A stretch of 64,000 nt of DNA, from contig JAAFJP010000002.1 in NCBI GenBank assembly GCA_013298125.1, forward strand, positions 186,001 to 250,000, written 5' to 3'. Below the pieces are notes generated by a model, which was not told the DNA's origin, searched no databases, and saw nothing but the letters and a program-made list of their open reading frames with translations. A program made the position numbers and the translations under genes. This DNA is from Cytophagales bacterium (GTDB lineage: Bacteria; Bacteroidota; Bacteroidia; Cytophagales; Spirosomataceae). Shown here in pieces: positions 1 to 64,000 of the stretch; the stretch's first letter is position 1; every line of letters begins with the position of its first letter.

Positions 1-50
1 TACCTTAGTCATGTTATTTTATATTTAATGAAACAAATATACAAACGTTT

Positions 51-878
51 TTACAAATATTTCTCCAAATACCCTTCCATCTCCACCTGCATTTTCTTGG
101 CTTCCTCTCCTGCCTTCTGAGCAAAATCTTTATCCGAAGAAGCATAAATAATGCCTCTCGAAGAATTGACTAAAAGCCCACACATTGAATTCATCCCATA
201 TTTTGAGACTTCCTCCAAACTCCCACCCTGAGCTCCAACGCCTGGGACAAGCAAAAAATGTTCGGGTGCAAGTGTACGTATGTGAGTGAGCATATCCGCC
301 TTCGTTGCCCCTACTACGTACATAAGTTGCTCGTCAGTCGCCCATTCTTGCGATTTTTGGATTACTATTTCAAATAATTGTTTATTATCGTCAATTTTTA
401 AATTCTGAAAATCCTTACTTCCTGCATTGGACGTAAGAGCCAAAAGAATCACCCACTTTTCTGGAAAATCAAGAAACGGTTTTACAGAATCTTCTCCCAT
501 GTAGGGTGCAACCGTTACAGAATCAAAATCAAGTCCAGAAGAGTTTTTATCAAAAAATGCCCTTGCGTATAGTCCAGAGGTATTTCCAATGTCACCCCGT
601 TTGGCATCAGCGATGGTAAAACATTCCTTTGGGATATATTCCAAAGTCTTTTGCAAACTCTCCCAACCTTTTGAACCATGAGCTTCATAAAAGGCAATAT
701 TGGGTTTATACGACACTGCAAACTCGTGAGTCGCCTCAATTATTTGACGATTAAATTCAAAAATAGGGTCTTTTTCAGTTAATAAATGTTTCGGAATTTT
801 CTGAATATCAGTATCTAAACCTACACATAGATAGGATTTCTTTTGTTTGATTTGGTCAAATAATTGAGCTTTGGTCAT
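51..878 (-). CDS. pyrF: orotidine 5'-phosphate decarboxylase (type 2)
   Basis: Decarboxylates OMP to UMP, the last step of de novo pyrimidine synthesis, in the cytosol. The protein has 275 residues, the size of the longer type-2 enzyme rather than the roughly 230-residue E. coli form. VGLDTD is at residues 19-24, the catalytic DAKRGD at 91-96 and the phosphate-binding [10 protein letters not shown] at 210-219. The ATG at 878 gives a full-length protein ([10 protein letters not shown]...). It is transcribed away from rmlC. Another minus-strand ATG lies 39 bases past its stop (position 12), but only four codons remain in the window, so a downstream partner gene cannot be judged. The identification is secure. 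Confidence 0.96.
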
Positions 879-957
879 TTGAAGTTGTTAAGTTTTAAGT
901 TGTTGAGTTGATAAGAATGCATCAAATAACTCATACAAATTAGATAACGTTTTCATT

Positions 958-1034
958 TACCACAAAAGAATCAAAAGATACCAATAGTTTCGACGAATAA
1001 ATACTTTTTGTTTTCTTTTGACTCTTTTGTGGTA
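958..1034. repeat. intergenic inverted repeat
   Basis: Arms 958-978 and 1014-1034 (21 nt, one mismatch) start TACCACAAAAGA and enclose a 35-nt loop. It lies between the divergent pyrF and rmlC genes, so it is not a terminator of either. It resembles the dispersed palindromic units common between genes in this phylum. Confidence 0.75.
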
Positions 1035-1142
1035 AAACAAAATTTGCTAAATGTTTTGATTAGTCTTAATTTCGTAAACAATATTACTCTGTTAGGTTTC
1101 AATATCAAAAGATTTTCAATTCAAAAATTATCATTTTTCCAA

Positions 1143-1673
1143 ATGCAATTCAAACCCCACGAAATAGAAGGCTTAATCGAATGTATCCCCACAAAATTTG
1201 AAGACGAGCGTGGGCTTTTTTACGAATCATACAACCAAAAACTTTTTGCTGCCAACGGAATTCCCTACGATTTTTGTCAAGATAATTATTCGTGGTCAAA
1301 AAAGGACGTGATACGTGGTTTACATTTTCAGTACGAACCCAATGCACAAGGTAAATTGGTGCGTTGTATGACAGGAAGAGTGATAGATGTAGTGGTTGAT
1401 ATTCGTAGAGATTCACCAACGTTTGGACAACATGAAAAATTCCTTTTAGACTCATCAATTGGCAATATGCTCTACGTACCAGCGGGTTTTGCTCATGGAT
1501 TTGTAGCTTTGGAAGAAACAATTTTTGTCTATAAATGTACTGACTACTGGAATAAAGCCGCTGAATCAGGCATTATTTACAACGACCCTGAATTAAATAT
1601 TGATTGGGGTGTAGAAAATCCAATTGTTTCTGCGAAGGATTTGTTATTGCCTACTTTTTCGGAATTGAGGTGA
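1143..1673 (+). CDS. rmlC: dTDP-4-dehydrorhamnose 3,5-epimerase
   Basis: Epimerises dTDP-4-keto-6-deoxyglucose at C3 and C5 on the way to dTDP-L-rhamnose, a precursor for surface polysaccharide. I chose the ATG at 1143 (MQFKPHEIEG), giving 176 residues, the usual family length; the frame is open 45 codons further upstream, but that stretch is low-complexity and overlaps the inverted repeat. The cupin motifs are visible: RGLHFQ with the catalytic-type His at residue 61, DVVVDIRRDSPTFG near 82-95 and YVPAGFAHGF at 111-120. The partner genes rmlA, rmlB and rmlD are not in the window, but the following genes are glycan-assembly genes. A related sugar epimerase of the same fold is possible but less likely. 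Confidence 0.9.
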   Translation: MQFKPHEIEGLIECIPTKFEDERGLFYESYNQKLFAANGIPYDFCQDNYSWSKKDVIRGLHFQYEPNAQGKLVRCMTGRVIDVVVDIRRDSPTFGQHEKFLLDSSIGNMLYVPAGFAHGFVALEETIFVYKCTDYWNKAAESGIIYNDPELNIDWGVENPIVSAKDLLLPTFSELR

Positions 1674-1914
1674 CAAGCTAAGTAAAACGCCAAACGCCTT
1701 CTACATTTTTTATTATTTTGTTAATATCAGCGTTCCACAGTCTAATATTATATCAAAATAATTCTGTAATAGGATTTTAAAGATATTTCAGAGAAAGAGA
1801 ATTATTTGTTTCAATTTCTTCTTCTCTGAAATTTGTCAATCTACAATTTTATGGCAAAATTTGGAACAGTTATTGATATTCTGTAATCTAACATTCCTTA
1901 TAAAAGCCCATAAA

Positions 1915-3984
1915 ATGAAAAAAAGTAAAGCCTCAAAGGTGTCTGCCAGTACTCCTGTGGTTAATTCGCCAATATTATCTGCTGAAAATAATTCCACCAA
2001 ACCTTCCGATTTATCTAATGCAGAGCTTGTTCAAGAGCCTTTTGAGTTAATTCGTTTTGATAAAAAACTCAATATTTTCTTGGGAATTTGTGTGCTATCT
2101 TTCTTGATTTTATCCCTTTTAAAAATTCATGGTTCATCTGTTGCGGCTTGGAATGACATTATTCCAGAGGGTTCAACATCCACAAAAAGCATTTTGGCAG
2201 GTACGCCCAAGCGTATCAGGATGGACGAATACGCTGTGCTAACGCCTTTCACACTTTCTCAAACCTATAAAAATTTTCCTGAAATCAATGAAGCTGTTGG
2301 AGGGCAAAAAGCTCCCTTAATGAGTTTTGTTCCTGTAAAACATTTTATTACGTATTTTAGACCAAACTTCTGGGGATATTATTTCCTCTCAACTGAACAA
2401 GCCTTTGCTTGGGCATGGAATTTCAAAGCCCTCGGAATCTTGATTGCCGTAACCCTAATGCTGATGTTATTGACGGCGAATAATTTTTGGTTATCAATAT
2501 TCGGTGCTTTCTGGCTTTTATACTCTTCTGGAACGCAATGGTGGTACTCAACTTCATTGCCTGATTCTATATTCACTTCGGCTGTTCTTTTTACTTGTAC
2601 GGTCTATTTAATTTTTAGTAAAAATTCTATCTCTCTAATAATCAGCACTTTATGCTTCATTCTCTTTGGAATATATTATGCCAGTATGCTTTATCCACCT
2701 TATCAATTACCTTTGGCTTATTTCATTATTTTTCTGTTGCTGGGTTACGTAATTCATCATTATAATAAAGAAATTATTTTTGAAAAAGTTTTCTTGAAAA
2801 TAGGTTTTGGGACAATTGCATTAGCTGGATTAGGAATTATTTTTTATAAATTTTATTCCGATGCAAAGCCTACCGTCGATGCAATGATAAACACAGCCTA
2901 TCCTGGAAAAAGAACAGATTTAGGTGGAGCAGGATTTACGGCAAATATGTTTTCGGAATATTATCACATTTTCGTCAATTCTGATACTTTTCCTCAACTT
3001 TGGATAAACATCTGTGAATTATCCCATTATCTCAATTTTGCTCCTGTCATTATAGGTTGTACTATTTGGTATTATGTGGCAACTAAGAAGATTAACTATT
3101 TGATTTTATTACCAAGCATTTTCGTAGTCTTTCTTTTGATTTGGATTAAAGTTGGTTTTCCTGAAAGCATCGCCAAGTTATCTTTAATGAGCATGAGTCC
3201 GCCCAAAAGAACCCAAATCCCTTTTGGAATTTCTAATGTCATTTTAGCCATTATTTATCTGGGGCAATTGAAAACAATGAGGTTAGAAAATGTATCAATC
3301 TCTAATAAAATCGTTGCCATTGTGATTACTATTTTCTTTGTTGGTATTACCGCCGCAACGAACGATAGTAGTTCTGGAAATTTTTTCAAAACGCCTCAAT
3401 TAGTAGTTGGAGTAGTTCTTTTTGCTACGGCAAACATCATGTTACTATTACCTTCAACGCTTAAATTCAGAGAAGTTATTTTTATGGGTATAATTGCTAT
3501 CTCCTTGATTCCCAATATGATGGCAAATCCAATTGCCAAAGGACTTGCTCCAATAACGGAACATAATATTCATCAGCAAATCAAGAATATTGATAAAGCC
3601 GACCCTGGCAGACGATGGTTGGTGATGGGAGGACAGTTCTATGGCTACATGGCTCAGACTACGGGAGTAGATGTATTAGGGGGAGTGAAATACGTTCCAG
3701 ATTTCAAAACCATGAAAGTGATTGATGGAAAATATAAACGTGATACGGTTTATAATCGTTATGCACACACCGTTTACAGTTCTTATATTGATGGTAAAGA
3801 CTCTACGATTGTTGCCCTCAATTTTGAAGATGGTTACACGATTGGCTTGGATGGATGTTCGCCAAGATTGAAGCAACTAAACGTAAAATATGTTCTTTTT
3901 GATAGACAGCCACAACCCGTTGAAGTGCGTTGTATGAAGAGAATTGCTGATTCTACCGTTCAAATTTACCAAATAAATGACTAA
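1915..3984 (+). CDS. large polytopic membrane protein, possible GT-C-type glycosyltransferase
   Basis: 689 residues from the ATG at 1915 (MKKSKASKVS); a TTG 18 codons earlier is less likely. A Ser/Lys-rich N-terminus is followed by about a dozen hydrophobic segments and a C-terminal soluble part of roughly 150 residues. The first external loop carries GSSVAAWNDI, and a later segment carries SSGTQWWYSTSLPD. This layout resembles integral-membrane glycosyltransferases of the GT-C kind that use polyprenyl-phosphate sugars, but I see no defining catalytic motif. The stop overlaps the next gene by 8 bases, and the following GT2 enzyme (of the type that makes polyprenyl-phosphate sugars) fits a donor-acceptor partnership. 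The function is inferred from context. Confidence 0.6.
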   Translation: MKKSKASKVSASTPVVNSPILSAENNSTKPSDLSNAELVQEPFELIRFDKKLNIFLGICVLSFLILSLLKIHGSSVAAWNDIIPEGSTSTKSILAGTPKRIRMDEYAVLTPFTLSQTYKNFPEINEAVGGQKAPLMSFVPVKHFITYFRPNFWGYYFLSTEQAFAWAWNFKALGILIAVTLMLMLLTANNFWLSIFGAFWLLYSSGTQWWYSTSLPDSIFTSAVLFTCTVYLIFSKNSISLIISTLCFILFGIYYASMLYPPYQLPLAYFIIFLLLGYVIHHYNKEIIFEKVFLKIGFGTIALAGLGIIFYKFYSDAKPTVDAMINTAYPGKRTDLGGAGFTANMFSEYYHIFVNSDTFPQLWINICELSHYLNFAPVIIGCTIWYYVATKKINYLILLPSIFVVFLLIWIKVGFPESIAKLSLMSMSPPKRTQIPFGISNVILAIIYLGQLKTMRLENVSISNKIVAIVITIFFVGITAATNDSSSGNFFKTPQLVVGVVLFATANIMLLLPSTLKFREVIFMGIIAISLIPNMMANPIAKGLAPITEHNIHQQIKNIDKADPGRRWLVMGGQFYGYMAQTTGVDVLGGVKYVPDFKTMKVIDGKYKRDTVYNRYAHTVYSSYIDGKDSTIVALNFEDGYTIGLDGCSPRLKQLNVKYVLFDRQPQPVEVRCMKRIADSTVQIYQIND

Positions 3985-4711
3985 GCAAAGAGCAAAAATA
4001 TTGGTCATTATTCCTTGTTTTAACGAAGAAGCGTCCATCAAACAATTGGTCGGAGATATTCAGAACGTTAAAAAACAATATGATTTACCCATTGATATTT
4101 TGGTAGTCAATGATTGTTCAAAGGATAATACGCTTGAAGTGGTTAAGTCATTAGATTGCCTTTGTTTGGATTTACCTGTGAATTTGGGCATTGGTGGAGG
4201 AATGCAAAGTGGTTATAAATATGCTTTTCGGAATGGATATGAGTATGCAGTGCAGATGGACGGAGACGGACAACATCCTGCGATTGAATTACCTAAATTA
4301 TTAAAAGAAGCTCTTTTGGAGCAATCTGACGTAATAATTGGGTCAAGATTTTTAGAAGGGAAAGGTTTTCAATCTTCATTTTTCAGACGTTTGGGAATCA
4401 ATTATTTCAAATGGTTGAATCGTATTTTGATTGGACGAACCATACACGATAGTACATCAGGGTTCAGAGTTTTTAATCATAAAACCCTTGAAATTGTCAA
4501 TCAATATTATCCAGACGAATATCCAGAACCCGAAGCCATTGTTTTGTTTGGATTGAGAAATCTAAAAATGAAAGAAATTCCCGTAGAAATGTGTGAGCGA
4601 CAAGGAGGCGTTTCATCAATTCATTCACTTAGGGCAGTTTATTATATGCTCAAAGTAACATTAGGAATAATTTTTGTTTATATCAGAATCAAAGGAAAAT
4701 GGAAAACGTAG
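3977..4711 (+). CDS. family 2 glycosyltransferase (dolichol/polyprenyl-phosphate mannose synthase type)
   Basis: 244 residues with a classical GT-A fold start: IIPCFNEE at 11-18, ILVVNDCSKDNT at 41-52, and the nucleotide-sugar/metal site QMDGDGQHP at 93-101. The closest functional class is DPM1-like enzymes, which transfer a hexose from a nucleotide sugar to a polyprenyl phosphate at the inner membrane face. No C-terminal membrane anchor of the GtrB kind is seen; instead the protein ends in one hydrophobic stretch (YMLKVTLGIIFVYIRI). It overlaps the preceding membrane protein by 8 bases and the following DUF2304 gene by 13 bases, which implies translational coupling. The acceptor lipid and sugar are not deducible. 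Confidence 0.9.
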   Translation: MTKQRAKILVIIPCFNEEASIKQLVGDIQNVKKQYDLPIDILVVNDCSKDNTLEVVKSLDCLCLDLPVNLGIGGGMQSGYKYAFRNGYEYAVQMDGDGQHPAIELPKLLKEALLEQSDVIIGSRFLEGKGFQSSFFRRLGINYFKWLNRILIGRTIHDSTSGFRVFNHKTLEIVNQYYPDEYPEPEAIVLFGLRNLKMKEIPVEMCERQGGVSSIHSLRAVYYMLKVTLGIIFVYIRIKGKWKT

Positions 4712-5064
4712 TCCCTTTTAAAATCCAGATAATCAGCATCTTAGCGACATTAGGATTCATGTATTTTATTGTTCGACAAATCATCAGAGGGAAACTTCGG
4801 GAAGAATATTCTATCGTGTGGTTTGCCTGTACAATTGTACTTTTAGTATTTTCATTTTGGAGAAAAGGCTTAGAACAAATCTCTCAGGCTTTGGGCGTTT
4901 TTTACCCACCTTCGCTGCTTTTTTTATTGGCAATCGGAGCAATTGTTATCTTCTTAGTTCACCTTTCTATCGTGAATTCAAAACTACAAAGTCAAATCAA
5001 AGACTTGTCACACGAAGTCGCTTTTTTAAAGGAAAAACAACAAAAAGTCATCACTAATGAGTAA
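4699..5064 (+). CDS. DUF2304 family small membrane protein
   Basis: 121 residues with three hydrophobic segments (about 8-25, 38-55, 70-92), followed by a charged helical tail (KLQSQIKDLSHEVAFLKEKQQK) that looks coiled-coil. The pattern REEYSIVWFA between segments is typical of DUF2304 proteins, which in many genomes sit directly behind a GT2 transferase, as here. The exact role is unknown; the genetic link suggests an accessory subunit or membrane tether for the transferase. The start overlaps the GT2 gene by 13 bases and the end overlaps the next transferase by 8. Confidence 0.85.
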   Translation: MENVVPFKIQIISILATLGFMYFIVRQIIRGKLREEYSIVWFACTIVLLVFSFWRKGLEQISQALGVFYPPSLLFLLAIGAIVIFLVHLSIVNSKLQSQIKDLSHEVAFLKEKQQKVITNE

Positions 5065-6058
5065 AATTCACATCATTAATCAATACGTTTATCCAGATGG
5101 TTCGCCCGTTTGTTTGATTTCCGAACAGATCGCTAATTATTTGTTTACTGAAAACAAGGCAGATGTTGTGATGGTTGGTGGTGCAGGAGAATATCGCCCT
5201 TCCAGTCGTCCCAAACCTAATTTTCCGATTGTTAATTTACCGACTGCCAGTTTCAAAAGAGAGACGATGATTGATATTTTGAAGGAATACTTTGCTGTAT
5301 ATGGGGCTTTCAAAAAGTATGTAAAAGAAAATGTAAAAGATGGTGATACTTTGGTAATTACGAGTTCACCTTTTTTGAATGCAATGCTCAGGAATTTGGT
5401 AAATAAGAAAAAAGTAAGGACGATTTTTTGGCTTTTTGACTATTTCCCCGCTTCGGTTAAGTCAATGAAAATTCCTTTCCTGTATAATTTGATAAAAATA
5501 TGGTGGGATAGAGAACTGAAAAAATATGATTCTGTTATTAAAATTTCATCCAATTTAGGGTATTTTGAAAAGAATTCAATTGTACTTCGTCAATGGAATA
5601 TGATTGATATTCAACCAGATAGCACAATTATTCCAGAACGAAAGGCACTTTATACAGGTAATTTGGGAATTGCACACGATGTAGAATCTTTGGCAAAAGA
5701 GTGTGAGAAACTCAGAGATAATGGTTATGAAATCAATATTCACGCAGACGGACCAGGATTAGAAAAATTACCAGATTGGTTAAAAGCAAAGTCAAGAGGA
5801 ATTTTTAAAAATGCGGTTGATTTGATACGTGCATTACATGAACACGAAATACACCTCATTACGGGTACGCCTGGAACGGATGAATTAAGTTTTCCTTCAA
5901 AAAGTTGGAATAGTATTGCTTCTGGAAGAAAATTGATTGCCTGTGGATTTTCAGGAATGATGTTAGAAGAATTAGAAATATCATTAAAAGCTGATTATAA
6001 AAAACATTTACCAAATTGTGCGGCTTACATTTTGGAACAATCTAAAATCAAAAAATAA
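5057..6058 (+). CDS. glycosyltransferase, GT4/WbuB-like
   Basis: 333 residues, a two-domain GT-B protein. The N-terminal half begins IHIINQYVYPDGSPVCLISEQIA and carries a Gly-rich VGGAGEYRPSSRP loop. The C-terminal half contains ALYTGNLGIAHDV (residues about 197-209), the start of the donor-binding domain, and later HLITGTPGTDELSFPSKSWNSIASGRKLIACG, matching the retaining-transferase E/PSK region of WbuB/WcaI-like enzymes. It probably adds one sugar to a lipid-linked surface glycan. The protein is somewhat shorter than the usual 380-420 residues, mostly by lacking a long C-terminal helix. It is coupled to its neighbours (8-base overlap upstream, 2-base gap downstream). Confidence 0.85.
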   Translation: MSKIHIINQYVYPDGSPVCLISEQIANYLFTENKADVVMVGGAGEYRPSSRPKPNFPIVNLPTASFKRETMIDILKEYFAVYGAFKKYVKENVKDGDTLVITSSPFLNAMLRNLVNKKKVRTIFWLFDYFPASVKSMKIPFLYNLIKIWWDRELKKYDSVIKISSNLGYFEKNSIVLRQWNMIDIQPDSTIIPERKALYTGNLGIAHDVESLAKECEKLRDNGYEINIHADGPGLEKLPDWLKAKSRGIFKNAVDLIRALHEHEIHLITGTPGTDELSFPSKSWNSIASGRKLIACGFSGMMLEELEISLKADYKKHLPNCAAYILEQSKIKK

Positions 6059-6060
6059 TT

Positions 6061-6825
6061 ATGAAGACACTGATAATCAATGCTTTGAAGAAAGTGAAAT
6101 TGTATAACCCTGTACAAAGATTTGCTTTAAATATTATCCAAAATAGAGCTTCGTATCAATCAAATGCGGATAAATTTTATGGTCAATTTATTCAAGAGGG
6201 AGATTTGTGTTTTGACATTGGAGCTAATGTAGGGGCAAGAGCAAAAATATTTAGAAGGTTAGGAGCAAAAGTTGTCTGCCTCGAACCACAAGAAGAGTGT
6301 TTGAAAATTTTACATTCAACTTTTAAGAATGATAGTAATGTCCAAATTGTAGGTAGTGCTGTGGGTGCAAAGATTGGTACGGCACAATTAACGATGAGTA
6401 TTCATAATGATTTAATTGCTTCATTATCAGACAAGTATGTAAAAGAAAGTAGATTTTCAGAGGATTTTGATGATAGTAAAACGCAAGAAGTAACTGTTAC
6501 AACTTTGGATGAATTGATAGCAAAGTTTGGCAAACCCAAATTCTGTAAGATTGACGTTGAAGGGTTTGAATTAGAGGTTTTGAAAGGATTATCACAGTCG
6601 TTACATTATGTCTCTCTTGAATTTGCGAAAGAGTTTTTAGACGACACTGAGAAATGTTTAACCCTTTTGTCAAATCTCGGAGCAAAAAGATTTACCTATT
6701 CAGAAGGAGATTCATTAGCTCTTTTTTCATCCGATTGGTATTCATCAGTAGAAACCTTATTGCAAAAAATGAGAACTCATCAAAACAAAGATTTTTGGGG
6801 TGATGTTTATGTTTCTTTTGAATAA
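6061..6825 (+). CDS. FkbM family SAM-dependent methyltransferase
   Basis: 254 residues. The SAM-binding motif is DIGANVGARAKIF (52-64), followed by the acidic loop VVCLEPQEE (71-79) and the FkbM signature KIDVEGFELEVLKGL (163-177). Members O-methylate sugars or polyketides; here, at the end of a glycan cassette, capping or decorating the surface polysaccharide is the natural reading. It starts 2 bases after the preceding transferase stop and is followed by a terminator, so it closes the operon. The residue methylated cannot be told. Confidence 0.88.
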   Translation: MKTLIINALKKVKLYNPVQRFALNIIQNRASYQSNADKFYGQFIQEGDLCFDIGANVGARAKIFRRLGAKVVCLEPQEECLKILHSTFKNDSNVQIVGSAVGAKIGTAQLTMSIHNDLIASLSDKYVKESRFSEDFDDSKTQEVTVTTLDELIAKFGKPKFCKIDVEGFELEVLKGLSQSLHYVSLEFAKEFLDDTEKCLTLLSNLGAKRFTYSEGDSLALFSSDWYSSVETLLQKMRTHQNKDFWGDVYVSFE

Positions 6826-6844
6826 AGTATTTTGACAAACTAAA

Positions 6845-6876
6845 AAAAGCCTCAAATATCCAAATTTGAGGCTTTT
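6845..6876. terminator. bidirectional intrinsic terminator
   Basis: A/T-flanked hairpin with arms around AAGCCTCAAAT and ATTTGAGGCTTTT, with a T run on the plus side and an A run on the minus side. It ends both the glycan cassette (+) and the glucosaminidase gene (-). Confidence 0.9.
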
Positions 6877-6917
6877 ACTCTTTATTTCTATGTAATCTAT
6901 CTTTCTATGTGGTTGCA

Positions 6918-8036
6918 CTAATCATTCTCAATCAACCCATATCTATCCACCACTTTCATCACCCTATCAGCATAAAATTTACCGCCTTTGTGAGTATATC
7001 CACGCTCGCCGACTGAGTAGATGAATGAGTATGCGGCTGAATATTTCTCTACGCCCGCAGCTACTTGTTCACGGTAGAATTTAGAAATATCTGAATAGTC
7101 ACGTTTCCAAGCCCCTGTTTTGTGAAGGAATACTTCTTCTACCAAAAACTCTATACACTCACGTCTCGAACCGAATCTTTTATACCAGTTATCTGGCCGA
7201 CGGTTTTCGTCATAAATGATTTGTCCATCGTCTGAGCGTTTCAAAATTGGCACTTTCCCTTCGTATTCGTCAGGTTGTCCTTTTAGTTGATAGGCGTTTG
7301 ATTCGTTGCCCCACCACTGTTTTATGCCGAAGAAATTATTGGCAAAAACCGCATTCCTACTAAATCCATAGCCACTTTCCATTGCCGCCATTGCCATTAC
7401 TACACTCGCTGGGATTTGATATTTTTGTCCTAACTCAACCGCAATTGGTTTAATGTCTTCCAAAAATGCACGGGCTTCGTCTTGGGTTGGATGTCCGATG
7501 GCTGTTCCGTAAACGTTCTGGTTTTTCCCATTGAATGGGTCTTCAAAAGGCGTTGGATTAAACTTAAGATTGGTTGTTGGCATTGGATTGACGGGTGATG
7601 AAACCCCAGGATTACCCGTTGTAGAAGCTGATTGAGTTGTAGGTGGATTCTGTATAACCACAACATTTCCCAATGATTTTCCTGTAATCGCAATTTCTCC
7701 ATAAGCCACGCTGACCGTATCATTTGTAGAAGAAATACCTACAAATCTGAGCTTTTTGGTACTCGGAAAGCCAAAAGAAAAACTTAATTCAGCTTTGTTC
7801 TGAACGGTTTTTATTGTTCCGAGACTGCCTTTATCCGAAAATATTTTGATTCTTTGGACGTTATCGCCCGCAGTGAAAAGAAATCGAACCTCCTCCCCTA
7901 CTGATGCAGATGGAGCGTACTCAACATTGAGTCCGATTTTTTTAAGTTTTTGATAGGAAAAGGCAAAGAGTACCACTAACAGTAAGCACAATGCACTCAT
8001 AATCCCGCCACGAGAAAATTTCTTAATAGCATTCAT
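6918..8036 (-). CDS. membrane-anchored glucosaminidase-domain protein
   Basis: 372 residues. A hydrophobic segment at about 13-29 (MSALCLLLVVLFAFSYQ) acts as signal anchor. Residues 30-130 form a beta-rich region of unknown type, then a Ser/Thr/Pro/Asn-rich linker. The C-terminal half is an N-acetylglucosaminidase domain of the FlgJ/Bax type, with the catalytic region VVMAMAAMESGYGFSRNAV and then NNFFGIKQWWGNES. Such enzymes cleave the glycan strand of peptidoglycan in the periplasm. The end SVGERGYTHKGGKFYADRVMKVVDRY fits the family's C-terminus. Two LysM transglycosylases and MtgA elsewhere in the window make a set of cell-wall enzymes, but they are not in one operon. Confidence 0.88.
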   Translation of the reverse strand: MNAIKKFSRGGIMSALCLLLVVLFAFSYQKLKKIGLNVEYAPSASVGEEVRFLFTAGDNVQRIKIFSDKGSLGTIKTVQNKAELSFSFGFPSTKKLRFVGISSTNDTVSVAYGEIAITGKSLGNVVVIQNPPTTQSASTTGNPGVSSPVNPMPTTNLKFNPTPFEDPFNGKNQNVYGTAIGHPTQDEARAFLEDIKPIAVELGQKYQIPASVVMAMAAMESGYGFSRNAVFANNFFGIKQWWGNESNAYQLKGQPDEYEGKVPILKRSDDGQIIYDENRRPDNWYKRFGSRRECIEFLVEEVFLHKTGAWKRDYSDISKFYREQVAAGVEKYSAAYSFIYSVGERGYTHKGGKFYADRVMKVVDRYGLIEND

Positions 8037-8122
8037 AAATTTTTGTTAAATCCTTAGCTTAAAAACTCTCTTGGCGGAATGAGTTGATACGCTAAAAATG
8101 GAACAAAAACCATGCCGTGGGT

Positions 8123-8278
8123 GGTTATTGGTTGATTGGTTATTGGGGAATTGGTTGATTGGAGAACTGGTTATTGGTAAAATCAACTCAACCAATATTT
8201 ATGACCTCCTCAATAACCAAACTATCAGTAACCAGTCCCCTAATTTACCAATCAACCAATTTACCAATCAACCAACCT
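8123..8278. repeat. imperfect inverted repeat built of GGTTGATTGGT units
   Basis: The 241-base gap before the glucosaminidase gene is filled by left-arm units (8123-8178) such as GGTTGATTGGTTATTGG and their inverted counterparts (8212-8278) such as CCAATCAACCAATTTACC. Within each arm the unit is itself repeated. The right arm ends at the stop of the alkyltransferase-like gene. An open frame of 89 codons runs across it but encodes only Asn/Gln/Ile-rich low-complexity sequence. Confidence 0.75.
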
Positions 8279-8598
8279 CAAAGAAGTTCTTCTTTCGGAA
8301 TCCAGTAAACCATTTTCATATTTTTTACTTTATCATTTTCTACAATAACTCCTTCATTTTCAAGTAGTTCTTGCATAAGATTCCCTCCAAAAAATGCCTT
8401 ACCTGTAAGTACACCCGCACGATTGACTACCCGATGGGCGGGTAAAGTCGGGTCACCGTGACAGGCGTTCATTGCCCAGCCCACGAACCTCGCACCGCCT
8501 TTTGAGCCGAGGTATTCTGCGATTGCTCCGTAAGAAGTTACACGTCCTTCGGGGATTAATTTGACTACTTCGTAAATGTCTTCAAAACTATTTTTCAT
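8278..8598 (-). CDS. alkyltransferase-like (ATL) DNA-binding protein
   Basis: 106 residues covering only the DNA-binding domain of O6-methylguanine-DNA methyltransferase. The helix-turn-helix region GRVTSYGAIAEYLGSKGGARFVGWAMNAC (18-46) carries the Arg finger, but the active-site PCHRV of the methyltransferase is PAHRV here (53-57), so the acceptor Cys is missing. This is the mark of ATL proteins, which bind bulky O6-alkylguanine and hand it to nucleotide excision repair instead of repairing it themselves. Most ATLs described have Trp at this site; Ala is less usual. Its start codon is at 8598; the next gene (VanZ) diverges from it. Confidence 0.9.
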   Translation of the reverse strand: MKNSFEDIYEVVKLIPEGRVTSYGAIAEYLGSKGGARFVGWAMNACHGDPTLPAHRVVNRAGVLTGKAFFGGNLMQELLENEGVIVENDKVKNMKMVYWIPKEELL

Positions 8599-8603
8599 GC
8601 TTT

Positions 8604-8634
8604 GTCGGTGAACGGTTCACGGTGAACGGTAAAT
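8604..8634. repeat. palindromic repeat, copy 1 (GTTCACGGTGAAC type)
   Basis: Contains GGTTCACGGTGAACGGTAAA; the reverse complement of 8614-8633 recurs at 26199-26218. It lies between the divergent ATL and VanZ genes. Confidence 0.7.
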
Positions 8635-8698
8635 GAAAGTCTGTATAAAATTGGCTCTCTACCTCTTGTAATTCATTGCCAATTTGTAATTTTATACA

Positions 8699-9061
8699 AT
8701 GATTTACAAACTAATAACTCTAATTTCTTCCAAATATACAGCCATTTTTTGGACTGTTTTGATATTCGTCCTCTGCACACTTCCAAGCGAACATTTGCCC
8801 AAAAATAGTGACAAAACCAGCCATTTCTTAGCCTTTGCGGGTTTTACTTTCTTTTGGTTTTTTCAGTCCTCAAAATATTGGTTGATAATCCTGATTGCTG
8901 CAATTTATGGCATTGCTATTGAATTTTGGCAAGGGAGTTTACCTCAATCTTTTCATCGTGGATTTGATTGGTATGATGCCTTGGCGGATAGTATTGGAGG
9001 GATTATTGGACTGCCCATCTGGTTGATTTACAAGAGATTACTTGTGCTTTTTATGCAATAG
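8699..9061 (+). CDS. VanZ family membrane protein
   Basis: 120 residues with four hydrophobic segments. It shows the VanZ signature: KTSHFLAFAGFTFFW (about residues 40-54), then a membrane segment ending GIAIEFWQGSLP, and RGFDWYDALADSIGGIIG (about 90-107), in which the Asp-rich DxxDALADxxG stretch is diagnostic. VanZ-type proteins are small inner-membrane proteins; VanZ itself gives low-level teicoplanin resistance, but the general role in Bacteroidota is unknown and no van genes are present. It is a single gene, divergent from the ATL gene. Confidence 0.88.
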   Translation: MIYKLITLISSKYTAIFWTVLIFVLCTLPSEHLPKNSDKTSHFLAFAGFTFFWFFQSSKYWLIILIAAIYGIAIEFWQGSLPQSFHRGFDWYDALADSIGGIIGLPIWLIYKRLLVLFMQ

Positions 9062-9063
9062 CT

Positions 9064-9165
9064 TATCCTGTCATCCCGACATTAGGAGGGAACTGATTTT
9101 AATTCATCAATAGTTATTTTGAATGTTTACAGACAGTTCCCTCCGAACGTCGGGATGACAGGATA
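9064..9165. repeat. long near-perfect inverted repeat (TATCCTGTCATCCCGAC)
   Basis: Arms 9064-9095 and 9134-9165 pair over 32 nt with two mismatches and leave a 38-nt loop. The element starts three bases after the VanZ stop and has no T tract, so it is more like a mobile palindromic unit than a terminator. The rest of the 349-base gap (9166-9410) is A/T-rich and holds the promoter region of the sigma-factor gene; nothing further is recognised. Confidence 0.85.
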
Positions 9166-9410
9166 GATGAATGCCCAAAATAAATTCTTTCCATAATTAA
9201 CCACAACCATTCCAAGAAATAAAACTTGGAGTCTCTGTGCCTTCGAAGCATTTTCCCTTCTCAAAAAATATTTTAATCTTTTTTCTATTCCGACTAAGGG
9301 TAGGACATCCTTTTTTTGTCTATGCTTTTAAATTTAACAATTCCGATAAAAAATTGAATAAAACAATTTTCATCTACAAGGAATTTAAAATTTTATAATC
9401 AAAAAAACAC

Positions 9411-10067
9411 ATGACTGAAAATTATCTAATCAATTCCAATTTTGATGCTAATCAATCTCCTAATCCCAAACTGAGTAAGGTGATTGACAATGAGTTTTTT
9501 ATCAAACAGGCATTCTTAGAAGATACCAATAAGGGGTTTGAATTACTTTATAACCGCTATTATAAGCCTTTATGTAGTCATGCTGTGCGGTTTGTATATT
9601 CAAAAGATGTAGCAGAGGATATTATCGCTGAGATTTTTTATAATGTCTGGAAGAGTCAAGTTTTTATGAATATTACGGTTTCCTTTCGTTCGTATCTGTT
9701 TACGGCGGTAAGAAATCGTTGTTTTTTATACCTCCAACAAGAATACAATAAAACTACACCCATCGACAATCCTATTTTTCAGTTTCCTGAGCCTAACGAT
9801 GCCCCCGACCAGATACTTTTTTATGATGATTTACAAAGGCAAATTGAACAAGCAATTGCTCAATTGCCTCCGCAATGCCAAAGGGTATTTTTGATGAATC
9901 GTTTTGAAGGAAAAAAATATAAAGAAATTGCCGATGAGCTACAATTAGCCCTCAAAACGGTGGAAGCTCATATCAATAAAGCCCTTGTGCATTTACGAGA
10001 AGTAGTCTTAAATAATCCATCTTTATTTGGGTTAATACTCTGGTTATCAACGTCTTTTAATCTCTAA
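9411..10067 (+). CDS. ECF RNA polymerase sigma factor (SusCD-linked)
   Basis: 218 residues. Region 2 covers about 45-110, with FELLYNRYYKPLCSHAVRFV, DVAEDIIAEIFYNVWKS and the sequence SYLFTAVRNRCFLYL. Region 4 covers about 140-195, with IAQLPPQCQRVFLMNRFEGKKYKEIADELQLALKTVEAHINKAL, a clear helix-turn-helix. This is the ECF group found next to FecR-type anti-sigma factors and TonB transporters in Bacteroidota. It starts the locus and probably directs transcription of the SusC/D/E-F genes when the transporter signals substrate. The anti-sigma gene follows after 21 bases. The roughly 40-residue N-terminal extension is of unknown use. Confidence 0.93.
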   Translation: MTENYLINSNFDANQSPNPKLSKVIDNEFFIKQAFLEDTNKGFELLYNRYYKPLCSHAVRFVYSKDVAEDIIAEIFYNVWKSQVFMNITVSFRSYLFTAVRNRCFLYLQQEYNKTTPIDNPIFQFPEPNDAPDQILFYDDLQRQIEQAIAQLPPQCQRVFLMNRFEGKKYKEIADELQLALKTVEAHINKALVHLREVVLNNPSLFGLILWLSTSFNL

Positions 10068-10088
10068 ATCCATCAAAAAAATTATCAA

Positions 10089-11114
10089 ATGAATTTACTA
10101 AACAAAAATATATTATTTGAACACTTCGCAGGGCGAAGTACCCCTTTGCAAAGAATTATGATTGCAGAGTGGTTACAAATATCTGATAATCAAGAGGTTT
10201 ATTACAAATGGCTGGAAGAATATGAAAATATTTTTCCACAAATAATCACTGAAAAAGACTTAGCGAAAAAGGCTTTCTTCGAGCGAATTGCTGTGGCAGA
10301 AATGAATGATAGTCAGACAGAAGAATTATCAAAAAAAGACTATGCTGAGCCTATCTCTATTTGGAAAAAATCTTGGTTCAGATGGGCGAGTGCTGCGATG
10401 ATTTTTTTGAGTTTGGGATTGACTTTTTATGTGCAACAAGATGACATTTACTACAAAAATTATCACACAGCTTACGGCGAAACTCAATCTGTTCAATTAT
10501 CCGATGGAAGTAGAGTTACTTTAAATGCCAACTCTACGCTTCGTTTAAAGCGTTTTGGCTTTGAGTCAGACTCTGTCAGAGAAGTTTTTTTGGATGGCGA
10601 AGCGGAGTTTTCAGTTGAGCATAAAGCTGATAATCAACGGTTTATCGTAAAAACTTCTCATCAATTAGAAGTAGAAGTTTTGGGGACAGAATTTAGTGTT
10701 TTTGCTCGTGGGCGTGGTTCAAAAGTAGTTTTGACCAAAGGAAAGGTAAAAGTAAACTATGGAGGAGGTAAGAAATCGCAGACGATTATGATGAAACCTG
10801 GCGAATTGGTCTCCTTAGACAAAAAAGGAACGATTGAAGTCAAAGCCGTAGAGAACGTGAAAGTGCATACCGCTTGGAAGTCGCATAGATTTATTTTTGA
10901 TGATACCTCGTTAGAAGAAATCTCTTATCAGATTGAAGAAAACTTTGGAGTAAAAGTTAAAATAAATTCTGCCGATTTAGCCCATAGAACCGTCACAGGC
11001 ACTTTTAGTGCAGAACAAGCCGATGATTTAATAGCTATCCTTCAAGAACTTTTATCCTTAGAATATGAGAAAAATACAGACGGCACGGTGGTGCTTTCTG
11101 AGATTATTGAGTAA
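10089..11114 (+). CDS. FecR family anti-sigma factor
   Basis: 341 residues. The N-terminal cytoplasmic part (1-95) would bind the sigma factor. One membrane span is at about 98-115 (RWASAAMIFLSLGLTFYV). The periplasmic FecR domain follows (about 125-225: TAYGETQSVQLSDGSRVTLNANSTLRL..., VLGTEFSVFA), and a C-terminal DUF4974-like domain (about 265-341: FIFDDTSLEEISYQIEENFGVKV) would contact the signalling domain of the SusC protein. Together with the preceding sigma factor and the STN domain of the next protein this makes a complete three-part surface signalling chain. It is 21 bases downstream of the sigma gene and 38 upstream of susC. Confidence 0.93.
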   Translation: MNLLNKNILFEHFAGRSTPLQRIMIAEWLQISDNQEVYYKWLEEYENIFPQIITEKDLAKKAFFERIAVAEMNDSQTEELSKKDYAEPISIWKKSWFRWASAAMIFLSLGLTFYVQQDDIYYKNYHTAYGETQSVQLSDGSRVTLNANSTLRLKRFGFESDSVREVFLDGEAEFSVEHKADNQRFIVKTSHQLEVEVLGTEFSVFARGRGSKVVLTKGKVKVNYGGGKKSQTIMMKPGELVSLDKKGTIEVKAVENVKVHTAWKSHRFIFDDTSLEEISYQIEENFGVKVKINSADLAHRTVTGTFSAEQADDLIAILQELLSLEYEKNTDGTVVLSEIIE

Positions 11115-11152
11115 AAACTTTCAAAACACAACATCCATTAACCAAACGTTTC

Positions 11153-14100
11153 ATGAAAAAACAATTATTAAAACTCACAGTGATGAGTGGTATGATCGCA
11201 ACAATGTGCTATATACCTACTCCGCTCTCTGCCCAAGTTTTTGCTTATGCTCAAACAAAGCCGAGAGTCGAACGGACAGAAAGTTTGTCTAACCAAATCA
11301 GGCTCAGAGATGCAATTCTTTCTCTCAAAAATCAATTTAATGTAGATATTTTATTTGAAGAAAAGATTGTCATGGGTATTTCGGTTTCGCAAGAGATTCT
11401 GAGTACAGGTAAAAACCTTGAAAAATCATTAGAGGCTTTATTAGTGCCTAATGGCTTGACTTTCAAGAAGGTACGCAAAAATACTTATCTGATTATAGGT
11501 AAAAAATTAGACATCAGTGTAGATTCAAAAGCGGTTTCTACTGAAAATAGTCAGCCACTCAGTAATTCACAAAACGGATTGAAAGAAATTACGAGTTCAG
11601 TTTCTGTGAATATTGACCAGACCGTAAAGGGAAAAGTTCTTGATGAGAAGGGAAACGGACTTCCTGGTGCATCAGTAGTAGTAAAAGGCACATCGAAAGG
11701 TGTTACAACCAACGGAAATGGTGAATTCTCAATTGATGTACCAAGTTCAACGTCTATTTTGGTCGTTACTTTTATTGGTTACAATCCCCAAGAAGTTACC
11801 GTCGGCAATCGCCAAACTATCAACATTTCTATGGCAGAGGATTTGAAAGCTCTTGCTGAGGTTGTAGTAGTGGGTTATGGTACACAAACCAAAAGAGACT
11901 TGACTGGTTCGGTTGATTTGGTTACTTCCAAAGATTTCAATAAAGGTTCAATTGTTTCGGCAGACCAGTTGCTTCAAGGTAAAGCCCCAGGGGTAAGAAT
12001 TACGAACAACGGTGGTCAGCCAGATTCTGAACCTAACATCCGTATTCGTGGGGGTGCGTCTTTGACGGCTAATAATAACCCTTTGATTGTAATCGACGGT
12101 GTGCCGATTGATAATACTAACCCTGCGGGTGTTAAGAACCCTTTGTCGTTGATTAATCCAAATGATATTGAGTCTTTTTCAGTATTGAAAGATGCCTCAG
12201 CAACGGCAATTTACGGTTCGAGAGCTTCCAATGGAGTTATTATCATTACCACTAAAAAAGGCTCTTCGGGACAACCACAGTTTACTTATTCGGGTAATGT
12301 AGCCATCGGAGCTGTTCCAACTACGGTGAAGGTAATGGATGGCAATACTTTTTCGAAATTTATTCAAGAATATGCTCCAAATTATGCTTATTTATTAGGA
12401 ACTGGTGGAGACCCAAGCAAGCCAACTGTACCAGGAACAATCTCGAATACAAACTGGCAGAACCAAATTTTCAGAACATCTATCACAACAGACCATAATT
12501 TGAGTGCGAGAGCAAATCTTTTTGAAAAAGTGCCTTCACGCTTCTCATTCGGCTTTACTCGTGCAGAAGGTTTGGTAAAAACCAGTGATTTAGAGCGTTA
12601 TACAGGTTCTATTAAATTGACACCAACATTGATGGACAAGCATTTGAAAATTGATTTCAATGCAAAAGGTTTGATGTCGAATAAAAACGCCATTGACGAA
12701 GGTGGTGCAATTGGTGGATCGTTATCAATGGATCCAACAAAACCAATTTATTCAAGTGAAAGTGGAAATAGATTTGGTGGATATTATCAGGGAAACTTCT
12801 TGGATGGCAATTTCTTTAAGAAAATAGGTGCTGATAATCCATTAGCAATTTTGGAACAAAGAACTCGCCCTGAAAAAGTAAATAAGCTATTAGGAAATAT
12901 TGAATTTGACTATAAGTTTCATTTCCTTCCAGAACTTAGAGCTGTATTGAACTTAGGTATAGAAACTTCAAAATCAACGATTTCAGAAGTATATTTGGGT
13001 AATGCAATTCAATCATATCAACGGAATCAAACAGCGGGTTTAAATAAGGACAACAACTTTGTTTTCAACCCAGGAGAGAACTATCGTGAAGAACAAACTA
13101 TCTCAAACCGATTACTTGATTTTTACTTAGTCTATAACAAAAAGTTTAACGATGTTATTACAAATTTCACGGCTCAGGGAGGTTATTCATATCAAAACTT
13201 TAATAATGATGGCTTGAAATACAATTATCGTTATAACCCTACATCAGGTAGTAGAGAATTTTTGAACAATGTTCGTTATGTGAATAAATTAAACTTACAA
13301 TCGTTCTTCGGAAGAAGTAATGTGGATTTGTACAACAAATATTTATTTACTTTCACCGTTAGAGCGGATGCTTCTTCATTATTCCCAGAAGGAAATCGTT
13401 GGGGTATTTTCCCAGCCGTTGGTTTTGCTTGGAAACTTAAAGATGAGTCATTCTTGAAAGACTCAAAATCAATTTCTGATTTGAAACTTCGCTTAGGTTG
13501 GGGTGTAACGGGTCAGCAAGACATTACAGGAAGTGCAGGTTATTATCCATACAGACAATTATTTGTAAACGGACAAACAACCAGCCAATACACATTCGGA
13601 GGTCAGAACTATGTTACCTATTCTGCCTTGGCAAACAATCCGAATCTGACTTGGGAAAAAACAACGACATTAAATGCTGGAATTGATTTTGAATTAGTGC
13701 GAAAAGGCTTTATTAGCGGTTCATTAGACGTTTATAATCGTACTTCAACTGATTTATTATTGCTTGCTCCACAACCTCCTGGACAAAACTTAACTAACTT
13801 ATTCGTAACCAATGCGGGAGAATTAGAGAATAAAGGAGTTGAATTAAACTTGCAGGTTGTACCTATTTCAACTAATGATTTTGACTGGACAATCAATGGA
13901 AATGTTGCTTATAATGTTGCTAAAATCAACAATTTGAAGTCTGTTACAACGGTTCAAGCAGATGAATCTTCACTTCCCATACAAACAGGTGTGAAAATTG
14001 GTTATCATACCGTTGGTGAACAACCATATTCAGCTTGGGTGTTTCAACAAGTATATGATAAACAAGGTAATCCAGTACCAGAAGTATTTGTGGACAGAAA

Positions 14101-14611
14101 CGGGGACGATGTGATTGACAACAAAGATCGTTACTACAAAGCAATGAGACCAAATTGGACTTATGGTTTTTCAACAGGGTTTACGTATAAAAACTTAGAT
14201 TTCTCAACTTCTTTTAGAGGACAAATTGGTGGTCAAGTTTACAATGGAATTCAAGTTGCCGCTGGTTCAAGAGAAAGAACATACTTAAATCAAGGACCGT
14301 TCTTGAACAATACACTTGATTTTTATAGTGGTGCAGCAAATCCAGTATTCGAGAGAATCCAAGGAAATCAAGCATTTTCGGATTACTATTTGAGTGACGC
14401 TTCATTCCTAAGATGTGATAACGCAACGGTAGGTTATAAATTTGAGAATATTATCGGTAAAGGCACTAAATTGAGAGTGTATGCTTCGGCAAATAACTTG
14501 TTTTTAGTAACGAGATACAAAGGACAAGACCCTGAAAATTTTAATGCCATTGACAATAACTTTTATCCAAGACCAAGAGTTTATACATTCGGTGTAAATT
14601 TTGATTTTTAA
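11153..14611 (+). CDS. SusC/RagA-type TonB-linked outer membrane transporter with STN signalling domain
   Basis: 1,152 residues. A signal peptide ends near PLSAQ (about 25). An STN/secretin-like domain (about 45-120: LRDAILSLKNQFNVDILFEE...) signals to the anti-sigma factor. Next come a CarboxypepD_reg-like beta sandwich (about 160-235: VKGKVLDEKGNGLPGASVVV) and the SusC linker motif VVVVGYGTQTKRDLTGSV, then the plug (LLQGKAPGVRI, NPLIVIDGVPI, ATAIYGSRASNGVIIITTKKG) and a barrel ending in FGVNFDF. It imports oligosaccharides or other bulky nutrients together with the SusD lid encoded next. The start ATGAAAAAAC at 11153 gives the whole signal peptide. The length is typical of STN-containing members. 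Confidence 0.96.
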   Translation: MKKQLLKLTVMSGMIATMCYIPTPLSAQVFAYAQTKPRVERTESLSNQIRLRDAILSLKNQFNVDILFEEKIVMGISVSQEILSTGKNLEKSLEALLVPNGLTFKKVRKNTYLIIGKKLDISVDSKAVSTENSQPLSNSQNGLKEITSSVSVNIDQTVKGKVLDEKGNGLPGASVVVKGTSKGVTTNGNGEFSIDVPSSTSILVVTFIGYNPQEVTVGNRQTINISMAEDLKALAEVVVVGYGTQTKRDLTGSVDLVTSKDFNKGSIVSADQLLQGKAPGVRITNNGGQPDSEPNIRIRGGASLTANNNPLIVIDGVPIDNTNPAGVKNPLSLINPNDIESFSVLKDASATAIYGSRASNGVIIITTKKGSSGQPQFTYSGNVAIGAVPTTVKVMDGNTFSKFIQEYAPNYAYLLGTGGDPSKPTVPGTISNTNWQNQIFRTSITTDHNLSARANLFEKVPSRFSFGFTRAEGLVKTSDLERYTGSIKLTPTLMDKHLKIDFNAKGLMSNKNAIDEGGAIGGSLSMDPTKPIYSSESGNRFGGYYQGNFLDGNFFKKIGADNPLAILEQRTRPEKVNKLLGNIEFDYKFHFLPELRAVLNLGIETSKSTISEVYLGNAIQSYQRNQTAGLNKDNNFVFNPGENYREEQTISNRLLDFYLVYNKKFNDVITNFTAQGGYSYQNFNNDGLKYNYRYNPTSGSREFLNNVRYVNKLNLQSFFGRSNVDLYNKYLFTFTVRADASSLFPEGNRWGIFPAVGFAWKLKDESFLKDSKSISDLKLRLGWGVTGQQDITGSAGYYPYRQLFVNGQTTSQYTFGGQNYVTYSALANNPNLTWEKTTTLNAGIDFELVRKGFISGSLDVYNRTSTDLLLLAPQPPGQNLTNLFVTNAGELENKGVELNLQVVPISTNDFDWTINGNVAYNVAKINNLKSVTTVQADESSLPIQTGVKIGYHTVGEQPYSAWVFQQVYDKQGNPVPEVFVDRNGDDVIDNKDRYYKAMRPNWTYGFSTGFTYKNLDFSTSFRGQIGGQVYNGIQVAAGSRERTYLNQGPFLNNTLDFYSGAANPVFERIQGNQAFSDYYLSDASFLRCDNATVGYKFENIIGKGTKLRVYASANNLFLVTRYKGQDPENFNAIDNNFYPRPRVYTFGVNFDF

Positions 14612-14634
14612 AATATAAATAAAATATTTTTGAT

Positions 14635-16188
14635 ATGAAAACAATAAAAAATAAATCCATTTGGACCATTCTCTTCACAATATCGTTATTGACAACGTCT
14701 TGTCTTAGTGATTTGAACGTAGATCCAGTTATAGAAAATACGTTTGAGAATCTAATAGCCAAAGACCCAAATGCTGCCAAAGGAATTTTGGCAAAATTGT
14801 ACGCCAGTTATACCTTAGCTGGTAACGAAGGTCCAGATGCGAGTGAACTAAAAGGTGATAACGCAGGTGAATCTCCCTTTTTGAGAGGAATTTTCAACTT
14901 ACAAGAATTAACGACTGATATGGCGAAAAACCGTTGGGGTGATGATGGCTTAGACCAATTAACAACAAATACAAAGTGGGATGAAAACAATAAGTTTTTC
15001 AGATATACCTACAACCGTATTTATTTCACCGTAGCACAGTGTAACAACTTTATCAATGTTATGAAAAAGGTTTCTGTTGCCGAGAAAGATTCATACATTG
15101 CTGAGGCTAAATTTTTGCGTGGATTAGCTTATTTTTATTTAATTGACCTTTATGGTAAAGGTGCATTAATAACAGAAGCTGATTTTGGTAGCACAGAAAA
15201 CAAATCAGAATCAACTCGTAAAGAAATTTTTGATTATGTAGTAACAGATTTGAAAAGTATTGAAGAGCAAATTCCTTTGAAAAACGAATATGGTAGAGCT
15301 AACCGTTCGGCAGTAAGAATGTTATTGGCAAAGTTATACTTGAATGCGGAGGTTTACACAGGTCAGAAGCAGTACGAAGAGGCTTTGACTAATGCTAAAA
15401 AAGTAATTGATGAAGGTGGTTACACACTTGCTGACAAGTATTTGAGTGTTTTCTCGGGAGATAATAATACTTCAACTGAAATTATTTTCCCTTTTGTATG
15501 TGATGCACAGAATAGCCAAAGCTATGGCAATACTACTTACATTACCAACGGTAGTGCCAGTTCAGAGACGATGACTTTAAGTCAGTTTGGCTTACAAGAT
15601 GGTTGGGGTGGACACCGTACTACCAAAGGACTGTATGGTTTATTTGGAAATTTGACTACTTCAACCGACCAAAGAGCCAAGTTATTCTTTACACAAGGGC
15701 ATAGTTACGAAATGGAAGATTACAAAAAATGGTCGGATGGCTATCCTTCAACCAAGTTTAGAAATGCTAATTTCAATGGGACTTCGGTGATTGCTACTTT
15801 CTCGAATGTGGACTTTCCACTTTTCAGAATATCAGATGCGTATTTGATATATGCAGAAGCAGTTTTACGTGGAGCAACAGGTGGTAACGCTGCACAAGCT
15901 CTGACGTATGTAAACGCTATTAGAACCAAGCGTTCGGCAACTGCGATCACAGCATCCGACTTGACTTTGAATTTTATCATAGATGAAAGAGGAAGAGAAC
16001 TTTCTTTTGAAGGACACCGCAGAACGGATTTAATTCGTTTCGGTAAATTTACAGGAAGCTCTTACGTATGGCCTTGGAAAGGCGGAACAGCCTCTGGAAC
16101 TTCGATTCCTGATACTTATAAATTGTTCCCTGTGCCTTTGACTGCCCTACAAGCAAACTCAAAATTATCACAAAACGTAGGTTATTAA
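14635..16188 (+). CDS. SusD/RagB family nutrient-binding lipoprotein
   Basis: 517 residues with a lipoprotein signal: ILFTISLLTTSC puts the lipid-bearing Cys at about residue 22. The SusD N-terminal TPR region is visible (YTYNRIYFTVAQCNNFINVMKK..., EAKFLRGLAYFYLIDLYGKG), as is the conserved C-terminal stretch ALTYVNAIRTKRSATAI..., LNFIIDERGRELSFEGHRRTDLIRFGKF, YKLFPVPLTAL. It sits on the cell surface as the lid of the preceding SusC channel, capturing the ligand. It starts 23 bases after susC, and the tandem order is diagnostic. The ligand is not readable from sequence. Confidence 0.96.
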   Translation: MKTIKNKSIWTILFTISLLTTSCLSDLNVDPVIENTFENLIAKDPNAAKGILAKLYASYTLAGNEGPDASELKGDNAGESPFLRGIFNLQELTTDMAKNRWGDDGLDQLTTNTKWDENNKFFRYTYNRIYFTVAQCNNFINVMKKVSVAEKDSYIAEAKFLRGLAYFYLIDLYGKGALITEADFGSTENKSESTRKEIFDYVVTDLKSIEEQIPLKNEYGRANRSAVRMLLAKLYLNAEVYTGQKQYEEALTNAKKVIDEGGYTLADKYLSVFSGDNNTSTEIIFPFVCDAQNSQSYGNTTYITNGSASSETMTLSQFGLQDGWGGHRTTKGLYGLFGNLTTSTDQRAKLFFTQGHSYEMEDYKKWSDGYPSTKFRNANFNGTSVIATFSNVDFPLFRISDAYLIYAEAVLRGATGGNAAQALTYVNAIRTKRSATAITASDLTLNFIIDERGRELSFEGHRRTDLIRFGKFTGSSYVWPWKGGTASGTSIPDTYKLFPVPLTALQANSKLSQNVGY

Positions 16189-16209
16189 TCAATAAAAAAT
16201 ATATCAACC

Positions 16210-17568
16210 ATGACAACAATACATAACTTTTTAAAGCCTTTGATGCAATCTCATGCAAGATTGTGGGCTTTGATGATGACACTTTTCTTAGTGGCTTGTC
16301 AAGCAGAAGAAGAGAAAGTCATTCTGGACTCCTCAGCGGCTCCTACTATTTCATTATCAAGTGCAACTGTGGTTTTATCAAAAGAAAAGCCAACTGATGC
16401 AGCACTTACAGTTACTTGGGTCGAACCGAATTATGGTTTTGCCTCAGCTCCAACTTATAATTTATTAATTGACAAAAAAGGAGGAGACTTCACAAAGGCA
16501 ATCAATGTTGCGGCTGGGAAAGAACTAAAAAAAGTATTCACGAATCTCGAATTGAATACAATTTTATTGAGTTTGGGTTTACCAGCAGGAAGTGCCAGTG
16601 ATGTAGATATGAAAGTAATGTCTGTTTTAGCAGCTAAGACTACTGCTGGTTCAGCGGTTTCAACGTTGAAGGCAACGCCTTATTCAACCAAATTAGACCT
16701 CAGTACAACTTGGGGTGTGGTAGGAAGTGCGGCTAATGATTGGGGTGCAAGACCTGATTTGCCATTCTATAAAACATCAGTAGCCAATGAATTTGTGGCG
16801 TATGTTACTTTGATTGATGGAGAAATTAAATTCCGCCAAAACAATGATTGGACGGTTAATTTGGGTTCTAATAAAGGTTCAACAAGTACAACTGCTCTTA
16901 ATGGTGATAATATTGCTGTGAAAGCAGGTTCGTACAAAATCACGTTGAATCCTGTAGCTAATACTTACAAGATAGAAAAATTCTCTTGGGGTGTTGTGGG
17001 AAGTGCCGCTAATGATTGGGGTGCAACGCCAGATTTACCTTTAATGTACGACCCAACGGTTGATTATTGGAGAGGTGTCGTAACGTTGAAAGACGGAGAA
17101 ATGAAAATTAGAGCCAACAACGACTGGGGAACAAACTTTGGTGGCTCAGGCGGAAGATTGGTAGCTGGTGGTGATAATATTGCCGTGAAGAAGGGAACTT
17201 ACTTAATCACCGCAGATTTCAAAAACTTGAAATATACCATCACTCCTTATGCACCATGGGGAATCGTGGGTGCTGCAACAATCACAGGTTGGGGAGAGAA
17301 ACCAGACCAAAAATTCACTTATGATTTATCAACAGAAACGTGGGTAATTAAAGGAATTGTCTTGAAAGCTGATCAGTTCAAATTCCGTTTGAATGATGAT
17401 TGGGGAACAAACTTTGGAACAACTGCCTCATCAGCACAAGCCATTGGAACATCAGGCGGATTGAAACCAGGTGGAGAAAACTTCATTGCGGTTGCAGGTA
17501 CTTATGATTTTGAACTTGATTTGAAGGATGCCAGTAAGCCCACTTATAAAGCAACAAAAGTTAAATAA
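16210..17568 (+). CDS. SusE/SusF-like outer membrane glycan-binding protein
   Basis: 452 residues. A lipoprotein-type signal is present (LMMTLFLVACQAEEE, Cys near 31; the first 15 residues may be excess). A SusE-type Ig-like N-terminal domain (about 45-150: ATVVLSKEKPTDAALTVTWVEPNYGFASAPTYNLLID) is followed by three tandem beta domains, each starting WGVVGSAANDWG, WGVVGSAANDWG or WGIVGAATITGWG (about 174, 260, 352) and each with a FRQNNDW/IRANNDWGTNFG/FRLNDDWGTNFG segment. In characterised SusE/F the equivalent domains bind starch through aromatic residues, so an alpha-glucan ligand is a reasonable inference. It is the last gene of the locus, followed by a terminator. Confidence 0.9.
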   Translation: MTTIHNFLKPLMQSHARLWALMMTLFLVACQAEEEKVILDSSAAPTISLSSATVVLSKEKPTDAALTVTWVEPNYGFASAPTYNLLIDKKGGDFTKAINVAAGKELKKVFTNLELNTILLSLGLPAGSASDVDMKVMSVLAAKTTAGSAVSTLKATPYSTKLDLSTTWGVVGSAANDWGARPDLPFYKTSVANEFVAYVTLIDGEIKFRQNNDWTVNLGSNKGSTSTTALNGDNIAVKAGSYKITLNPVANTYKIEKFSWGVVGSAANDWGATPDLPLMYDPTVDYWRGVVTLKDGEMKIRANNDWGTNFGGSGGRLVAGGDNIAVKKGTYLITADFKNLKYTITPYAPWGIVGAATITGWGEKPDQKFTYDLSTETWVIKGIVLKADQFKFRLNDDWGTNFGTTASSAQAIGTSGGLKPGGENFIAVAGTYDFELDLKDASKPTYKATKVK

Positions 17569-17590
17569 AGTTTAATAAATGGTTAGTGAT

Positions 17591-17624
17591 AAAACTGCAT
17601 AATGTTTGTTATGCAGTTTTTTTT
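17591..17624. terminator. intrinsic terminator of the Sus locus
   Basis: Hairpin CTGCATAA-loop-TTATGCAG flanked by AAAA on the left and eight Ts on the right. It overlaps the last bases of the convergent AraC gene and should work for both. Confidence 0.92.
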
Positions 17625-18750
17625 ATACCTCCAAAAACTCCTTCGGTGCTTTACCCGTAAACTTCTTAAAAGAACGATTGAAAGTTGCTTTTGAATTAAA
17701 TCCACAGTCGAAAGCAATGCCGAGGAGAGTAATATTTTTGTTTTCGGGTAATTGAATTCGCTCCTGAAATTCTTTTACACGATACTCATTTACGAAGTCA
17801 TTAAAATTCTTCCCGAAGGCATTATTCACCACACCCGAAAGCACTGAAATATTAGTTTTCAAGCGATTAGCAATGTCTGAAAGGTTTAACTCTGGTTGCA
17901 AATACAGTTTTTCATCTTGCATGAGTTTCAAGATTTTTGTCTTCCATGTTTCTAATTCATCCTCATTAAATTTCTCTTTTTGAACATTCTCGGGTTTGTG
18001 TTCTTCTTCTTTGAAAACCAATCCTGTTTTTGGTTGTGCCTGTGCATAACCCGTAATAGAAACGTAATAAATCAAAATTACACCCACCACATTATCCCAC
18101 CAATCTTCTTCAAAATCAAGTTTATAAATGCTGATGATAATCATTTTTAAGAGGTAAACCGCAAACATAATTACTAAAACAATCAAAAAATTACGAAACC
18201 ATTTGAAGCTAACAGCCTCTGTATCAGAAAATTGCGTTTTTGTCCACTTTTGATATTGATTATATAAATTTAGACATTTATAGATGTAAAAAAAGTTCAA
18301 ACCTATTTCTACAAACGTTTCAATTTGAGGAATATAAAAAGGTCCATGAAAGTTTTTTTCAACAGTTTTTACAAAATCTTGCCCTCCCGAAAACACACCT
18401 ACGTGATAAACTGTATGAACAATAAAGGGCATAAAGTACCAAATATCGCCCTTAGAAAACCTAAAATCTTTATCAATTTGACTCTTGAAATAAAAATAAC
18501 AAAGCGGGGCAAAAGCCATCCCAAAGGTTCTTGGAAAGAAATTTAACTGTCGCCAAAGGATTTCAATGCCTGAAAACCCAAGCATATATTCCCAGATATT
18601 GAACGCCATGCCAACCAAGACTAATCCTAATAAAAAATCAGAAAGGCGGTTATTTTGTTTGGCTCTGTTCCAAAGTAAAAAGGCGTAAATCCAGGCTTGA
18701 ATGAAGCCGAACCAGAGGGGAGTAGAGTAATTTGACCAATAGATTTCCAT
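17623..18750 (-). CDS. membrane-anchored AraC family transcriptional regulator
   Basis: 375 residues. The first about 235 residues hold some seven hydrophobic segments (YSTPLWFGFIQAWIYAFLLW, LLGLVLVGMAFNIWEYML, ...); a short acidic linker follows; the AraC-type double helix-turn-helix is at about 280-373 (NLSDIANRLKTNISVLSGVVNNAFGKNFNDFVNEYRV... and TLLGIAFDCGFNSKATFNRSFKKFTGKAPKEF). A membrane sensor directly fused to an AraC DNA-binding domain is a common Bacteroidota design; the signal is unknown. It is convergent with the Sus locus, so regulation of that locus is possible but not shown. Confidence 0.92.
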   Translation of the reverse strand: MEIYWSNYSTPLWFGFIQAWIYAFLLWNRAKQNNRLSDFLLGLVLVGMAFNIWEYMLGFSGIEILWRQLNFFPRTFGMAFAPLCYFYFKSQIDKDFRFSKGDIWYFMPFIVHTVYHVGVFSGGQDFVKTVEKNFHGPFYIPQIETFVEIGLNFFYIYKCLNLYNQYQKWTKTQFSDTEAVSFKWFRNFLIVLVIMFAVYLLKMIIISIYKLDFEEDWWDNVVGVILIYYVSITGYAQAQPKTGLVFKEEEHKPENVQKEKFNEDELETWKTKILKLMQDEKLYLQPELNLSDIANRLKTNISVLSGVVNNAFGKNFNDFVNEYRVKEFQERIQLPENKNITLLGIAFDCGFNSKATFNRSFKKFTGKAPKEFLEV

Positions 18751-18985
18751 GAGTGATTGTATTATCTTATTTTTTGCATAAAGTTAATACGCTTGGAAAT
18801 ATATTCTCGAACCTAAACTTATTTTTTTACCTAATCAATTCTACTTTGACACTTCAAAGAAAAGACTAACCGTTATTTAGAACAACTCCTCACCAAACCT
18901 ATGTTGCGAGTTAAAACCTTTTGAAATTTTTATCGAACACTACTAAGAATATCCTATTTTCATCTTAGAGTGTTAAAGCAGAATT

Positions 18986-19051
18986 AAGTAGTCATAATAA
19001 TTTAAACAACATTTTACCTACTAAATATCGTTTAAATTGCTACGACTACTT
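18986..19051. repeat. two-part hairpin in the 317-base gap behind the lipoprotein gene
   Basis: AAGTAGTC (18986-18993) pairs with GACTACTT (19044-19051), and inside it ATTTAAAC (19000-19007) with GTTTAAAT (19030-19037), leaving a symmetric 6/6 internal loop. It may serve as transcription end for the minus-strand gene at 19068-19724. The remainder of 18751-18985 is A/T-rich with nothing else recognised. Confidence 0.6.
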
Positions 19052-19067
19052 ATGTCATTTTCAAAAT

Positions 19068-19724
19068 TTATTTACTTGGTGAATATGGTAAAGCAGATTT
19101 ATGAACAATAATTCTCAGTTTCCCATCTTTCCCTTTCTTGAAAACCCATGTTTTATCCACCATAACTTCTTTACCAGTTTTATCAGTTACCCATACGTTG
19201 CCCATTGTTATGGCAATCGAACCATAAATCTGGATGCCTTCATTTTTCTCGCCTGCATTATCATAACGGGCTTTAACCCAAGGTGTTAGTGCAAATCCTT
19301 TGTCATTTGGATAGGCAGGGTCTCCGCCAATAAAATAAGCCAAAGCACCTTTCTTGTCATTTCTAAAAGTTTGGTTTCCATAAGCCAAAGTTGGCTTGAA
19401 GAACACTTTGCCATAGTCATAATTATAGGCTTCTGATAATACTTGCTCGGCAAAACCTTTGTAATCTCCACCGTCTTCTTTCAACTTACCTATTTTTACC
19501 AAGGCATCACACCATGCTTGTTGAGCGGCATTAACTTCGTCATAGGTAACAATTGTACTTGCTCCTTCTTCAACGTAAACTAAGCCTAATTCGTCAATAA
19601 CTTTTTGTACATCTTGTGAGGTTTGAGAAACTTGCGATTTTAACGCTTCTTTGTTTGATTGATTACACGAAGCTAATAAAAGTGATACTCCGAAAATTCC
19701 GAAAACTAATTTTTTAAAATTCAT
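19068..19724 (-). CDS. NTF2/SnoaL-fold-like lipoprotein of unknown function
   Basis: 218 residues. The lipoprotein signal GIFGVSLLLASC puts Cys at residue 20. The mature part has a helix (about 25-50), then a segment with VTYDEVNAAQQAWCDALVKIG and a beta-rich C-terminus (IQIYGSIAITMGNVWVTDKTGKEVMVDKTWVFKKGKDGKLRIIVHKSALPY) resembling NTF2-like/SnoaL-like proteins that form small cone-shaped pockets. The W-F-KKGKDGKLRI-H pattern at the end supports that fold but gives no substrate. Monocistronic. Confidence 0.65.
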   Translation of the reverse strand: MNFKKLVFGIFGVSLLLASCNQSNKEALKSQVSQTSQDVQKVIDELGLVYVEEGASTIVTYDEVNAAQQAWCDALVKIGKLKEDGGDYKGFAEQVLSEAYNYDYGKVFFKPTLAYGNQTFRNDKKGALAYFIGGDPAYPNDKGFALTPWVKARYDNAGEKNEGIQIYGSIAITMGNVWVTDKTGKEVMVDKTWVFKKGKDGKLRIIVHKSALPYSPSK

Positions 19725-19945
19725 TGTGGATATTTGTAAATGTTGAAGACCGTTTAATTTAATATTGTGGTCTGTGTGTTTTATTTCATCTTTACACGTT
19801 CCTAATTTGTAGGACTTTAAATTTGAGATAAAAACTCTTCGCTTTGAAGAACATTACAAAATTAGTATTACGTGATTAGACAGAGATTACTCTGAGATTA
19901 TAAGGTACTTAGACTTTGTTGTATCAAATTATCCGCTCAAAAATA

Positions 19946-22381
19946 CTACTTCTTAACCACCAATTTCTGCCCCACACTAACCGCAAAATTCTTAATATTA
20001 TTCCACTTTACTAACTCATCCACCGTAACATTATAGAGTTTAGAAACCCTAAAAACAGTCTCTCCTGCCTGTAAAGTGTGATATTGGACGTTACTACTAT
20101 TACTACTCGAAGAAACCGTTGGACTACTGTACGTTTTAGTTGGTGTTGGTTCTGTGTAAACGGCAGGTTTGGTATTGCCTCCTATTATAACTAATTCTTG
20201 TCCAATTTCTACGGTATTTTCTACTAAATTATTCCATTGTTTGATGTTGTCCACGCTTACGTTATAGAGTTTTGAAACCCTAAAAATCGTCTCACCCGCC
20301 TGTATCGTGTGAATGATTTTATAATTTGGCTTCGTACTCGTAGGGGCAGGCGTGAAGGGCTTACTCACGGGTGCGGGCGTTGGCGAAGGTTGATAAACGG
20401 TTGTCGATGAATTGGTTAATGGAATCGCAACGGGCGTTGAGGTTGTTGAAGCAATACCTACATTTTCTGTTGGTTTTGTAACTACTTCTCTAACGACAGT
20501 AGTGGTCGTACTTTTCGTTGGAGGTGGTTGATTTTCAGCGGGATAAGTATAAATTGCCGTAACAACTTCGCCCTCTTTTATCGCTCCCGTTACAGGCGTG
20601 CTGTTAGTTTGATACACCTTAACACTTTGCCCAATTCTCAACGGACTACCCGAATACATATCGTTCAGACTATACAATTCATCCACTGACATATTGTACA
20701 TTCTCGAAATACTAAAAAAGGTCTGTTTAGGCTCTACGGTATGATTTTTAATGATTTTCGTGTTAGATTTACCCGAACCATTCACTACTGGCGGAGGACT
20801 GTAAACCGTTGTACCAGAGGTAGTTCTGGTTGAAGGTTGAGTCGTTGTTGTCGTCGTACTTGGATATGTAGTAGTTGTACTGGAAGGCTGTGTTGTCGTG
20901 ATAACGGGTTTGGTAGATGCAATGCCAACATTTGCATCGCTTTTGGTTTCTACCACCGTGACTTCTGGTTGTGTATTTTGTGGAACAGTTGTCTTGGGAG
21001 GCGTAACTGGACGACCATTGGGTTGTTTGGGCGTAGGTGTAATAATGGGCGTTTCCTCCACAATCGTGATGGTTTTGTCCGACTGCACATATTCCACACT
21101 TTGAGATTCTGGACGAGTTTCTATCAACCATAATAAACGCCCTTTTTGTGGTCTTTGGATTTGTGTAATGCGGTTTTTTTCCATCAAATCCTCCAATTGC
21201 ATCCCGTACATTTGCGAGATTTTCCAGAGCGATTCGTAGCCCTCGACGGTGTGATACGCCACCACGGCACGTCTATCTTTTTTCTTCAAATAATAAACTT
21301 CATTCGGATTAATTCTATCGTTTTCATTCAAGTCGTTGAACTTCAAAAAGCGTTTCAGATTGATTCCAGCTCTTGCTGCGATACTTTCGGGTGTATCGCC
21401 TTGTTGTGACAGAATCCCTTTTTTACCGTTTATTTCGTAGAAAATCGGGTCATTGGGTGAAGAGATTTCGGTTAATTTTACCAAAACGGGAAAGCCCAAA
21501 TCTTTATCAATCGCTACTAAATCTTCTGAGAATTTTTGTTGGTTGTTTCTAATCTTCAAATCCATAAATTGCTGATTGCTCACGGGCAAATACACCACAT
21601 AATCTTTATCATCAGGCACTGAGGACGACTTCAACCAAGCATTGTTTACCACAACATCCGCCAAAGGAACTTCTAACTCTTGGGCAATGTCAATCAGGTT
21701 TTTGCCCCTACTATTGGTGTATTCAAAAAGGTAAGTTGAGGTGGCATTATTTTTGGATTGATTGTATTGTTTTTCTAAAAAATGACGAAAAGCCAAAAAC
21801 CGCAATACGTACCAATCCGTTGAACCATTGACAGTTATCTCATTTTTATACGCCCAATCATTATCCGTCATGCGACGAACAGCCCCTAAACCCATGCGAT
21901 AAGAAAGCAAGGTCGAAATCCAGTTTTTGAGAATTAAATTATTGCGAGACAAATAAATAGCTGCCCCCTTAGTGGCGGCGGCAATGTGTTTTCTTTCGTC
22001 AATTACGCCATCTACTCGCATTCCAACTTCTTGGGCTGTTTCACGTTTGAATTGCCAAAAACCCACTGCATTAGACGTAGAGACGGCTTCTGGATTAAAC
22101 GCACTTTCTTGCACACAGAGATATTTGAACTCATCAGGGACACCCTCATCCGACAAAACCTTTTCGATAATAGGAAAATAGAGGTTCATCTTGGCAACGA
22201 GTGTGTTCAAATATTTTTGATTGGAATTCAAATTATCAATTTCTCTTTCGATAATTGAACGTGCTTCTCCCTCCACTTTCACATTTACAGAACCAACATA
22301 AACACTACGGGGAAACTCCTGTGCCGAGAGTTTAGCACAAGTTAGAACAGCCAATAATAACAGCGAAATACGCTTTTTCAT
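19946..22381 (-). CDS. LysM-repeat lytic transglycosylase (MltD-like)
   Basis: 811 residues. The signal peptide ends at KLSAQ (about 21). The soluble-lytic-transglycosylase (SLT) domain is at about 60-210: EGVPDEFKYLCVQESAFNPEAVS contains the catalytic Glu in QES, followed by NAVGFWQFKRETAQEVG and DERKHIAAATKGAAIYL. A long Ser/Thr/Pro-rich region separates at least four LysM modules (HTVEGYESLWKISQMYGM, HTVEPKQTFFSISRMYNM, HTIQAGETIFRVSKLYNV, HTLQAGETVFRVSKLYNV), the last two nearly identical. It binds and cleaves peptidoglycan in the periplasm, releasing anhydromuropeptides. A shorter paralogue is at 40055-41791. Confidence 0.93.
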   Translation of the reverse strand: MKKRISLLLLAVLTCAKLSAQEFPRSVYVGSVNVKVEGEARSIIEREIDNLNSNQKYLNTLVAKMNLYFPIIEKVLSDEGVPDEFKYLCVQESAFNPEAVSTSNAVGFWQFKRETAQEVGMRVDGVIDERKHIAAATKGAAIYLSRNNLILKNWISTLLSYRMGLGAVRRMTDNDWAYKNEITVNGSTDWYVLRFLAFRHFLEKQYNQSKNNATSTYLFEYTNSRGKNLIDIAQELEVPLADVVVNNAWLKSSSVPDDKDYVVYLPVSNQQFMDLKIRNNQQKFSEDLVAIDKDLGFPVLVKLTEISSPNDPIFYEINGKKGILSQQGDTPESIAARAGINLKRFLKFNDLNENDRINPNEVYYLKKKDRRAVVAYHTVEGYESLWKISQMYGMQLEDLMEKNRITQIQRPQKGRLLWLIETRPESQSVEYVQSDKTITIVEETPIITPTPKQPNGRPVTPPKTTVPQNTQPEVTVVETKSDANVGIASTKPVITTTQPSSTTTTYPSTTTTTTQPSTRTTSGTTVYSPPPVVNGSGKSNTKIIKNHTVEPKQTFFSISRMYNMSVDELYSLNDMYSGSPLRIGQSVKVYQTNSTPVTGAIKEGEVVTAIYTYPAENQPPPTKSTTTTVVREVVTKPTENVGIASTTSTPVAIPLTNSSTTVYQPSPTPAPVSKPFTPAPTSTKPNYKIIHTIQAGETIFRVSKLYNVSVDNIKQWNNLVENTVEIGQELVIIGGNTKPAVYTEPTPTKTYSSPTVSSSSNSSNVQYHTLQAGETVFRVSKLYNVTVDELVKWNNIKNFAVSVGQKLVVKK

Positions 22382-22779
22382 ACATAAGGAATTTTATGGG
22401 TGAGGAAAAGTTTTAAATTATTAATTTTCAAGTTGTTAAGTCACGAACACATTTACCGTAGCCCATTTTTAACAACTTAGAGACTTAATAACATATCAAC
22501 TTATATTTCTCTGACTAAAACATTGGCGGTTGCTGGAATAGCTTACTACAAAAATAAATAAAAAATCGGATAAAATTGTGTGGTATATATTTTGTTGAAC
22601 ACCATTCCTCTAAATGTAGGAGATTTAGCGTAATTTTGTCGTAGCTTTCGGCAATCGGCAATTGGCTTTCAGCTTTCAGATTATTTTATAAAATTGTTGT
22701 AATGACACTTTAAATTTACACAGAAAGTTTATTTTAAATGCCGATAACCGATAGCTGATAACCGATAGCCATTACAAAA
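22382..22779. other. 398-base intergenic region with repeated GATAACCGATAGC words
   Basis: Holds AAGTTGTTAAGT (near 22428) facing AACAACTT (near 22468) as a loose inverted repeat, and two clusters of short repeats: CGGCAATCGGCAATTGGC (near 22650) and GATAACCGATAGC twice (22741-22770). It must contain the promoters of the divergent transglycosylase and DUF3109 genes; none could be fixed. Confidence 0.5.
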
Positions 22780-23346
22780 ATGATACTGATAGAAAATACC
22801 GTCATTAGCGATGACATCATGGATAAATTCTTCGTTTGTGATTTACTCAAATGCAAGGGAGCGTGCTGTGTGGAAGGCGATTTGGGAGCTCCATTGAATG
22901 AAGACGAGTTACCTATTATGGATGAAATTTATGAAGCCGTAAAACCATATCTTTCAGAAATAGGACGACAAACCATTGAAAAAGAAGGGGTTTACGTAAA
23001 AGATTGGGAAGGAGATTTTTCAACGCCCGTCATTGAAGGTCGTGAGTGTGCCTATGCGATTTATGATGAAAGAAAAATCTTAAAATGTGGTATCGAACAG
23101 GCATATTTAGACGGTAAAATCTCTTGGAAAAAACCGATTTCATGCCACTTGTACCCCATCAGAATCACAAAATATGACCACTACGAAGCCCTCAATTATG
23201 ACCGTTGGCATATTTGTTCCGATGCTTGCTCACACGGGGCAGACTTGGGTGTAGAAGTTTATAAATTCTTGAAAGAGCCGCTGATTCGGAAGTATGGAGA
23301 GGCTTGGTATCAGGAATTATTGCAAGAAGTTAAAGATAGACAATAA
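22780..23346 (+). CDS. DUF3109 family cysteine-rich protein
   Basis: 188 residues with a Cys pattern typical of DUF3109: [19 protein letters not shown] (20-38), a further Cys in GRECAYAI, then [12 protein letters not shown] and [10 protein letters not shown] near residues 145-150. The arrangement resembles the zinc/iron-chelating YkgJ-type proteins, so a metal or Fe-S site is likely, but the role is unknown. It lies only 3 bases upstream of metG, so the two are surely co-transcribed. The start at 22780 ([10 protein letters not shown]) fits the family. Confidence 0.88.
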
Positions 23347-23349
23347 ATA

Positions 23350-25416
23350 ATGACAAAATTTAAAAGAACCACCGTTACGGCAGCCTTAATTTACGCCAAC
23401 GGACCCATTCATATCGGACACCTTGCGGGTTGTTACCTCCCTGCGGACATATACGTGCGTTATTTGCGTGCTTCTGGACAAGACGTTAAATTCATTTCTG
23501 GAACGGACGAACACGGTGTACCCATTACTATCAAAGCCAAAAAAGAGGGCGTAACTCCACAAGAAGTAGTCGATAAATATTACAAAATCATCAAAGATTC
23601 TTTTGAGGAATTTGGGATTTCGTTTGATATTTATTCAAGAACTTCTAATAAAGTCCACCACGAAATGTCGCAAGATATTTTTAAGACTATTTACGACAAA
23701 GGTCAATTTGTAGAGGAAATTACGGAACAGTATTACGATGAAAAAAATAAGACTTTTTTAGCTGACCGTTACATTATTGGGACTTGTCCGAAGTGTGGAA
23801 ATGAGAATGCTTATGGCGACCAATGTGAGCGTTGTGGTTCGACACTTTCACCCGAAGAGTTGATTAATCCACGTTCAACTTTGAGTGGTGAAACACCTAT
23901 TAAAAAAGCTACCAAAAACTGGTATTTGCCTTTGGATAAAATGCAACCGATGCTCGAAAAGTACATTGAGAGCCATCCAGAGTGGAAAACTAACGTATTG
24001 GGACAAGTAAAATCGTGGTTGAACGATGGCTTAAAACCCCGTGCCATGACTCGTGATTTGGACTGGGGAATCAAAGTTCCTCTGCCCGATACCGAAGGAA
24101 AAGTGATGTACGTTTGGTTCGATGCACCGATTGGTTATATCTCCATGACGAAGGAATTATTCCAAAACTCCCCTCTCAACGGGAGAGGGGCTGGGGGTGA
24201 GGCTTGGGAGCTATACTGGAAAGACCCCGAAACCCGTTTGGTCAATTTTATTGGTAAAGACAACATCGTTTTCCACTGTCTAATTTTCCCAGCAATGTGC
24301 ATGGCAGATGGTAGATTTATCGTGTCGGACAATGTGCCAGCCAATGAATTCATGAATTTGGAAGGCGATAAAATCTCGACTTCACGCAATTGGGCGGTGT
24401 GGTTGCACGAGTACCTACGTGAGTTTGAGGGCAAGCAAGATATTTTGCGATATGCCTTGGCAGCCTCAGCTCCCGAAACCAAAGATGCCGATTTTACGTG
24501 GGCAGATTTTCAGACTCGGAATAATTCAGAATTGGTAGGGATTTTTGGAAATTTTGTCAACCGTGCGATTATTCTTACCGAAAAGAATTTTGAATCAAAA
24601 GTGCCAAAACAAGGTGAATTGACCGATTTTGACCGTCAGACCTTAGCAACGTTGGCAGAAATGCCCGCAAAAATTGGAGATGCTATTGCTAATTTCAAAC
24701 TCCGTGAAGCCTTAGCTTTGATGATGGACGTAGCACGTTTGGGCAATAAATATTTGGCAGATACCGAACCTTGGAAAGTCATCAAAACCGACCCAGAACG
24801 TACCGCCACGATTTTGAATATTGGTTTACAAATTGCCGCAAATCTATCTATTTTATGCGAGCCTTTCATGCCTTTTACGGCTGAAAAATTACGTACCATT
24901 TTGAATATCAACCCATTATCTTGGAGCGATGCAGGTCGTGCAGATTTATTATCAGAAGGACAAACCATTACCAATATTGGTTTATTGTTTGAAAAAGTAG
25001 AAGAAGAAACCGTTGCCTCCCAAGTCAAAAAATTGGAAGATGCCAAACAGCAAAATCTTTTGGAAGGCAAAGAAGTAACACCCATCAAAGACGAAATTCA
25101 ATACGATGATTTCTCAAAAATGGACATCAGAATCGGGACAATCATTGCCGCTGAAAAAGTAGCGAAAAGTAAAAAGCTGTTAAAATTGACAATCAACGAT
25201 GGCATAAAAAATAGAACAATCCTAAGTGGAATTGGCGAGCATTATCAACCAGAAAACATTGTTAATCAGCAAGTTACGTTCTTAGCAAACCTTGCCCCAA
25301 GAAAGATGATGGGTATGGAATCAGAAGGGATGATATTGATGGCAGAGGATAAAAATGGTTCGTTGAGTTTTATTCAGCCTGATGAGAAGGTTTGGAATGG
25401 GGGAGTAGTGGCGTAA
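23350..25416 (+). CDS. metG: methionyl-tRNA synthetase
   Basis: 688 residues. Charges tRNA-Met and initiator tRNA in the cytosol. The HIGH motif is exact at residues 21-24; the zinc-binding knuckle TCPKCGN...GDQCERCG is at about 140-163; the KMSKS loop appears as KISTS (341-345). An anticodon-binding helical domain follows, then a C-terminal tRNA-binding OB domain (about 580-688: [19 protein letters not shown]). Residues 273-285 ([13 protein letters not shown]) have no counterpart in ordinary MetG and are encoded by an inserted G/C-rich repeat; the reading frame is kept and the loop lies between SMTKELFQ and [12 protein letters not shown]. Otherwise complete. Confidence 0.97.
24166..24205. 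repeat. G/C-rich repeat element inserted in frame in metG
   Basis: AACTCCCCTCTCAACGGGAG followed by AGGGGCTGGGGGTGAGGCTT, markedly G-rich on the plus strand in a low-G+C gene. It encodes [21 protein letters not shown] and GAGAGGGG form an inverted repeat inside it. The GRGAGG peptide also appears in the transferase at 37878-38990, next to another such element. Confidence 0.85.
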
Positions 25417-25489
25417 ATATTTAAGTTAAACTATTGATTCTAACGTATTTTTCATAATTTAGATGTACCAAAATTAAAAACCGACTCTA

Positions 25490-26080
25490 ATGAGTGAGTT
25501 AGTAGAAGTTTCAGCACGAATATATAGCGTTGAGGAGTATTTCGAAATCGAAAATCACTCCGAAATCCGTCACGAATATGAAGACGGACTATTAATCCCT
25601 ATGCCAGGAGAAACCTTAAATGCTAATGAAATTGCACAAAATTTCATTACAGCTTTGCAAAGAATCCTAAGAAAAAACGGATTCAGAATGTTCGGACACG
25701 ATATCCGTACAATTGTCCACGAAAGAAGATTGTATCGTTATCCAGATGTAGTTGTTTCTGCCTCAAATACCATTAGAGATATTCGTAATGTTACTGAACC
25801 AGTTTTAGTGGTTGAAGTGCTTTCTGAAAGTACAGAGGATATTGATAGAAATAAAAAATTTAGACAATATACCGCTTTGCCTTCGCTTCAATATTATTTG
25901 ATGATTCACCAAGACATGGCTTTGATTGAATTTTACCAACGAAAAGAAAATTCTAAAACGTTTGAATTTAACTTTTTTGATAGATTGTCCGAAACGATTG
26001 ACTTACCAGTTTTAGGAACTTCAATTTCGTTAGAAGACATTTACGAAGGAATAGAATTTGAAGAAAGTGAATCAATTTGA
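25490..26080 (+). CDS. Uma2 family (DUF820) putative endonuclease
   Basis: 196 residues with the PD-(D/E)XK-like layout of Uma2 proteins: YSVEEYFEIE at the start, HEYEDGLLIPMPG (29-41), then RYPDVVVSAS with the conserved Asp and PVLVVEVLSESTEDIDRNKKFRQY with the E-x-L motif, YYLMIHQ and a C-terminal acidic tail. Such proteins are abundant in cyanobacteria and Bacteroidota; a restriction-like nuclease fold is accepted, but the biological job is not known. Single gene, closed by a terminator at 26139. Confidence 0.9.
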   Translation: MSELVEVSARIYSVEEYFEIENHSEIRHEYEDGLLIPMPGETLNANEIAQNFITALQRILRKNGFRMFGHDIRTIVHERRLYRYPDVVVSASNTIRDIRNVTEPVLVVEVLSESTEDIDRNKKFRQYTALPSLQYYLMIHQDMALIEFYQRKENSKTFEFNFFDRLSETIDLPVLGTSISLEDIYEGIEFEESESI

Positions 26081-26138
26081 AACAGGTTCACCTGTGCGAT
26101 GTTTTGATTTGAAAATTTGAAAATAATTTACCAACTCC

Positions 26139-26174
26139 AAAGCCTGCAAGATTAAAATTCTTGCAGGTTTTTTT
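26139..26174 (+). terminator. intrinsic terminator (CCTGCAAG hairpin)
   Basis: CCTGCAAG-loop-CTTGCAGG followed by eight Ts; it ends the Uma2 gene. The same arm sequence is used at 62507-62544. Confidence 0.9.
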
Positions 26175-26198
26175 ATGAATTCCCGCCTCTGTTCACCC

Positions 26199-26225
26199 TT
26201 TACCGTTCACCGTGAACCGACAAAA
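26199..26225. repeat. palindromic repeat, copy 2 (GTTCACCGTGAAC type)
   Basis: TTTACCGTTCACCGTGAAC then CGACAAA; the reverse complement of copy 1 at 8604-8634, which carries an extra CGTTCAC. It is followed by loosely repeated CAAATCATC words up to 26275. Confidence 0.7.
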
Positions 26226-26333
26226 GGACTCAAATCATCATTCAAGACGTTTCAAATCATGTTTTAAAGCGTTTCGGGGTTTTTAAAGGTGAAACTTTGA
26301 CCCATCAATTTCACAAATAAACAATTTAAAAAC

Positions 26334-27035
26334 ATGAAAACGCAAATCACAAAAATCATCATCGCTTGTTTAACTTTTATCACTTTTATGGTTCAAGCAC
26401 AAACAGAGCCTGCCCGAGTGAGTTTCTCTATCAAGAACCCATCTCTAAAAAGTAAATTGGTAGATTTTAAAAGTTACAGTGCTGAGAAAGAAAGATTCAC
26501 CGCTGGTTATGGTTACGGATTAAATGGTTTAGCTACGCACGCTGTCAATCTGCCCGTACCTGTGTATGTATTCCAAGAAAAAAACGGTAAAAAGGAATTA
26601 ATTTTTGTCGTAACTGAAAAAGACAACGGCAAGACCTTTAATGTAAATGAAGAATACGAAGTCAGTCGTGAGCAATATCTTGAATCTGCACGTGCCGAAA
26701 TGAATCAACGGAATTATGAGAAAGCAAAAGAGAACAAATCTATGGAGCATATCGCCAAAGAAAAGGGATTGAAATTAGTGAATGTCAATATCAAAGGCTC
26801 ATCGTGGCTTCCCTCAATGGCTCATGTGCGTTATGAATTGCCTTGGGGAAAGGATAATCAATTAGGATTCTCAGGTTCATTGAGCAAATTTAATGGTAAA
26901 GATTTGATGCTTCCAATTGGTACTAAAATCTATCAATGCAGTGATAAATATTGGGATAGAGATACCAAATTTACAGAAAAACTTATCTTGACTATTGATG
27001 ATGACAAATCGGATTTAAAAGTCGTATTGAACTAA
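26334..27035 (+). CDS. secreted protein of unknown function
   Basis: 233 residues with a cleavable signal peptide (IIIACLTFITFMVQAQ, cut near residue 23). It is not recognised as a known family. Two beta-rich parts are seen: ARVSFSIKNPSLKSKLVDFKSY (about 27-48) and a C-terminal half with LPWGKDNQLGFSGSLSKFNGKDLMLPIGTKIYQC, joined by a charged helix (about 120-150). The motif (P/V)xGTKIY recurs in the next gene, and both start with a strand of K/R-V/I-S/T-F pattern, so the two are probably distant paralogues. It is periplasmic or surface-exposed. Confidence 0.7.
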   Translation: MKTQITKIIIACLTFITFMVQAQTEPARVSFSIKNPSLKSKLVDFKSYSAEKERFTAGYGYGLNGLATHAVNLPVPVYVFQEKNGKKELIFVVTEKDNGKTFNVNEEYEVSREQYLESARAEMNQRNYEKAKENKSMEHIAKEKGLKLVNVNIKGSSWLPSMAHVRYELPWGKDNQLGFSGSLSKFNGKDLMLPIGTKIYQCSDKYWDRDTKFTEKLILTIDDDKSDLKVVLN

Positions 27036-27173
27036 TAAAGTAGCTATCAGCAATTGGCAGTCAGCTATCGGCTGAAAATCTACTCAATCAACTTTTAAAT
27101 TTGTCAATAGTTTTAATTATCTAATAATCAATTAATTACACAAATCTAAACAGCGTGTAATCGCATCAAAATC

Positions 27174-27530
27174 ATGAAAAAGCAAATTTCAATCATCGCA
27201 ATCTTAGTAATTTTCTTCGCTTCATTTAACGCTTCTTTTGCACAAGATAAAGGAGAGAAAACAATAACTTTTAAGTTTAAAAATAACAGCATTTTACCTC
27301 ATAAATACACATTCATTACTTATGCTCCTAATTCCAAAAGCAATGGTACAGTTGGTGATATTTTTATTCCAAATGGAACAAAAGAATTTAAGGTTTTAGT
27401 TGGAACAAAGATTTATTTAGCGGAAAGAAAAGAAGTAAAAGTTGTTATGAATGGGACTCCATTAACGGGTGAACCTTTTTATATTGCCAAATTGGAAGAC
27501 GACGGGAAAGTTATTAATTTGAGAAAATAG
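27174..27530 (+). CDS. small secreted protein, probable relative of the preceding one
   Basis: 118 residues. The signal peptide ends at ASFAQ (about 23). The mature protein is a small beta domain: KTITFKFKNNSILPHKYTFITYAP, then VGDIFIPNGTKEFKVLVGTKIYLAERKEV. The GTKIY motif and the length of one domain match half of the 26334-27035 protein. No function is known. It lies 138 bases downstream of its relative; the gap contains AGCTATC-type repeat words. Confidence 0.65.
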   Translation: MKKQISIIAILVIFFASFNASFAQDKGEKTITFKFKNNSILPHKYTFITYAPNSKSNGTVGDIFIPNGTKEFKVLVGTKIYLAERKEVKVVMNGTPLTGEPFYIAKLEDDGKVINLRK

Positions 27531-27552
27531 TATTTAATCAATTTCAAGCCAC

Positions 27553-27585
27553 AAGGAAGTCGTCCTTCAAAAGGACGACTTCCTT
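27553..27585. repeat. perfect 15-bp hairpin
   Basis: AAGGAAGTCGTCCTT and its exact reverse complement, separated by CAA. There is no T tract after it (CAAAAATTAA), so it is either a weak terminator for the small secreted gene or an mRNA hairpin/repeat unit in front of the S41 peptidase gene. Confidence 0.85.
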
Positions 27586-27610
27586 CAAAAATTAACAATA
27601 AATCAAAACC

Positions 27611-29080
27611 ATGAAAAATTTACTCACAACCGTTTTATGCCTTATCGCAAATATCACATTTGCCCAAACGATTCTCAAAGCCGAGGATTTACAAAAGGAC
27701 TTCGCCATTGCTCGAAAATCTTACGAACAAATGCACCCTGGTTTATACAAATACCAGTCAAAGGAAGTGATTGATAAGGCTTTTGAAGAATGTAAAACTG
27801 CCCTCAATCACGACCAACCTTTGGCGGAGGCGTATTTGAATTTCCATAAATTAACATCCCAATTTAAGTGTGGTCATGGTTATCCGAACTTTTATAATCA
27901 AGAGGAGTTTTTGAAAAAAGAACTGTTTGAACAAAAGGTTTGTCTGCCTTTTCAATTTCAGTTGATTGACGATAGGATGTTGATAACTCGCAGTGCAGAT
28001 TCAACTTTATCAGAGAAATTAGAAATAAAAACTATCAATGGCGTTGCCGTTTCGACCATCATAAAAACTTTGCTTCCTATTGTACGAGCTGATGGTTCAA
28101 ATGATGCAAAACGTCGTAAACTCTTAGAAATCGGTGGACAAACTTTTGAATATTTTGATATTTTCTATCCGATGTATTTCCCTATGAAATCGGATAATTT
28201 TGAGTTAGAAATATACGATTTTAACTCAAAAAAGGCTTCAAAAATATCGATAAAAGCCTTGAACAGAGTTAAAAGAAATGAGATTTTGAAAGCTAAACAC
28301 TCTGATAATGAAATTGTTACAGCAAAATTTAATTGGCTGGATGATAAAACTGCCATCATGCAAATCAATAACTTGGCGGTTTACAACAAAGCCTTTGATT
28401 TTGATAAATTCTTTCTCAATTCGGTAACTGAATACAATCAAAAATCAGGTAAAAATCTCATCATTGATATTCGTAAATGTGAGGGTGGGAATACTTCGGA
28501 AATGATAAAACTGGTTCGTTATCTCACTAAAACCAACATCGAAATCAAGAATGAACAAGACTGTTGGGCTTATGTAAAAATTGACACAACCTTGAAGCCT
28601 TACGTGGATAATAAAAGTTGGGCATTTGGTTGGTTTAACATGAATGAAAAATATTTTACCAAATTACCAAACGGTCAATATCGTTCAAAAGATGGCGATA
28701 AGACAGAAAAAATTATTCCAGCAACAACTACGATAGAAGGCAACATTTATTTGATGACCAGTGCGACTAATAGTTCAGCGGGCTACATTATGGCAGATAT
28801 TTTCAAGAAGTATCATTTGGCTACTTTGGTCGGACAAACCACAGGCGGAAATCAGCGAGGAATCACGGCGGGAGCAATGTTTTTTATGTCATTACCCAAT
28901 ACAAAAATTGAAGTAGATGTACCGCTCATTGGCATGAATTATGATTTAGCCAAGACTCGCCCCGATGCAGGACTCTCGCCTGATGTGTATGTAAAACCAA
29001 ATATTATGGATGCCGTAAAAGGAATTGATACTGAAATGGAGGTTGTAAAGAAATTAATTGCTAAAAATGGCAAAAAGTAG
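27611..29080 (+). CDS. S41 family peptidase
   Basis: 489 residues. The signal peptide ends at ITFAQ (about 19). The N-terminal helical part (about 25-110) is typical of tricorn/C-terminal-processing-like S41 proteins. The catalytic core is at about 250-480: LIIDIRKCEGGNTSEMIKLVRYL, then IYLMTSATNSSAGYIMADIFK with the nucleophile Ser in the SSAG region, and VGQTTGGNQRG. A long acidic-neutral linker and no evident PDZ domain. It probably cleaves peptides in the periplasm. Preceded by a perfect hairpin and followed by a 13-bp one. Confidence 0.85.
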   Translation: MKNLLTTVLCLIANITFAQTILKAEDLQKDFAIARKSYEQMHPGLYKYQSKEVIDKAFEECKTALNHDQPLAEAYLNFHKLTSQFKCGHGYPNFYNQEEFLKKELFEQKVCLPFQFQLIDDRMLITRSADSTLSEKLEIKTINGVAVSTIIKTLLPIVRADGSNDAKRRKLLEIGGQTFEYFDIFYPMYFPMKSDNFELEIYDFNSKKASKISIKALNRVKRNEILKAKHSDNEIVTAKFNWLDDKTAIMQINNLAVYNKAFDFDKFFLNSVTEYNQKSGKNLIIDIRKCEGGNTSEMIKLVRYLTKTNIEIKNEQDCWAYVKIDTTLKPYVDNKSWAFGWFNMNEKYFTKLPNGQYRSKDGDKTEKIIPATTTIEGNIYLMTSATNSSAGYIMADIFKKYHLATLVGQTTGGNQRGITAGAMFFMSLPNTKIEVDVPLIGMNYDLAKTRPDAGLSPDVYVKPNIMDAVKGIDTEMEVVKKLIAKNGKK

Positions 29081-29093
29081 CCCAATTAGCCCC

Positions 29094-29127
29094 AAAAGAT
29101 GATTTGAGTCGTTGCAAATCATCTTTT
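29094..29127. repeat. 13-bp hairpin after the S41 gene
   Basis: AAAAGATGATTTG (29094-29106) and CAAATCATCTTTT (29115-29127), loop AGTCGTTG. It ends in a short T run and may act as a terminator on the plus strand. Confidence 0.6.
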
Positions 29128-29206
29128 GAGACGATGGGCGTTCAGATTCTGCCCAAATTTGTATCATCAATCGCAACGAAGTGATTGATTTAATTTATCA
29201 AAAATC

Positions 29207-29650
29207 ATGAAAACTTTATTCTCAAAAATCATCACTCCTACCTACACTTCTAACTGGTATTCAGATTTAATGTTGGCTTTACCACGTATAGTTGCTTGTT
29301 ATTTTTTAGCCGTTAATTTTGGTGGAAGCAAATTCCCTTGTCCAGATTGGTTCATTCAAGATACTGCAAAATTTGGCGGAGTCTTCGCTATGTTCCCTGC
29401 ATTTTTTGCTTGGGCTGCGGTATTGGCTGAGACTTTTGGGGGAGCATTATTAGTGATGGGCTTATTCACTCGTTTTGCGGGTTCGATGGTGATGATTACG
29501 ATGTTAGTAGCTATTTTCTTCCAAAAATGGGGAGGCGAAGTTTGGGAAATGTTGCCAGCAATGGGTTTTCTTTGGATTTCAATGTATGCGGTGGTGATGG
29601 GTTCTGGAAGATTTGGGCTTGACCATTTGGTAGCTCAGAAATTAAAGTAA
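29207..29650 (+). CDS. DoxX family membrane protein
   Basis: 147 residues with four hydrophobic segments (about 22-40, 62-82, 88-108, 118-140). The family pattern is seen in FFAWAAVLAETFGGALLVMGLFTRFAGSMVMITMLVAIFF, where the A-E-x-x-GG motif in the second segment is typical of DoxX/DoxD-like proteins. These are inner-membrane proteins of uncertain role, in some cases tied to quinone-linked or thiol redox reactions. Single gene, convergent with mtgA. Confidence 0.88.
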   Translation: MKTLFSKIITPTYTSNWYSDLMLALPRIVACYFLAVNFGGSKFPCPDWFIQDTAKFGGVFAMFPAFFAWAAVLAETFGGALLVMGLFTRFAGSMVMITMLVAIFFQKWGGEVWEMLPAMGFLWISMYAVVMGSGRFGLDHLVAQKLK

Positions 29651-29669
29651 TAGTAAGAACAGAAATATA

Positions 29670-29713
29670 TTAATTCATCCGATATTTTAACAGAACAATA
29701 TTGGATGAATTAA
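29670..29713. terminator. bidirectional hairpin between doxX and mtgA
   Basis: Arms 29670-29686 and 29697-29713 (TTAATTCATCC...), 17 nt with one mismatch and a 10-base loop. It overlaps the last bases of the convergent mtgA gene. Confidence 0.75.
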
Positions 29714-30510
29714 AACTTCAAATACTTCTGTCCACCCAAACCACGCATCTGACGAACAATAAAATTAGTCCGTCGTTGTACATAATTAGAAGGATTAGCA
29801 ATTGAAAAACGATTGGGACTTGGTAATACTGCCGCAATTCGGGCAGCTTCGGTGCGGGAGAGACTACTTGCTCCATGTCCATAAAAACGCAATGAGGCTG
29901 CCTCTACGCCAAAAGTCATTTTGCCTGTTTCGGCTACGTTAAGATAAACTTCCAAGATGCGTTCTTTACCCCAAATCACTTCTATCAAAAAAGTAAAATA
30001 CACCTCCAAAACCTTCCTAACGTAGCTTCTGCCTTGCCAAAGGAATACATTTTTGGCGACTTGCTGTGAAATGGTACTTGCTCCTTTGATGCGTTTTCCT
30101 CTGAGATTATGACGAAAAGCACCGTACATCGCCTTGAAATCGAATCCGTTATGTTCTGGGAAAAGTTGGTCTTCGGAGGCTACTACTGCCAAAGCAGCTT
30201 CTTTGGAAATATTGTCGTAAGATTCCCAATCTGAATAAATTTCAGAATCTTTGCCATTGAAAAGTGCCGTGAATTTACGGTCAATCATCGTGGGCGTAAC
30301 CCATACAGGTACGAATTTCAGAATAAAAACCGTAACGATAGACGTAATAAAAGCGTAAAGTGTGTATTTGAATAATTTATTGAGAATGGTTTGTACGATA
30401 GGTTTACGCTCACGAAATGCCTTGAAACGACTCCAAAGGCTCATTTTGGGTTTTGAGCTTTCGGTTTTTTCTTCGGAAGGAGGAGGATTTCGGAACGTAT
30501 TTTTTGCCAT
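29710..30510 (-). CDS. mtgA: monofunctional biosynthetic peptidoglycan transglycosylase
   Basis: 266 residues from the ATG at 30510 (MAKNTFRNPP); a TTG 9 codons earlier is unlikely. A cytoplasmic basic N-terminus is followed by a membrane anchor at about 44-64 (YTLYAFITSIVTVFILKFVP), then the GT51 domain. Its motifs are VVASEDQLFPEHNGFDF, with the catalytic Glu in the E-D-x-x-F motif, then KGASTISQQVAKNVFLWQGRSYVRKVLEVY and KERILEVYLNVAETG. It polymerises lipid II into glycan strands. There is no transpeptidase domain, so it is the monofunctional form. Length is a little above E. coli MtgA, owing to the N-terminal tail. Confidence 0.95.
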   Translation of the reverse strand: MAKNTFRNPPPSEEKTESSKPKMSLWSRFKAFRERKPIVQTILNKLFKYTLYAFITSIVTVFILKFVPVWVTPTMIDRKFTALFNGKDSEIYSDWESYDNISKEAALAVVASEDQLFPEHNGFDFKAMYGAFRHNLRGKRIKGASTISQQVAKNVFLWQGRSYVRKVLEVYFTFLIEVIWGKERILEVYLNVAETGKMTFGVEAASLRFYGHGASSLSRTEAARIAAVLPSPNRFSIANPSNYVQRRTNFIVRQMRGLGGQKYLKF

Positions 30511-30589
30511 ATGTTTTAGTGGGACTTGTTTCTGCAAAATTACGATTCTTTTGTTTTAGATGTAGAATTTGTAAGCCCTTTTTTGCGAG

Positions 30590-30889
30590 CTAATTACTAC
30601 TCTCTTCAACCTGCATATTCTTGACAGCTCCCAATTGTGTACAAGTCCCAAAACCAATGACTAAGACCAGAAGACAAGTCAAAAGATAAATTGCTCCTTC
30701 TTGTTTGTTGCTTTCTGTAAATTTCTTTATTCCAATTCCTAAACAGAAAATGGTTTGGGCAGACACAAACATTCCCATAAAAATGAGCATCGTTAGATCT
30801 CCATCAAGATTTTGTAACATCTTAGAAACCAACGAGTAACCTAATAGAATCAGAAGATGTAAGCCAACTATTTTCCCAATTTTTTCCAT
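30590..30889 (-). CDS. small four-helix membrane protein, paralogue 1
   Basis: 99 residues with hydrophobic stretches at about 5-22, 35-55 and 68-88, and a conserved core: KIVGLHLLILLGYSLVSK, then TIFCLGIGIKKFTESNKQEGAIYLLTCLLVLVIGFGTCTQLG. It is not recognised as a named family. It is a tandem duplicate of the next gene upstream (30941-31231), sharing IFCLG(I/F)GIKKF, KQEG(A/G)IYLLT and IGFGTCTQ. It ends the operon that begins with the Lgt-like gene, so it may be an accessory membrane subunit of that system. Confidence 0.75.
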   Translation of the reverse strand: MEKIGKIVGLHLLILLGYSLVSKMLQNLDGDLTMLIFMGMFVSAQTIFCLGIGIKKFTESNKQEGAIYLLTCLLVLVIGFGTCTQLGAVKNMQVEESSN

Positions 30890-30940
30890 ATTACTAATTT
30901 TAAATTCTAATTATTTTCTCCTGCATCTGAATATCTTTCA

Positions 30941-31231
30941 TCACCCAAATTGTGTACAAGTCCCAAAACCAATGATTAACACCAAAAGACTCGTCAGAAG
31001 ATAAATGCCTCCTTCCTGTTTTTTTCTTTCGACAAATTTCTTTATTCCAAATCCTAAACAAAAAACGGTATGAATAATAATGAGAATAGCCATCCATAAC
31101 ATCCCTGGAGCGATGTAGATATGAAGATTCTTCCTGTTTTCAGGTGGAATTTCTCCAAAAACTTTACAAATTATGGCGTAGATTAGAAGAATTAACAAGT
31201 TCACTCCTACTATTTTTCCAAAATTTTTCAT
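30941..31231 (-). CDS. small four-helix membrane protein, paralogue 2
   Basis: 96 residues; the start overlaps the stop of the radical SAM gene in an ATGA, so translation is coupled to that enzyme. The core KIVGVNLLILLIYAIICK, VFCLGFGIKKFVERKKQEGGIYLLTSLLVLIIGFGTCTQ matches the neighbouring copy. It ends early after GTCTQFG: removing one T from the TTT run after CAA would extend it to 30907 with a short polar tail like that of paralogue 1, so a small frameshift at the C-terminus is possible. A role as membrane partner of the radical SAM enzyme is inferred from coupling only. Confidence 0.75.
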   Translation of the reverse strand: MKNFGKIVGVNLLILLIYAIICKVFGEIPPENRKNLHIYIAPGMLWMAILIIIHTVFCLGFGIKKFVERKKQEGGIYLLTSLLVLIIGFGTCTQFG

Positions 31232-32631
31232 ACGATTCTTTCCTTTCTCAATTTCTCCAAATGCTCCAACTTTTCTTCGTCTCGATAAAAAAGATTCATT
31301 GTTTCAAACGGAATAATCTTTTGGTCTTTGCTCACGATATGTACACACGATTTTTTGATTGCCCGAACATCAAAATCATACGCATCAATAAACCGCATGA
31401 TGATGATTCTGAACAGATTATCATATCCCAAATTGGGTGCTTGAATTTTGGGTAAACAACACATAATTTCCTTTAATTCCTCCGTGGCACATTCCACAGA
31501 ATTGCCCGTACTAAACAACTGAATCATGTGGGCGTGCAAGTGTGGGTCTTGCTCATACACGATGGTATTGCGAGAATTATCCAACAAATCATCTGGACTG
31601 ATAAAACGGGTCAGTGGCAACACTTGCCCATCCACTTTCAGGGCATATCCCATCGCCAAGGCATCGGGATTACACGGAACTGGAATGATGTCATTGGGTT
31701 TAAAAATACTCGTTTGGTTCAAAATTTCTTGCCTAACTTCCGTAAGTGTAATGCGGTCTTGGGCAGGGTCAAAACCCTCCGTCCGACCTGCCACTTGGGT
31801 AGGTTGAAACGTTACGCCACGCACACAAGGCTGTTTGAGAGCGAACTCAATAATCTCCCCAATTTCATCGGTATTCAAGCCTTTTTGGAGCGTTACGACC
31901 AAGGTTGTGGAGAGATTATATTTATTCAAATGCTCCAAAGCCTTCATCCGACTGTCTCGTAAATCTGCCCCTCTGAGCGTTTCGAGAGCTTCTTTTTTGA
32001 AAGAATCAAATTGTAGATATACCTCAAAATCAGGCATATAACTGGCTAATTTCTTTGTAAACTCTTCATCTTTCGCAATTCTGATGCCATTGGTATTGAG
32101 CATCAAATGACGGATGGGTTTCGTTTTGGCAATATCCAAAATCTTGAAAAAATCAGGATGAACCGTCGGCTCACCACCCGATATTTGGACGACATCAGGC
32201 TGCCCTTCATTTCTTACCACAAGGTCTAACATTGCCTCTATTTCCTCCAACGTTCGGTGTCGCCCATACGTGGGCGAAGACATGGCGTAACACGTTGGAC
32301 AGGTCAGATTACAACGGTCAGTAACTTCAATGACCGTCAAACAAGAATGTTGTTCGTGGTCAGTGCAAAGTCCACAATCATACGGACAGCCAAAATGCGT
32401 TAGGGTATTGAAATGCAAGGGCATTTCAGAGCGTTTGGTATAGTTTCGACAGTTTTTATAATACTCAATATCGGTGGCAATCAGTACCTTTTCAAAGCCA
32501 TGTTGGGGACAATTTTTCAACATAAAAACCTTCTCGTCTTCAAAAACGATTTTGGCATCTACTCGTCTAAGACAAGTGCTGCATAGGCTTTGGGTGAAGT
32601 CGTAATATATGTAGGGGCGTTCTTTGTGCAT
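31228..32631 (-). CDS. radical SAM enzyme of the tetraether-lipid-synthase (Tes)-like group
   Basis: 467 residues with four metal-site regions. An N-terminal rubredoxin-like set has C17, C20 and C41 (SLCSTC, KNCPQHG); an auxiliary cluster has C82, C86, C89 and C97 (GCPYDCGLCTDHEQHSC); and the radical SAM site has C107, C111 and C114 (RCNLTCPTCYA). QISGGEPTVHPDF follows as the SAM-binding GGE motif. The C-terminal part FRIIIMRFIDAYDFDVRAIKK...PFETMNLFYRD is also typical of the Tes/MJ0619 group. Characterised relatives join lipid tails in archaea or methylate a pterin; in Bacteroidota the substrate is unknown. The Lgt-like gene in the same operon points to a lipid. Confidence 0.88.
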   Translation of the reverse strand: MHKERPYIYYDFTQSLCSTCLRRVDAKIVFEDEKVFMLKNCPQHGFEKVLIATDIEYYKNCRNYTKRSEMPLHFNTLTHFGCPYDCGLCTDHEQHSCLTVIEVTDRCNLTCPTCYAMSSPTYGRHRTLEEIEAMLDLVVRNEGQPDVVQISGGEPTVHPDFFKILDIAKTKPIRHLMLNTNGIRIAKDEEFTKKLASYMPDFEVYLQFDSFKKEALETLRGADLRDSRMKALEHLNKYNLSTTLVVTLQKGLNTDEIGEIIEFALKQPCVRGVTFQPTQVAGRTEGFDPAQDRITLTEVRQEILNQTSIFKPNDIIPVPCNPDALAMGYALKVDGQVLPLTRFISPDDLLDNSRNTIVYEQDPHLHAHMIQLFSTGNSVECATEELKEIMCCLPKIQAPNLGYDNLFRIIIMRFIDAYDFDVRAIKKSCVHIVSKDQKIIPFETMNLFYRDEEKLEHLEKLRKERIV

Positions 32632-32637
32632 GGGAGG

Positions 32638-33288
32638 TTATTTGTTTAAAGGATATGGCTGATATTTTACATCAAATCGTCCTTGGGTAATAAGTTTTGA
32701 GCTACTGTTGGTATTTTGATTAGGAAAAATTTTTGCATAAAATACGCCTGACATAATTTTTTCTACGGTATCAATTTTCACAAAAGTAATATTGGCCGAA
32801 TTTTCAAGTTTAGGGTTTGTTACATAAGCGTAAGCATTAGGATTTGAAAATTGACTAAAAGATTTTCCATTGCCATTCGGAACAAATTTTATTTTCAAAT
32901 CAGCCCGTTTGGGGAATTTTGGCAAATCAATAGAATACACTTCCATGACATTGGGATAACCTTTGCAGGCAAATTCTATGGATAAATCATCGTCTTTTGC
33001 ATTGGTGTACATATTTCCTTGAATCTGTATTTTCGTTGAGTCCTTACTTTTTAGATAAAATAAAGAACTTTGCAAATTTGGGACTGCGACCTTTGTCCAG
33101 CCTCCATCTTCAACATGATTTCCTGCATTAGCCCAATGAACGTCATTAATCAAACAAGTAAAATAGTATTTGCCAGCGAGAGATAAATCAGGTAGTTTAG
33201 TAGATGCTGGTCCAGGTGTTTCTACGGCATCCTTACAATTTCCATAAAGCAACATAATTCCTAACAAAACAAGTGTCAATTTTTTCAT
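32638..33288 (-). CDS. lipoprotein of unknown function in the Lgt/radical SAM operon
   Basis: 216 residues. The lipoprotein signal VLLGIMLLYGNC puts Cys at residue 18. The mature part is beta-rich: GKYYFTCLINDVHWANAG near 39-56 and the end SSSKLITQGRFDVKYQPY, a pattern seen in a class of Bacteroidota lipoproteins without known function (similar to DUF6252-type proteins; the assignment is tentative). It sits 6 bases before the radical SAM gene and 12 after the Lgt-like gene, so it is co-transcribed and could itself be the modified substrate. Confidence 0.7.
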   Translation of the reverse strand: MKKLTLVLLGIMLLYGNCKDAVETPGPASTKLPDLSLAGKYYFTCLINDVHWANAGNHVEDGGWTKVAVPNLQSSLFYLKSKDSTKIQIQGNMYTNAKDDDLSIEFACKGYPNVMEVYSIDLPKFPKRADLKIKFVPNGNGKSFSQFSNPNAYAYVTNPKLENSANITFVKIDTVEKIMSGVFYAKIFPNQNTNSSSKLITQGRFDVKYQPYPLNK

Positions 33289-33300
33289 AATCGTAAATGT

Positions 33301-34035
33301 TTAAATGTTCTGAACCAATTTTTGAGGCATTAATAAAACTTTCCAATAATAAAACAATCCAAATATACACGCAATTTGGATAGAACAAAATCCGAAAACA
33401 TAAAACTCATTGGGCTTGATAAACTCAATCAACAATCGAAACGCTAAATAACTGACCATGAAGACTTTAAACCTTGCTCCATTGGCTAATTTGACTCTTT
33501 TTTCAAGGAAATAAATCAAGATTCCAAGGATAATCAGAAAGAAAATTTCGTATAATTGCGTAGGATGTCTGTACAATCCATCGCCAAAATTTATTCCAAA
33601 TGGTAGCGTTGTCGGGATGCCAAAAGTGCCGTCTTCAAGTCCTTCGGCAAAGCATCCTAATCTGCCAATTGATAGTGCCAGAATGATGGGAAAGGTCATT
33701 AAATCGCCCGAAGAGGTGTTTACGCCAATGATTTTTTTCGTAATTTCAACACCAATCAATCCGCCTAAAAGTCCGCCTACGATGGTTTTGTTGCCCATGA
33801 AATAAACCAAATTTAAGGTATGTAATTTAGAAGGACTTTCGAGAACGCCCAGAATATGCGAACCCAAAAATGCCCCAGCGGCAGCTCCAATAAAAATCCA
33901 AAGTCGCCCTTCGTCATTGATTAAATCTGTCGTTTTGTTTCTGAGAAAAACATAATACCGATAGCCGATGGAATACGCTAATATTTCAAAAATAAGATGT
34001 AAATGAATGTCAAAAATAGTGATGGGGAAGGTCAT
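33301..34035 (-). CDS. prolipoprotein diacylglyceryl transferase (Lgt) family protein
   Basis: 244 residues from the ATG at 34035 (MTFPITIFDIHLH); a GTG 11 codons earlier would start inside an inverted repeat. Seven or so membrane spans. Lgt-type signatures: GGLLGGLIGVEITKK near 93-107, LSIGRLGCFAEGLEDGTFGIPT, and RHPTQLYEIFF, the family's conserved H-P-T-Q-L-Y-E motif. True Lgt transfers diacylglycerol from phosphatidylglycerol to the lipobox Cys. This copy is in an operon with a Tes-like radical SAM enzyme and lacks the longer form of RIGNFxNxExxG, so it may be a specialised paralogue rather than the housekeeping enzyme. Confidence 0.82.
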   Translation of the reverse strand: MTFPITIFDIHLHLIFEILAYSIGYRYYVFLRNKTTDLINDEGRLWIFIGAAAGAFLGSHILGVLESPSKLHTLNLVYFMGNKTIVGGLLGGLIGVEITKKIIGVNTSSGDLMTFPIILALSIGRLGCFAEGLEDGTFGIPTTLPFGINFGDGLYRHPTQLYEIFFLIILGILIYFLEKRVKLANGARFKVFMVSYLAFRLLIEFIKPNEFYVFGFCSIQIACIFGLFYYWKVLLMPQKLVQNI

Positions 34036-34040
34036 AAAGA

Positions 34041-34185
34041 TGGCACACGGATTTAATGGATTAGACACGGATTATACTTTATTTTTATTTCACAAATTGG
34101 CTTTACAAAAATTTAACCCAATAATAGTCAGTTTATACTTAAAATCAAATAACAATCCGTGTCCAATCCGTTCAATCCGTGTGCC
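34041..34185. repeat. intergenic inverted repeat (TGGCACACGGAT)
   Basis: Arms 34041-34073 and 34153-34185 pair over 33 nt with about four mismatches; loop 79 nt, A/T-rich. It lies between the Lgt-like gene and hemW and fills nearly all of the gap. Confidence 0.85.
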
Positions 34186-34222
34186 ATAAATCTTTGACGA
34201 AGTTGAAGCTAAAAGGGTTGCA

Positions 34223-35344
34223 TCATAAAAACAAATCACTCGCAATTCTATCTGCAAATAATTTTCCTGAATGAGTCAATAAAAGTGTATCATTTTCAAC
34301 CTTCAAAAAACCTTCTCGAATCTGTTTTTCTAATTCCAAAGCATTTTGTTTTTGAAATAGTTGATTTGATAACGTATTGATTTTCTGAATATTACAACCC
34401 CACTTTGAACGTAAACCCGTTAAAAGATATTCATTCACTTGGTCTTCAACGGTCAAGATTTCTACTTCAGCAGGGACGATATTTTGCTGTAATTCTTTGA
34501 CGTATTTAGCATTATTCGGAACATTATATTGCCGACTGATATGGTTAAAACTATGTGCCGATGGACCAATTCCCAAATACTCTTCCTGTTTCCAATAACT
34601 GGTATTGTGTCGTGAATAATGTTCGTTTCGGGCAAAGTTTGAAATCTCGTATTGTTCAAAACCATTTTGGGCTAAATGACTGACCAACATATCAAACTGA
34701 GTGGCTGCATAATCATCATCAATCACTTGTATTTTTCCTTGTTTCAGCCATTTACCAAAAACAGTTTTAGGTTCAATCGTGAGACAATACGCAGAGATAT
34801 GATTGGTATTTAAAGTCGTTACTTTCTGTAAATCTATCTCAAAAATAGCATGACTTTCGGAAGGAATCGCATAGATTAAATCAATTGTAAGATTCTGAAT
34901 ACCAGTGTCTTGCGACAATTTTACGCAAGTTTCAGCTTCTTGACTTGTATGGATTCTGTTAAGGCTTTTTAGATGTGGTTCGTGGAAAGATTGTATGCCA
35001 ATACTCAGGCGATTGATGTTGTACTTTTTGAATAATTTTAATTTCTCTCTCGTCAAATCATCGGGGTTGGCTTCGAGGGTAATCTCAGCATTAGGTTTGA
35101 CATTAAAATGCTTTGAAATGGTCTCAAAAATCTGAATAAAATCAGCTTCTTCCAACAACGAAGGCGTACCTCCGCCAAAGTAAATTGTCTCTAAGTTTTT
35201 GTCTTGGAGATAGTCTTTTTGCAAGAAAATTTCATGGCAAATAGCCTGCACAATTTCAGTTTTAGCTTTGAGAGAAATGCTAAAATGAAAGTCACAATAA
35301 TGACAAGCCTGACGGCAAAAGGGTATGTGGAGATATAGGTGCAT
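34223..35344 (-). CDS. hemW: radical SAM heme chaperone HemW
   Basis: 373 residues. The radical SAM cluster motif is IPFCRQACHYCDF (C10, C14, C17), with the extra conserved aromatic of HemW-type proteins. GGGTPSLL follows at about 54-61 (SAM contact) and EANPDDLT near 95-102. The C-terminal HemW domain holds ISAYCLTIEPKTVFGKW and the stretch YEISNFAR...HNTSYWKQEEYLGIGPSAHSF. It inserts heme into respiratory proteins; it was formerly annotated as oxygen-independent coproporphyrinogen oxidase, but it lacks that enzyme's extra N-terminal region. The start overlaps the preceding peptidase stop by one base (TAATG). Confidence 0.93.
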   Translation of the reverse strand: MHLYLHIPFCRQACHYCDFHFSISLKAKTEIVQAICHEIFLQKDYLQDKNLETIYFGGGTPSLLEEADFIQIFETISKHFNVKPNAEITLEANPDDLTREKLKLFKKYNINRLSIGIQSFHEPHLKSLNRIHTSQEAETCVKLSQDTGIQNLTIDLIYAIPSESHAIFEIDLQKVTTLNTNHISAYCLTIEPKTVFGKWLKQGKIQVIDDDYAATQFDMLVSHLAQNGFEQYEISNFARNEHYSRHNTSYWKQEEYLGIGPSAHSFNHISRQYNVPNNAKYVKELQQNIVPAEVEILTVEDQVNEYLLTGLRSKWGCNIQKINTLSNQLFQKQNALELEKQIREGFLKVENDTLLLTHSGKLFADRIASDLFL

Positions 35345-36576
35345 TACTCTGGCAAAAATGTCAAACTACTCAAATCTTCTTCCCTAAACATCTCATTAGC
35401 AAGGTCTTGCAACTGAATGGCTGTCACTACTTTAATTTGAGCGAATAAATCTTCCAAGCTATCAATTCTATCAATATCCAACAAACTTTTTGCCATCATC
35501 AACATAAAACTCATATTGCCCTCCTCCGACATTGCCATCTGTCCCATCAATTGAGCTTTCGTATTTTGGAGTTGGGTTTTGGTTAATTGCACTTCTCTTA
35601 ATTTCTTTAATTCATTCAAAATCAAGGAATTAACCTTTTTTACTCGTTTCGTTTCTGCCGCATACGACACTGACCAATAACCAGTATCAATAAAAGGCGT
35701 ATAACCCGCATCAATCGAATAGACCAAACCATTACGCTCACGGACAGCAAGATTCAAACGAGAATTCATCCCGAAACCTCCCAAAAGATTGATCAACATA
35801 AAGAATGGCAATCTTCTCGAATCTGAAAGGCAGTAAGATGGTCGCCCGAGGGTTACGTGAGCCTGTGAAATTCCACGATTAACGGTCTGATGCTGAGGCA
35901 CATAGCCCGCAGGAGCAACCCGAATCAAGTTAGATTTTTTATTGGGAATATCTTTGAAGAATTTTTCAGCGAATTGTACGACTTTTTTGAAAGGAATATT
36001 ACCGATTGACGAAAAAATAACTCTCTCTGTATCAAGGTTTTCAGAGATAAAATCAAATAAATCTTGCCTCGAAAAATTAGACACACTTTCTTGATTACCA
36101 AGCGTATTTTTGCCCAACTGATGATTGGCAAAAAGTATCTCATCAAAATCATCTTGAATGGCATCTTCGGGTGAGTCATAGTACATCGCCATTTCTTCCA
36201 AAATCACGCCACGCTCACGTTCTACTTGCTTTTCGGGAAAAATAGAACGGAAAGTTATATCCGATAAAAGCTCCAATGCACGCTCATAATGGGGCGTAAG
36301 AACGGAGGCATGAAAACAGATTTTTTCCTTCGTGGTATAAGCATTCAATTCCCCTCCTACTATCTCCAAACGATTGATAATCTGTAAAGAAGAGCGTTTT
36401 TGCGTACCTTTAAAAGCCATGTGTTCCCAAAAATGAGCAAGCCCTTGTTGGTGCGGTTTCTCGTCCCGACTGCCCATATCGAGCATAATCCCGATGTGCG
36501 AAATAGTGGTATGCGTAACCTGCCGATGCACGACCCGAATGCCGTTGGGCAAGGTATGTTGATTGATTGATTCCAA
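35344..36576 (-). CDS. M16 family zinc metallopeptidase
   Basis: 410 residues. The inverted zinc motif HxxEH appears as LAHFWEHMAFKGT (H48, E51, H52), and a downstream Glu in the stretch ERERGVILEEMAMYYDSPEDA gives the third ligand. A second, non-catalytic half follows: VTLGRPSYCLSD, GGFGMNSRLNLAVRERNGLVYSIDAGY. There is no signal peptide, so the protein is probably cytosolic, of the YmxG/processing-peptidase type. It overlaps hemW by one base and probably forms a two-gene operon with it; no functional link is obvious. Confidence 0.93.
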   Translation of the reverse strand: MESINQHTLPNGIRVVHRQVTHTTISHIGIMLDMGSRDEKPHQQGLAHFWEHMAFKGTQKRSSLQIINRLEIVGGELNAYTTKEKICFHASVLTPHYERALELLSDITFRSIFPEKQVERERGVILEEMAMYYDSPEDAIQDDFDEILFANHQLGKNTLGNQESVSNFSRQDLFDFISENLDTERVIFSSIGNIPFKKVVQFAEKFFKDIPNKKSNLIRVAPAGYVPQHQTVNRGISQAHVTLGRPSYCLSDSRRLPFFMLINLLGGFGMNSRLNLAVRERNGLVYSIDAGYTPFIDTGYWSVSYAAETKRVKKVNSLILNELKKLREVQLTKTQLQNTKAQLMGQMAMSEEGNMSFMLMMAKSLLDIDRIDSLEDLFAQIKVVTAIQLQDLANEMFREEDLSSLTFLPE

Positions 36577-36671
36577 TTACCGAAATTTTGAGTTTTGAAT
36601 TTTGGGTTATTTTAAGGTGTTTGACTACAAATTTAACTAATTTTATAGCCGAATGATTCAAATGACAAAAA

Positions 36672-37316
36672 ATGAAACAAATCTACCTCCTAAGCGGTCT
36701 CGGTGCTGACCATAGAGTTCTGCAAGATTTAGATTTTTCTGGTTATGAAACTACCTTTATAAAATGGACTCAACCACTTGAAAATGAGTCAATTGAAGAA
36801 TACGCAGAACGATTGATAGAGCAAATTAAAACCAAAAATCCAATCATCATTGGACTTTCATTTGGGGGAATGATGGCGGTGGAAATTGGAAAATTGATTA
36901 AGACCGAAAAAATAATTTTGATAGCTTCGGCAAAGACAAAATTTGAGATTCCATTTTATTATCGTTTTGTAGGAAGTTTAGGGTTACATAAATTATTACC
37001 CACCAATTTGATGAAACAACCTAACTTTATCAGTAATTGGCTTTTTGGAACAGAATCCACAAAAGATAAAGTGTTGTTAGCCAATATCTTACGTGATACA
37101 GATTCAATATTTTTGAAATGGGCAATTGATAAAATTGTGAATTGGCAAAACGTAATTATTCCTCCAAATCTCAAACACATTCACGGAACAGCGGATAGAA
37201 TTTTACCTTACAGATTTGTTTCCGAAAACGTAAAAATTAATGGTGGAGGGCATTTTATGACAACAAATAAGGCGGAAAAATTGAGTCATGAAATTAGGAA
37301 ATTGATTGAAGAATGA
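36672..37316 (+). CDS. alpha/beta hydrolase
   Basis: 214 residues. The nucleophile elbow is GLSFGGMM with Ser63; the likely acid is Asp in GTADRILPYR (about 178) and the His is in GGGHFMTTNKA (about 197). It is a small esterase-like protein without lid or signal peptide. The substrate is unknown. It diverges from the M16 peptidase. Confidence 0.85.
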   Translation: MKQIYLLSGLGADHRVLQDLDFSGYETTFIKWTQPLENESIEEYAERLIEQIKTKNPIIIGLSFGGMMAVEIGKLIKTEKIILIASAKTKFEIPFYYRFVGSLGLHKLLPTNLMKQPNFISNWLFGTESTKDKVLLANILRDTDSIFLKWAIDKIVNWQNVIIPPNLKHIHGTADRILPYRFVSENVKINGGGHFMTTNKAEKLSHEIRKLIEE

Positions 37317-37356
37317 AAATAGCTCTTGATTTTAAAACTACTATCACTTAAATAAT

Positions 37357-37881
37357 ATGGAATCAATCTATTACTACATCATTTTTTTAGTTATTTGTTT
37401 AATTGTAGGAATTGCCGTATTGGCTCATAGCATTATCGAGAAGCATAAGAAAGGAATAAAAATAGGGCTATTGATAACTTCGTTTCCATTCTTAATAATC
37501 GGGGCATTTTTCCTATATCTTTTCATTGACAGTAAATACACAAAACCATATCCAAATGAAAAAGAATTAGTAGGAGTCTATCATTTAGTTGGGGCAAGTA
37601 ATGATGTTGAAGAGGCAGACTATAAAAAATGTAGGCTTATTCTTAAATCTGATGGAAAGTTTACACTTTCTACAATCCCTTACATAAATAATTGTATTGA
37701 AGGAAGTTATTATATTGACAGAGAAGTTGGATATCCTAATACTTTTTCAATGGAATGTATTGTTGAGTCTTATATTTATACAAACTGGGATAATTTTCAA
37801 GTTAGGCTTATTTTTGGAGATAATGATTTGGAATATGAGGAGAGAAGTTTTTTAGTTTTTGAGAAAATACCTACAAAATGA
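37357..37881 (+). CDS. membrane protein of unknown function
   Basis: 174 residues. Two hydrophobic segments at about 5-25 and 36-58 (KIGLLITSFPFLIIGAFFLYLFI), then a soluble beta-type domain with GVYHLVGASNDVEEADYKKCRLIL and GKFTLSTIPYINNCIEGSYYIDR, reminiscent of lipocalin-like domains. Not recognised further. The stop overlaps the next gene in an ATGA, so it is translationally coupled to the glycosyltransferase. Its base composition is A/T-rich like the neighbours. Confidence 0.7.
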   Translation: MESIYYYIIFLVICLIVGIAVLAHSIIEKHKKGIKIGLLITSFPFLIIGAFFLYLFIDSKYTKPYPNEKELVGVYHLVGASNDVEEADYKKCRLILKSDGKFTLSTIPYINNCIEGSYYIDREVGYPNTFSMECIVESYIYTNWDNFQVRLIFGDNDLEYEERSFLVFEKIPTK

Positions 37882-38990
37882 AAATAGCGTTCGATGCCAA
37901 AAGAGCATTTCATAACAATACAGGTTTAGGAAATTATAGTCGTTTCGTGATTGAGGCGTTGTTAAAATATTTTCCTGAAAATGAATATGTCGCTTATAGT
38001 AGCCCCCCCCGCCCCCAGAGGGAGAACTTTTACGAGAAATTAATGCCATTTCTAAAAACTCCCCCTCGGGGGGCAGGGGGGCTTTGGCGTAGTTGGTTGA
38101 TAAAGAATGACTTACAAAAAGACAATATCCAAATCTATCACGGTCTGAGCAACGAGTTGCCCTTTGGAAAAATGCCTTCGGGTATCAAAACTGTCGTAAC
38201 TATCCACGATTTAATTTTTGAAAGATACCCCAAATTATATCCTTTTTTTGATAGAATAATTTACCAATTAAAATTCAAGAAAGCCTGTCAAAATGCAGAT
38301 GCCATCGTGGCGGTGAGTGAACAAACCAAACGAGATATCGTTGATTTTTACGGCATAAATCCTGATAAAATCCATGTCATTTATCAAGATTGTGATGTGG
38401 CTTTTCAAGAAAAAAAGTCAGTAGAAGCAATTGAAATTGTTAAAAATAAATATCAAATTTCACGAAAATATATTCTCTCAGTAGGAACAATTATTAAACG
38501 AAAAAATCAATTAACTTTGGTAAAAGCCTTCCAAAAACTCAATCTGAGCAATTATGAATTAGTTTTAGTAGGTGGAAAATCAGCTTATCAAAAACAGATT
38601 GAAGATTATATCCAAGAGCATAATTTACCGAATATCAAAATTTTAAACAAAGTCCCATTCCAAGATTTACCCACCATTTATCAAGGCTCTGAGGTATTTG
38701 TTTATCCATCGGTTTTTGAAGGTTTTGGGATTCCGATTGTAGAAGCCTTACATTCGGGCGTACCTGTGATTGCGGCTACGGGGTCGTGTTTGGAAGAGGC
38801 TGGTGGAGAAGGAGCGTTGTACGCTAATCCATTAGATTACAAGGATTTAGCGGATAAAATTTTACAAATATTAGTCAATAAAGATTTACAAAAACAATTG
38901 ATTGAAGCTGGGCAAAAGCACGTTCAAGGGTTTTCTGCGGAGAGGATTGCGGGAGCTTTGAATGAAATATATTGTAGATTAATCTCTTAA
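37878..38990 (+). CDS. family 4 glycosyltransferase with inserted repeat segment
   Basis: 370 residues. The N-terminal Rossmann half begins MKIAFDAKRAFHNNTGLGNY (1-20), the acceptor-side signature of GT4 enzymes. The C-terminal half has ILSVGTIIKRKNQ (about 198-210) and PSVFEGFGIPIVEALHSGVPVIAATGSCLEEAGGEGA, the retaining E-x7-E motif. It probably builds part of a surface glycan. Residues about 42-68 (SPPRPQRENFYEKL..., TPPRGAGG) come from a pair of G/C-rich inverted elements and replace the normal short loop before the segment KNDLQKDNIQIYHGLSNELP. The frame is intact. It overlaps the previous gene by 4 bases. Confidence 0.92.
   Translation: MKIAFDAKRAFHNNTGLGNYSRFVIEALLKYFPENEYVAYSSPPRPQRENFYEKLMPFLKTPPRGAGGLWRSWLIKNDLQKDNIQIYHGLSNELPFGKMPSGIKTVVTIHDLIFERYPKLYPFFDRIIYQLKFKKACQNADAIVAVSEQTKRDIVDFYGINPDKIHVIYQDCDVAFQEKKSVEAIEIVKNKYQISRKYILSVGTIIKRKNQLTLVKAFQKLNLSNYELVLVGGKSAYQKQIEDYIQEHNLPNIKILNKVPFQDLPTIYQGSEVFVYPSVFEGFGIPIVEALHSGVPVIAATGSCLEEAGGEGALYANPLDYKDLADKILQILVNKDLQKQLIEAGQKHVQGFSAERIAGALNEIYCRLIS
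38001..38084. repeat. G/C-rich inverted element pair inside the GT4 gene
   Basis: Left part 38001-38031 (AGCCCCCCCCGCCCCCAGAG, then GGAGAACTTTT) and right part 38054-38084 (AAAAACTCCCCCTCGGGGGG, then CAGGGGGGCTT). Each is the imperfect reverse complement of the other. Together they add about 28 codons in frame. Confidence 0.88.
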
Positions 38991-39099
38991 AGGGAGTGGT
39001 CGGTCTTGACGGCTTGCTTCAAATTCAGCTAAAAATCCTGTTGGATTTTCGATTCCACCGCCTGCATCAATAGCAAGATGAGCTTCTTGAATTGTCCGA

Positions 39100-39207
39100 G
39101 AGGTTACACAGAGTGCCACAGAGTTTAAATTGAGAGCCACGGAGGAGATTGGTTTTTTTTCTCCGTGGTTCTTGATTTTTTTTCTCTGTTGCTCTCTGTG
39201 TAACCTC
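39100..39207. repeat. compound intergenic hairpin (GAGGTTACACAGAG)
   Basis: Outer arms GAGGTTACACAGAG (39100-39113) and CTCTGTGTAACCTC (39194-39207) pair perfectly; inner GCCACGGAGGAGA (39136-39148) faces TCTCCGTGG (39160-39168). The 296-base gap otherwise holds the promoter of the O-methyltransferase gene. Confidence 0.85.
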
Positions 39208-39286
39208 ATTTTCTCTAAATACATTTTAAACTGCCTTTGAACCGTTTTCACAAATATAACCAACACAATCATAGAAATAAACAATC

Positions 39287-39934
39287 ATGGATTTTTTACC
39301 AAAAAACATCAACGATTATTCCGAAAACCATACTTCACCCGAAGGTGATTTATTGGCACGCCTCAACCGTGAAACGCACGCTAAAATCCTACAAGCCAGA
39401 ATGTTATCTGGACATTTACAGGGGCGAGTGTTGGCGATGTTCTCACAAATGATGCGTCCCAATCGTATTCTCGAAATTGGGACTTATACGGGTTATTCAG
39501 CTCTTTGTTTGGCGGAGGGATTGGCTGAAAATGGTAAAATCATCACGATAGATGTCAATGAAGAGTTAGAAACTTTTACGAGAGGCTTTTTTGATGAATC
39601 AGCATACGCTCAAAAAATTGAATACAGAATCGGCGATGCGGGCGAAATTATTCCAACACTTGATGAAACTTTCGACATCGTTTTTATTGATGCCGACAAA
39701 ATGAATTATCAAAAATATTACGATTTAGTTTTCGATAAAGTCCGTCAGGGAGGTTTTATCATTTCAGATAATGTACTTTGGAGTGGAAAAGTGGCGGATA
39801 TTCAAGAAGGCAAAAAGATTGACCGAGATACGCAGAACCTCCTGAATTTCAACAAGATGTGTCACGATGACCCACGTACCGAAAACCTTTTGATGCCTAT
39901 ACGTGATGGTTTGATGATTTCGAGAAAACTATAA
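39287..39934 (+). CDS. class I SAM-dependent O-methyltransferase
   Basis: 215 residues, a COMT/CCoAOMT-like small-molecule O-methyltransferase. ILEIGTYTGYSALCLAEGL (about 61-79) is the SAM motif, KIITIDVNEELE follows as the acidic second strand, and the metal site is seen in IVFIDADKMNYQKYYD and GFIISDNVLWSGKV. The divalent metal and the Lys/Asp pair are typical of catechol-type substrates, but the natural substrate is unknown. Single gene. Confidence 0.92.
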   Translation: MDFLPKNINDYSENHTSPEGDLLARLNRETHAKILQARMLSGHLQGRVLAMFSQMMRPNRILEIGTYTGYSALCLAEGLAENGKIITIDVNEELETFTRGFFDESAYAQKIEYRIGDAGEIIPTLDETFDIVFIDADKMNYQKYYDLVFDKVRQGGFIISDNVLWSGKVADIQEGKKIDRDTQNLLNFNKMCHDDPRTENLLMPIRDGLMISRKL

Positions 39935-40054
39935 TTTGGCACGGCTTTTGTCAATGTAGTTTTAAGAGGGATAAGTCCTCTGATTGTATGAGTGAGAATG
40001 CAAATCCGCAATCCACCTTCCGCAATCCACAATCACAATAATCCATCCAGTAAA

Positions 40055-41791
40055 ATGAAGAATCCGCCAATTATTCATCTTGCTAAGTTACTGTTTATTT
40101 TCTTTCCGTTTGTAAACTTAGCTCAGTCTTATCCCGTACCCGAAAGCATTGAATTTGCGGGGGTCAGTATCAACATTCCCAAAGATGCTCAGGGCATCAT
40201 TCAAAACGACATCAAAACCCTTTTGAGCAACAGAACCTATCTCAACGCTAAGTTGGACAGGGTATCTCTGTATTTCCCCATCATCGAAACGACCTTGGCA
40301 GCCGAGGGCATTCCTGACGATTTTAAGTATCTTTCTATCCAAGAATCTGGGTTATTAGCTGATGCCGTTTCTAAATCAAATGCCGTAGGTTTTTGGCAAT
40401 TCAAGAAGGAAACCGCCACTGATTTTGGGCTTCGGGTAGATGAACAAATAGACGAACGCAAGAACATTCACGCCTCCACGAGAGCCGCTTGTTTGTACTT
40501 GAAACGTAATTATCAAGTCCTCAACAATTGGATTTCGACCCTCAATTCTTATCGTACAGGGTTGAGCAATGTCTATAAATTTATCCCAAAAGAATGGTAT
40601 GCTTCAAAGGAGATTTCGGTATCTTCAAAGACCGATTTTTACGTATTGCGTGCCATTGCTCACAAGATAGTTTTCGAGAAAGAAATTCCTAAATACAAGC
40701 CTACTGATATTACTTTTTTTGAATACAATTTCAATGCAGGAAAATCTATCTCATTCATTTCCAAAGAATTAGCTGTCTCAGAAGATGACATTTGGAAGTA
40801 TAATCGTTGGGTAAATATCCAGTCAGTTCCCGAAGACAAACCTTATACAATGGTGATTGCTTTGTCAGAAAACGAAGTTGAGCCAATGAAAGAAAAGGTG
40901 CTGTCGATGAATGGAAAAGTAGATATTTTTCAAGAAGATTTGGGCTTTCCAGTTTTGTCGAGAATTACCCCAAAAACTAAGAACAAAAATGTACCTATTT
41001 TTTACGACATCAACAACAAAGCGGGCATTCAAGCACAAGTGGGTGACGATGTAGAATCCATCTGTGCAAGAGCCGATTTTGACGTAGAAGATTTTATCAA
41101 ATACAACGAATTAGCGGACGGATTAGACACCAAAATTATCCCCAATGAGGTTTATTATTTAGAGAAAAAAGGTAAAAAAGCTCCCGTACCGTTTCATACC
41201 ATCACAAACGCCACCGAACAAAGTCTCTGGAAAGTGTCGCAGATGTACGGAATTTGTATGGCTAAATTATTGAAATACAACCGCTTAGATGCACCACAAA
41301 GATTAGTAGATGGTCGTGTATTGTGGTTACAAAAAGTTCGTCCATCGAATAGCCCTGTGGAAGTACTGACCGTTCCAAAATCACCATCAAGCAAAATGCC
41401 CTCGACGGAAGTAGTAGCACAGACTACCAAAAACATTCCACAACAAACAGAAGGAATAAAAGTGGTAGATTTGACGTTGACAGAAGCACCAAAAGAAGTT
41501 GTATCAACGCCACAAGCGAAAGAAGAATTTGTAGTACAAAATACTGATAATGAAGAATTTAAGCCAAATATTCCAGTACAAATTCATCAAGTAAACAACT
41601 ACACGCATACGGTAGCGAATGGTGAGAATTTTTACAGCATTGCCCGTCGTTATAATATTTCAGTAAACGACCTTTGGACTTGGAACAAAATGAACAAAGA
41701 TGTGAAGTTGGGCGTAGGTAAGAAATTATTGATAAAGTTTGGGCATTATTATGAGCCGAATGCCACGGCTTTGGCTCAGGGGAATAAGTAG
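40055..41791 (+). CDS. LysM lytic transglycosylase, shorter paralogue
   Basis: 578 residues from the ATG at 40055 (MKNPPIIHLAKLL); an earlier in-frame ATG at 39992 would add low-complexity residues from the repeat-rich leader. The signal peptide ends at NLAQ (about 22). The SLT domain is at about 65-195: EGIPDDFKYLSIQESGLLADAVS with catalytic Glu, then NAVGFWQFKKETATDFG. Three LysM-like stretches are visible, the last being HTVANGENFYSIARRYNISVNDLWTW. Closely related to the protein at 19946-22381 but with fewer LysM modules and a shorter linker. Followed by a terminator. Confidence 0.92.
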   Translation: MKNPPIIHLAKLLFIFFPFVNLAQSYPVPESIEFAGVSINIPKDAQGIIQNDIKTLLSNRTYLNAKLDRVSLYFPIIETTLAAEGIPDDFKYLSIQESGLLADAVSKSNAVGFWQFKKETATDFGLRVDEQIDERKNIHASTRAACLYLKRNYQVLNNWISTLNSYRTGLSNVYKFIPKEWYASKEISVSSKTDFYVLRAIAHKIVFEKEIPKYKPTDITFFEYNFNAGKSISFISKELAVSEDDIWKYNRWVNIQSVPEDKPYTMVIALSENEVEPMKEKVLSMNGKVDIFQEDLGFPVLSRITPKTKNKNVPIFYDINNKAGIQAQVGDDVESICARADFDVEDFIKYNELADGLDTKIIPNEVYYLEKKGKKAPVPFHTITNATEQSLWKVSQMYGICMAKLLKYNRLDAPQRLVDGRVLWLQKVRPSNSPVEVLTVPKSPSSKMPSTEVVAQTTKNIPQQTEGIKVVDLTLTEAPKEVVSTPQAKEEFVVQNTDNEEFKPNIPVQIHQVNNYTHTVANGENFYSIARRYNISVNDLWTWNKMNKDVKLGVGKKLLIKFGHYYEPNATALAQGNK

Positions 41792-41816
41792 AACTCAGGT
41801 TTTCAGTATAAAATAC

Positions 41817-41853
41817 AAACGTCGAGGAGGTTTTGAATCTCCTCGACGTTTTT
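41817..41853. terminator. bidirectional intrinsic terminator
   Basis: AACGTCGAGGAG-loop-CTCCTCGACGTT with a T run to the right and an A run to the left. It serves the transglycosylase (+) and rlmB (-). Confidence 0.92.
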
Positions 41854-41870
41854 AATCAAATTGGTTTTCT

Positions 41871-42701
41871 CTATATTCGCTTCCTAAGTGCTTCAAACAA
41901 AACTACACCCGTAGCAACTGATACATTTAACGAACCCACACGTCCAGCCATTGGGATTGTAGCTAATTCATCAACCGAACGTAATAATTCCTCAGAAATA
42001 CCGTCTTCCTCAGAACCCATAATAATAGCTGTGGGAATGGTAAAATCTATCTCGTAAATATTTTTCGACAACTTTTCAGAACAAGCAACTACCTGAATAC
42101 CAGAATTTTGTAAATATTTTACCGTCATAAATAAATTCTCTTCACGACAAACGGGTAAGAAATTCAAAGCTCCCGAAGAGGTCTTCATAGCATCCGCATT
42201 GATTTGGGCAGCCCCCTTGGTAGGTATCACGATGGCGTGAACTCCCGTACACTCGGCAGTACGAGCAATCGCCCCAAAATTACGCACATCCGTAATGCGG
42301 TCAAGTACGAGTATGAGTGGCACTTGTCCTTTTTCATAAACATCCGCAACTACATTTTCGAGTTTGGCGTAATTTATCGCCGATACGAAAGCGATAACGC
42401 CTTGATGATTTTTGCGAGTAATTCTATCTAATTTTTCAGAAGGAACTTTTTGTACAGGTACGCCACGCATACGAGCAAACTCCAACACTTCAAGGCTTCC
42501 TAATTCTCGTTGTACTAATATTTTATCAATCTCTTTCCCTGCACGAAGTGTCTCCAAAACCGACTGAACACCAAAGACAATATCCTTGCTTTCGGGTTTT
42601 GCTTGATTGAAAAAGTTTTTATTGAATGGTTTTTTATATCCATCAGGCTTTTTGAAACCCTCTGGTTTTTGATACTCTTCTGAATTATTGTCAGTTGTCA
42701 T
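41871..42701 (-). CDS. rlmB: 23S rRNA (guanosine-2'-O-)-methyltransferase, TrmH family
   Basis: 276 residues. The N-terminal about 35 residues are Lys/Asn/Phe-rich and disordered. The RNA-binding substrate domain (about 40-115: VFGVQSVLETLRAGKEIDKILVQREL...VPSEKLDRI) is followed by the SPOUT domain with VLDRITDVRNFGAIARTAECTGV, then PTAIIMGSEEDGISEELL and IPMAGRVGSLNVSVATGVVLFEALRK. Motif order and spacing fit RlmB, which methylates G2251 in E. coli numbering; the close relative TrmH-type tRNA methyltransferase cannot be wholly excluded. Confidence 0.88.
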   Translation of the reverse strand: MTTDNNSEEYQKPEGFKKPDGYKKPFNKNFFNQAKPESKDIVFGVQSVLETLRAGKEIDKILVQRELGSLEVLEFARMRGVPVQKVPSEKLDRITRKNHQGVIAFVSAINYAKLENVVADVYEKGQVPLILVLDRITDVRNFGAIARTAECTGVHAIVIPTKGAAQINADAMKTSSGALNFLPVCREENLFMTVKYLQNSGIQVVACSEKLSKNIYEIDFTIPTAIIMGSEEDGISEELLRSVDELATIPMAGRVGSLNVSVATGVVLFEALRKRI

Positions 42702-42865
42702 TGTTCGTGATTATATATTTATTCTGCAAAGTTCGTGAAGTTTTCTTGGTCTTTTTAATTTTTTAGGATGAAAGAAAATTTATTTATTCAAAATAGCACA
42801 ATACAGCTAATTGGTATAATTATATGAATCTTTTAATAGTACAATTTCACTTTTTTATCAAACGG

Positions 42866-42898
42866 TTTGTTTTTTTGACATTTAAAGTATTACCTTTG
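42866..42898 (+). promoter_or_regulatory. strong Bacteroidota-type promoter
   Basis: TTTG at 42866-42869, 21 bases, then TACCTTTG at 42891-42898 followed by CAC. The -7 box and the three bases after it are identical to those of the tRNA-Glu promoter in this window. Confidence 0.75.
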
Positions 42899-42904
42899 CA
42901 CATC

Positions 42905-43035
42905 ATTTGTGGAAATGTACAAATCGTTCTTTGAAGTAACACAAATATCGCCAACCATAAATATCTGAGAATCAGATACTTGCTATTAATCATTTCTTAA
43001 TCCTGACGTATCACAGGGACACATTTCCACCAAAT
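42905..43035 (+). ncRNA. candidate structured RNA or structured 5' leader
   Basis: The region begins right after a strong promoter. TTTGTGGAAATGT (42906-42918) pairs with ACATTTCCACCAAA (43021-43034) over 13 bp with one bulge, closing about 100 bases. Inside lie a perfect hairpin TATCTGA-GAA-TCAGATA (42962-42978) and a CCTG...CAGG stem near 43002-43017. The closed-stem form is compatible with an autonomous RNA (6S RNA has such a shape) or with a long leader of the following lipoprotein gene. I see no clear terminator after 43035, which favours the leader reading. The identity is unknown. Confidence 0.5.
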
Positions 43036-43164
43036 AATCCAAAACACACTAACCGCCCAAAATTTTATTTACTTCTAAAAATAGACTTCTTGTTGAAGTC
43101 GAGGGTTATCTATTTTATCAACGTAAGCCAAAAGAGGTTTACCTAATCTAAAAGTAAGGAATAT

Positions 43165-43755
43165 ATGAAACAAACGGTAAAATTGATCGCAGCTATTTTA
43201 GTATTTAGCTCGATTGTGTATGCGTGTAAAGTAAAACAACAACAGAGTAACTTATCTCTCCCCAAAAATCAATCAGTAGCTGTTCAAGAAGTGGACGACG
43301 AAACTTTGATTAAAATGCTGTCAAGAAACTGGGTCGTGAATGTTGTGAATTATCAAGCGGATGCTCGTAAGAATGTATTGTATGAACGTGGTATAGATGC
43401 CAATTTGCACGATTTCTCAAAAGAATCTTTCAAAATCACCGCCGATGAGAAAGTTGTTTATACAGACGAAGGAGGTCAAAAACACGTAGGAACGTGGGAT
43501 TTGAAAGACAATAACACGAAGTTATTAATGGAATTTGAAGATGGCGAAGAAGTTTCTTTTGACATCATCGAAAAAAATAAGAATCAGTTGGTCTTGCACA
43601 TGAGCATAGACGCACGCAAAGTAAAGTGGAATATCACTAATCTAAACGAAATTGACATTCCAACCGCCGCAGTTTTTGCAGGATTTTATGCAGGACTTGT
43701 GGACGAAAAAACTGAAACGGTGAATATTACTTATAAAATGAATCCGATAGGGTAA
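43165..43755 (+). CDS. lipoprotein of unknown function
   Basis: 196 residues. The signal AAILVFSSIVYAC puts Cys at residue 21. The mature part reads VDDETLIKMLSRNWVVNVVNYQADARKN, then a beta series FKITADEKVVYTDEGGQKHVGTWDLKDNNTKLLMEFEDGEEVSFDIIEKNKNQLVLHM, a pattern of small lipocalin-like domains that occur alone in Bacteroidota lipoproteins. It has a 266-base leader after a strong promoter and a bidirectional terminator behind it. No enzymatic motif. Confidence 0.75.
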   Translation: MKQTVKLIAAILVFSSIVYACKVKQQQSNLSLPKNQSVAVQEVDDETLIKMLSRNWVVNVVNYQADARKNVLYERGIDANLHDFSKESFKITADEKVVYTDEGGQKHVGTWDLKDNNTKLLMEFEDGEEVSFDIIEKNKNQLVLHMSIDARKVKWNITNLNEIDIPTAAVFAGFYAGLVDEKTETVNITYKMNPIG

Positions 43756-43770
43756 TTTTAGTAGGCATCA

Positions 43771-43806
43771 AAAAGGGTCAGACTTGGAAAAGTTTGACCC
43801 TTTTTT
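43771..43806. terminator. bidirectional intrinsic terminator
   Basis: AAAAGGGTCA... and ...TGACCCTTTTTT, with a 15-nt centre, flanked by A and T runs. It lies between two convergent genes. Confidence 0.9.
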
Positions 43807-43810
43807 GATT

Positions 43811-44581
43811 TTACTTCGTAGCAATATAAAAGAAATCAAAACACTCCTCGGCATCATCATTCAAGAAATAATCTTCATATGTAATGCCAGTAACTAATTG
43901 ATTATCAGATTTTTGAATGATATTTCTACTCATTCTATTCGCAATGTCATACGGGATTTGTAACATCCATCTTGGTAAGCGATACTGCAAATTGAAAATA
44001 TCAAAACGAGTAATTTTTTCTACGGAACGTTTATTCTCTTCATAATACGCCATCACTTTCGGATTGCCATGAACGCCCTTTGTCTCGATGCTGCCAAAAT
44101 GTTTTAGAATCAAATCTTTCAACTCGCCCGCAAGATACTCACGTACGTGCCAAGGATTGCGTGAAAGTGAATATTTACGATTGACAGTGGTCAAAATCAA
44201 CTTACCGCCAGGTTTCAAAACACGATGAGCTTCTTTGATAAACTCGTTATCGTCTTCGATGTGTTCGATAACTTGGAAAGTTACGATATAGTCAAAAGTA
44301 TTATCTGCCAAACCTTTCAGCGGGGGCAAAAACATATCAATAAACTTGAAGTTAGGGTATTCAGAAGCCAATTTAGTCATCAAAGGCTCATTTTTATCTA
44401 CACCTGTGTAATTAGAAATCGAAGGAGCTAAAACTGCCACACCCCGACCAGTCCCGCAACCAATTTCGAGTAAATTACCAGAAATCATTTTGGCAACTTC
44501 AATGTATGGAAATAATAATCGCTGGTGAACAGGATTATCGGAAACGATGTCAGACGAAGCTATTTCGGTGGTTTTGTACAT
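43811..44581 (-). CDS. class I SAM-dependent methyltransferase
   Basis: 256 residues. The SAM motif is NLLEIGCGTGRGVAVLAP (about 35-52), followed by YTGVDKNEPLMTKLASEYP and FDYIVTFQVIEHIEDDNEFIKEAHRVLKPGGKLILTTVNRKYS, the full methyltransferase-11-type pattern (DxFQVIEHI). The C-terminal 90 residues carry WMLQIPYDIANRMSRNII and probably form the substrate lid. The substrate is unknown; genes of this type often methylate lipids, quinones or sugars. Single gene. Confidence 0.88.
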   Translation of the reverse strand: MYKTTEIASSDIVSDNPVHQRLLFPYIEVAKMISGNLLEIGCGTGRGVAVLAPSISNYTGVDKNEPLMTKLASEYPNFKFIDMFLPPLKGLADNTFDYIVTFQVIEHIEDDNEFIKEAHRVLKPGGKLILTTVNRKYSLSRNPWHVREYLAGELKDLILKHFGSIETKGVHGNPKVMAYYEENKRSVEKITRFDIFNLQYRLPRWMLQIPYDIANRMSRNIIQKSDNQLVTGITYEDYFLNDDAEECFDFFYIATK

Positions 44582-44595
44582 AATTGAAAGTATTT

Positions 44596-44693
44596 AAGTC
44601 GTAAAGTCATAAGTCGTAAGTGTACTATAAATGATATAAATTTGTGAGTTATTTAGAATATACCTACGACTTATGACTTAAAGACTTACGACT
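44596..44693. repeat. intergenic inverted repeat (AAGTCATAAGTCGTA)
   Basis: Left arm 44596-44621, right arm 44662-44693; AAGTCATAAGTCGTA and AGTCGTAA are shared between the arms with a short extra segment in the right one. It lies between divergent genes, so it is not a terminator. Confidence 0.8.
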
Positions 44694-44813
44694 AATAAAC
44701 TAATTTTACACCAAATTTACTTCTTTTGCTTGACATCAGAAAAATACTTGTTAAATTGGTTCGTTATAATCTTAAATAGAAATCCGTAATTACTAATTCC
44801 TCGGTAAATTAAT

Positions 44814-46061
44814 ATGAAAAATATCCTATACTTTTGGCTTGCTGCGATGTTGGTAATTGGCTGTACTGTTTCTAATCAAAATACGAAACAAGCTAATAAT
44901 CAAGTAAATGGCGGTATTGCCCAACAAAAACTAATTGCTAAAAGTAGATTTTTAGACAATGGTTCTTCCGCCCGTATTTATTTGAGCATTGATGCCAACA
45001 GAAGCCTTACAATGAGTGAAGTTGCGAGAGAATTTACCATTACCTATTCGCTCTATCCTGACCATGCAAATAAACAACAACTGTTAAATTCTGGAACGAT
45101 AACTATCAATGCAGAGAATATCTCAGAGGATAATGGACTTTATACGGTTTGGTTTGATGTGCCGAAACCCAAAGATTTGTTCACGAGTGTGGCTTTTACA
45201 GAAATTAAAGATTTGAAAACCAATCATAAAATCACAAATGATTGTTTATTGAGATTTCAGTCGGGTAAGTCAGGCGATTATTTTATGTTTTTTGATAAAA
45301 CGGGTAAGCATCCTTTTGCTAAAAATTATTTTTCAGCCCAAGATACTGTAATTTTGAGAAGTTTGGATAATCGTTCTCAAAACTTCAAGGTTTTTCGTTA
45401 TAAATACGAATTTGATGCGGCACTTTCGCCCATGTCCACTACACCCAGAACGCCGTCCAAGAGTCTTTTTGTAGATTCAGCCTTTGTGATTGAAGCCAAT
45501 AAGCCAATAATTTTATCGCACGAAGCTCTTTATTTTTTCACGAGAGATACCACTGAATCTTACGGAATCGGGATGGTTGTAACGGATAAACGCTTTCCAA
45601 AATTAACTCGTCCCGAGAAATTGGCTCGTCCTTTGATTTACATGAGTACCACTGCCGAAGCTGCCGATTTGTATAATTCAAAAGACCCAAAACGTACGCT
45701 GGATAATTATTGGTTAAACCTCATGCAGGGCAATCAGCCCATTGCAAAACGTACTATAAAAGTATTCTACCAGCGAGTAGAGCAAGCAAATCGACTTTTT
45801 ACAACCTATAAAGAAGGTTGGAAAACGGACAAAGGAATGGTGTTTATCATCATGGGTGACCCCATAAAAATCACGAGAACGAAAGACAAAGAGATATGGA
45901 CGTATGCACCTCGACAAGTTTCTGAATTGAATTTTACTTTCACAAAACGTTCTAATCAATTTGCAGATGACCATTATGAACTCCAACGATACGCTGAATA
46001 TCAGTCGATTTGGTTTCCGACGGTGGAACAATGGCGGAATGGAGATGTGGTAGCACGGTAA
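44814..46061 (+). CDS. GWxTD domain-containing lipoprotein
   Basis: 415 residues. The lipoprotein signal YFWLAAMLVIGC puts Cys at residue 17. The first about 270 residues are beta-rich and include ARIYLSIDANRSLTMSEVAREFTITYSLYPD. The GWxTD domain follows with YWLNLMQGN...RTIKVFYQRVEQANRLFTTYKEGWKTDKGMVFIIMGDP, where GWKTD is at 335-339. Such proteins are widespread in Bacteroidota and Acidobacteriota without known function. Followed by a terminator. Confidence 0.88.
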   Translation: MKNILYFWLAAMLVIGCTVSNQNTKQANNQVNGGIAQQKLIAKSRFLDNGSSARIYLSIDANRSLTMSEVAREFTITYSLYPDHANKQQLLNSGTITINAENISEDNGLYTVWFDVPKPKDLFTSVAFTEIKDLKTNHKITNDCLLRFQSGKSGDYFMFFDKTGKHPFAKNYFSAQDTVILRSLDNRSQNFKVFRYKYEFDAALSPMSTTPRTPSKSLFVDSAFVIEANKPIILSHEALYFFTRDTTESYGIGMVVTDKRFPKLTRPEKLARPLIYMSTTAEAADLYNSKDPKRTLDNYWLNLMQGNQPIAKRTIKVFYQRVEQANRLFTTYKEGWKTDKGMVFIIMGDPIKITRTKDKEIWTYAPRQVSELNFTFTKRSNQFADDHYELQRYAEYQSIWFPTVEQWRNGDVVAR

Positions 46062-46064
46062 AAA

Positions 46065-46103
46065 AAAAGCCCTCTTACAGATTGATTGTAGGAGGGCTTT
46101 TTT
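46065..46103 (+). terminator. intrinsic terminator
   Basis: AAAGCCCTC...GAGGGCTTTTTT around a 20-nt centre that itself pairs (TTACAG with TTGTA). Confidence 0.9.
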
Positions 46104-46194
46104 ATGACTTATAAGAAATATGACGCATTATTTGATACTTTTTCAGTATCAAATAGGTACGAAAATCTGAAAATTTATACTCTCATTACTGTAC

Positions 46195-46500
46195 CTACAA
46201 ATTAGCCAAAACGTTACCGCTTATGTTTGTCTTAGATTTATTTCTACTTGATAGGTTGAGTATTCTAACCTCCAAAACTCTCTCAATATCTGAGAGGGTT
46301 TCAATCGTAAAATTATGTGTTCCGCTCAACCATTTGGTAATTTCTGAGGGTTTACGACCTACTTTATCAGCAAACTGTTTTTTGCCATAGCCTTTGTCTT
46401 TCATGGCATCATCAATCATACAGGCAATACGCATTTTGCGGTCTGTTCTTGCCTGTTGTTCAGGCGTAATTTCTGCCAATAAGTTATCTAAAAGTGTCAT
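46195..46500 (-). CDS. XRE-family antitoxin (HigA-like)
   Basis: 101 residues. The central helix-turn-helix is KGYGKKQFADKVGRKPSEITKWLSGTHNFTIETLSDIERVL (about 36-76), a typical XRE domain. The first 35 residues are helical and the last 25 are basic and disordered. It is 11 bases behind the toxin-like gene on the same strand, the reverse-order arrangement of HigBA-type modules. It would bind its own promoter and neutralise the toxin. Confidence 0.85.
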   Translation of the reverse strand: MTLLDNLLAEITPEQQARTDRKMRIACMIDDAMKDKGYGKKQFADKVGRKPSEITKWLSGTHNFTIETLSDIERVLEVRILNLSSRNKSKTNISGNVLANL

Positions 46501-46511
46501 TGTTGTATATT

Positions 46512-47015
46512 TTAAAAATCTTCGTTATTGTCTAAATCTTCAAAAGTAAAATCCCCTGTAAAATCATTAAAATTACCATTCCATTTTAAATCACCGTCCT
46601 GCATTGCTTGGCTCAGGCGTTTTGATATTTCACGAAGTAGGTAGTTTTCTTTCTTTAATTTCGGGTCGTCCTGCAAAGCTCTCACATTCTTTGCACCGCC
46701 ACCCCCTAAAACCAATAAAACCGAACCATAACGAATACAATAAAGGCGTAATTTACGGTTAGATTCATCATAGAGTGCTTCAATTCCATCACCAAGTTTC
46801 CCTTCGGCTTTTTTGAAAAGATGCTCTCTTGCACCTTCTTTGTTTGAAATACTCTTAATTCTGGTCAAGATTTCGAGTAATTCATCGTGATAGGCTTCGT
46901 CATTTTCATCCAAGAAATGTTCAAATAAATTTTTGTCGTCATTATCCACAACGATTGAATAAATTTGAGTCTTTTGACCGCTTAGTTTATCTAATTTTAC
47001 AAGTTTTAATTTCAC
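46512..47015 (-). CDS. RelE/HigB-like toxin of an unusually long type
   Basis: 167 residues. The ParE/RelE-like core is seen in GARE HLFKKAEGKLGDGIEALYDESNRKLRLYCIRYGSVLLVLGGGGAKN (about 58-107), with the strand pattern LRLYCIRYG-VLLVLGGGG typical of HigB. It has an extra N-terminal part of about 50 residues with Asp/Glu-rich helices and an acidic C-terminal tail (EDLDNNEDF), against the usual 90-120 residues. It lies upstream of the antitoxin in one operon. Such toxins cleave ribosome-bound mRNA. Toxicity is inferred from family and context only. Confidence 0.72.
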   Translation of the reverse strand: MKLKLVKLDKLSGQKTQIYSIVVDNDDKNLFEHFLDENDEAYHDELLEILTRIKSISNKEGAREHLFKKAEGKLGDGIEALYDESNRKLRLYCIRYGSVLLVLGGGGAKNVRALQDDPKLKKENYLLREISKRLSQAMQDGDLKWNGNFNDFTGDFTFEDLDNNEDF

Positions 47016-47095
47016 TTTTAACTAAAATTTTACGAAGATAGTTCAATATCTAAAAACTAACAAAAAATATCTGGATTACCCACAAAACAAAAAAA

Positions 47096-47119
47096 AGAAC
47101 ATTGTGCCTACAATGCTCT
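47096..47119 (-). terminator. second hairpin downstream of tRNA-Glu
   Basis: On the minus strand, AGAGCATTGT-AGG-CACAATGTTCT is followed by a run of nine Ts. One pair is G-U on the minus strand but A-C on the plus strand, which favours the minus orientation. It separates the tRNA from the toxin gene. Confidence 0.7.
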
Positions 47120-47176
47120 TTCTTTTGTTTTCATACGAGTTTATAAAATAACAGCTTAGTTGTGAAAAATAGAAAC

Positions 47177-47210
47177 AAAAAAGCCTCAACTATCTGATAG
47201 TCAAGGCTTT
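47177..47210 (-). terminator. intrinsic terminator of tRNA-Glu
   Basis: On the minus strand, AAAGCC-TTGACTAT-loop-ATAGTTGA-GGC is followed by T6, beginning 3 bases after the tRNA end. Confidence 0.88.
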
Positions 47211-47212
47211 CG

Positions 47213-47284
47213 TAGTCCGTACGGGAATCGAACCCGTGTTTCATCCGTGAAAGGGACGTGTCCTAACCCCTAGACGAACGGACC
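47213..47284 (-). tRNA. tRNA-Glu (anticodon TTC)
   Basis: 72 nt on the minus strand. Acceptor GGTCCGT with ACGGACT, D-arm GTCT...GGAC, anticodon stem CGTCC/GGATG with loop CTTTCAC, hence anticodon TTC, and T-arm ACGGG-TTCGAAT-CCCGT. The CCA end is not encoded. The discriminator base is A. Confidence 0.97.
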
Positions 47285-47338
47285 ATTGGGTTAAGAACGA
47301 AATTTGATTTTGTGTTTCTCTTTTCGTTTTTCGTGGTG

Positions 47339-47369
47339 CAAAGGTACGGCGATTTTTTTATTTGACAAA
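47339..47369 (-). promoter_or_regulatory. tRNA-Glu promoter
   Basis: On the minus strand, TTTG (47369-47366), 19 bases, then TACCTTTG (47346-47339) followed by CAC. This is an exact match to the Bacteroidota TTTG/TAnnTTTG promoter. It serves as a reference for the other promoters in the window. Beyond it, 47370-47559 is A/T-rich and must hold the promoter of the maltokinase gene. Confidence 0.88.
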
Positions 47370-47559
47370 TGCTTATGAATAAAAAAATGAAAATATTTTA
47401 TCTACACACTCCAAATCCATTGATTATCAAAAACTTGACTCAAAATTTATTTTTATGCAATTTCTTATTTTTCAAGGATTCACTCAATCCATTTTTTTTG
47501 TATCTAATTATATTCTAAATTTAAGGAAGAATAATACCATTTGACGAAACAAAAAGAAT

Positions 47560-49143
47560 ATGACCGAAAATACAACATCGCTGACTTCAAAACAGGCTTG
47601 GAAGGATATACAGAACGATACGGCTCTGTTGAGGGACTTTGAAATTAGTATTTTACCTCCCTACATGAACACTTGTCGCTGGTTTGCGGGTAAGGCTCGT
47701 TTGCAGGAAAAATTTACGATTAAATACTCTATGGAAATCCCTATCAAGGACTCCATTGCCCTTTTATTTATCGTGGAAGTGAAATATGTCGATGGCGAAA
47801 CGGAAAGTTATCTTTTGCCTATTTCTTTTATTGATTCAACCAATGCTCAGGAAATTGCCCCGAAAGGAATCATCACTTTGGCGTATATCAACGACAAGCG
47901 AGGTTTAGTAGTGGATGCTATTTATGATGAACGTTTCCAACAGGCTCTTTTTACACAATTAGCTCATGCACAGGATGTTACCCAACGAGAAGGTGGTCGT
48001 GTGGAATTCAATCGTGGAAAGGGATTAGCTGGTGAAGACATCAATGCACCAATTTCTTCAAGGGTTTTACCCGTAGATTCTTCTAATTCCGCCATGACTT
48101 TTGGCGAAAAATACTTTTTGAAACTTTATAGAAAACTATTTGCAGAAACCAATCCAGAAGTGGATATGGTTGAATTTATTACGGAAAATTCTGATTTTGC
48201 CTATATTCCAGCCTTTGCGGGTAGCGTTGTTTGGAAACGTGATGGTAAACCCGATGTTACTTTGGGCATGATGCAAAGAATGGTGGAAAATGAAGCTGAT
48301 AGTTGGGTACAGACGGGCGAGCAATTAGAATCGTTTGTAGAGGCATTTACGGATAAAACTTTCTCTATCAAAGAAGATGTTTTTGCCCAAGTGGAGCTAT
48401 TGGCTCAACGTACTGCTGAAATGCACTTGGCTCTATACGCACCCCAAGCCGATAAAATGTTTGCTCCTGAGCATTTCAACGATGATTATCGCAATTTTAT
48501 TCACAAACGTCTGTCTGATTTATTGGATAGACGATACAATTTATTGATTGATAATTATGCTAAAATATCCGACCCCGTTACTCAAAAATTAGCTTGGGAT
48601 TTTATGGAAGCAAAGGAGTTGATTGATGATTTTGCAAAAGATATTCTCACGAGAGAGATTGATTCTCAACGCATTAGGATTCATGGAGACTATCATTTGG
48701 GACAAGTACTTGCCACAAAAAACGATTATATCATCATAGATTTTGAAGGTGAACCAGAAAGCACCATCACTGACCGCAAGATTAAACATTCACCTTTAAA
48801 AGATGTTGCGGGTATGATTAGAAGTTATCACTACGCCATCTCTGCCAAGATGTTTAATGACCCCAATACTGCAAAATTTGACCCTGTGCGTGTACAAACT
48901 GCCGCTGACCGTTGGTATAAATTGATTCAACAAACGTACATGGAGAAGTATTTGGACACCTTCGGGAATCCGCACCCATTGTTTAAGAATAATAATGAAA
49001 TAAATTTTTTGATGCTAATTTATTTGTTGGAGAAGGCAGTGTATGAATTAGGTTATGAAATCAGTTATCGTCCAGATTGGGTGAAAATCCCGCTAAAAGG
49101 TATTGTGAATGTGGTTCGGGAGATTGAGAAATTAAGAATGTAA
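47560..49143 (+). CDS. maltokinase-like (Pep2-type) sugar kinase
   Basis: 527 residues. The N-terminal cap domain (about 20-130) starts LPPYMNTCRWFAGKARLQEKF, the W-F-x-x-K pattern of maltokinases; the kinase C-lobe has IRIHGDYHLGQVL (HGDYHLG 375-381, catalytic Asp377), IIIDFEGEPESTITDRKIKHSPLKDVAGMIRSYHYA. The family makes maltose-1-phosphate from maltose and ATP for the GlgE alpha-glucan pathway, or is fused to trehalose synthase. Here it stands alone; neither glgE nor treS is within the window. Residue-level motifs are complete, so it is likely active. Confidence 0.88.
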   Translation: MTENTTSLTSKQAWKDIQNDTALLRDFEISILPPYMNTCRWFAGKARLQEKFTIKYSMEIPIKDSIALLFIVEVKYVDGETESYLLPISFIDSTNAQEIAPKGIITLAYINDKRGLVVDAIYDERFQQALFTQLAHAQDVTQREGGRVEFNRGKGLAGEDINAPISSRVLPVDSSNSAMTFGEKYFLKLYRKLFAETNPEVDMVEFITENSDFAYIPAFAGSVVWKRDGKPDVTLGMMQRMVENEADSWVQTGEQLESFVEAFTDKTFSIKEDVFAQVELLAQRTAEMHLALYAPQADKMFAPEHFNDDYRNFIHKRLSDLLDRRYNLLIDNYAKISDPVTQKLAWDFMEAKELIDDFAKDILTREIDSQRIRIHGDYHLGQVLATKNDYIIIDFEGEPESTITDRKIKHSPLKDVAGMIRSYHYAISAKMFNDPNTAKFDPVRVQTAADRWYKLIQQTYMEKYLDTFGNPHPLFKNNNEINFLMLIYLLEKAVYELGYEISYRPDWVKIPLKGIVNVVREIEKLRM

Positions 49144-49195
49144 ATTTAGTAACAACAAAAGAGAATTTAAGCCTTAAAACCTTAAATTTTACATA

Positions 49196-49233
49196 AAATC
49201 CTCCATGAAGAAAAAACTTTATGGAGGATTTTT
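49196..49233 (+). terminator. intrinsic terminator
   Basis: AAAATCCTCCAT...ATGGAGGATTTTT with an A-rich centre, 50 bases after the maltokinase stop. Confidence 0.9.
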
Positions 49234-49353
49234 CTTTGTCCATGACCGTTTAATAAATCAAGATTACCGTTCGCTAATTCTTCGCTTGTCATGGATTTTT
49301 ATTCCACAAACTTCTCCTATCTTTGGATAAGAATTATATAAAGCACATCAATC

Positions 49354-50031
49354 ATGAAAAAACTAATTGTCTTACTCTCCGCTTTTTTTATTTTTAATCA
49401 ATCTTCAAAGGCTCAGACTTGTGGGTATTTATTGCTAACCAACAATACAGAAGTCGAAATGTCGATGTATGATAAAAAAGGGAATCCTTCTGGAAAAGTG
49501 GTTTATAAAGTTTTATCCAGCAATGGAACTCAGGCAAAAGTCAATTCAAAAGTATTCAGCGAAAAAGGAAAAGAATTGACCTCAGCCGAAGGAACGTACA
49601 AATGCGATGGAGGTAATTTTTCAGTGGATATGAAGGCTTTATTACCAGGCGAACAAGCCAAGACAATGGAAATGAAGGATATGGAGATAAAAAGCAATAA
49701 TGCTTCCTTGAATTATCCGAGTTCGATGAGCGTCGGGGCAAAGTTACCCGACAATGAATTCTCAGCCGATACCTATACGGGAGGCATGAAAATTATGTCG
49801 ATGACCTTGAAAGTTACAGACAGAAAAGTGGAAGCAAAAGAAAGCCTCACAACACCCGCAGGGACGTATGAGTGTTATAAAATTACGAGTAATCAGAACG
49901 TTAAAGCCATTTTTAATATGACTATGCAAACGACAGAATGGTTTAGTCCAAATGTGGGCGTTATCAAAACAGAGACATACAGAAAAGGTGATTTAGTATC
50001 ATCAATGATGATTACTAAAATTACGAAATAG
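49354..50031 (+). CDS. secreted TapB-like (DUF3108-type) protein
   Basis: 225 residues. The signal peptide ends at SKAQ (about 21). The mature protein has the beta-barrel-like repeat pattern of TapB/DUF3108 proteins: YLLLTNNTEVEMSMYDKKGNPSGKVVYKV, SVGAKLPDNEFS, and the closing KESLTTPAGTYECYKITSNQNV...TTEWFSPNVGVIKTETY. The last segment, P-A-G-T-Y-x-C-Y-K and W-F-x-x-x-x-G, is the best family mark. No enzymatic role is known. Followed by a terminator. Confidence 0.78.
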   Translation: MKKLIVLLSAFFIFNQSSKAQTCGYLLLTNNTEVEMSMYDKKGNPSGKVVYKVLSSNGTQAKVNSKVFSEKGKELTSAEGTYKCDGGNFSVDMKALLPGEQAKTMEMKDMEIKSNNASLNYPSSMSVGAKLPDNEFSADTYTGGMKIMSMTLKVTDRKVEAKESLTTPAGTYECYKITSNQNVKAIFNMTMQTTEWFSPNVGVIKTETYRKGDLVSSMMITKITK

Positions 50032-50118
50032 AAATGAATTTGGAATTACAAGCAACTGATATTCAACGATTTAATCGATAAAAACATTTAAGATTGTTAC
50101 CATAAATTAGTAATTCCG

Positions 50119-50150
50119 AAAGCCTGATGCTCATAGACTCAGGCTTTTTT
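50119..50150 (+). terminator. intrinsic terminator
   Basis: AAAGCCTGA-loop-TCAGGCTTTTTT, 88 bases behind the TapB-like stop. Confidence 0.9.
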
Positions 50151-50161
50151 GTGAGGTTTAG

Positions 50162-50236
50162 ACAAAATAAAAAGAGCATCGCCATAAGCAATGCCCTTTC
50201 CCGTCTTACCTCTAAACCTATTTAACTATGAAAAAT
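50162..50236 (-). ncRNA. array unit A
   Basis: Standard core, but a different hairpin: on the minus strand GCATTGC-TTATG-GCGATGC, followed by TCTTTTTATTTTG. The fifth pair is U-G in minus-strand RNA and would be a C-A mismatch in plus-strand RNA. Confidence 0.65.
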
Positions 50237-50264
50237 AACTGCACTATTCTGTCTAAAAATTGCC

Positions 50265-50324
50265 ACCCTTTCCCGTCTTACCTGTAAAGCTATCGATTCG
50301 GCGTTCCGATTAACTATGAAAAAT
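50265..50324 (-). ncRNA. array unit B (divergent, no terminator)
   Basis: The core's middle is replaced by a longer G/C-rich stretch (CGGAACGCCGAATCGATAGC); after AAGGGTGGCAATTTTTAG no hairpin is present. It is probably decayed, or expressed together with unit A. Confidence 0.45.
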
Positions 50325-50400
50325 AACTGCACTATTCTGTTTTAGAAACTAATTAAATACTCCATCAAATCTCTTTCCTCAATCTTGAAATAATTAGCTT

Positions 50401-50472
50401 GAAAAAAAGTGGTGTCTCCAAAGGAAACACCCTTTCCCGTCTTACCTCTAAACCTATTTAACTATGAAAAAT
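50401..50472 (-). ncRNA. array unit C
   Basis: Standard core; hairpin at 50411-50431 on the minus strand GGTGTTTCC-TTT-GGAGACACC, followed by ACTTTTTTTC. One U-G pair (minus) is C-A on the plus strand. A TTTG lies 21 bases before a TAGATTTT box directly in front of the core, a promoter-like arrangement. Confidence 0.7.
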
Positions 50473-50533
50473 CTAATGTCTTTTTATTACTTCTTTCAAA
50501 TCTACCCTTTTCCGCTTTCTCTTAATTTTGATT

Positions 50534-50606
50534 TGAAAAAAAGTGGTGTCTCCAAGGGAAACACCCTTTCCCGTCTTACCTCTAAACCTATTTAACTATG
50601 AAAAAT
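50534..50606 (-). ncRNA. array unit D
   Basis: Standard core; hairpin at 50545-50565 with the same U-G pair as unit C; tail ACTTTTTTTC. No clear promoter in front (AAAATTTTTC instead of TAGATTTTTC). Confidence 0.65.
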
Positions 50607-50641
50607 TTTTTATTTCTGTCGCTACTTTGATTTGTTAGCTT

Positions 50642-50713
50642 GAAAAAAAGTGGCGTTTCCAAGGGAAACGCCCTTTCCCGTCTTACCTCTAAACCTATTT
50701 AACTATGAAAAAT
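50642..50713 (-). ncRNA. array unit E
   Basis: Standard core; hairpin at 50652-50672 is GGCGTTTCC-CTT-GGAAACGCC, perfect, with C-G where units C, D and G have U-A at the third pair: a compensatory change. Tail ACTTTTTTTC. Confidence 0.7.
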
Positions 50714-50774
50714 CTAATATCTTTTGTAATTCACTCTCTCATTTCACTCTCTTCAACCTTTGATTTATTAGTTT

Positions 50775-50846
50775 GAAAAAAAAGTGGTGCCTCCAAGGGA
50801 AACGCCCTTTCCCGTCTTACCTCTAAACCTATTTAACTATGAAAAA
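50775..50846 (-). ncRNA. array unit F
   Basis: Standard core; hairpin at 50786-50806 reads GGCGTTTCC-CTT-GGAGGCACC on the minus strand, with two U-G pairs and one C-A mismatch; on the plus strand it would have two mismatches. TTTG lies 20 bases before TAGATTTT in front of the core. Confidence 0.65.
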
Positions 50847-50890
50847 TCTAATGTCTCTTTTATTCTCTATCAAATTCAGTCTATTGATTT

Positions 50891-50962
50891 GAAAAAAAGT
50901 GGTGTTTCCAAGGGAAACACCCTTTCCCGTCTTACCTCTAAACCTATTTAACTATGAAAAAT
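50891..50962 (-). ncRNA. array unit G
   Basis: Standard core; hairpin at 50901-50921 GGTGTTTCC-CTT-GGAAACACC, perfect, tail ACTTTTTTTC. Units H and I lie directly upstream without a terminator, so the terminator of G may serve all three. Confidence 0.7.
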
Positions 50963-50983
50963 CTAATGTCTGATTCTTGTGTC

Positions 50984-51121
50984 GCCCTTTCTCGTCTTAC
51001 CTCTAAATCTATCGGGCAACGTTTGCTTAACTATGAAAAATCTAATGTTTTGATTCTTGTGTCACCCTTTCCCGTCTTACCTCTAAATCTATCGGGCAAC
51101 GTTTGCTTAACTATGAAAAAT
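50984..51121 (-). ncRNA. array units H and I (no own terminator)
   Basis: Two near-identical 58-base units (H 50984-51041, I 51064-51121) with the long core version containing GCAAACGTTGCCCG. Each is followed by GACACAAGAATCA instead of a hairpin. The spacing of 80 bases is regular. Probably a recent tandem duplication. Confidence 0.5.
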
Positions 51122-51389
51122 TTTTAATTCTAATTTTAAGAAAACCATTTGATAAAACTTCATACCAATCTCTGCTTAATATCTCCTTGAACGTAATATC
51201 TAATCAAAATGTTTCTTGGCTTTTTATTTATTGATAAACATCAATTTGCTTCTAAAAAGTTCCTGTATTTAGCTCTTTCGCTGTTACATTCTTTTAACGT
51301 TAGAACATTTCGTAAGTCACACAATTTTAAAAATGTTTTTTTTATTATTCTTAGAATTGTCTAAATGACCCTTTTTCTTAATAACGATG

Positions 51390-51420
51390 CAAAGTTCTGC
51401 AATATTTTATTCACTTCCAA
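51390..51420 (-). promoter_or_regulatory. candidate promoter upstream of the array
   Basis: On the minus strand, TTG at 51420-51418, 20 bases, then GAACTTTG at 51397-51390 followed by CATCG. This is one base off the TAnnTTTG box. It points into the array, whose first core begins about 260 bases away. The stretch between shows no gene. Confidence 0.5.
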
Positions 51421-51471
51421 ATTTTCCTTGCAAATGTCTGAAATAAATTTAACCATAACTACTTAAAAATC

Positions 51472-51490
51472 AATAGCCAAAGTGGCTATT
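51472..51490 (-). terminator. probable terminator of pth
   Basis: AATAGCCA-loop-TGGCTATT, 8 bp with a 3-base loop, followed on the minus strand by GATTTTTAAG; 126 bases behind the pth stop. The remaining A/T-rich bases 51122-51615 show nothing else. Confidence 0.6.
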
Positions 51491-51615
51491 TTGCTCAAAA
51501 TGGCATTATTTTGCCGAATTTTATTTTGTTTTAGTTCTCAAAAGTTTGCAAATATTTTGTTTGAAATATGCAAAACAATAGAAGCTATTTTTTGAAAAAT
51601 ATTAGAATAGTACAA

Positions 51616-52176
51616 TTATTGATTAAATAGATTCATGGTCTTATCTAAGCCCTGTAAGCAAAAACTCAGTATCATTTCAGATACACGGTCAAGGTGTTCT
51701 GGTAATTGTTCAAATTGCTCGCCCGTAAAGTTTCCTAAAACGTATTCAATTTGTCTTCCTTTTCCAAAATCATCGCCTACTCCAAAGCGTAATCGAGGGT
51801 ATTCGGGTGAGTCTAAAATCTCTTGAATATTGCGTAAACCGTTGTGTCCTCCGTGCGAACCTTTGGGTTTCATACGCAACTTACCATAAGGCAAAGCGAG
51901 GTCATCGGTAATGACTAAAATATTTTCTTTTTCTATTTTGAGTTCTTTCATCCAATAATTTACTGCCTTACCACTGAGATTCATAAAAGTGGTGGGTTTA
52001 ATCAAATGAATTTGCTTTCCCTTGTGTTTTATTTCTGTATGATAAGCGAGACGTTCCATCGAAAATTTCGTCTCAAACTCACCTGCGAGTCGGTCAAGTG
52101 CCATAAAACCGACATTATGCCGAGTCAGTAGATATTCAGGTCCAATATTTCCAAGACCTACGATTAGATACTTCAT
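51616..52176 (-). CDS. pth: peptidyl-tRNA hydrolase
   Basis: 186 residues. Releases tRNA from peptidyl-tRNA that drops off ribosomes. Motifs: VGLGNIGPEYLLTRHNVGFMALD (6-28; usually GLGNPG, here Ile for Pro), catalytic His20, LIKPTTFMNLSGKAV (about 58-72), ILVITDDLALPYGKLRMKPKGSHGGHNGLRNI (catalytic Asp near 92) and the C-terminal RLRFGVG. Length is normal. Single gene, upstream of the small-RNA array on the same strand. Confidence 0.96.
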   Translation of the reverse strand: MKYLIVGLGNIGPEYLLTRHNVGFMALDRLAGEFETKFSMERLAYHTEIKHKGKQIHLIKPTTFMNLSGKAVNYWMKELKIEKENILVITDDLALPYGKLRMKPKGSHGGHNGLRNIQEILDSPEYPRLRFGVGDDFGKGRQIEYVLGNFTGEQFEQLPEHLDRVSEMILSFCLQGLDKTMNLFNQ

Positions 52177-52582
52177 TTAGTTTATTATTTTAATGAGTTT
52201 TTTTAATTAATTTTGTAGTCCACTAACAAGTAGCTGTTAGCATTTGGCTATTGGCTATGAGCTTTGATAATAAAATTTAGCTAATCAAAAGTTTCGATTG
52301 TAAAATATTGATAACTTACAGTTTTTAAAACCAAGTCCTCCTCAATTCCTTCTTTGCTATAAGTGTTTGATTTACAGACAATTTTCTAAGAGTTCCTTAT
52401 CCAGTAAATAGTATTTAGTATGCAGTATTCAGTTTTAAAGAAAAAATAGTAATATGTTTATAATCAATCAATTACAACGTTTTTGTTAATACTGCCAACT
52501 GCCAACTTAATTTTTTACTGATTACTTATTTTACATAAATCAATCGTTAAAATTGAGTAATTTTATGTTTTATAATTTGCCC
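52177..52582. other. 406-base intergenic region
   Basis: A/T-rich spacer between the divergent pth and the OmpA-family gene. Contains short words of the TAGCTGTTAGC / GGCTATTGGCTATGAGC kind (52230-52262) and TACTGCCAACTGCCAAC (52491-52507), similar to scattered repeats elsewhere in the window. No gene or clear promoter is seen. Confidence 0.5.
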
Positions 52583-55500
52583 ATGAAAAACAATACCACT
52601 ACCATAAAAAAACTAATTTTATTTTCCTCGATTCTGTATTTTGGAGTAAATAGTGCTTTTGCCCAAAATGACAAAGCTCTCCCTGCCCCTATCAACACTA
52701 CCAAATTCACAGAATATGCTCCATCGGTCAGTGCTGATGGTAGAACGCTTATTTTTGAATCTGACAGACAAGGCGACTGGAAATTATTTGAATCTCATCG
52801 AAACGGCAAGAATTGGTCAGTTCCTACGGCAATTCCCAAAATTACAACTACTTTTTTTGAAAAAGCACCTCTCGGAGGTCCGTGCCTAAGTTACGATGGC
52901 AATTTATTGTTTTTTTCAGCAAATGGCAAAGACTCTGACGGACACGAAGATATTTATTATTCCGTTCGTGAAAAAACGGGTTGGTCTGCCCCGATGAATT
53001 TGGGTTCGCCCATCAATACCGTAAACTACGAAGGTTATCCTTCGCTCTCAGCCGATGGTAAGTTTCTGTATTTTGCCAGAGCTAAATATACTTTCGGAGA
53101 TAAAAAAGATGCCCAACAACGTTGCTACCAAATCATGCGTTCTGAAAAAGGGGCGGATGGCAAATGGCAAGCCGCTACTGAGTTGCCAAGTCCTATCAAT
53201 TTAATATGTGAAAAAGCCCCAAGAATTATGCCTGATGGCAAAACCTTGATGTTTTCTTCTATTAGAAAAGACGGACAAGGGAATTTTGATATTTATAAAT
53301 GTGAACTTCAACCGAATGGCACTTGGACAGAAGCCGTTGCCTTAGATTTTTTGAATACTTCTGGACCTGACCAATTTATTGCTGTGCCTTCGTGCGGGGA
53401 CGTGATGTATTACGTACAGGATGGTGATATTTACACTGCCAATATCCCAATGAATGCCGTTTCGACTATTCAGGGATATGTGACGGACTCAACGACAAAT
53501 ACGGCTTTGCCCGCAAAAATTAGTGTTTCAGAAGTCAGTAATCCTAATAAGGTCATTGCCGAATTTGAATCAAGTGGATTGGATGGGCGTTTTTCAGCCG
53601 TTTTGAAACCCAATGGTAAATATTGTTTTGAAATTAGTGAGGCTGGTTTTTACAAAAAGAAAGTCGTTATTGATTTATCCGAAAAAAAGGATTGTGAGAC
53701 CGTTGAGCAAGATTTTAGATTAATGCCATTAGGTGGAAAATCTGAAAATAGAGAAAAAGAAACTTTCAAATTGAGTTTTTTAGCGATTGACTCTCAAACC
53801 AATCTTACTATTCCTGCCAGTTTTGAAGCAACCGAAGTAACAACGGGGCAATCTATTGCTCTTCAATACAATCCAAATACACTCCAAAATCAAGGCTCAT
53901 TTCGTTTAAAGGAAGATTATTCTATTGAGGCTTCCATGAAAGGCTACAAAAATTCGAGTCTTTCCTTACGTGTGGATGACCGTAGCGAACTCCTCCCTGT
54001 GAGCATTATCAAGTTAGACCCTATTTCTTCAAACTTTACTGTGAAGGCTTATGATGGAGGTTCTAACGAATTATTGAAAGATACCAAAGTAACCATTACT
54101 GAAATTGCTACGAGTCAAGTTGCCGAAGTAAAAGCGAATCCTGAGACGGGTGAATGTGGGACAAACTTATTGCCAGGCAAGCAATATAAGATTGTGGTAT
54201 CGTCAGACTTTTGCGAAGACAACGAACAAACCATCACCAAGACTGATGATTTAAAAGATATTTCTGTAAAATTAATTCCAAAGAAAATCTCAACTGCCAA
54301 CTTTACCGCCTTGAATGGTGAAACTGGTGAGCCGATTAGCGGAGAATTTACCGTTACTTCTGAAAAAACAGGAAAGATTTTTAAAGGTTCGATGAAAGCC
54401 AAAGAGACTTTCTCTGTAAAATTAGCTCAAAACGATAACCTTAAATTAGAAGTTGTTTCAGATGGTTTTGCCACGGCTCGTACCTTGATAGAAATTACGG
54501 ATCTGGTTTTGGGAGACCGTCACGATTATGAAGTAAAGTTAGTGATTGACCGTTATCCACTGACTATCAAAGTATTAGATGCTGAAACGCAAAAGCCTAT
54601 CAAAGAGGCGGTTGTAAAAATTGCGGATTTGAAAACGAGTGAAGTAAAACAAGCGACTAAGAATAAAACGAATGATTTTACGGCTAATCTAAAACGTTCT
54701 GGTTTTTATGAAATCAACATCAAAGCGGAAGATTACGTAGAATCGAAAGAGAAAATCACCAAAGCCCCAGAAGGCGGTGCGGTTAATTTTATGTTGTTGA
54801 AAAAGAAACGTTTGCCAGTCAATTTTGCCATTTTTGACGTGGCGACCAACAAACCATTGAAGGCAACATTTAGTGTTAAGTTAGAAAAAGAACAAAAGAC
54901 TTTTTCTTTCAAAGACGAATCTGACGGAACGGTGAAAGTGGCTGAAAGAGAAGTATTTACCGTAGAAACTTCCGCCGATGGTTACAAACCAAAGCAAAGT
55001 ACCTTCAACATGGCGGATTTTGGGGCAGATAAGAAGTACGTTTTTGATGTTCGTTTGGAGAAAGCCATGTTTGTCTTGAACATCAAAACAACCAACAAAG
55101 TAACTAACGAAGCGGTAAGTATTGCAGATTATAAAATCACAGATTTGACGGTAAAAACGAACAAAACGGATGTTGTGAAATTACCAACGGGTGATGCAAC
55201 GGTAAGTTTAACGCCTGAGAATAAATATCATTTAGAAATCGTGGCGGAAGGTTTTGAGAAATTTGAACAAGATTTTACGAAATTATCTAAGAATGAATTA
55301 ATCTGTGCCTTAGTACCCAAACCAAAAGAATCAGCCTTGGTTTTCTCAGCGGTTGATTCTACGAGTGGACGAGTGTTGGAGGCTACTTTTAAGGTAACTC
55401 CTTCAAAAACAGCCCAAATGGTGCAAGGTCGCACGTATGAGAGTACGCCTGAGTACAAGTTGGCGTTGAATGAAGAAGATAATTTTAATGTTGAAACTTT

Positions 55501-56812
55501 CGTAAAAGGTTATTACATCAAATCTGAAAAAGTAACTTATAAGACCTTGGGTAAACCTCAAAAGCACGTGGTTACGATGTCACGTAATTTCTCGGTATTA
55601 AGTTTGAAGGCTTATGATGCCAACGATAATCGACCCATCAGAGAAGTGTTTTTTAGTTTGGTGGATGCCATGAACAACAAACCCGTAGCGGCAATGATTA
55701 CGATGCCCAACGGAGAATGTAGTGCCGACTTGAAGCCTGGCAGAGAGTATTTGATTAAAGCAAAATTAGCGGGTTATGATGATTATGAGAGTCGTTTTAC
55801 TGCCAGTATTGATGATGTGAGTAAGAACATAAAAATGCGAACATTGAGAAAGTATAACCTCTCTTTGTACGCCATTGATGCTCGTAAGAAAAATAAGATT
55901 TACGCCAATTTCAAGGTCTATGATACCAGCAAAGAGATAATTGCCGCTGGAAGAACGGATGGTTTACATGACCAAATGCCCGTAACTTTAACTGAAAAAA
56001 CTAACTATACCATCGAAATCACGGCGGCGGGTTATAAACCCTACGAAGGTAAAATCATGCCTGACAGTACAATGAAAGGAGAATCCTCTCACATTCCCGC
56101 ATGGCTTATGAAGGATGATAGTAAGTTTACGTTTAGGGTTTTGGATGCACAGACTCGTAAGATTGTAGATAAATGTACAGTCAAATTAACGGATGTAAAA
56201 TCAAGTCAGGAATTAGTTTTGACAAAAAATGGGGATGAATTTTCGGCTGAATTAAGTCCAGTGGCGAGTTATATGCTTGAAGTTGAGGCACAAGGTTATG
56301 CAAAATATATCAACCGAATTGAGCCAAATTCAGACCGTAAGAAAGATGTATCGTTAATCAAAACCAAAGAACCCGTTGTAGCAAGACAATCAACTTTGTC
56401 AGCAAGCACGGCTAATCCGAAGGAAAAATTACCAACTGCCGCAGGGAAAAGTTTTGATAAGATTGAAAAAGGAAAAGCTATCGTGTTGAATAATGTTTAC
56501 TTTGAACAGAGTAGCTTTATTATGCAAAAGGAATCTTATCCAGAATTAGATAAGGTTGTGTCGATGCTGAAATCTAACCCACAAACTAAAATTGAGATTG
56601 GCGGACATACTGATAATATAGGAGACAATCGCTTGAACTTAGCATTATCAGAAAACCGTGCAAAAGTGATTTTGAACTATCTCGTGAGTAAAGGAATTGA
56701 CGAAGACCGTCTTTTGTATAAAGGCTACGGAGGCTCAAAACCCGTTGCTCCTAATGATACAGAGGATAATAAAAAGAAAAATCGTCGTGTAGAGATTGTT
56801 GGGATTCAGTAG
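52583..56812 (+). CDS. OmpA-family protein with PD40 propeller and about 11 beta-sandwich repeats
   Basis: 1,409 residues from the ATG at 52583 (MKNNTTTIKKLI); a TTG 10 codons earlier is less likely. The signal peptide ends at SAFAQ (about 27). WD40-like PD40 repeats (about 40-290) include YAPSVSADGRTLIFESDR and GYPSLSADGKFLYFARA. Then about 11 carboxypeptidase-regulatory-like/PEGA-like repeats of about 75-95 residues follow, each starting like FxVKAYDxxTNxPL and ending like Y.IEI.A.GY. The OmpA peptidoglycan-binding domain (about 1297-1409) has FEQSSFIMQKESYPELD, IEIGGHTDNIGDNRLN and LSENRAKVILNYL. It probably bridges outer membrane and wall. The long repeat block is unusual for the class. 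Confidence 0.92.
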   Translation: MKNNTTTIKKLILFSSILYFGVNSAFAQNDKALPAPINTTKFTEYAPSVSADGRTLIFESDRQGDWKLFESHRNGKNWSVPTAIPKITTTFFEKAPLGGPCLSYDGNLLFFSANGKDSDGHEDIYYSVREKTGWSAPMNLGSPINTVNYEGYPSLSADGKFLYFARAKYTFGDKKDAQQRCYQIMRSEKGADGKWQAATELPSPINLICEKAPRIMPDGKTLMFSSIRKDGQGNFDIYKCELQPNGTWTEAVALDFLNTSGPDQFIAVPSCGDVMYYVQDGDIYTANIPMNAVSTIQGYVTDSTTNTALPAKISVSEVSNPNKVIAEFESSGLDGRFSAVLKPNGKYCFEISEAGFYKKKVVIDLSEKKDCETVEQDFRLMPLGGKSENREKETFKLSFLAIDSQTNLTIPASFEATEVTTGQSIALQYNPNTLQNQGSFRLKEDYSIEASMKGYKNSSLSLRVDDRSELLPVSIIKLDPISSNFTVKAYDGGSNELLKDTKVTITEIATSQVAEVKANPETGECGTNLLPGKQYKIVVSSDFCEDNEQTITKTDDLKDISVKLIPKKISTANFTALNGETGEPISGEFTVTSEKTGKIFKGSMKAKETFSVKLAQNDNLKLEVVSDGFATARTLIEITDLVLGDRHDYEVKLVIDRYPLTIKVLDAETQKPIKEAVVKIADLKTSEVKQATKNKTNDFTANLKRSGFYEINIKAEDYVESKEKITKAPEGGAVNFMLLKKKRLPVNFAIFDVATNKPLKATFSVKLEKEQKTFSFKDESDGTVKVAEREVFTVETSADGYKPKQSTFNMADFGADKKYVFDVRLEKAMFVLNIKTTNKVTNEAVSIADYKITDLTVKTNKTDVVKLPTGDATVSLTPENKYHLEIVAEGFEKFEQDFTKLSKNELICALVPKPKESALVFSAVDSTSGRVLEATFKVTPSKTAQMVQGRTYESTPEYKLALNEEDNFNVETFVKGYYIKSEKVTYKTLGKPQKHVVTMSRNFSVLSLKAYDANDNRPIREVFFSLVDAMNNKPVAAMITMPNGECSADLKPGREYLIKAKLAGYDDYESRFTASIDDVSKNIKMRTLRKYNLSLYAIDARKKNKIYANFKVYDTSKEIIAAGRTDGLHDQMPVTLTEKTNYTIEITAAGYKPYEGKIMPDSTMKGESSHIPAWLMKDDSKFTFRVLDAQTRKIVDKCTVKLTDVKSSQELVLTKNGDEFSAELSPVASYMLEVEAQGYAKYINRIEPNSDRKKDVSLIKTKEPVVARQSTLSASTANPKEKLPTAAGKSFDKIEKGKAIVLNNVYFEQSSFIMQKESYPELDKVVSMLKSNPQTKIEIGGHTDNIGDNRLNLALSENRAKVILNYLVSKGIDEDRLLYKGYGGSKPVAPNDTEDNKKKNRRVEIVGIQ

Positions 56813-56819
56813 TATTGAA

Positions 56820-56932
56820 TTAATGGGACACGGATGACACAGATTCTACGAAGCACAGATTTTCACAGATTTTGATTCTGTAATCTGTGAAAATCTGTGT
56901 TGCGAAGCATCTGTGTCATCTGTGTCCTAATT
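56820..56932. repeat. large intergenic palindrome (GACACAGAT / CACAGATTTTCACAGATT)
   Basis: Arms of about 52 nt (56820-56873 and 56880-56932) pair with several mismatches and a very short loop. It begins 7 bases after the OmpA-family stop and lies 48 bases before the NIPSNAP gene. Confidence 0.85.
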
Positions 56933-56980
56933 CCGCCGTTAATTAGGTAAACCATTTCAAAACCAAAAACCATATCCAAA

Positions 56981-57754
56981 ATGAAAAAGCAACTCATTAT
57001 TTTATTCTTATTAATTATGACCCATTTGACATCGAATGCACAATCGGGTGCAACCCAATCAGATGCCAACTCTCGCTTGTATGAACTACGAGTATATTAC
57101 GCCTCAGAAGGTAAATTTCAAGATTTAATGACCCGTTTTCAGAATCACGCTCTCAAATATTTTTATAAGCACAATATGCGTTTAGAGGGTTTTTGGTTGC
57201 CTTTGGGAGAAAATAAAGAGAATAAATTGGTGTACCTCCTCTCCTACCCTTCACGTGAGGCAAGAGAGAAGTCTTGGGTTGAATTTACAAAAGATAAAGA
57301 TTGGCAAATTGCTGTAAAAGCCAGTATTGCCAACGGAGAAATCATCGCAAAAGTTGAAAATACTTTTTTGAAAACAACTGATTTTTCACCCAACAATATG
57401 AAATCTGTGGGTGATAGAGTTTTTGAATTACGTACGTATAAAGCAACGCCTAATCATTTGCCCAATCTGTTATCTCGTTTCAGAGACCACACGGTCAAAT
57501 TATTTGAGAATTACGGCATGACCAATATCATCTACTGGACTCCAACTGACAAAGAACAAGGTTCGGAAGATATGTTGTATTATTTCTTGACTCACAAAAC
57601 TAAGGATGCTGGTTTGGCTTCATTCAAATCATTCGGTGGAAGTGCAGAATGGCAAGCGGTCAGAAAAGCCTCAGAAGAAAAAGCGGGTGGTTCATTGACA
57701 ACTTTTGTAAAATCTGAGTACATGATGCCAGCGGATTTTTCTCCTTTAAAATAA
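56981..57754 (+). CDS. NIPSNAP family secreted protein
   Basis: 257 residues. The signal peptide ends at TSNAQ (about 22). Two NIPSNAP domains in tandem: YELRVYYASEGKFQDLMTRFQNHALKYFYKHNMRLEGFW (about 30-68) and FELRTYKATPNHLPNLLSRFRDHTVKLFENYGMTNIIYW (about 147-185), each a ferredoxin-like alpha/beta sandwich. The function of bacterial members is unknown. Single gene between two palindromes. Confidence 0.9.
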   Translation: MKKQLIILFLLIMTHLTSNAQSGATQSDANSRLYELRVYYASEGKFQDLMTRFQNHALKYFYKHNMRLEGFWLPLGENKENKLVYLLSYPSREAREKSWVEFTKDKDWQIAVKASIANGEIIAKVENTFLKTTDFSPNNMKSVGDRVFELRTYKATPNHLPNLLSRFRDHTVKLFENYGMTNIIYWTPTDKEQGSEDMLYYFLTHKTKDAGLASFKSFGGSAEWQAVRKASEEKAGGSLTTFVKSEYMMPADFSPLK

Positions 57755-57762
57755 TTATTGAA

Positions 57763-57843
57763 GTTTGAGTTGTTGAATTGTTGGGCTATCGAAATTTATG
57801 CATCGACCCCTTTTCAACAACTCAACAATTCAACAACTCAAAC
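57763..57843. repeat. perfect 21-bp inverted repeat
   Basis: GTTTGAGTTGTTGAATTGTTG at 57763-57783 and its exact reverse complement at 57823-57843, loop 39 nt. It ends three bases before the start codon of the SDR gene, so it could affect translation of that mRNA. Confidence 0.92.
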
Positions 57844-57845
57844 CC

Positions 57846-58601
57846 ATGTCAAAACTCGCCCTCATCACAGGTGCTACATCAGGCATAGGCAAAGCAACTG
57901 CCGAAGCCTTTGCAGATTTAGGAATCAACCTTATCCTTTGTGGAAGACGCTTAGAGCGTCTTTATGAAATCCAACAAGATCTTTCTGAAAAAGTAAAAGT
58001 AAACATCCTGACCTTCGATGTTCGCAATCGTGAAGAAATTGAAAAGGCACTTCACACGCTCCCCGAAGAATTACAAGCCATTGATATTTTGGTCAATAAT
58101 GCTGGCAATGCCCACGGACTCAGTGCTATTCAAGATGGAAATATTGATGATTGGGATGCCATGATGGATGGCAATGTGAAGGGACTCTTGTACGTTTCAA
58201 AAACAATTATGCCTTGGATGATTGCTCGTCAGAAAGGGCATATCGTCAATATCAGTTCTATTGCAGGTAAAGCAACTTATCCCAACGGAAATGTTTACTG
58301 TGCTTCAAAAGCGGCAGTTGAAGCTCTTTCAGAAGGTATGCGTTTGGACTTGAACCCTCACGGAATCAAAGTAACTAACGTAGCCCCAGGAGCGGTAGAA
58401 ACAGAATTTTCTTTGGTACGTTTCAAAAATGATGAAAAAAGAGCTGAGGCAGTTTATAAAGGTTTCAAACCCTTAACCCCACAAGACGTTGCAGAAGCAA
58501 TCGCTTTTACCGTCACTCGCCCAGCCCATGTAGTGATGGCAGACATCACGCTTTTTCCAATTGCCCAAGCGTCGGCGACGGTATTACGGAGAGACTCATA
58601 A
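57846..58601 (+). CDS. short-chain dehydrogenase/reductase
   Basis: 251 residues from the ATG at 57846 (MSKLALITGATSGIGK); an ATG 16 codons earlier would start inside the inverted repeat. The cofactor motif TGATSGIGKATAEAF is at 8-22, NNAGNAHG near 85-92, and the active-site pair in VYCASK. The acidic/basic pattern after the second strand (GRRLERL) suggests NADP(H). The closest characterised group is YdfG-like 3-hydroxy acid dehydrogenases (serine/allo-threonine); substrate unproven. Confidence 0.93.
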   Translation: MSKLALITGATSGIGKATAEAFADLGINLILCGRRLERLYEIQQDLSEKVKVNILTFDVRNREEIEKALHTLPEELQAIDILVNNAGNAHGLSAIQDGNIDDWDAMMDGNVKGLLYVSKTIMPWMIARQKGHIVNISSIAGKATYPNGNVYCASKAAVEALSEGMRLDLNPHGIKVTNVAPGAVETEFSLVRFKNDEKRAEAVYKGFKPLTPQDVAEAIAFTVTRPAHVVMADITLFPIAQASATVLRRDS

Positions 58602-58745
58602 AATAAAATCGTATGCAGGCATACTAAATTTATATGTATCTACATTGATTTTCATATTTCATCACTCCAAAAAGTATATTCGTCAAAAACTATTGAAATT
58701 AACTTGCATTTAACAGTTATTTAATAGTAAAAAGCTATATATTTG

Positions 58746-58819
58746 TTTCAATTTTCATAGTTAAATAGGTTTAGAGGTTAAACAGATAAGGGCGGGAGCA
58801 TCTCCTGTCCTTATTTTTA
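58746..58819 (+). ncRNA. orphan copy of the small-RNA element
   Basis: 58752-58778 is identical over 27 bases to the core of units in the 50-51 kb array (TTTTCATAGTTAAATAGG... to AGAGGT), here on the plus strand. A TATATTTG box at 58738-58745 sits right before it, and it is followed by an unrelated hairpin (ATAAGG-inner GGGAG/CTCC-CCTTAT, 58786-58812) and TTTTATTT. The order box-core-hairpin-T tract is the same as in the array read on its minus strand. The rest of 58602-58894 shows nothing else. Confidence 0.72.
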
Positions 58820-58894
58820 TTTAGAATAACTCAAAAAAAATCTTCACAAATTGCTCTGTGAAGATTTTAAAAGAATACAATATTTAGTTCTTCT

Positions 58895-61336
58895 CTACCA
58901 CTTAAAAGCCACCGTAACCGAAGCCATACGTGGAGCAATTGGATTCACCGAATTATCATCATGAATATTATAACTCAATTCGTTCAAGAGATTTGAGACC
59001 TTCGCACGGATTGAAAATTTCGTAAAATTATAGCCCGCACTTGCATCAATTTGGGTGTAAGCATTCACAGGAATTAATTTATAAACATCATTTTTAACCG
59101 TCAATCTTGTCGAACGTCCCGCTTGTCTTTCTCCAAAATACATGGCAGTCAAACCTATATTTAAACCTTTCAATTTAGTATTTGAGAAAGTATAATAAAT
59201 GCTGGCGTTGGCGGTGTGGTTTGGATTATATCTCAACAAACTTCCTTCGATAAAAATATTACTTTTTGTATATCTCGTTTCGTTGTAAGAATATCCCGCC
59301 ATCAATGAAAATCCTAAGAATGGCTTACTTTTAATGTCAATTTCTACCCCCTGAGCCGTTACTTCTCCCGCTAATTCTCTGATATTTGTATTGGTATTTC
59401 CGTTTGCTAAACTCGTCTGAGCCAAATTACTATTCACAATCTGGTAAGCTGTGATATTGGCAGAGAGCAAACCGTTGAATAATTCGTTTTTCATACCCAC
59501 TTCAAACTGATTCAAGAACGAAGGCGGCAAAGCATTTCCCGAAACATCCACACCCGTATTGACATTGAAAGAGTTTGCATAGCTCCCGAAAATAGACATC
59601 ATTTTGGTAGGCTGATAAATCAAACCAAAGCGTGGTGTAAATGCTCCGTCATAAGTTACCGTCTCGACGGTTTTATTAGTAGCAACCGTTAAAACGCTAC
59701 TTTTTGTCTCCTGATAACTGTAACGAAGCCCCGCCAAGAATTTTAATTTATCTGAAAAACTAACTAAATCTTGAACATATACCCCTCCCCTATTGATGGG
59801 TGCAGTCGTGATGGTATTCACTTTCAAAGTCGGAATATCTGTTCTTGAAACAAAGAGGTTTGGTTGATAAATATTCGTTGAATCATATTTCGTTAATGAT
59901 ACATAAGCCGTAGTTTGTGTATTGTATTGGTCAAAATCTGTTCCTACCAAGACATTATGCCCAATGTTTCCAGTTTTGAACTGACCCGTTAAATCAACTT
60001 GTCCCATCAAATATTTTTCCTCAACTTGCGAGCGTTGCACACCACGAATCCATTTGCCATTAGTAGCAATAGCATTGGTATTATTCGGACGAAGATTTGA
60101 GAATAAATCGTTCTCAAAAGCACGATACGCTCCCATAGTGGTTAATTTCCAAGCATTATTAAATTGATGTGTGATAGTGATATTCGCAGATTTTTGAGCA
60201 ATGTCATAGTACGACCAAGCTACGCCAATGTTACGCTCACGAGGTACGTCCGCAATTTCGTAATTGACAGCACCCGTTCCGAAATCGGCAGTACGACGGT
60301 CTTTCATGTAGTCTCCTTCCAAGATAATCTCCGTTTTTTCGCTCAATTTGAACAACAAAGAAGGATTCACATAAACACGCTCGGAATTCACGCCCTCACG
60401 AAAACTATTGCCTTTTTCATACGTTCCGTTGATGCGGTACGCTACTTTTTTACTACCCAAAATTCCACCGTATAAATCCAACGTAGGTTTATAGAAATCA
60501 AAACTACCCGCTCTCATCGATACCGAACCGCCCGATTCAAATTTTGGCTTTTTCGTAACTAAATTCAAAATTCCACCTGCCGCTACGTTTCCAAACAAGA
60601 TGGCAGAGCTTCCTTTCATAATTTCTACTCTTTCTACCGAAGACATTTCAGGAATTGTACCGTTAAAATATCTTGCTCCGTTTTTGAAAGTGTTTGAGCT
60701 ACCAAAAGAAAATCCACGTCCCGCAATTTCCTCCTGATAACCTCCTGTATTTCCCATGATATAAACCCCGTTAGCATTCATCAAGGCATCACTCAAACGC
60801 AACACTTGCTGACGTTCTAAAACGGTACGGTCAATCGTGGCAACGGCTTGTGGCAAATCCATTGGTTTGATAGCTATTTTGCCAATCGTCACCGTTCTTT
60901 CATTGGCAGATTGCACACCCGAAACGGTTACTTCCGAAAGTTCGTTAGTGGCTTCAACCATCTGAAAATCAACGCTATAAACATTTTTATCAGTAACTTC
61001 AATCGTCTTTTCCTGGGTTTTCAATCCCACAAATTTCACAATGAGCGTATAAGTACCCGCTTTGATATTTTTGAGTAAAAATTCTCCATCCTCATTCGAG
61101 ACAGTTCCGTATTTTGAATCCTTCAAAGTGATATTTACAAACTGTAAACCTTCACCGTCTTTATTGGTAATTTTCCCTTTAATGCTTCCACCCTGTGCGT
61201 TATCATCAGTAGAAAAAGAAGTATTTTGCGTAGTATTTACAACATTATTCAACCCAATATTTTGAGCATTTGAAGTAAAATCAAACGCTACTATTGCCAC
61301 GAATAATAAACAGATAATTTGGGTAAACTTTTTCAT
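58895..61336 (-). CDS. TonB-dependent siderophore-type receptor
   Basis: 813 residues. The signal peptide ends at TSNAQ (about 25). A CarboxypepD_reg-like domain (about 50-135: GSIKGKITNKDGEGLQFVNITLKDS) precedes the plug (about 150-265: LPQAVATIDRTVLERQQVLRLSDALMNANGVYI, RGFSFGSSNTFKNGARYF, VERVEIMKGSSAILFGNVAAGGILNLVTKKP) and a FhuA/FepA-like barrel ending RMASVTVAFKW. This is the class importing ferric siderophores. The promoter region holds repeated operator-like sequences that suggest iron control. Single gene. Confidence 0.93.
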   Translation of the reverse strand: MKKFTQIICLLFVAIVAFDFTSNAQNIGLNNVVNTTQNTSFSTDDNAQGGSIKGKITNKDGEGLQFVNITLKDSKYGTVSNEDGEFLLKNIKAGTYTLIVKFVGLKTQEKTIEVTDKNVYSVDFQMVEATNELSEVTVSGVQSANERTVTIGKIAIKPMDLPQAVATIDRTVLERQQVLRLSDALMNANGVYIMGNTGGYQEEIAGRGFSFGSSNTFKNGARYFNGTIPEMSSVERVEIMKGSSAILFGNVAAGGILNLVTKKPKFESGGSVSMRAGSFDFYKPTLDLYGGILGSKKVAYRINGTYEKGNSFREGVNSERVYVNPSLLFKLSEKTEIILEGDYMKDRRTADFGTGAVNYEIADVPRERNIGVAWSYYDIAQKSANITITHQFNNAWKLTTMGAYRAFENDLFSNLRPNNTNAIATNGKWIRGVQRSQVEEKYLMGQVDLTGQFKTGNIGHNVLVGTDFDQYNTQTTAYVSLTKYDSTNIYQPNLFVSRTDIPTLKVNTITTAPINRGGVYVQDLVSFSDKLKFLAGLRYSYQETKSSVLTVATNKTVETVTYDGAFTPRFGLIYQPTKMMSIFGSYANSFNVNTGVDVSGNALPPSFLNQFEVGMKNELFNGLLSANITAYQIVNSNLAQTSLANGNTNTNIRELAGEVTAQGVEIDIKSKPFLGFSLMAGYSYNETRYTKSNIFIEGSLLRYNPNHTANASIYYTFSNTKLKGLNIGLTAMYFGERQAGRSTRLTVKNDVYKLIPVNAYTQIDASAGYNFTKFSIRAKVSNLLNELSYNIHDDNSVNPIAPRMASVTVAFKW

Positions 61337-61356
61337 TGTATTTTTATTTGGATTAC

Positions 61357-61440
61357 TTCTAAATAATAGACAAAACTAATCCTTATTTAGACTTGATACA
61401 AATAAATACGAAAGTTTATTTAGATTGGTTTTAAATAAAC
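61357..61440 (-). promoter_or_regulatory. operator-like repeats (TTATTTAGA) upstream of the receptor
   Basis: Three related sites: a perfect 9-bp inverted repeat GTTTATTTA-N9-TAAATAAAC (61414-61440), TTATTTAG...AAATAA (61383-61405), and TTCTAAATAA (61357-61366, reverse of TTATTTAGAA). The spacing and A/T-rich palindrome type fit a Fur- or DtxR-family iron regulator; which one is inference. Confidence 0.6.
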
Positions 61441-61532
61441 TTTTAAAAATGCTATTTTTTGTGGGAAATGTGAAGGATGTAGTTAATTTGGAAGAAATCT
61501 GATTTCTGAAATCGTTGAATAAAGTCAAAACC

Positions 61533-62006
61533 ATGACCCCAGAAAACCCCTACTCCATCCGAAAACTAAAAGAAACCGAAGAAGCCCCTTATCAATTACT
61601 TCTCCTTGCCGATGAAACAAAAGAAGCAATTGATAAATATATTTTCGATTCTGAAATATTTGTTTTGGAAGAAAATAATCAACTAATTGCCCTCTATGCT
61701 CTCAAAGCTATCAATTTAACCCAGATAGAGATTAAAAATATTGCCGTACAAACTGATTTTCAAGGAAAAGGGATTGGCTCATTTTTATTGAAAGATGCTT
61801 TTGAAAGGGCGAAAGAATTAGGTTTTCAATCTTTGCTCATTGGTACTGGTGATGCGTCATTGAAGCAATTAGCATTGTATCAAAGAGTGGGATTTAAGAA
61901 ACATGACGTGATTAAGGATTTCTTTATTGACAATTATCCAGAGCCAATTTTTGAAAACGGAATTCAATTGAAGGATATGATTGTGTTGGAGAAAAAGATA
62001 AACTAA
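61533..62006 (+). CDS. GNAT family N-acetyltransferase
   Basis: 157 residues from the ATG at 61533 (MTPENPYSIRKL); a TTG start 6 codons earlier is less likely. The acetyl-CoA loop is IEIKNIAVQTDFQGKGIGSFLLKDAFERAKELG, with QGKGIG matching the Q/RxxGxG/A motif near residue 83. ALYQRVGFKKHDVI is the C-terminal motif. Substrate unknown. It lies 7 bases before the GyrI-like gene, so an operon is likely. Confidence 0.9.
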   Translation: MTPENPYSIRKLKETEEAPYQLLLLADETKEAIDKYIFDSEIFVLEENNQLIALYALKAINLTQIEIKNIAVQTDFQGKGIGSFLLKDAFERAKELGFQSLLIGTGDASLKQLALYQRVGFKKHDVIKDFFIDNYPEPIFENGIQLKDMIVLEKKIN

Positions 62007-62013
62007 ATGTAAA

Positions 62014-62496
62014 ATGTATCTCAGAACAGAAACAATCCCCGCAAAAAAACTAATCGGGAAGCATATAAAAACTTCATTTGCAAACGACAAAACCGTGGAG
62101 TTATGGCGTAGTTTTATGCCAAGGCGAAAAGAGATTTTGAATAATTTATCCACAGATTTGCTCTCTTTGCAGGCTTATGATAAATCTTTCTTCGAGAATT
62201 TTAATCCCCAAACTGAGTTTGAAAAATGGGCTTTGGTAGAAGTATCTGATTTTGATAATATTCCTGAAAGCATGGAGACTTTTACTCTACCAGAGGGTCT
62301 GTACGCAATTTTCCTACATAAAAATGCCACAAGTACACCCGAAAAAACGTTTAGCTATATCTACGGAACGTGGATTCCTAATTCTGAATACGAATTAGAC
62401 GACAGACCACATTTTGAGGTTTTGGGGGAGAAATATAAAAATAATGATGTGAGTTCGGAAGAGGAGATTTGGATTCCTGTGCGGGTGAGAGTGTGA
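62014..62496 (+). CDS. GyrI-like small-molecule-binding domain protein
   Basis: 160 residues with the pattern of GyrI/Rob effector-binding domains: RTETIPAKKLIGKHIKTSF at the start, ELWRSFMPRRKEI (28-40), EKWALVEVSDFDNIPESMETFTLPEGLYAIFLHKN (about 69-103), YIYGTWIPNSEYELDDRPHFEVLGEKY (about 112-138) and a closing EEIWIPVRVRV. It may bind hydrophobic cations or DNA gyrase; no DNA-binding domain is fused. Probably co-transcribed with the acetyltransferase. Confidence 0.88.
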   Translation: MYLRTETIPAKKLIGKHIKTSFANDKTVELWRSFMPRRKEILNNLSTDLLSLQAYDKSFFENFNPQTEFEKWALVEVSDFDNIPESMETFTLPEGLYAIFLHKNATSTPEKTFSYIYGTWIPNSEYELDDRPHFEVLGEKYKNNDVSSEEEIWIPVRVRV

Positions 62497-62506
62497 TTTT
62501 TAAACT

Positions 62507-62544
62507 AAAAAACCTGCAAGAAATGAATTCTTGCAGGTTTTTTT
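62507..62544 (+). terminator. intrinsic terminator (CCTGCAAG hairpin)
   Basis: AACCTGCAAG...CTTGCAGGTTTTTTT with an A/T centre; same arms as the terminator at 26139-26174. A second small repeat (ACAGGTTAG / AACCTGTTA) follows at 62583-62603. Confidence 0.9.
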
Positions 62545-62608
62545 GTATCATAGATTTCTAACCTGTCTATGGAGTCCGATAAACAGGTTAGAAACCTGTT
62601 ATACTAAA

Positions 62609-63547
62609 TTACCCCAACACCACAGGTCCCGCCTGATTAATTCCAGAAACATAACATTCTGAACCAATCCCAACTTTGGCAAAACCATCTTGCATTGCCT
62701 TTCCAACTCGATTGGCGGTAAATAAATCCTTCGACAAAGCAAACATGGAAGGTCCAGAACCTGAGATGGAACACCCCAAAGCTCCGTTTTCTAAGGCAGC
62801 ATTTTTGACATCGTCAAACTGTGGAATCAAGATAGAACGGATAGGTTCGATGATGACATCTACCAAACTTCTTGAAATTAAATCATAGTCGGGTAACATC
62901 AAACCTGCCACTAAACCCGCCACATTTCCCATTTGTGTAATGGTATTTTTCAAAGAAATTTCTCTTTTTAAAATATTACGAGCATCCTTCGTATTTACCT
63001 CTATGTGTGGGTGTACGATGGTGGCATATAATTCTTTGGGAGTCTTTAATTGAATAATATCCAAAGGGTCATAAGAACGAATGACTACGAAGCCACCCAT
63101 CAAACTTGGACCTACATTATCAGCATGGGCAGCACCGCAAGCAATACGCTCACCTTCCATCGCAAATTTCAATAAGTCTTTCTGAATCAGAGGTTTGCCC
63201 ATCAATTCATTAGCCGCAAAAACACCCGCAACCGCCGAAGCCGCCGACGAACCCAAACCCGAACCCAAAGGCATCAGTTTTTTAAGATTCATATCAAAAC
63301 CTTGACTTTCAGCCCCAATAAATTCTAAATATTTGAGAATGGCAATACCAGCCGTATTGCGTTCAGCCTCCAAAGGCAGACGACCATCATCACCTTCAAT
63401 ACTGAGGATTTTGACACCTTTTGAATTAGATTTTTTCAAGATGATTTCATCACCAGGATTATCAACGGCAAAACCGAAAATATCAAATCCGCAAGCCACA
63501 TTTGCCACTGTTGCAGGGGCGAAAACTTTTATTGAGTTATTTGTCAT
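62609..63547 (-). CDS. thrB: homoserine kinase
   Basis: 312 residues of the GHMP kinase family. PATVANVACGFDIFGFAVD (11-29) forms the first motif, the ATP loop is LMPLGSGLGSSAASAVAG (91-108), and GCSISGSGPSMFAL is the third motif near the C-terminus (about 256-269). Phosphorylates homoserine for threonine synthesis. Its start overlaps the stop of the upstream gene in an ATGA, so the two are translated together; thrA and thrC would be expected beyond the window. Confidence 0.95.
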   Translation of the reverse strand: MTNNSIKVFAPATVANVACGFDIFGFAVDNPGDEIILKKSNSKGVKILSIEGDDGRLPLEAERNTAGIAILKYLEFIGAESQGFDMNLKKLMPLGSGLGSSAASAVAGVFAANELMGKPLIQKDLLKFAMEGERIACGAAHADNVGPSLMGGFVVIRSYDPLDIIQLKTPKELYATIVHPHIEVNTKDARNILKREISLKNTITQMGNVAGLVAGLMLPDYDLISRSLVDVIIEPIRSILIPQFDDVKNAALENGALGCSISGSGPSMFALSKDLFTANRVGKAMQDGFAKVGIGSECYVSGINQAGPVVLG

Positions 63548-64000
63548 TTAATGTTTAAAGTATCTTTATCAGCATGATACCACTCGTATTTTTTCAATTT
63601 TATTTTCAAAGATTGCATAGACTCTGAATCTTTTTTTACTTCAAATTTCTTAGAGCTACTACCTATTATTCCACCTGTCGATGTCCCTAATGGTATAATC
63701 AGTAAGCCCATAGCAGCTCCTGTTAATGAGTTTTTTTGACCATCTGCAACTACTTTGCCTATCAAAATCGAAGCTCCCAAACCCACTATGATGCCTATTC
63801 CAACACTACCTCTTCTTCTTATGTACACCTGTTTGATTGAGCGATAGTCTATAAATCTTACTTGGGGTTTGTTATTTTCAGGGTTTTTAAAATCCCAACG
63901 AACATTATTAGGTAAAATATAAATCCCTTTTTCATCTACGTGATAAAAAAGCCCTTTTACCACTTTATCATCAAGCATAACAACTTTTGCTCTATACTGT
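63544..64000 (-). CDS. hypothetical protein, cut by the window edge
   Basis: The frame is still open at the window end (QYRAKVV precedes the first Met at 63978), so the start is probably outside and the visible 151 codons are the C-terminal part. Features: a segment IYILPNNVRWDF and IDYRSIKQVYIRRRGSVG, then two glycine-rich hydrophobic stretches (GIGIIVGLGASILIGKVV and GAAMGLLIIPLGTSTGGIIG) and a Lys-rich C-terminus. Such 'glycine-zipper' pairs occur in Bacteroidota surface proteins of unknown function. Coupled to thrB by ATGA. Confidence 0.6.
   Translation of the reverse strand, partial: QYRAKVVMLDDKVVKGLFYHVDEKGIYILPNNVRWDFKNPENNKPQVRFIDYRSIKQVYIRRRGSVGIGIIVGLGASILIGKVVADGQKNSLTGAAMGLLIIPLGTSTGGIIGSSSKKFEVKKDSESMQSLKIKLKKYEWYHADKDTLNIK

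Follow-up and report, generated by a model that had tools for sequence, protein, structure and literature searches.

Post-transcriptional control in the Bacteroidota is known from a few small RNAs (sRNAs) of Bacteroides; in the account of PMC7366714 the phylum has no Shine-Dalgarno sites and Bacteroides has no obvious Hfq or ProQ. The closest described system is FopS (Rfam RF04319), a family of paralogous sRNAs of Bacteroides thetaiotaomicron that blocks translation at the susC start; its report gives 12-15 copies per genome and describes conservation within the Bacteroidaceae (PMC11697453). GibS (RF04182), also of Bacteroides, is one gene with two seeds and about twice as long as the units described below (PMC7366714). 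Among the open-access papers listed for sRNAs of Cytophagales, Arcicella, Flectobacillus or Spirosomaceae, or for LytTR together with sRNA, we found nothing on the present array.

Layout of the array and covariation of its hairpins

The window analysed here is the whole stretch of 64,000 nucleotides. Nine related cores lie on its minus strand between positions 50162 and 51121, and they were recovered as a direct-repeat family (D2) of 35 nt in nine copies at 50189-51094. When the whole genome (5.85 Mb, 72 contigs) was searched, the exact core (0 mismatches) was found at nine places, every one of them inside the array; both results bear out the nine copies and the positions listed for them in an earlier note on this DNA. 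The core pattern also occurred at five further places with three mismatches each, and these were attributed to chance because the reversed control pattern gave 11.

Six of the nine units, A (50168-50236), C (50403-50472), D (50537-50606), E (50644-50713), F (50778-50847) and G (50893-50962), have a short core and share the order ATTTTTCATAGTTAAATAGGTTTAGAGGTAAGACGGGAAAGG, 9-bp hairpin, T tract. The terminator stem of A differs in sequence from the others, and that of F contains one C-A mismatch. In the remaining three units, B (50255-50324), H (50965-51041) and I (51044-51121), the core is lengthened by bases placed after TTAA (14 nt in H and I, a different 16-nt insert in B), no terminator follows, and another unit is directly preceded by each of them. 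The hairpins and T tracts reported earlier for six copies were thus found where expected, while the proposal that each unit has its own terminator held for these six and failed for B, H and I. Tandem duplications that include the upstream spacer are visible in the array, and array size ranged from 1 to 9 units per locus among the loci read. A diverged single copy of the same family lies on the plus strand at 58750-58818, with the core GAGGTTAAACAGATAAGG instead of GAGGTAAGACGGG and a terminator of its own, and is the tenth member of the family in this genome (9 + 1 copies).

Units from the window and from relatives were aligned in two ways. Alignment A1 holds 50 of 52 distinct units, leaving out one atypical unit (locus L022) and one single copy (L047) and trimming another single copy (L025); alignment A2 is confined to 43 array units, without single copies. 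In the 43 units, 92.3% of the stem cells were paired, compared to 46-63% when one side of the stem was slid, and two-sided changes were seen in all ten stem pairs. None of 500 shuffles reached the observed percentage of pairing, number of two-sided cells, pair types or covariation score; the number of pairs was reached by 43 of the 500. The six window units alone gave the same signal in weaker form (90.0% of stem cells paired; 40-65% when slid). The covarying terminator hairpins are therefore confirmed on a larger sample than the one on which they were first noticed. The short units and the single copy showed fold z values of -2.15 (unit G), -3.54 (unit A) and -4.65 (single copy), and the long unit I, at -0.11, showed no fold signal.

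The strand can be read from the same stems. At the nine pairs 42-50 of the 43-unit alignment, the minus-strand reading gives 59 G-U cells and only four that are C-A or A-C and would be G-U on the plus strand; these counts, together with the T tracts, fix the direction as minus. As one of the four exceptions sits in unit F of the window, the direction claimed previously from G-U pairs stands in sum and not cell by cell. Conservation is strongest in a different part of the RNA: an alignment of 50 units and single copies has 25 unvarying positions among its first 31, and this most conserved, unpaired 5' half is dispensable for termination, yet other genera and the single copy retain it. Taken together, conservation, covariation, strand and the model matches given below lend good support, at the level of sequence, to the array being a multicopy family of small RNAs of about 70 nt read on the minus strand, as was originally proposed.

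Distribution and resemblance to FopS

A covariance model built from the 43 units (R1, which contains no FopS sequence) was used to search relatives, a check suggested in the earlier note. Under strict filters, R1 matched 59 of the 121 genomes of the family and 23 of its 36 genera, many of the best matches being weak (about 33-45 bits); unit E scores 98.0 bits by construction, and the single copy 60.8 bits. Array-type matches occurred in records named Arcicella (A. aurantiaca DSM 22214 has the array) and Flectobacillus, in two Cytophagales metagenome-assembled genomes and in one record labelled Cellulophaga, the array of which resembles those of Flectobacillus. Exact-pattern matches in Acidobacteria and Clostridia (L040, L044) came without a model match and one in Arenibacter (L043) reached only 19.3 bits; all were taken as chance. 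No match to the array was found in the plasmid collection.

The genomic position of the array is steady. It lies directly downstream of pth, the peptidyl-tRNA hydrolase gene (51616-52176, minus strand), and on the same strand, both in this genome and in 15 of 16 others (Pth identity 63-92%); in the sixteenth, G006, the array is cut by the start of the contig. The gene on its far side (49354-50031, plus strand), called TapB-like in the earlier note, matches Pfam DUF3108_like. By tblastn this gene also adjoins the array in G007 and G002, several of the fetched stretches ending before it. In most loci of three further genera (g2, g6 and g13) the single copy comes after the array and shares its strand; among the Arcicella genomes it was seen together with the array in three, where it is inverted and some 5-8 kb away. 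Elsewhere in the window, a minus-strand gene pair at 46195-47015 encodes an HTH_3 protein of 101 aa and a protein of 167 aa that has no match in Pfam, and looks like a toxin-antitoxin pair of the HigBA type; a tRNA gene at 47213-47284 (minus strand) is the sole window match at Rfam cut-offs.

The earlier note recognised no known RNA family in the array. This needs qualifying, since five of the six hairpin units align to the FopS model RF04319 end to end and on the right strand (21.1-23.1 bits, E 0.66-1.6; the sixth was not listed), as does the single copy (23.7 bits, E 0.16); all scores are, however, well below the RF04319 gathering score of 56 bits, and a strict-filter run gave no RF04319 match in this genome. 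Unrelated Rfam families score as well or better there (L20_leader, E 0.083; BTnc231, E 0.081), and the FopS matches to the units, taken one by one, are at chance level. The reverse comparison was more telling. Among 20 loci from an RF04319 search (81 kb), R1 matched 17 at the exact site and strand (E 0.0007-0.059), namely 15 of 16 above the RF04319 cut-off and two of four below it, many of the 20 being paralogs, so that the 17 matches are not independent tests; L128 and L134 gave no match and L135 gave one elsewhere. Pairwise, the single copy appears closer to FopS than the array core does: shuffles did as well in 2 of 5000 trials for the single copy vs 16 of 5000 for the array core at L141, in 13 of 5000 vs 88 of 5000 against the Rfam FopS consensus, and in up to 766 of 5000 at the most distant locus. 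Alignment A5, with 31 hand-chosen rows, shows clear 5' similarity between the units and FopS, whose seed (R1/R1') may be shared. A joint alignment (A6) of 39 R1 matches from 33 chosen sources, with E up to 0.08, has 97.3% of its stem paired, a value that leans towards the R1 structure to which A6 was fitted.

Both families have a single-stranded 5' part, UUUUUCAUaGU..UAGxUUUAaGGUUAA, followed by an intrinsic terminator, in about 65-70 nt, a layout found in the short units and the single copy and not in B, H and I. Both are multicopy, with 10 copies here (nine of them clustered) and 14 in B. thetaiotaomicron (PMC11697453), and the single copy resembles FopS genes in having a canonical promoter element. 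Unlike the FopS loci, which are scattered over many places, the array is a tandem one behind pth; its units lack a canonical promoter, score far below the Rfam cut-off and have a predicted target in a LytTR gene, susC start regions not being favoured. Common descent of the array family and FopS is, from these comparisons, likely and not proven; we do not file the array family as FopS because the Rfam cut-off was not reached, a promoter was not found at each copy and susC did not emerge as a target. With GibS the array shares 5' sequence and a lack of canonical promoters before its units (PMC7366714), but its match to RF04182 (28.4 bits, cut-off 115) is out of register with the unit start. LhrC1-7 of Listeria, in another phylum, are likewise multicopy siblings. 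They are named in a discussion of multicopy sRNAs (PMC11697453).

A broad model, R2, matched 31 of 395 genomes, a figure that is not a count of members: when read by eye, about eight matches outside the families with above-cut-off RF04319 matches resembled the motif, and at least six (L206-L211) resembled unrelated terminators. In a distant family of the class (f125, genome G739), locus L196 has two copies of a similar motif, TTACTTCATAGAATAAGGGTTAAGGTTAAG, 176 bases apart. Several distant members among L147-L166 keep ATAGGTTTAGAGGTTAA and the terminator while their 5' ends differ, as if the 5' part were exchangeable.

A predicted target in a LytTR regulator gene

In preferring start regions to coding controls, the first 33 nt of the unit exceeded all 40 shuffles; this is to be expected, because UUUUUCAU of the unit is antisense to ATGAAAAA, the opening letters of 56 of the 324 genes sampled. 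From the ranked list of these 324 start regions, a stand-alone LytTR gene (G000:C1:187363, 129 aa, PF04397, outside the window) was picked as a candidate before the full core was used, being fifth, tied, with the 33-nt seed. Its leader, aaCCCGTCTTATCTCTAAAtaaaatATGAAC, forms 18 contiguous pairs, G-U included, with GTTTAGAGGTAAGACGGG of the array core, the predicted seed and target elements being AGAGGUAAGACGGG in the array and CCCGUCUUAUCUCU in the leader. The pairing energy, -35.5 kcal/mol, was the best among 988 start regions drawn from 1.26 Mb of this genome, gene starts being, here as in the list of 324, the first ATGs of long open frames and not annotated genes; the next best was -29.0 and the mean -13.2 (sd 4.3). 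All nine window units pair with the leader at -28.5 to -38.2, and the single copy at only -16.4. Pairings of at least 14 contiguous bases were in slight excess over the 988 regions (nine vs 5.7 in shuffles); since such counts barely exceed those of shuffles, the case for LytTR rests on the energy rank and on conservation.

An ortholog of at least 65% identity was found in seven of the eight Arcicella genomes searched, this one included. The element CCCGTCTTATCTCT is kept in all seven, with 14-18 contiguous pairs in each and a single C to T change that can still pair as G-U, whereas much of the leader between the element and the promoter differs among them. Shuffled sRNAs paired as well in none of 1000 trials in six of these orthologs and in 5 of 1000 in one. 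The eighth Arcicella genome, G001, has the array; its nearest LytTR homolog (46%) is without the element, with a longest run of 9 or less, and was matched as well by 20 of 1000 shuffles of the single copy and 56 of 1000 of the array.

A genome of another genus, G008, has a LytTR ortholog of 51% identity with a leader carrying ATCTGTTTAACCTT, which forms 14 pairs with GAGGTTAAACAGAT of the single-copy core (-23.3 kcal/mol, equalled by 3 of 1000 shuffles). The array core pairs with that leader at a chance energy (-16.3, 204 of 1000 shuffles; a weak run of 13), whereas the G008 array units would pair with the Arcicella leader at -22 to -35.5. Because its core fits the Arcicella leader and not that of G008, the array in G008 must serve something besides LytTR. 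The leaders of two LytTR homologs in G012 match neither the array nor the single-copy core. Chance, or a protein-binding site, would explain the seven kept matches and the G008 exchange, which rests on one genome, less easily than it would a single case. The LytTR target predicted for the array core is what is new here.

Other targets were tried. The start regions of all 22 SusC genes above the TIGR04056 cut-off, with start codons assigned by a simple rule, averaged -12.1 kcal/mol (best -20.3) against the background mean of -13.2, and susC was rejected. Near-perfect antisense copies of the 5' end (up to three mismatches) were not enriched in the genome, with 12 places outside the family vs 40 for the reversed control. 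One extra antisense 14-mer was discarded as lying inside a coding sequence. Of the 12 places, L177 is within an open frame, whereas L180 and L175 (C4:40806) start genes and are kept as no more than weak candidates; the protein at L175 looks secreted, and with the full core this site reaches -27.3 kcal/mol.

Production of the RNAs and competing explanations

The single copy is preceded on the plus strand by TATATTTG (58738-58745), an exact match to TAnnTTTG, the Bacteroidota -7 promoter consensus; in eight of eight single copies the same letters begin at the same distance, 14 nt before TTTTCATAG. Before the array units no such canonical (sigma-ABfr) promoter was found: TAnnTTTG occurred within 30 nt upstream of none of 51 short units and one of 10 long ones, in a count from which units with less than 90 nt of upstream sequence and duplicated upstream stretches were dropped. 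An alignment of the gap between pth and the array did reveal a sigma-ABfr-like promoter on the minus strand at 51383-51423, with TTTG and the 24-nt block AATATTGCAGAACTTTGCATCGTT, which is invariant in the seven Arcicella genomes aligned and lies about 260 nt before the first window unit. Since the units lack TAnnTTTG and a promoter-like block stands before the array, the units use another kind of promoter or derive from a precursor.

Three further observations concern these upstream stretches. In a search for motifs by eye, GTGCAGTT was seen before some units, often the last one, and recurs across genera. Downstream of the promoter-like block, in the gap of about 500 bases between pth and the array (51121-51616, minus strand), the blocks TTAGACAATTCTAAG and GTGTGACTT are kept in most Arcicella genomes aligned, so the gap might encode another non-coding RNA or serve as a leader of the array. 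In Flectobacillus-type loci (L024, L039, L042, L048) a small inverted repeat, GGC..GCC, directly precedes one or two inner units; its letters differ, its pairing is kept, and it is perhaps a processing signal.

How the RNAs are made is a matter apart from their target, and a precursor would be compatible with LytTR. A single transcript, which the block at 51383-51423 may start (or which may come from pth), could cross the array and be cut into units. The invariance of the block, the lack of canonical promoters at the units and the constant position behind pth speak for such processing, as does the parallel of CcsR1-4 in Rhodobacter sphaeroides, homologous sRNAs that share a transcript with ccaF1 and mature through RNase E (PMC8307010). 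That system, in which several sRNAs possibly share one precursor behind a protein gene, belongs to another phylum and has a different cotranscribed gene (PMC8307010). Most read-through would be expected to end at the six intrinsic terminators within the array, whose conservation argues for separate 3' ends, so that we regard the precursor as quite possible while leaning somewhat against it. Most Arcicella LytTR genes (L235-L241) have a sequence resembling a promoter, CTTTGTATCGTT (in two of them TATTGTT), which is similar to CTTTGCATCGTT upstream of the array, and the LytTR genes and the array may be under the same control.

Other roles for the array were weighed. Array RNA might titrate an RbpB-like RRM protein, one site per unit, the LytTR match being incidental: the RRM-1 protein RbpB binds FopS in Bacteroides (PMC11697453), the present genome has one gene for an RRM_1 protein, and several distant relatives with differing 5' ends retain the box TAGGTTTAGAGGT(T)AA. 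Such a sponge would, however, explain neither the separate terminator of each unit nor the 14-base antisense element in seven orthologous 5' UTRs; of 98 genomes from the order 43 have RRM_1, and of the seven family genomes common to both samples one (G019) has units and no RRM_1 match and another (G052) has RRM and no units. We consider it unlikely. Amplified terminators or a REP-like element without regulatory role would account for the duplications that carry their spacers along, and many R2 matches do resemble ordinary terminators; but such passive repeats would hardly keep their 5' half, which termination does not need, as their most conserved part across genera and in a single copy with its own promoter element, making this quite unlikely. 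A plus-strand RNA in which nine start-codon-like sites soak up the single-copy sRNA was suggested by TTAACTATGAAAAA, of which the array holds nine copies and the rest of the genome a single one (inside a coding sequence); the G-U and C-A counts and the T tracts place transcription on the other strand and leave this decoy very improbable.

The explanation that we favour, and consider probable, is that the array encodes FopS-like trans-acting sRNAs of about 70 nt, amplified in tandem, which would block translation of a LytTR regulator in Arcicella. Each minus-strand RNA would consist of the unstructured conserved 5' part and the intrinsic terminator, with the core acting as the seed that pairs with the LytTR 5' UTR immediately ahead of the start codon. 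AUGAA at the LytTR start could in turn pair with UUCAU of this RNA, so that the sRNA would cover the region before and at the start codon. Expression, the translational block and a role for copy number are what we infer in addition to the complementarity itself; that nine copies raise the sRNA dose, and maybe speed the response, is a guess by analogy with the multicopy roles discussed in PMC11697453.

More tentatively, and with some doubt, these RNAs may belong to an ancient sRNA superfamily that spans the Bacteroidota, is marked by UUUUCAUAG...UAGGUUUAGAGGUUAA and a terminator, and has FopS as one of its branches; the Arcicella array would be a dose-dependent antisense repressor of a single LytTR regulator, and sRNA and target would have been re-matched between genera (the array core in Arcicella, the single copy in the genus of G008). 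A distant relative of FopS whose predicted target is conserved and nearly perfect would make this kind of post-transcriptional control older and broader than the gut Bacteroides, and the LytTR gene and its array would provide a simple sRNA-target pair for studying sRNA action without a Shine-Dalgarno site. The arrays of 1 to 9 units and the re-matching of sRNA and target would offer a natural series for such work.
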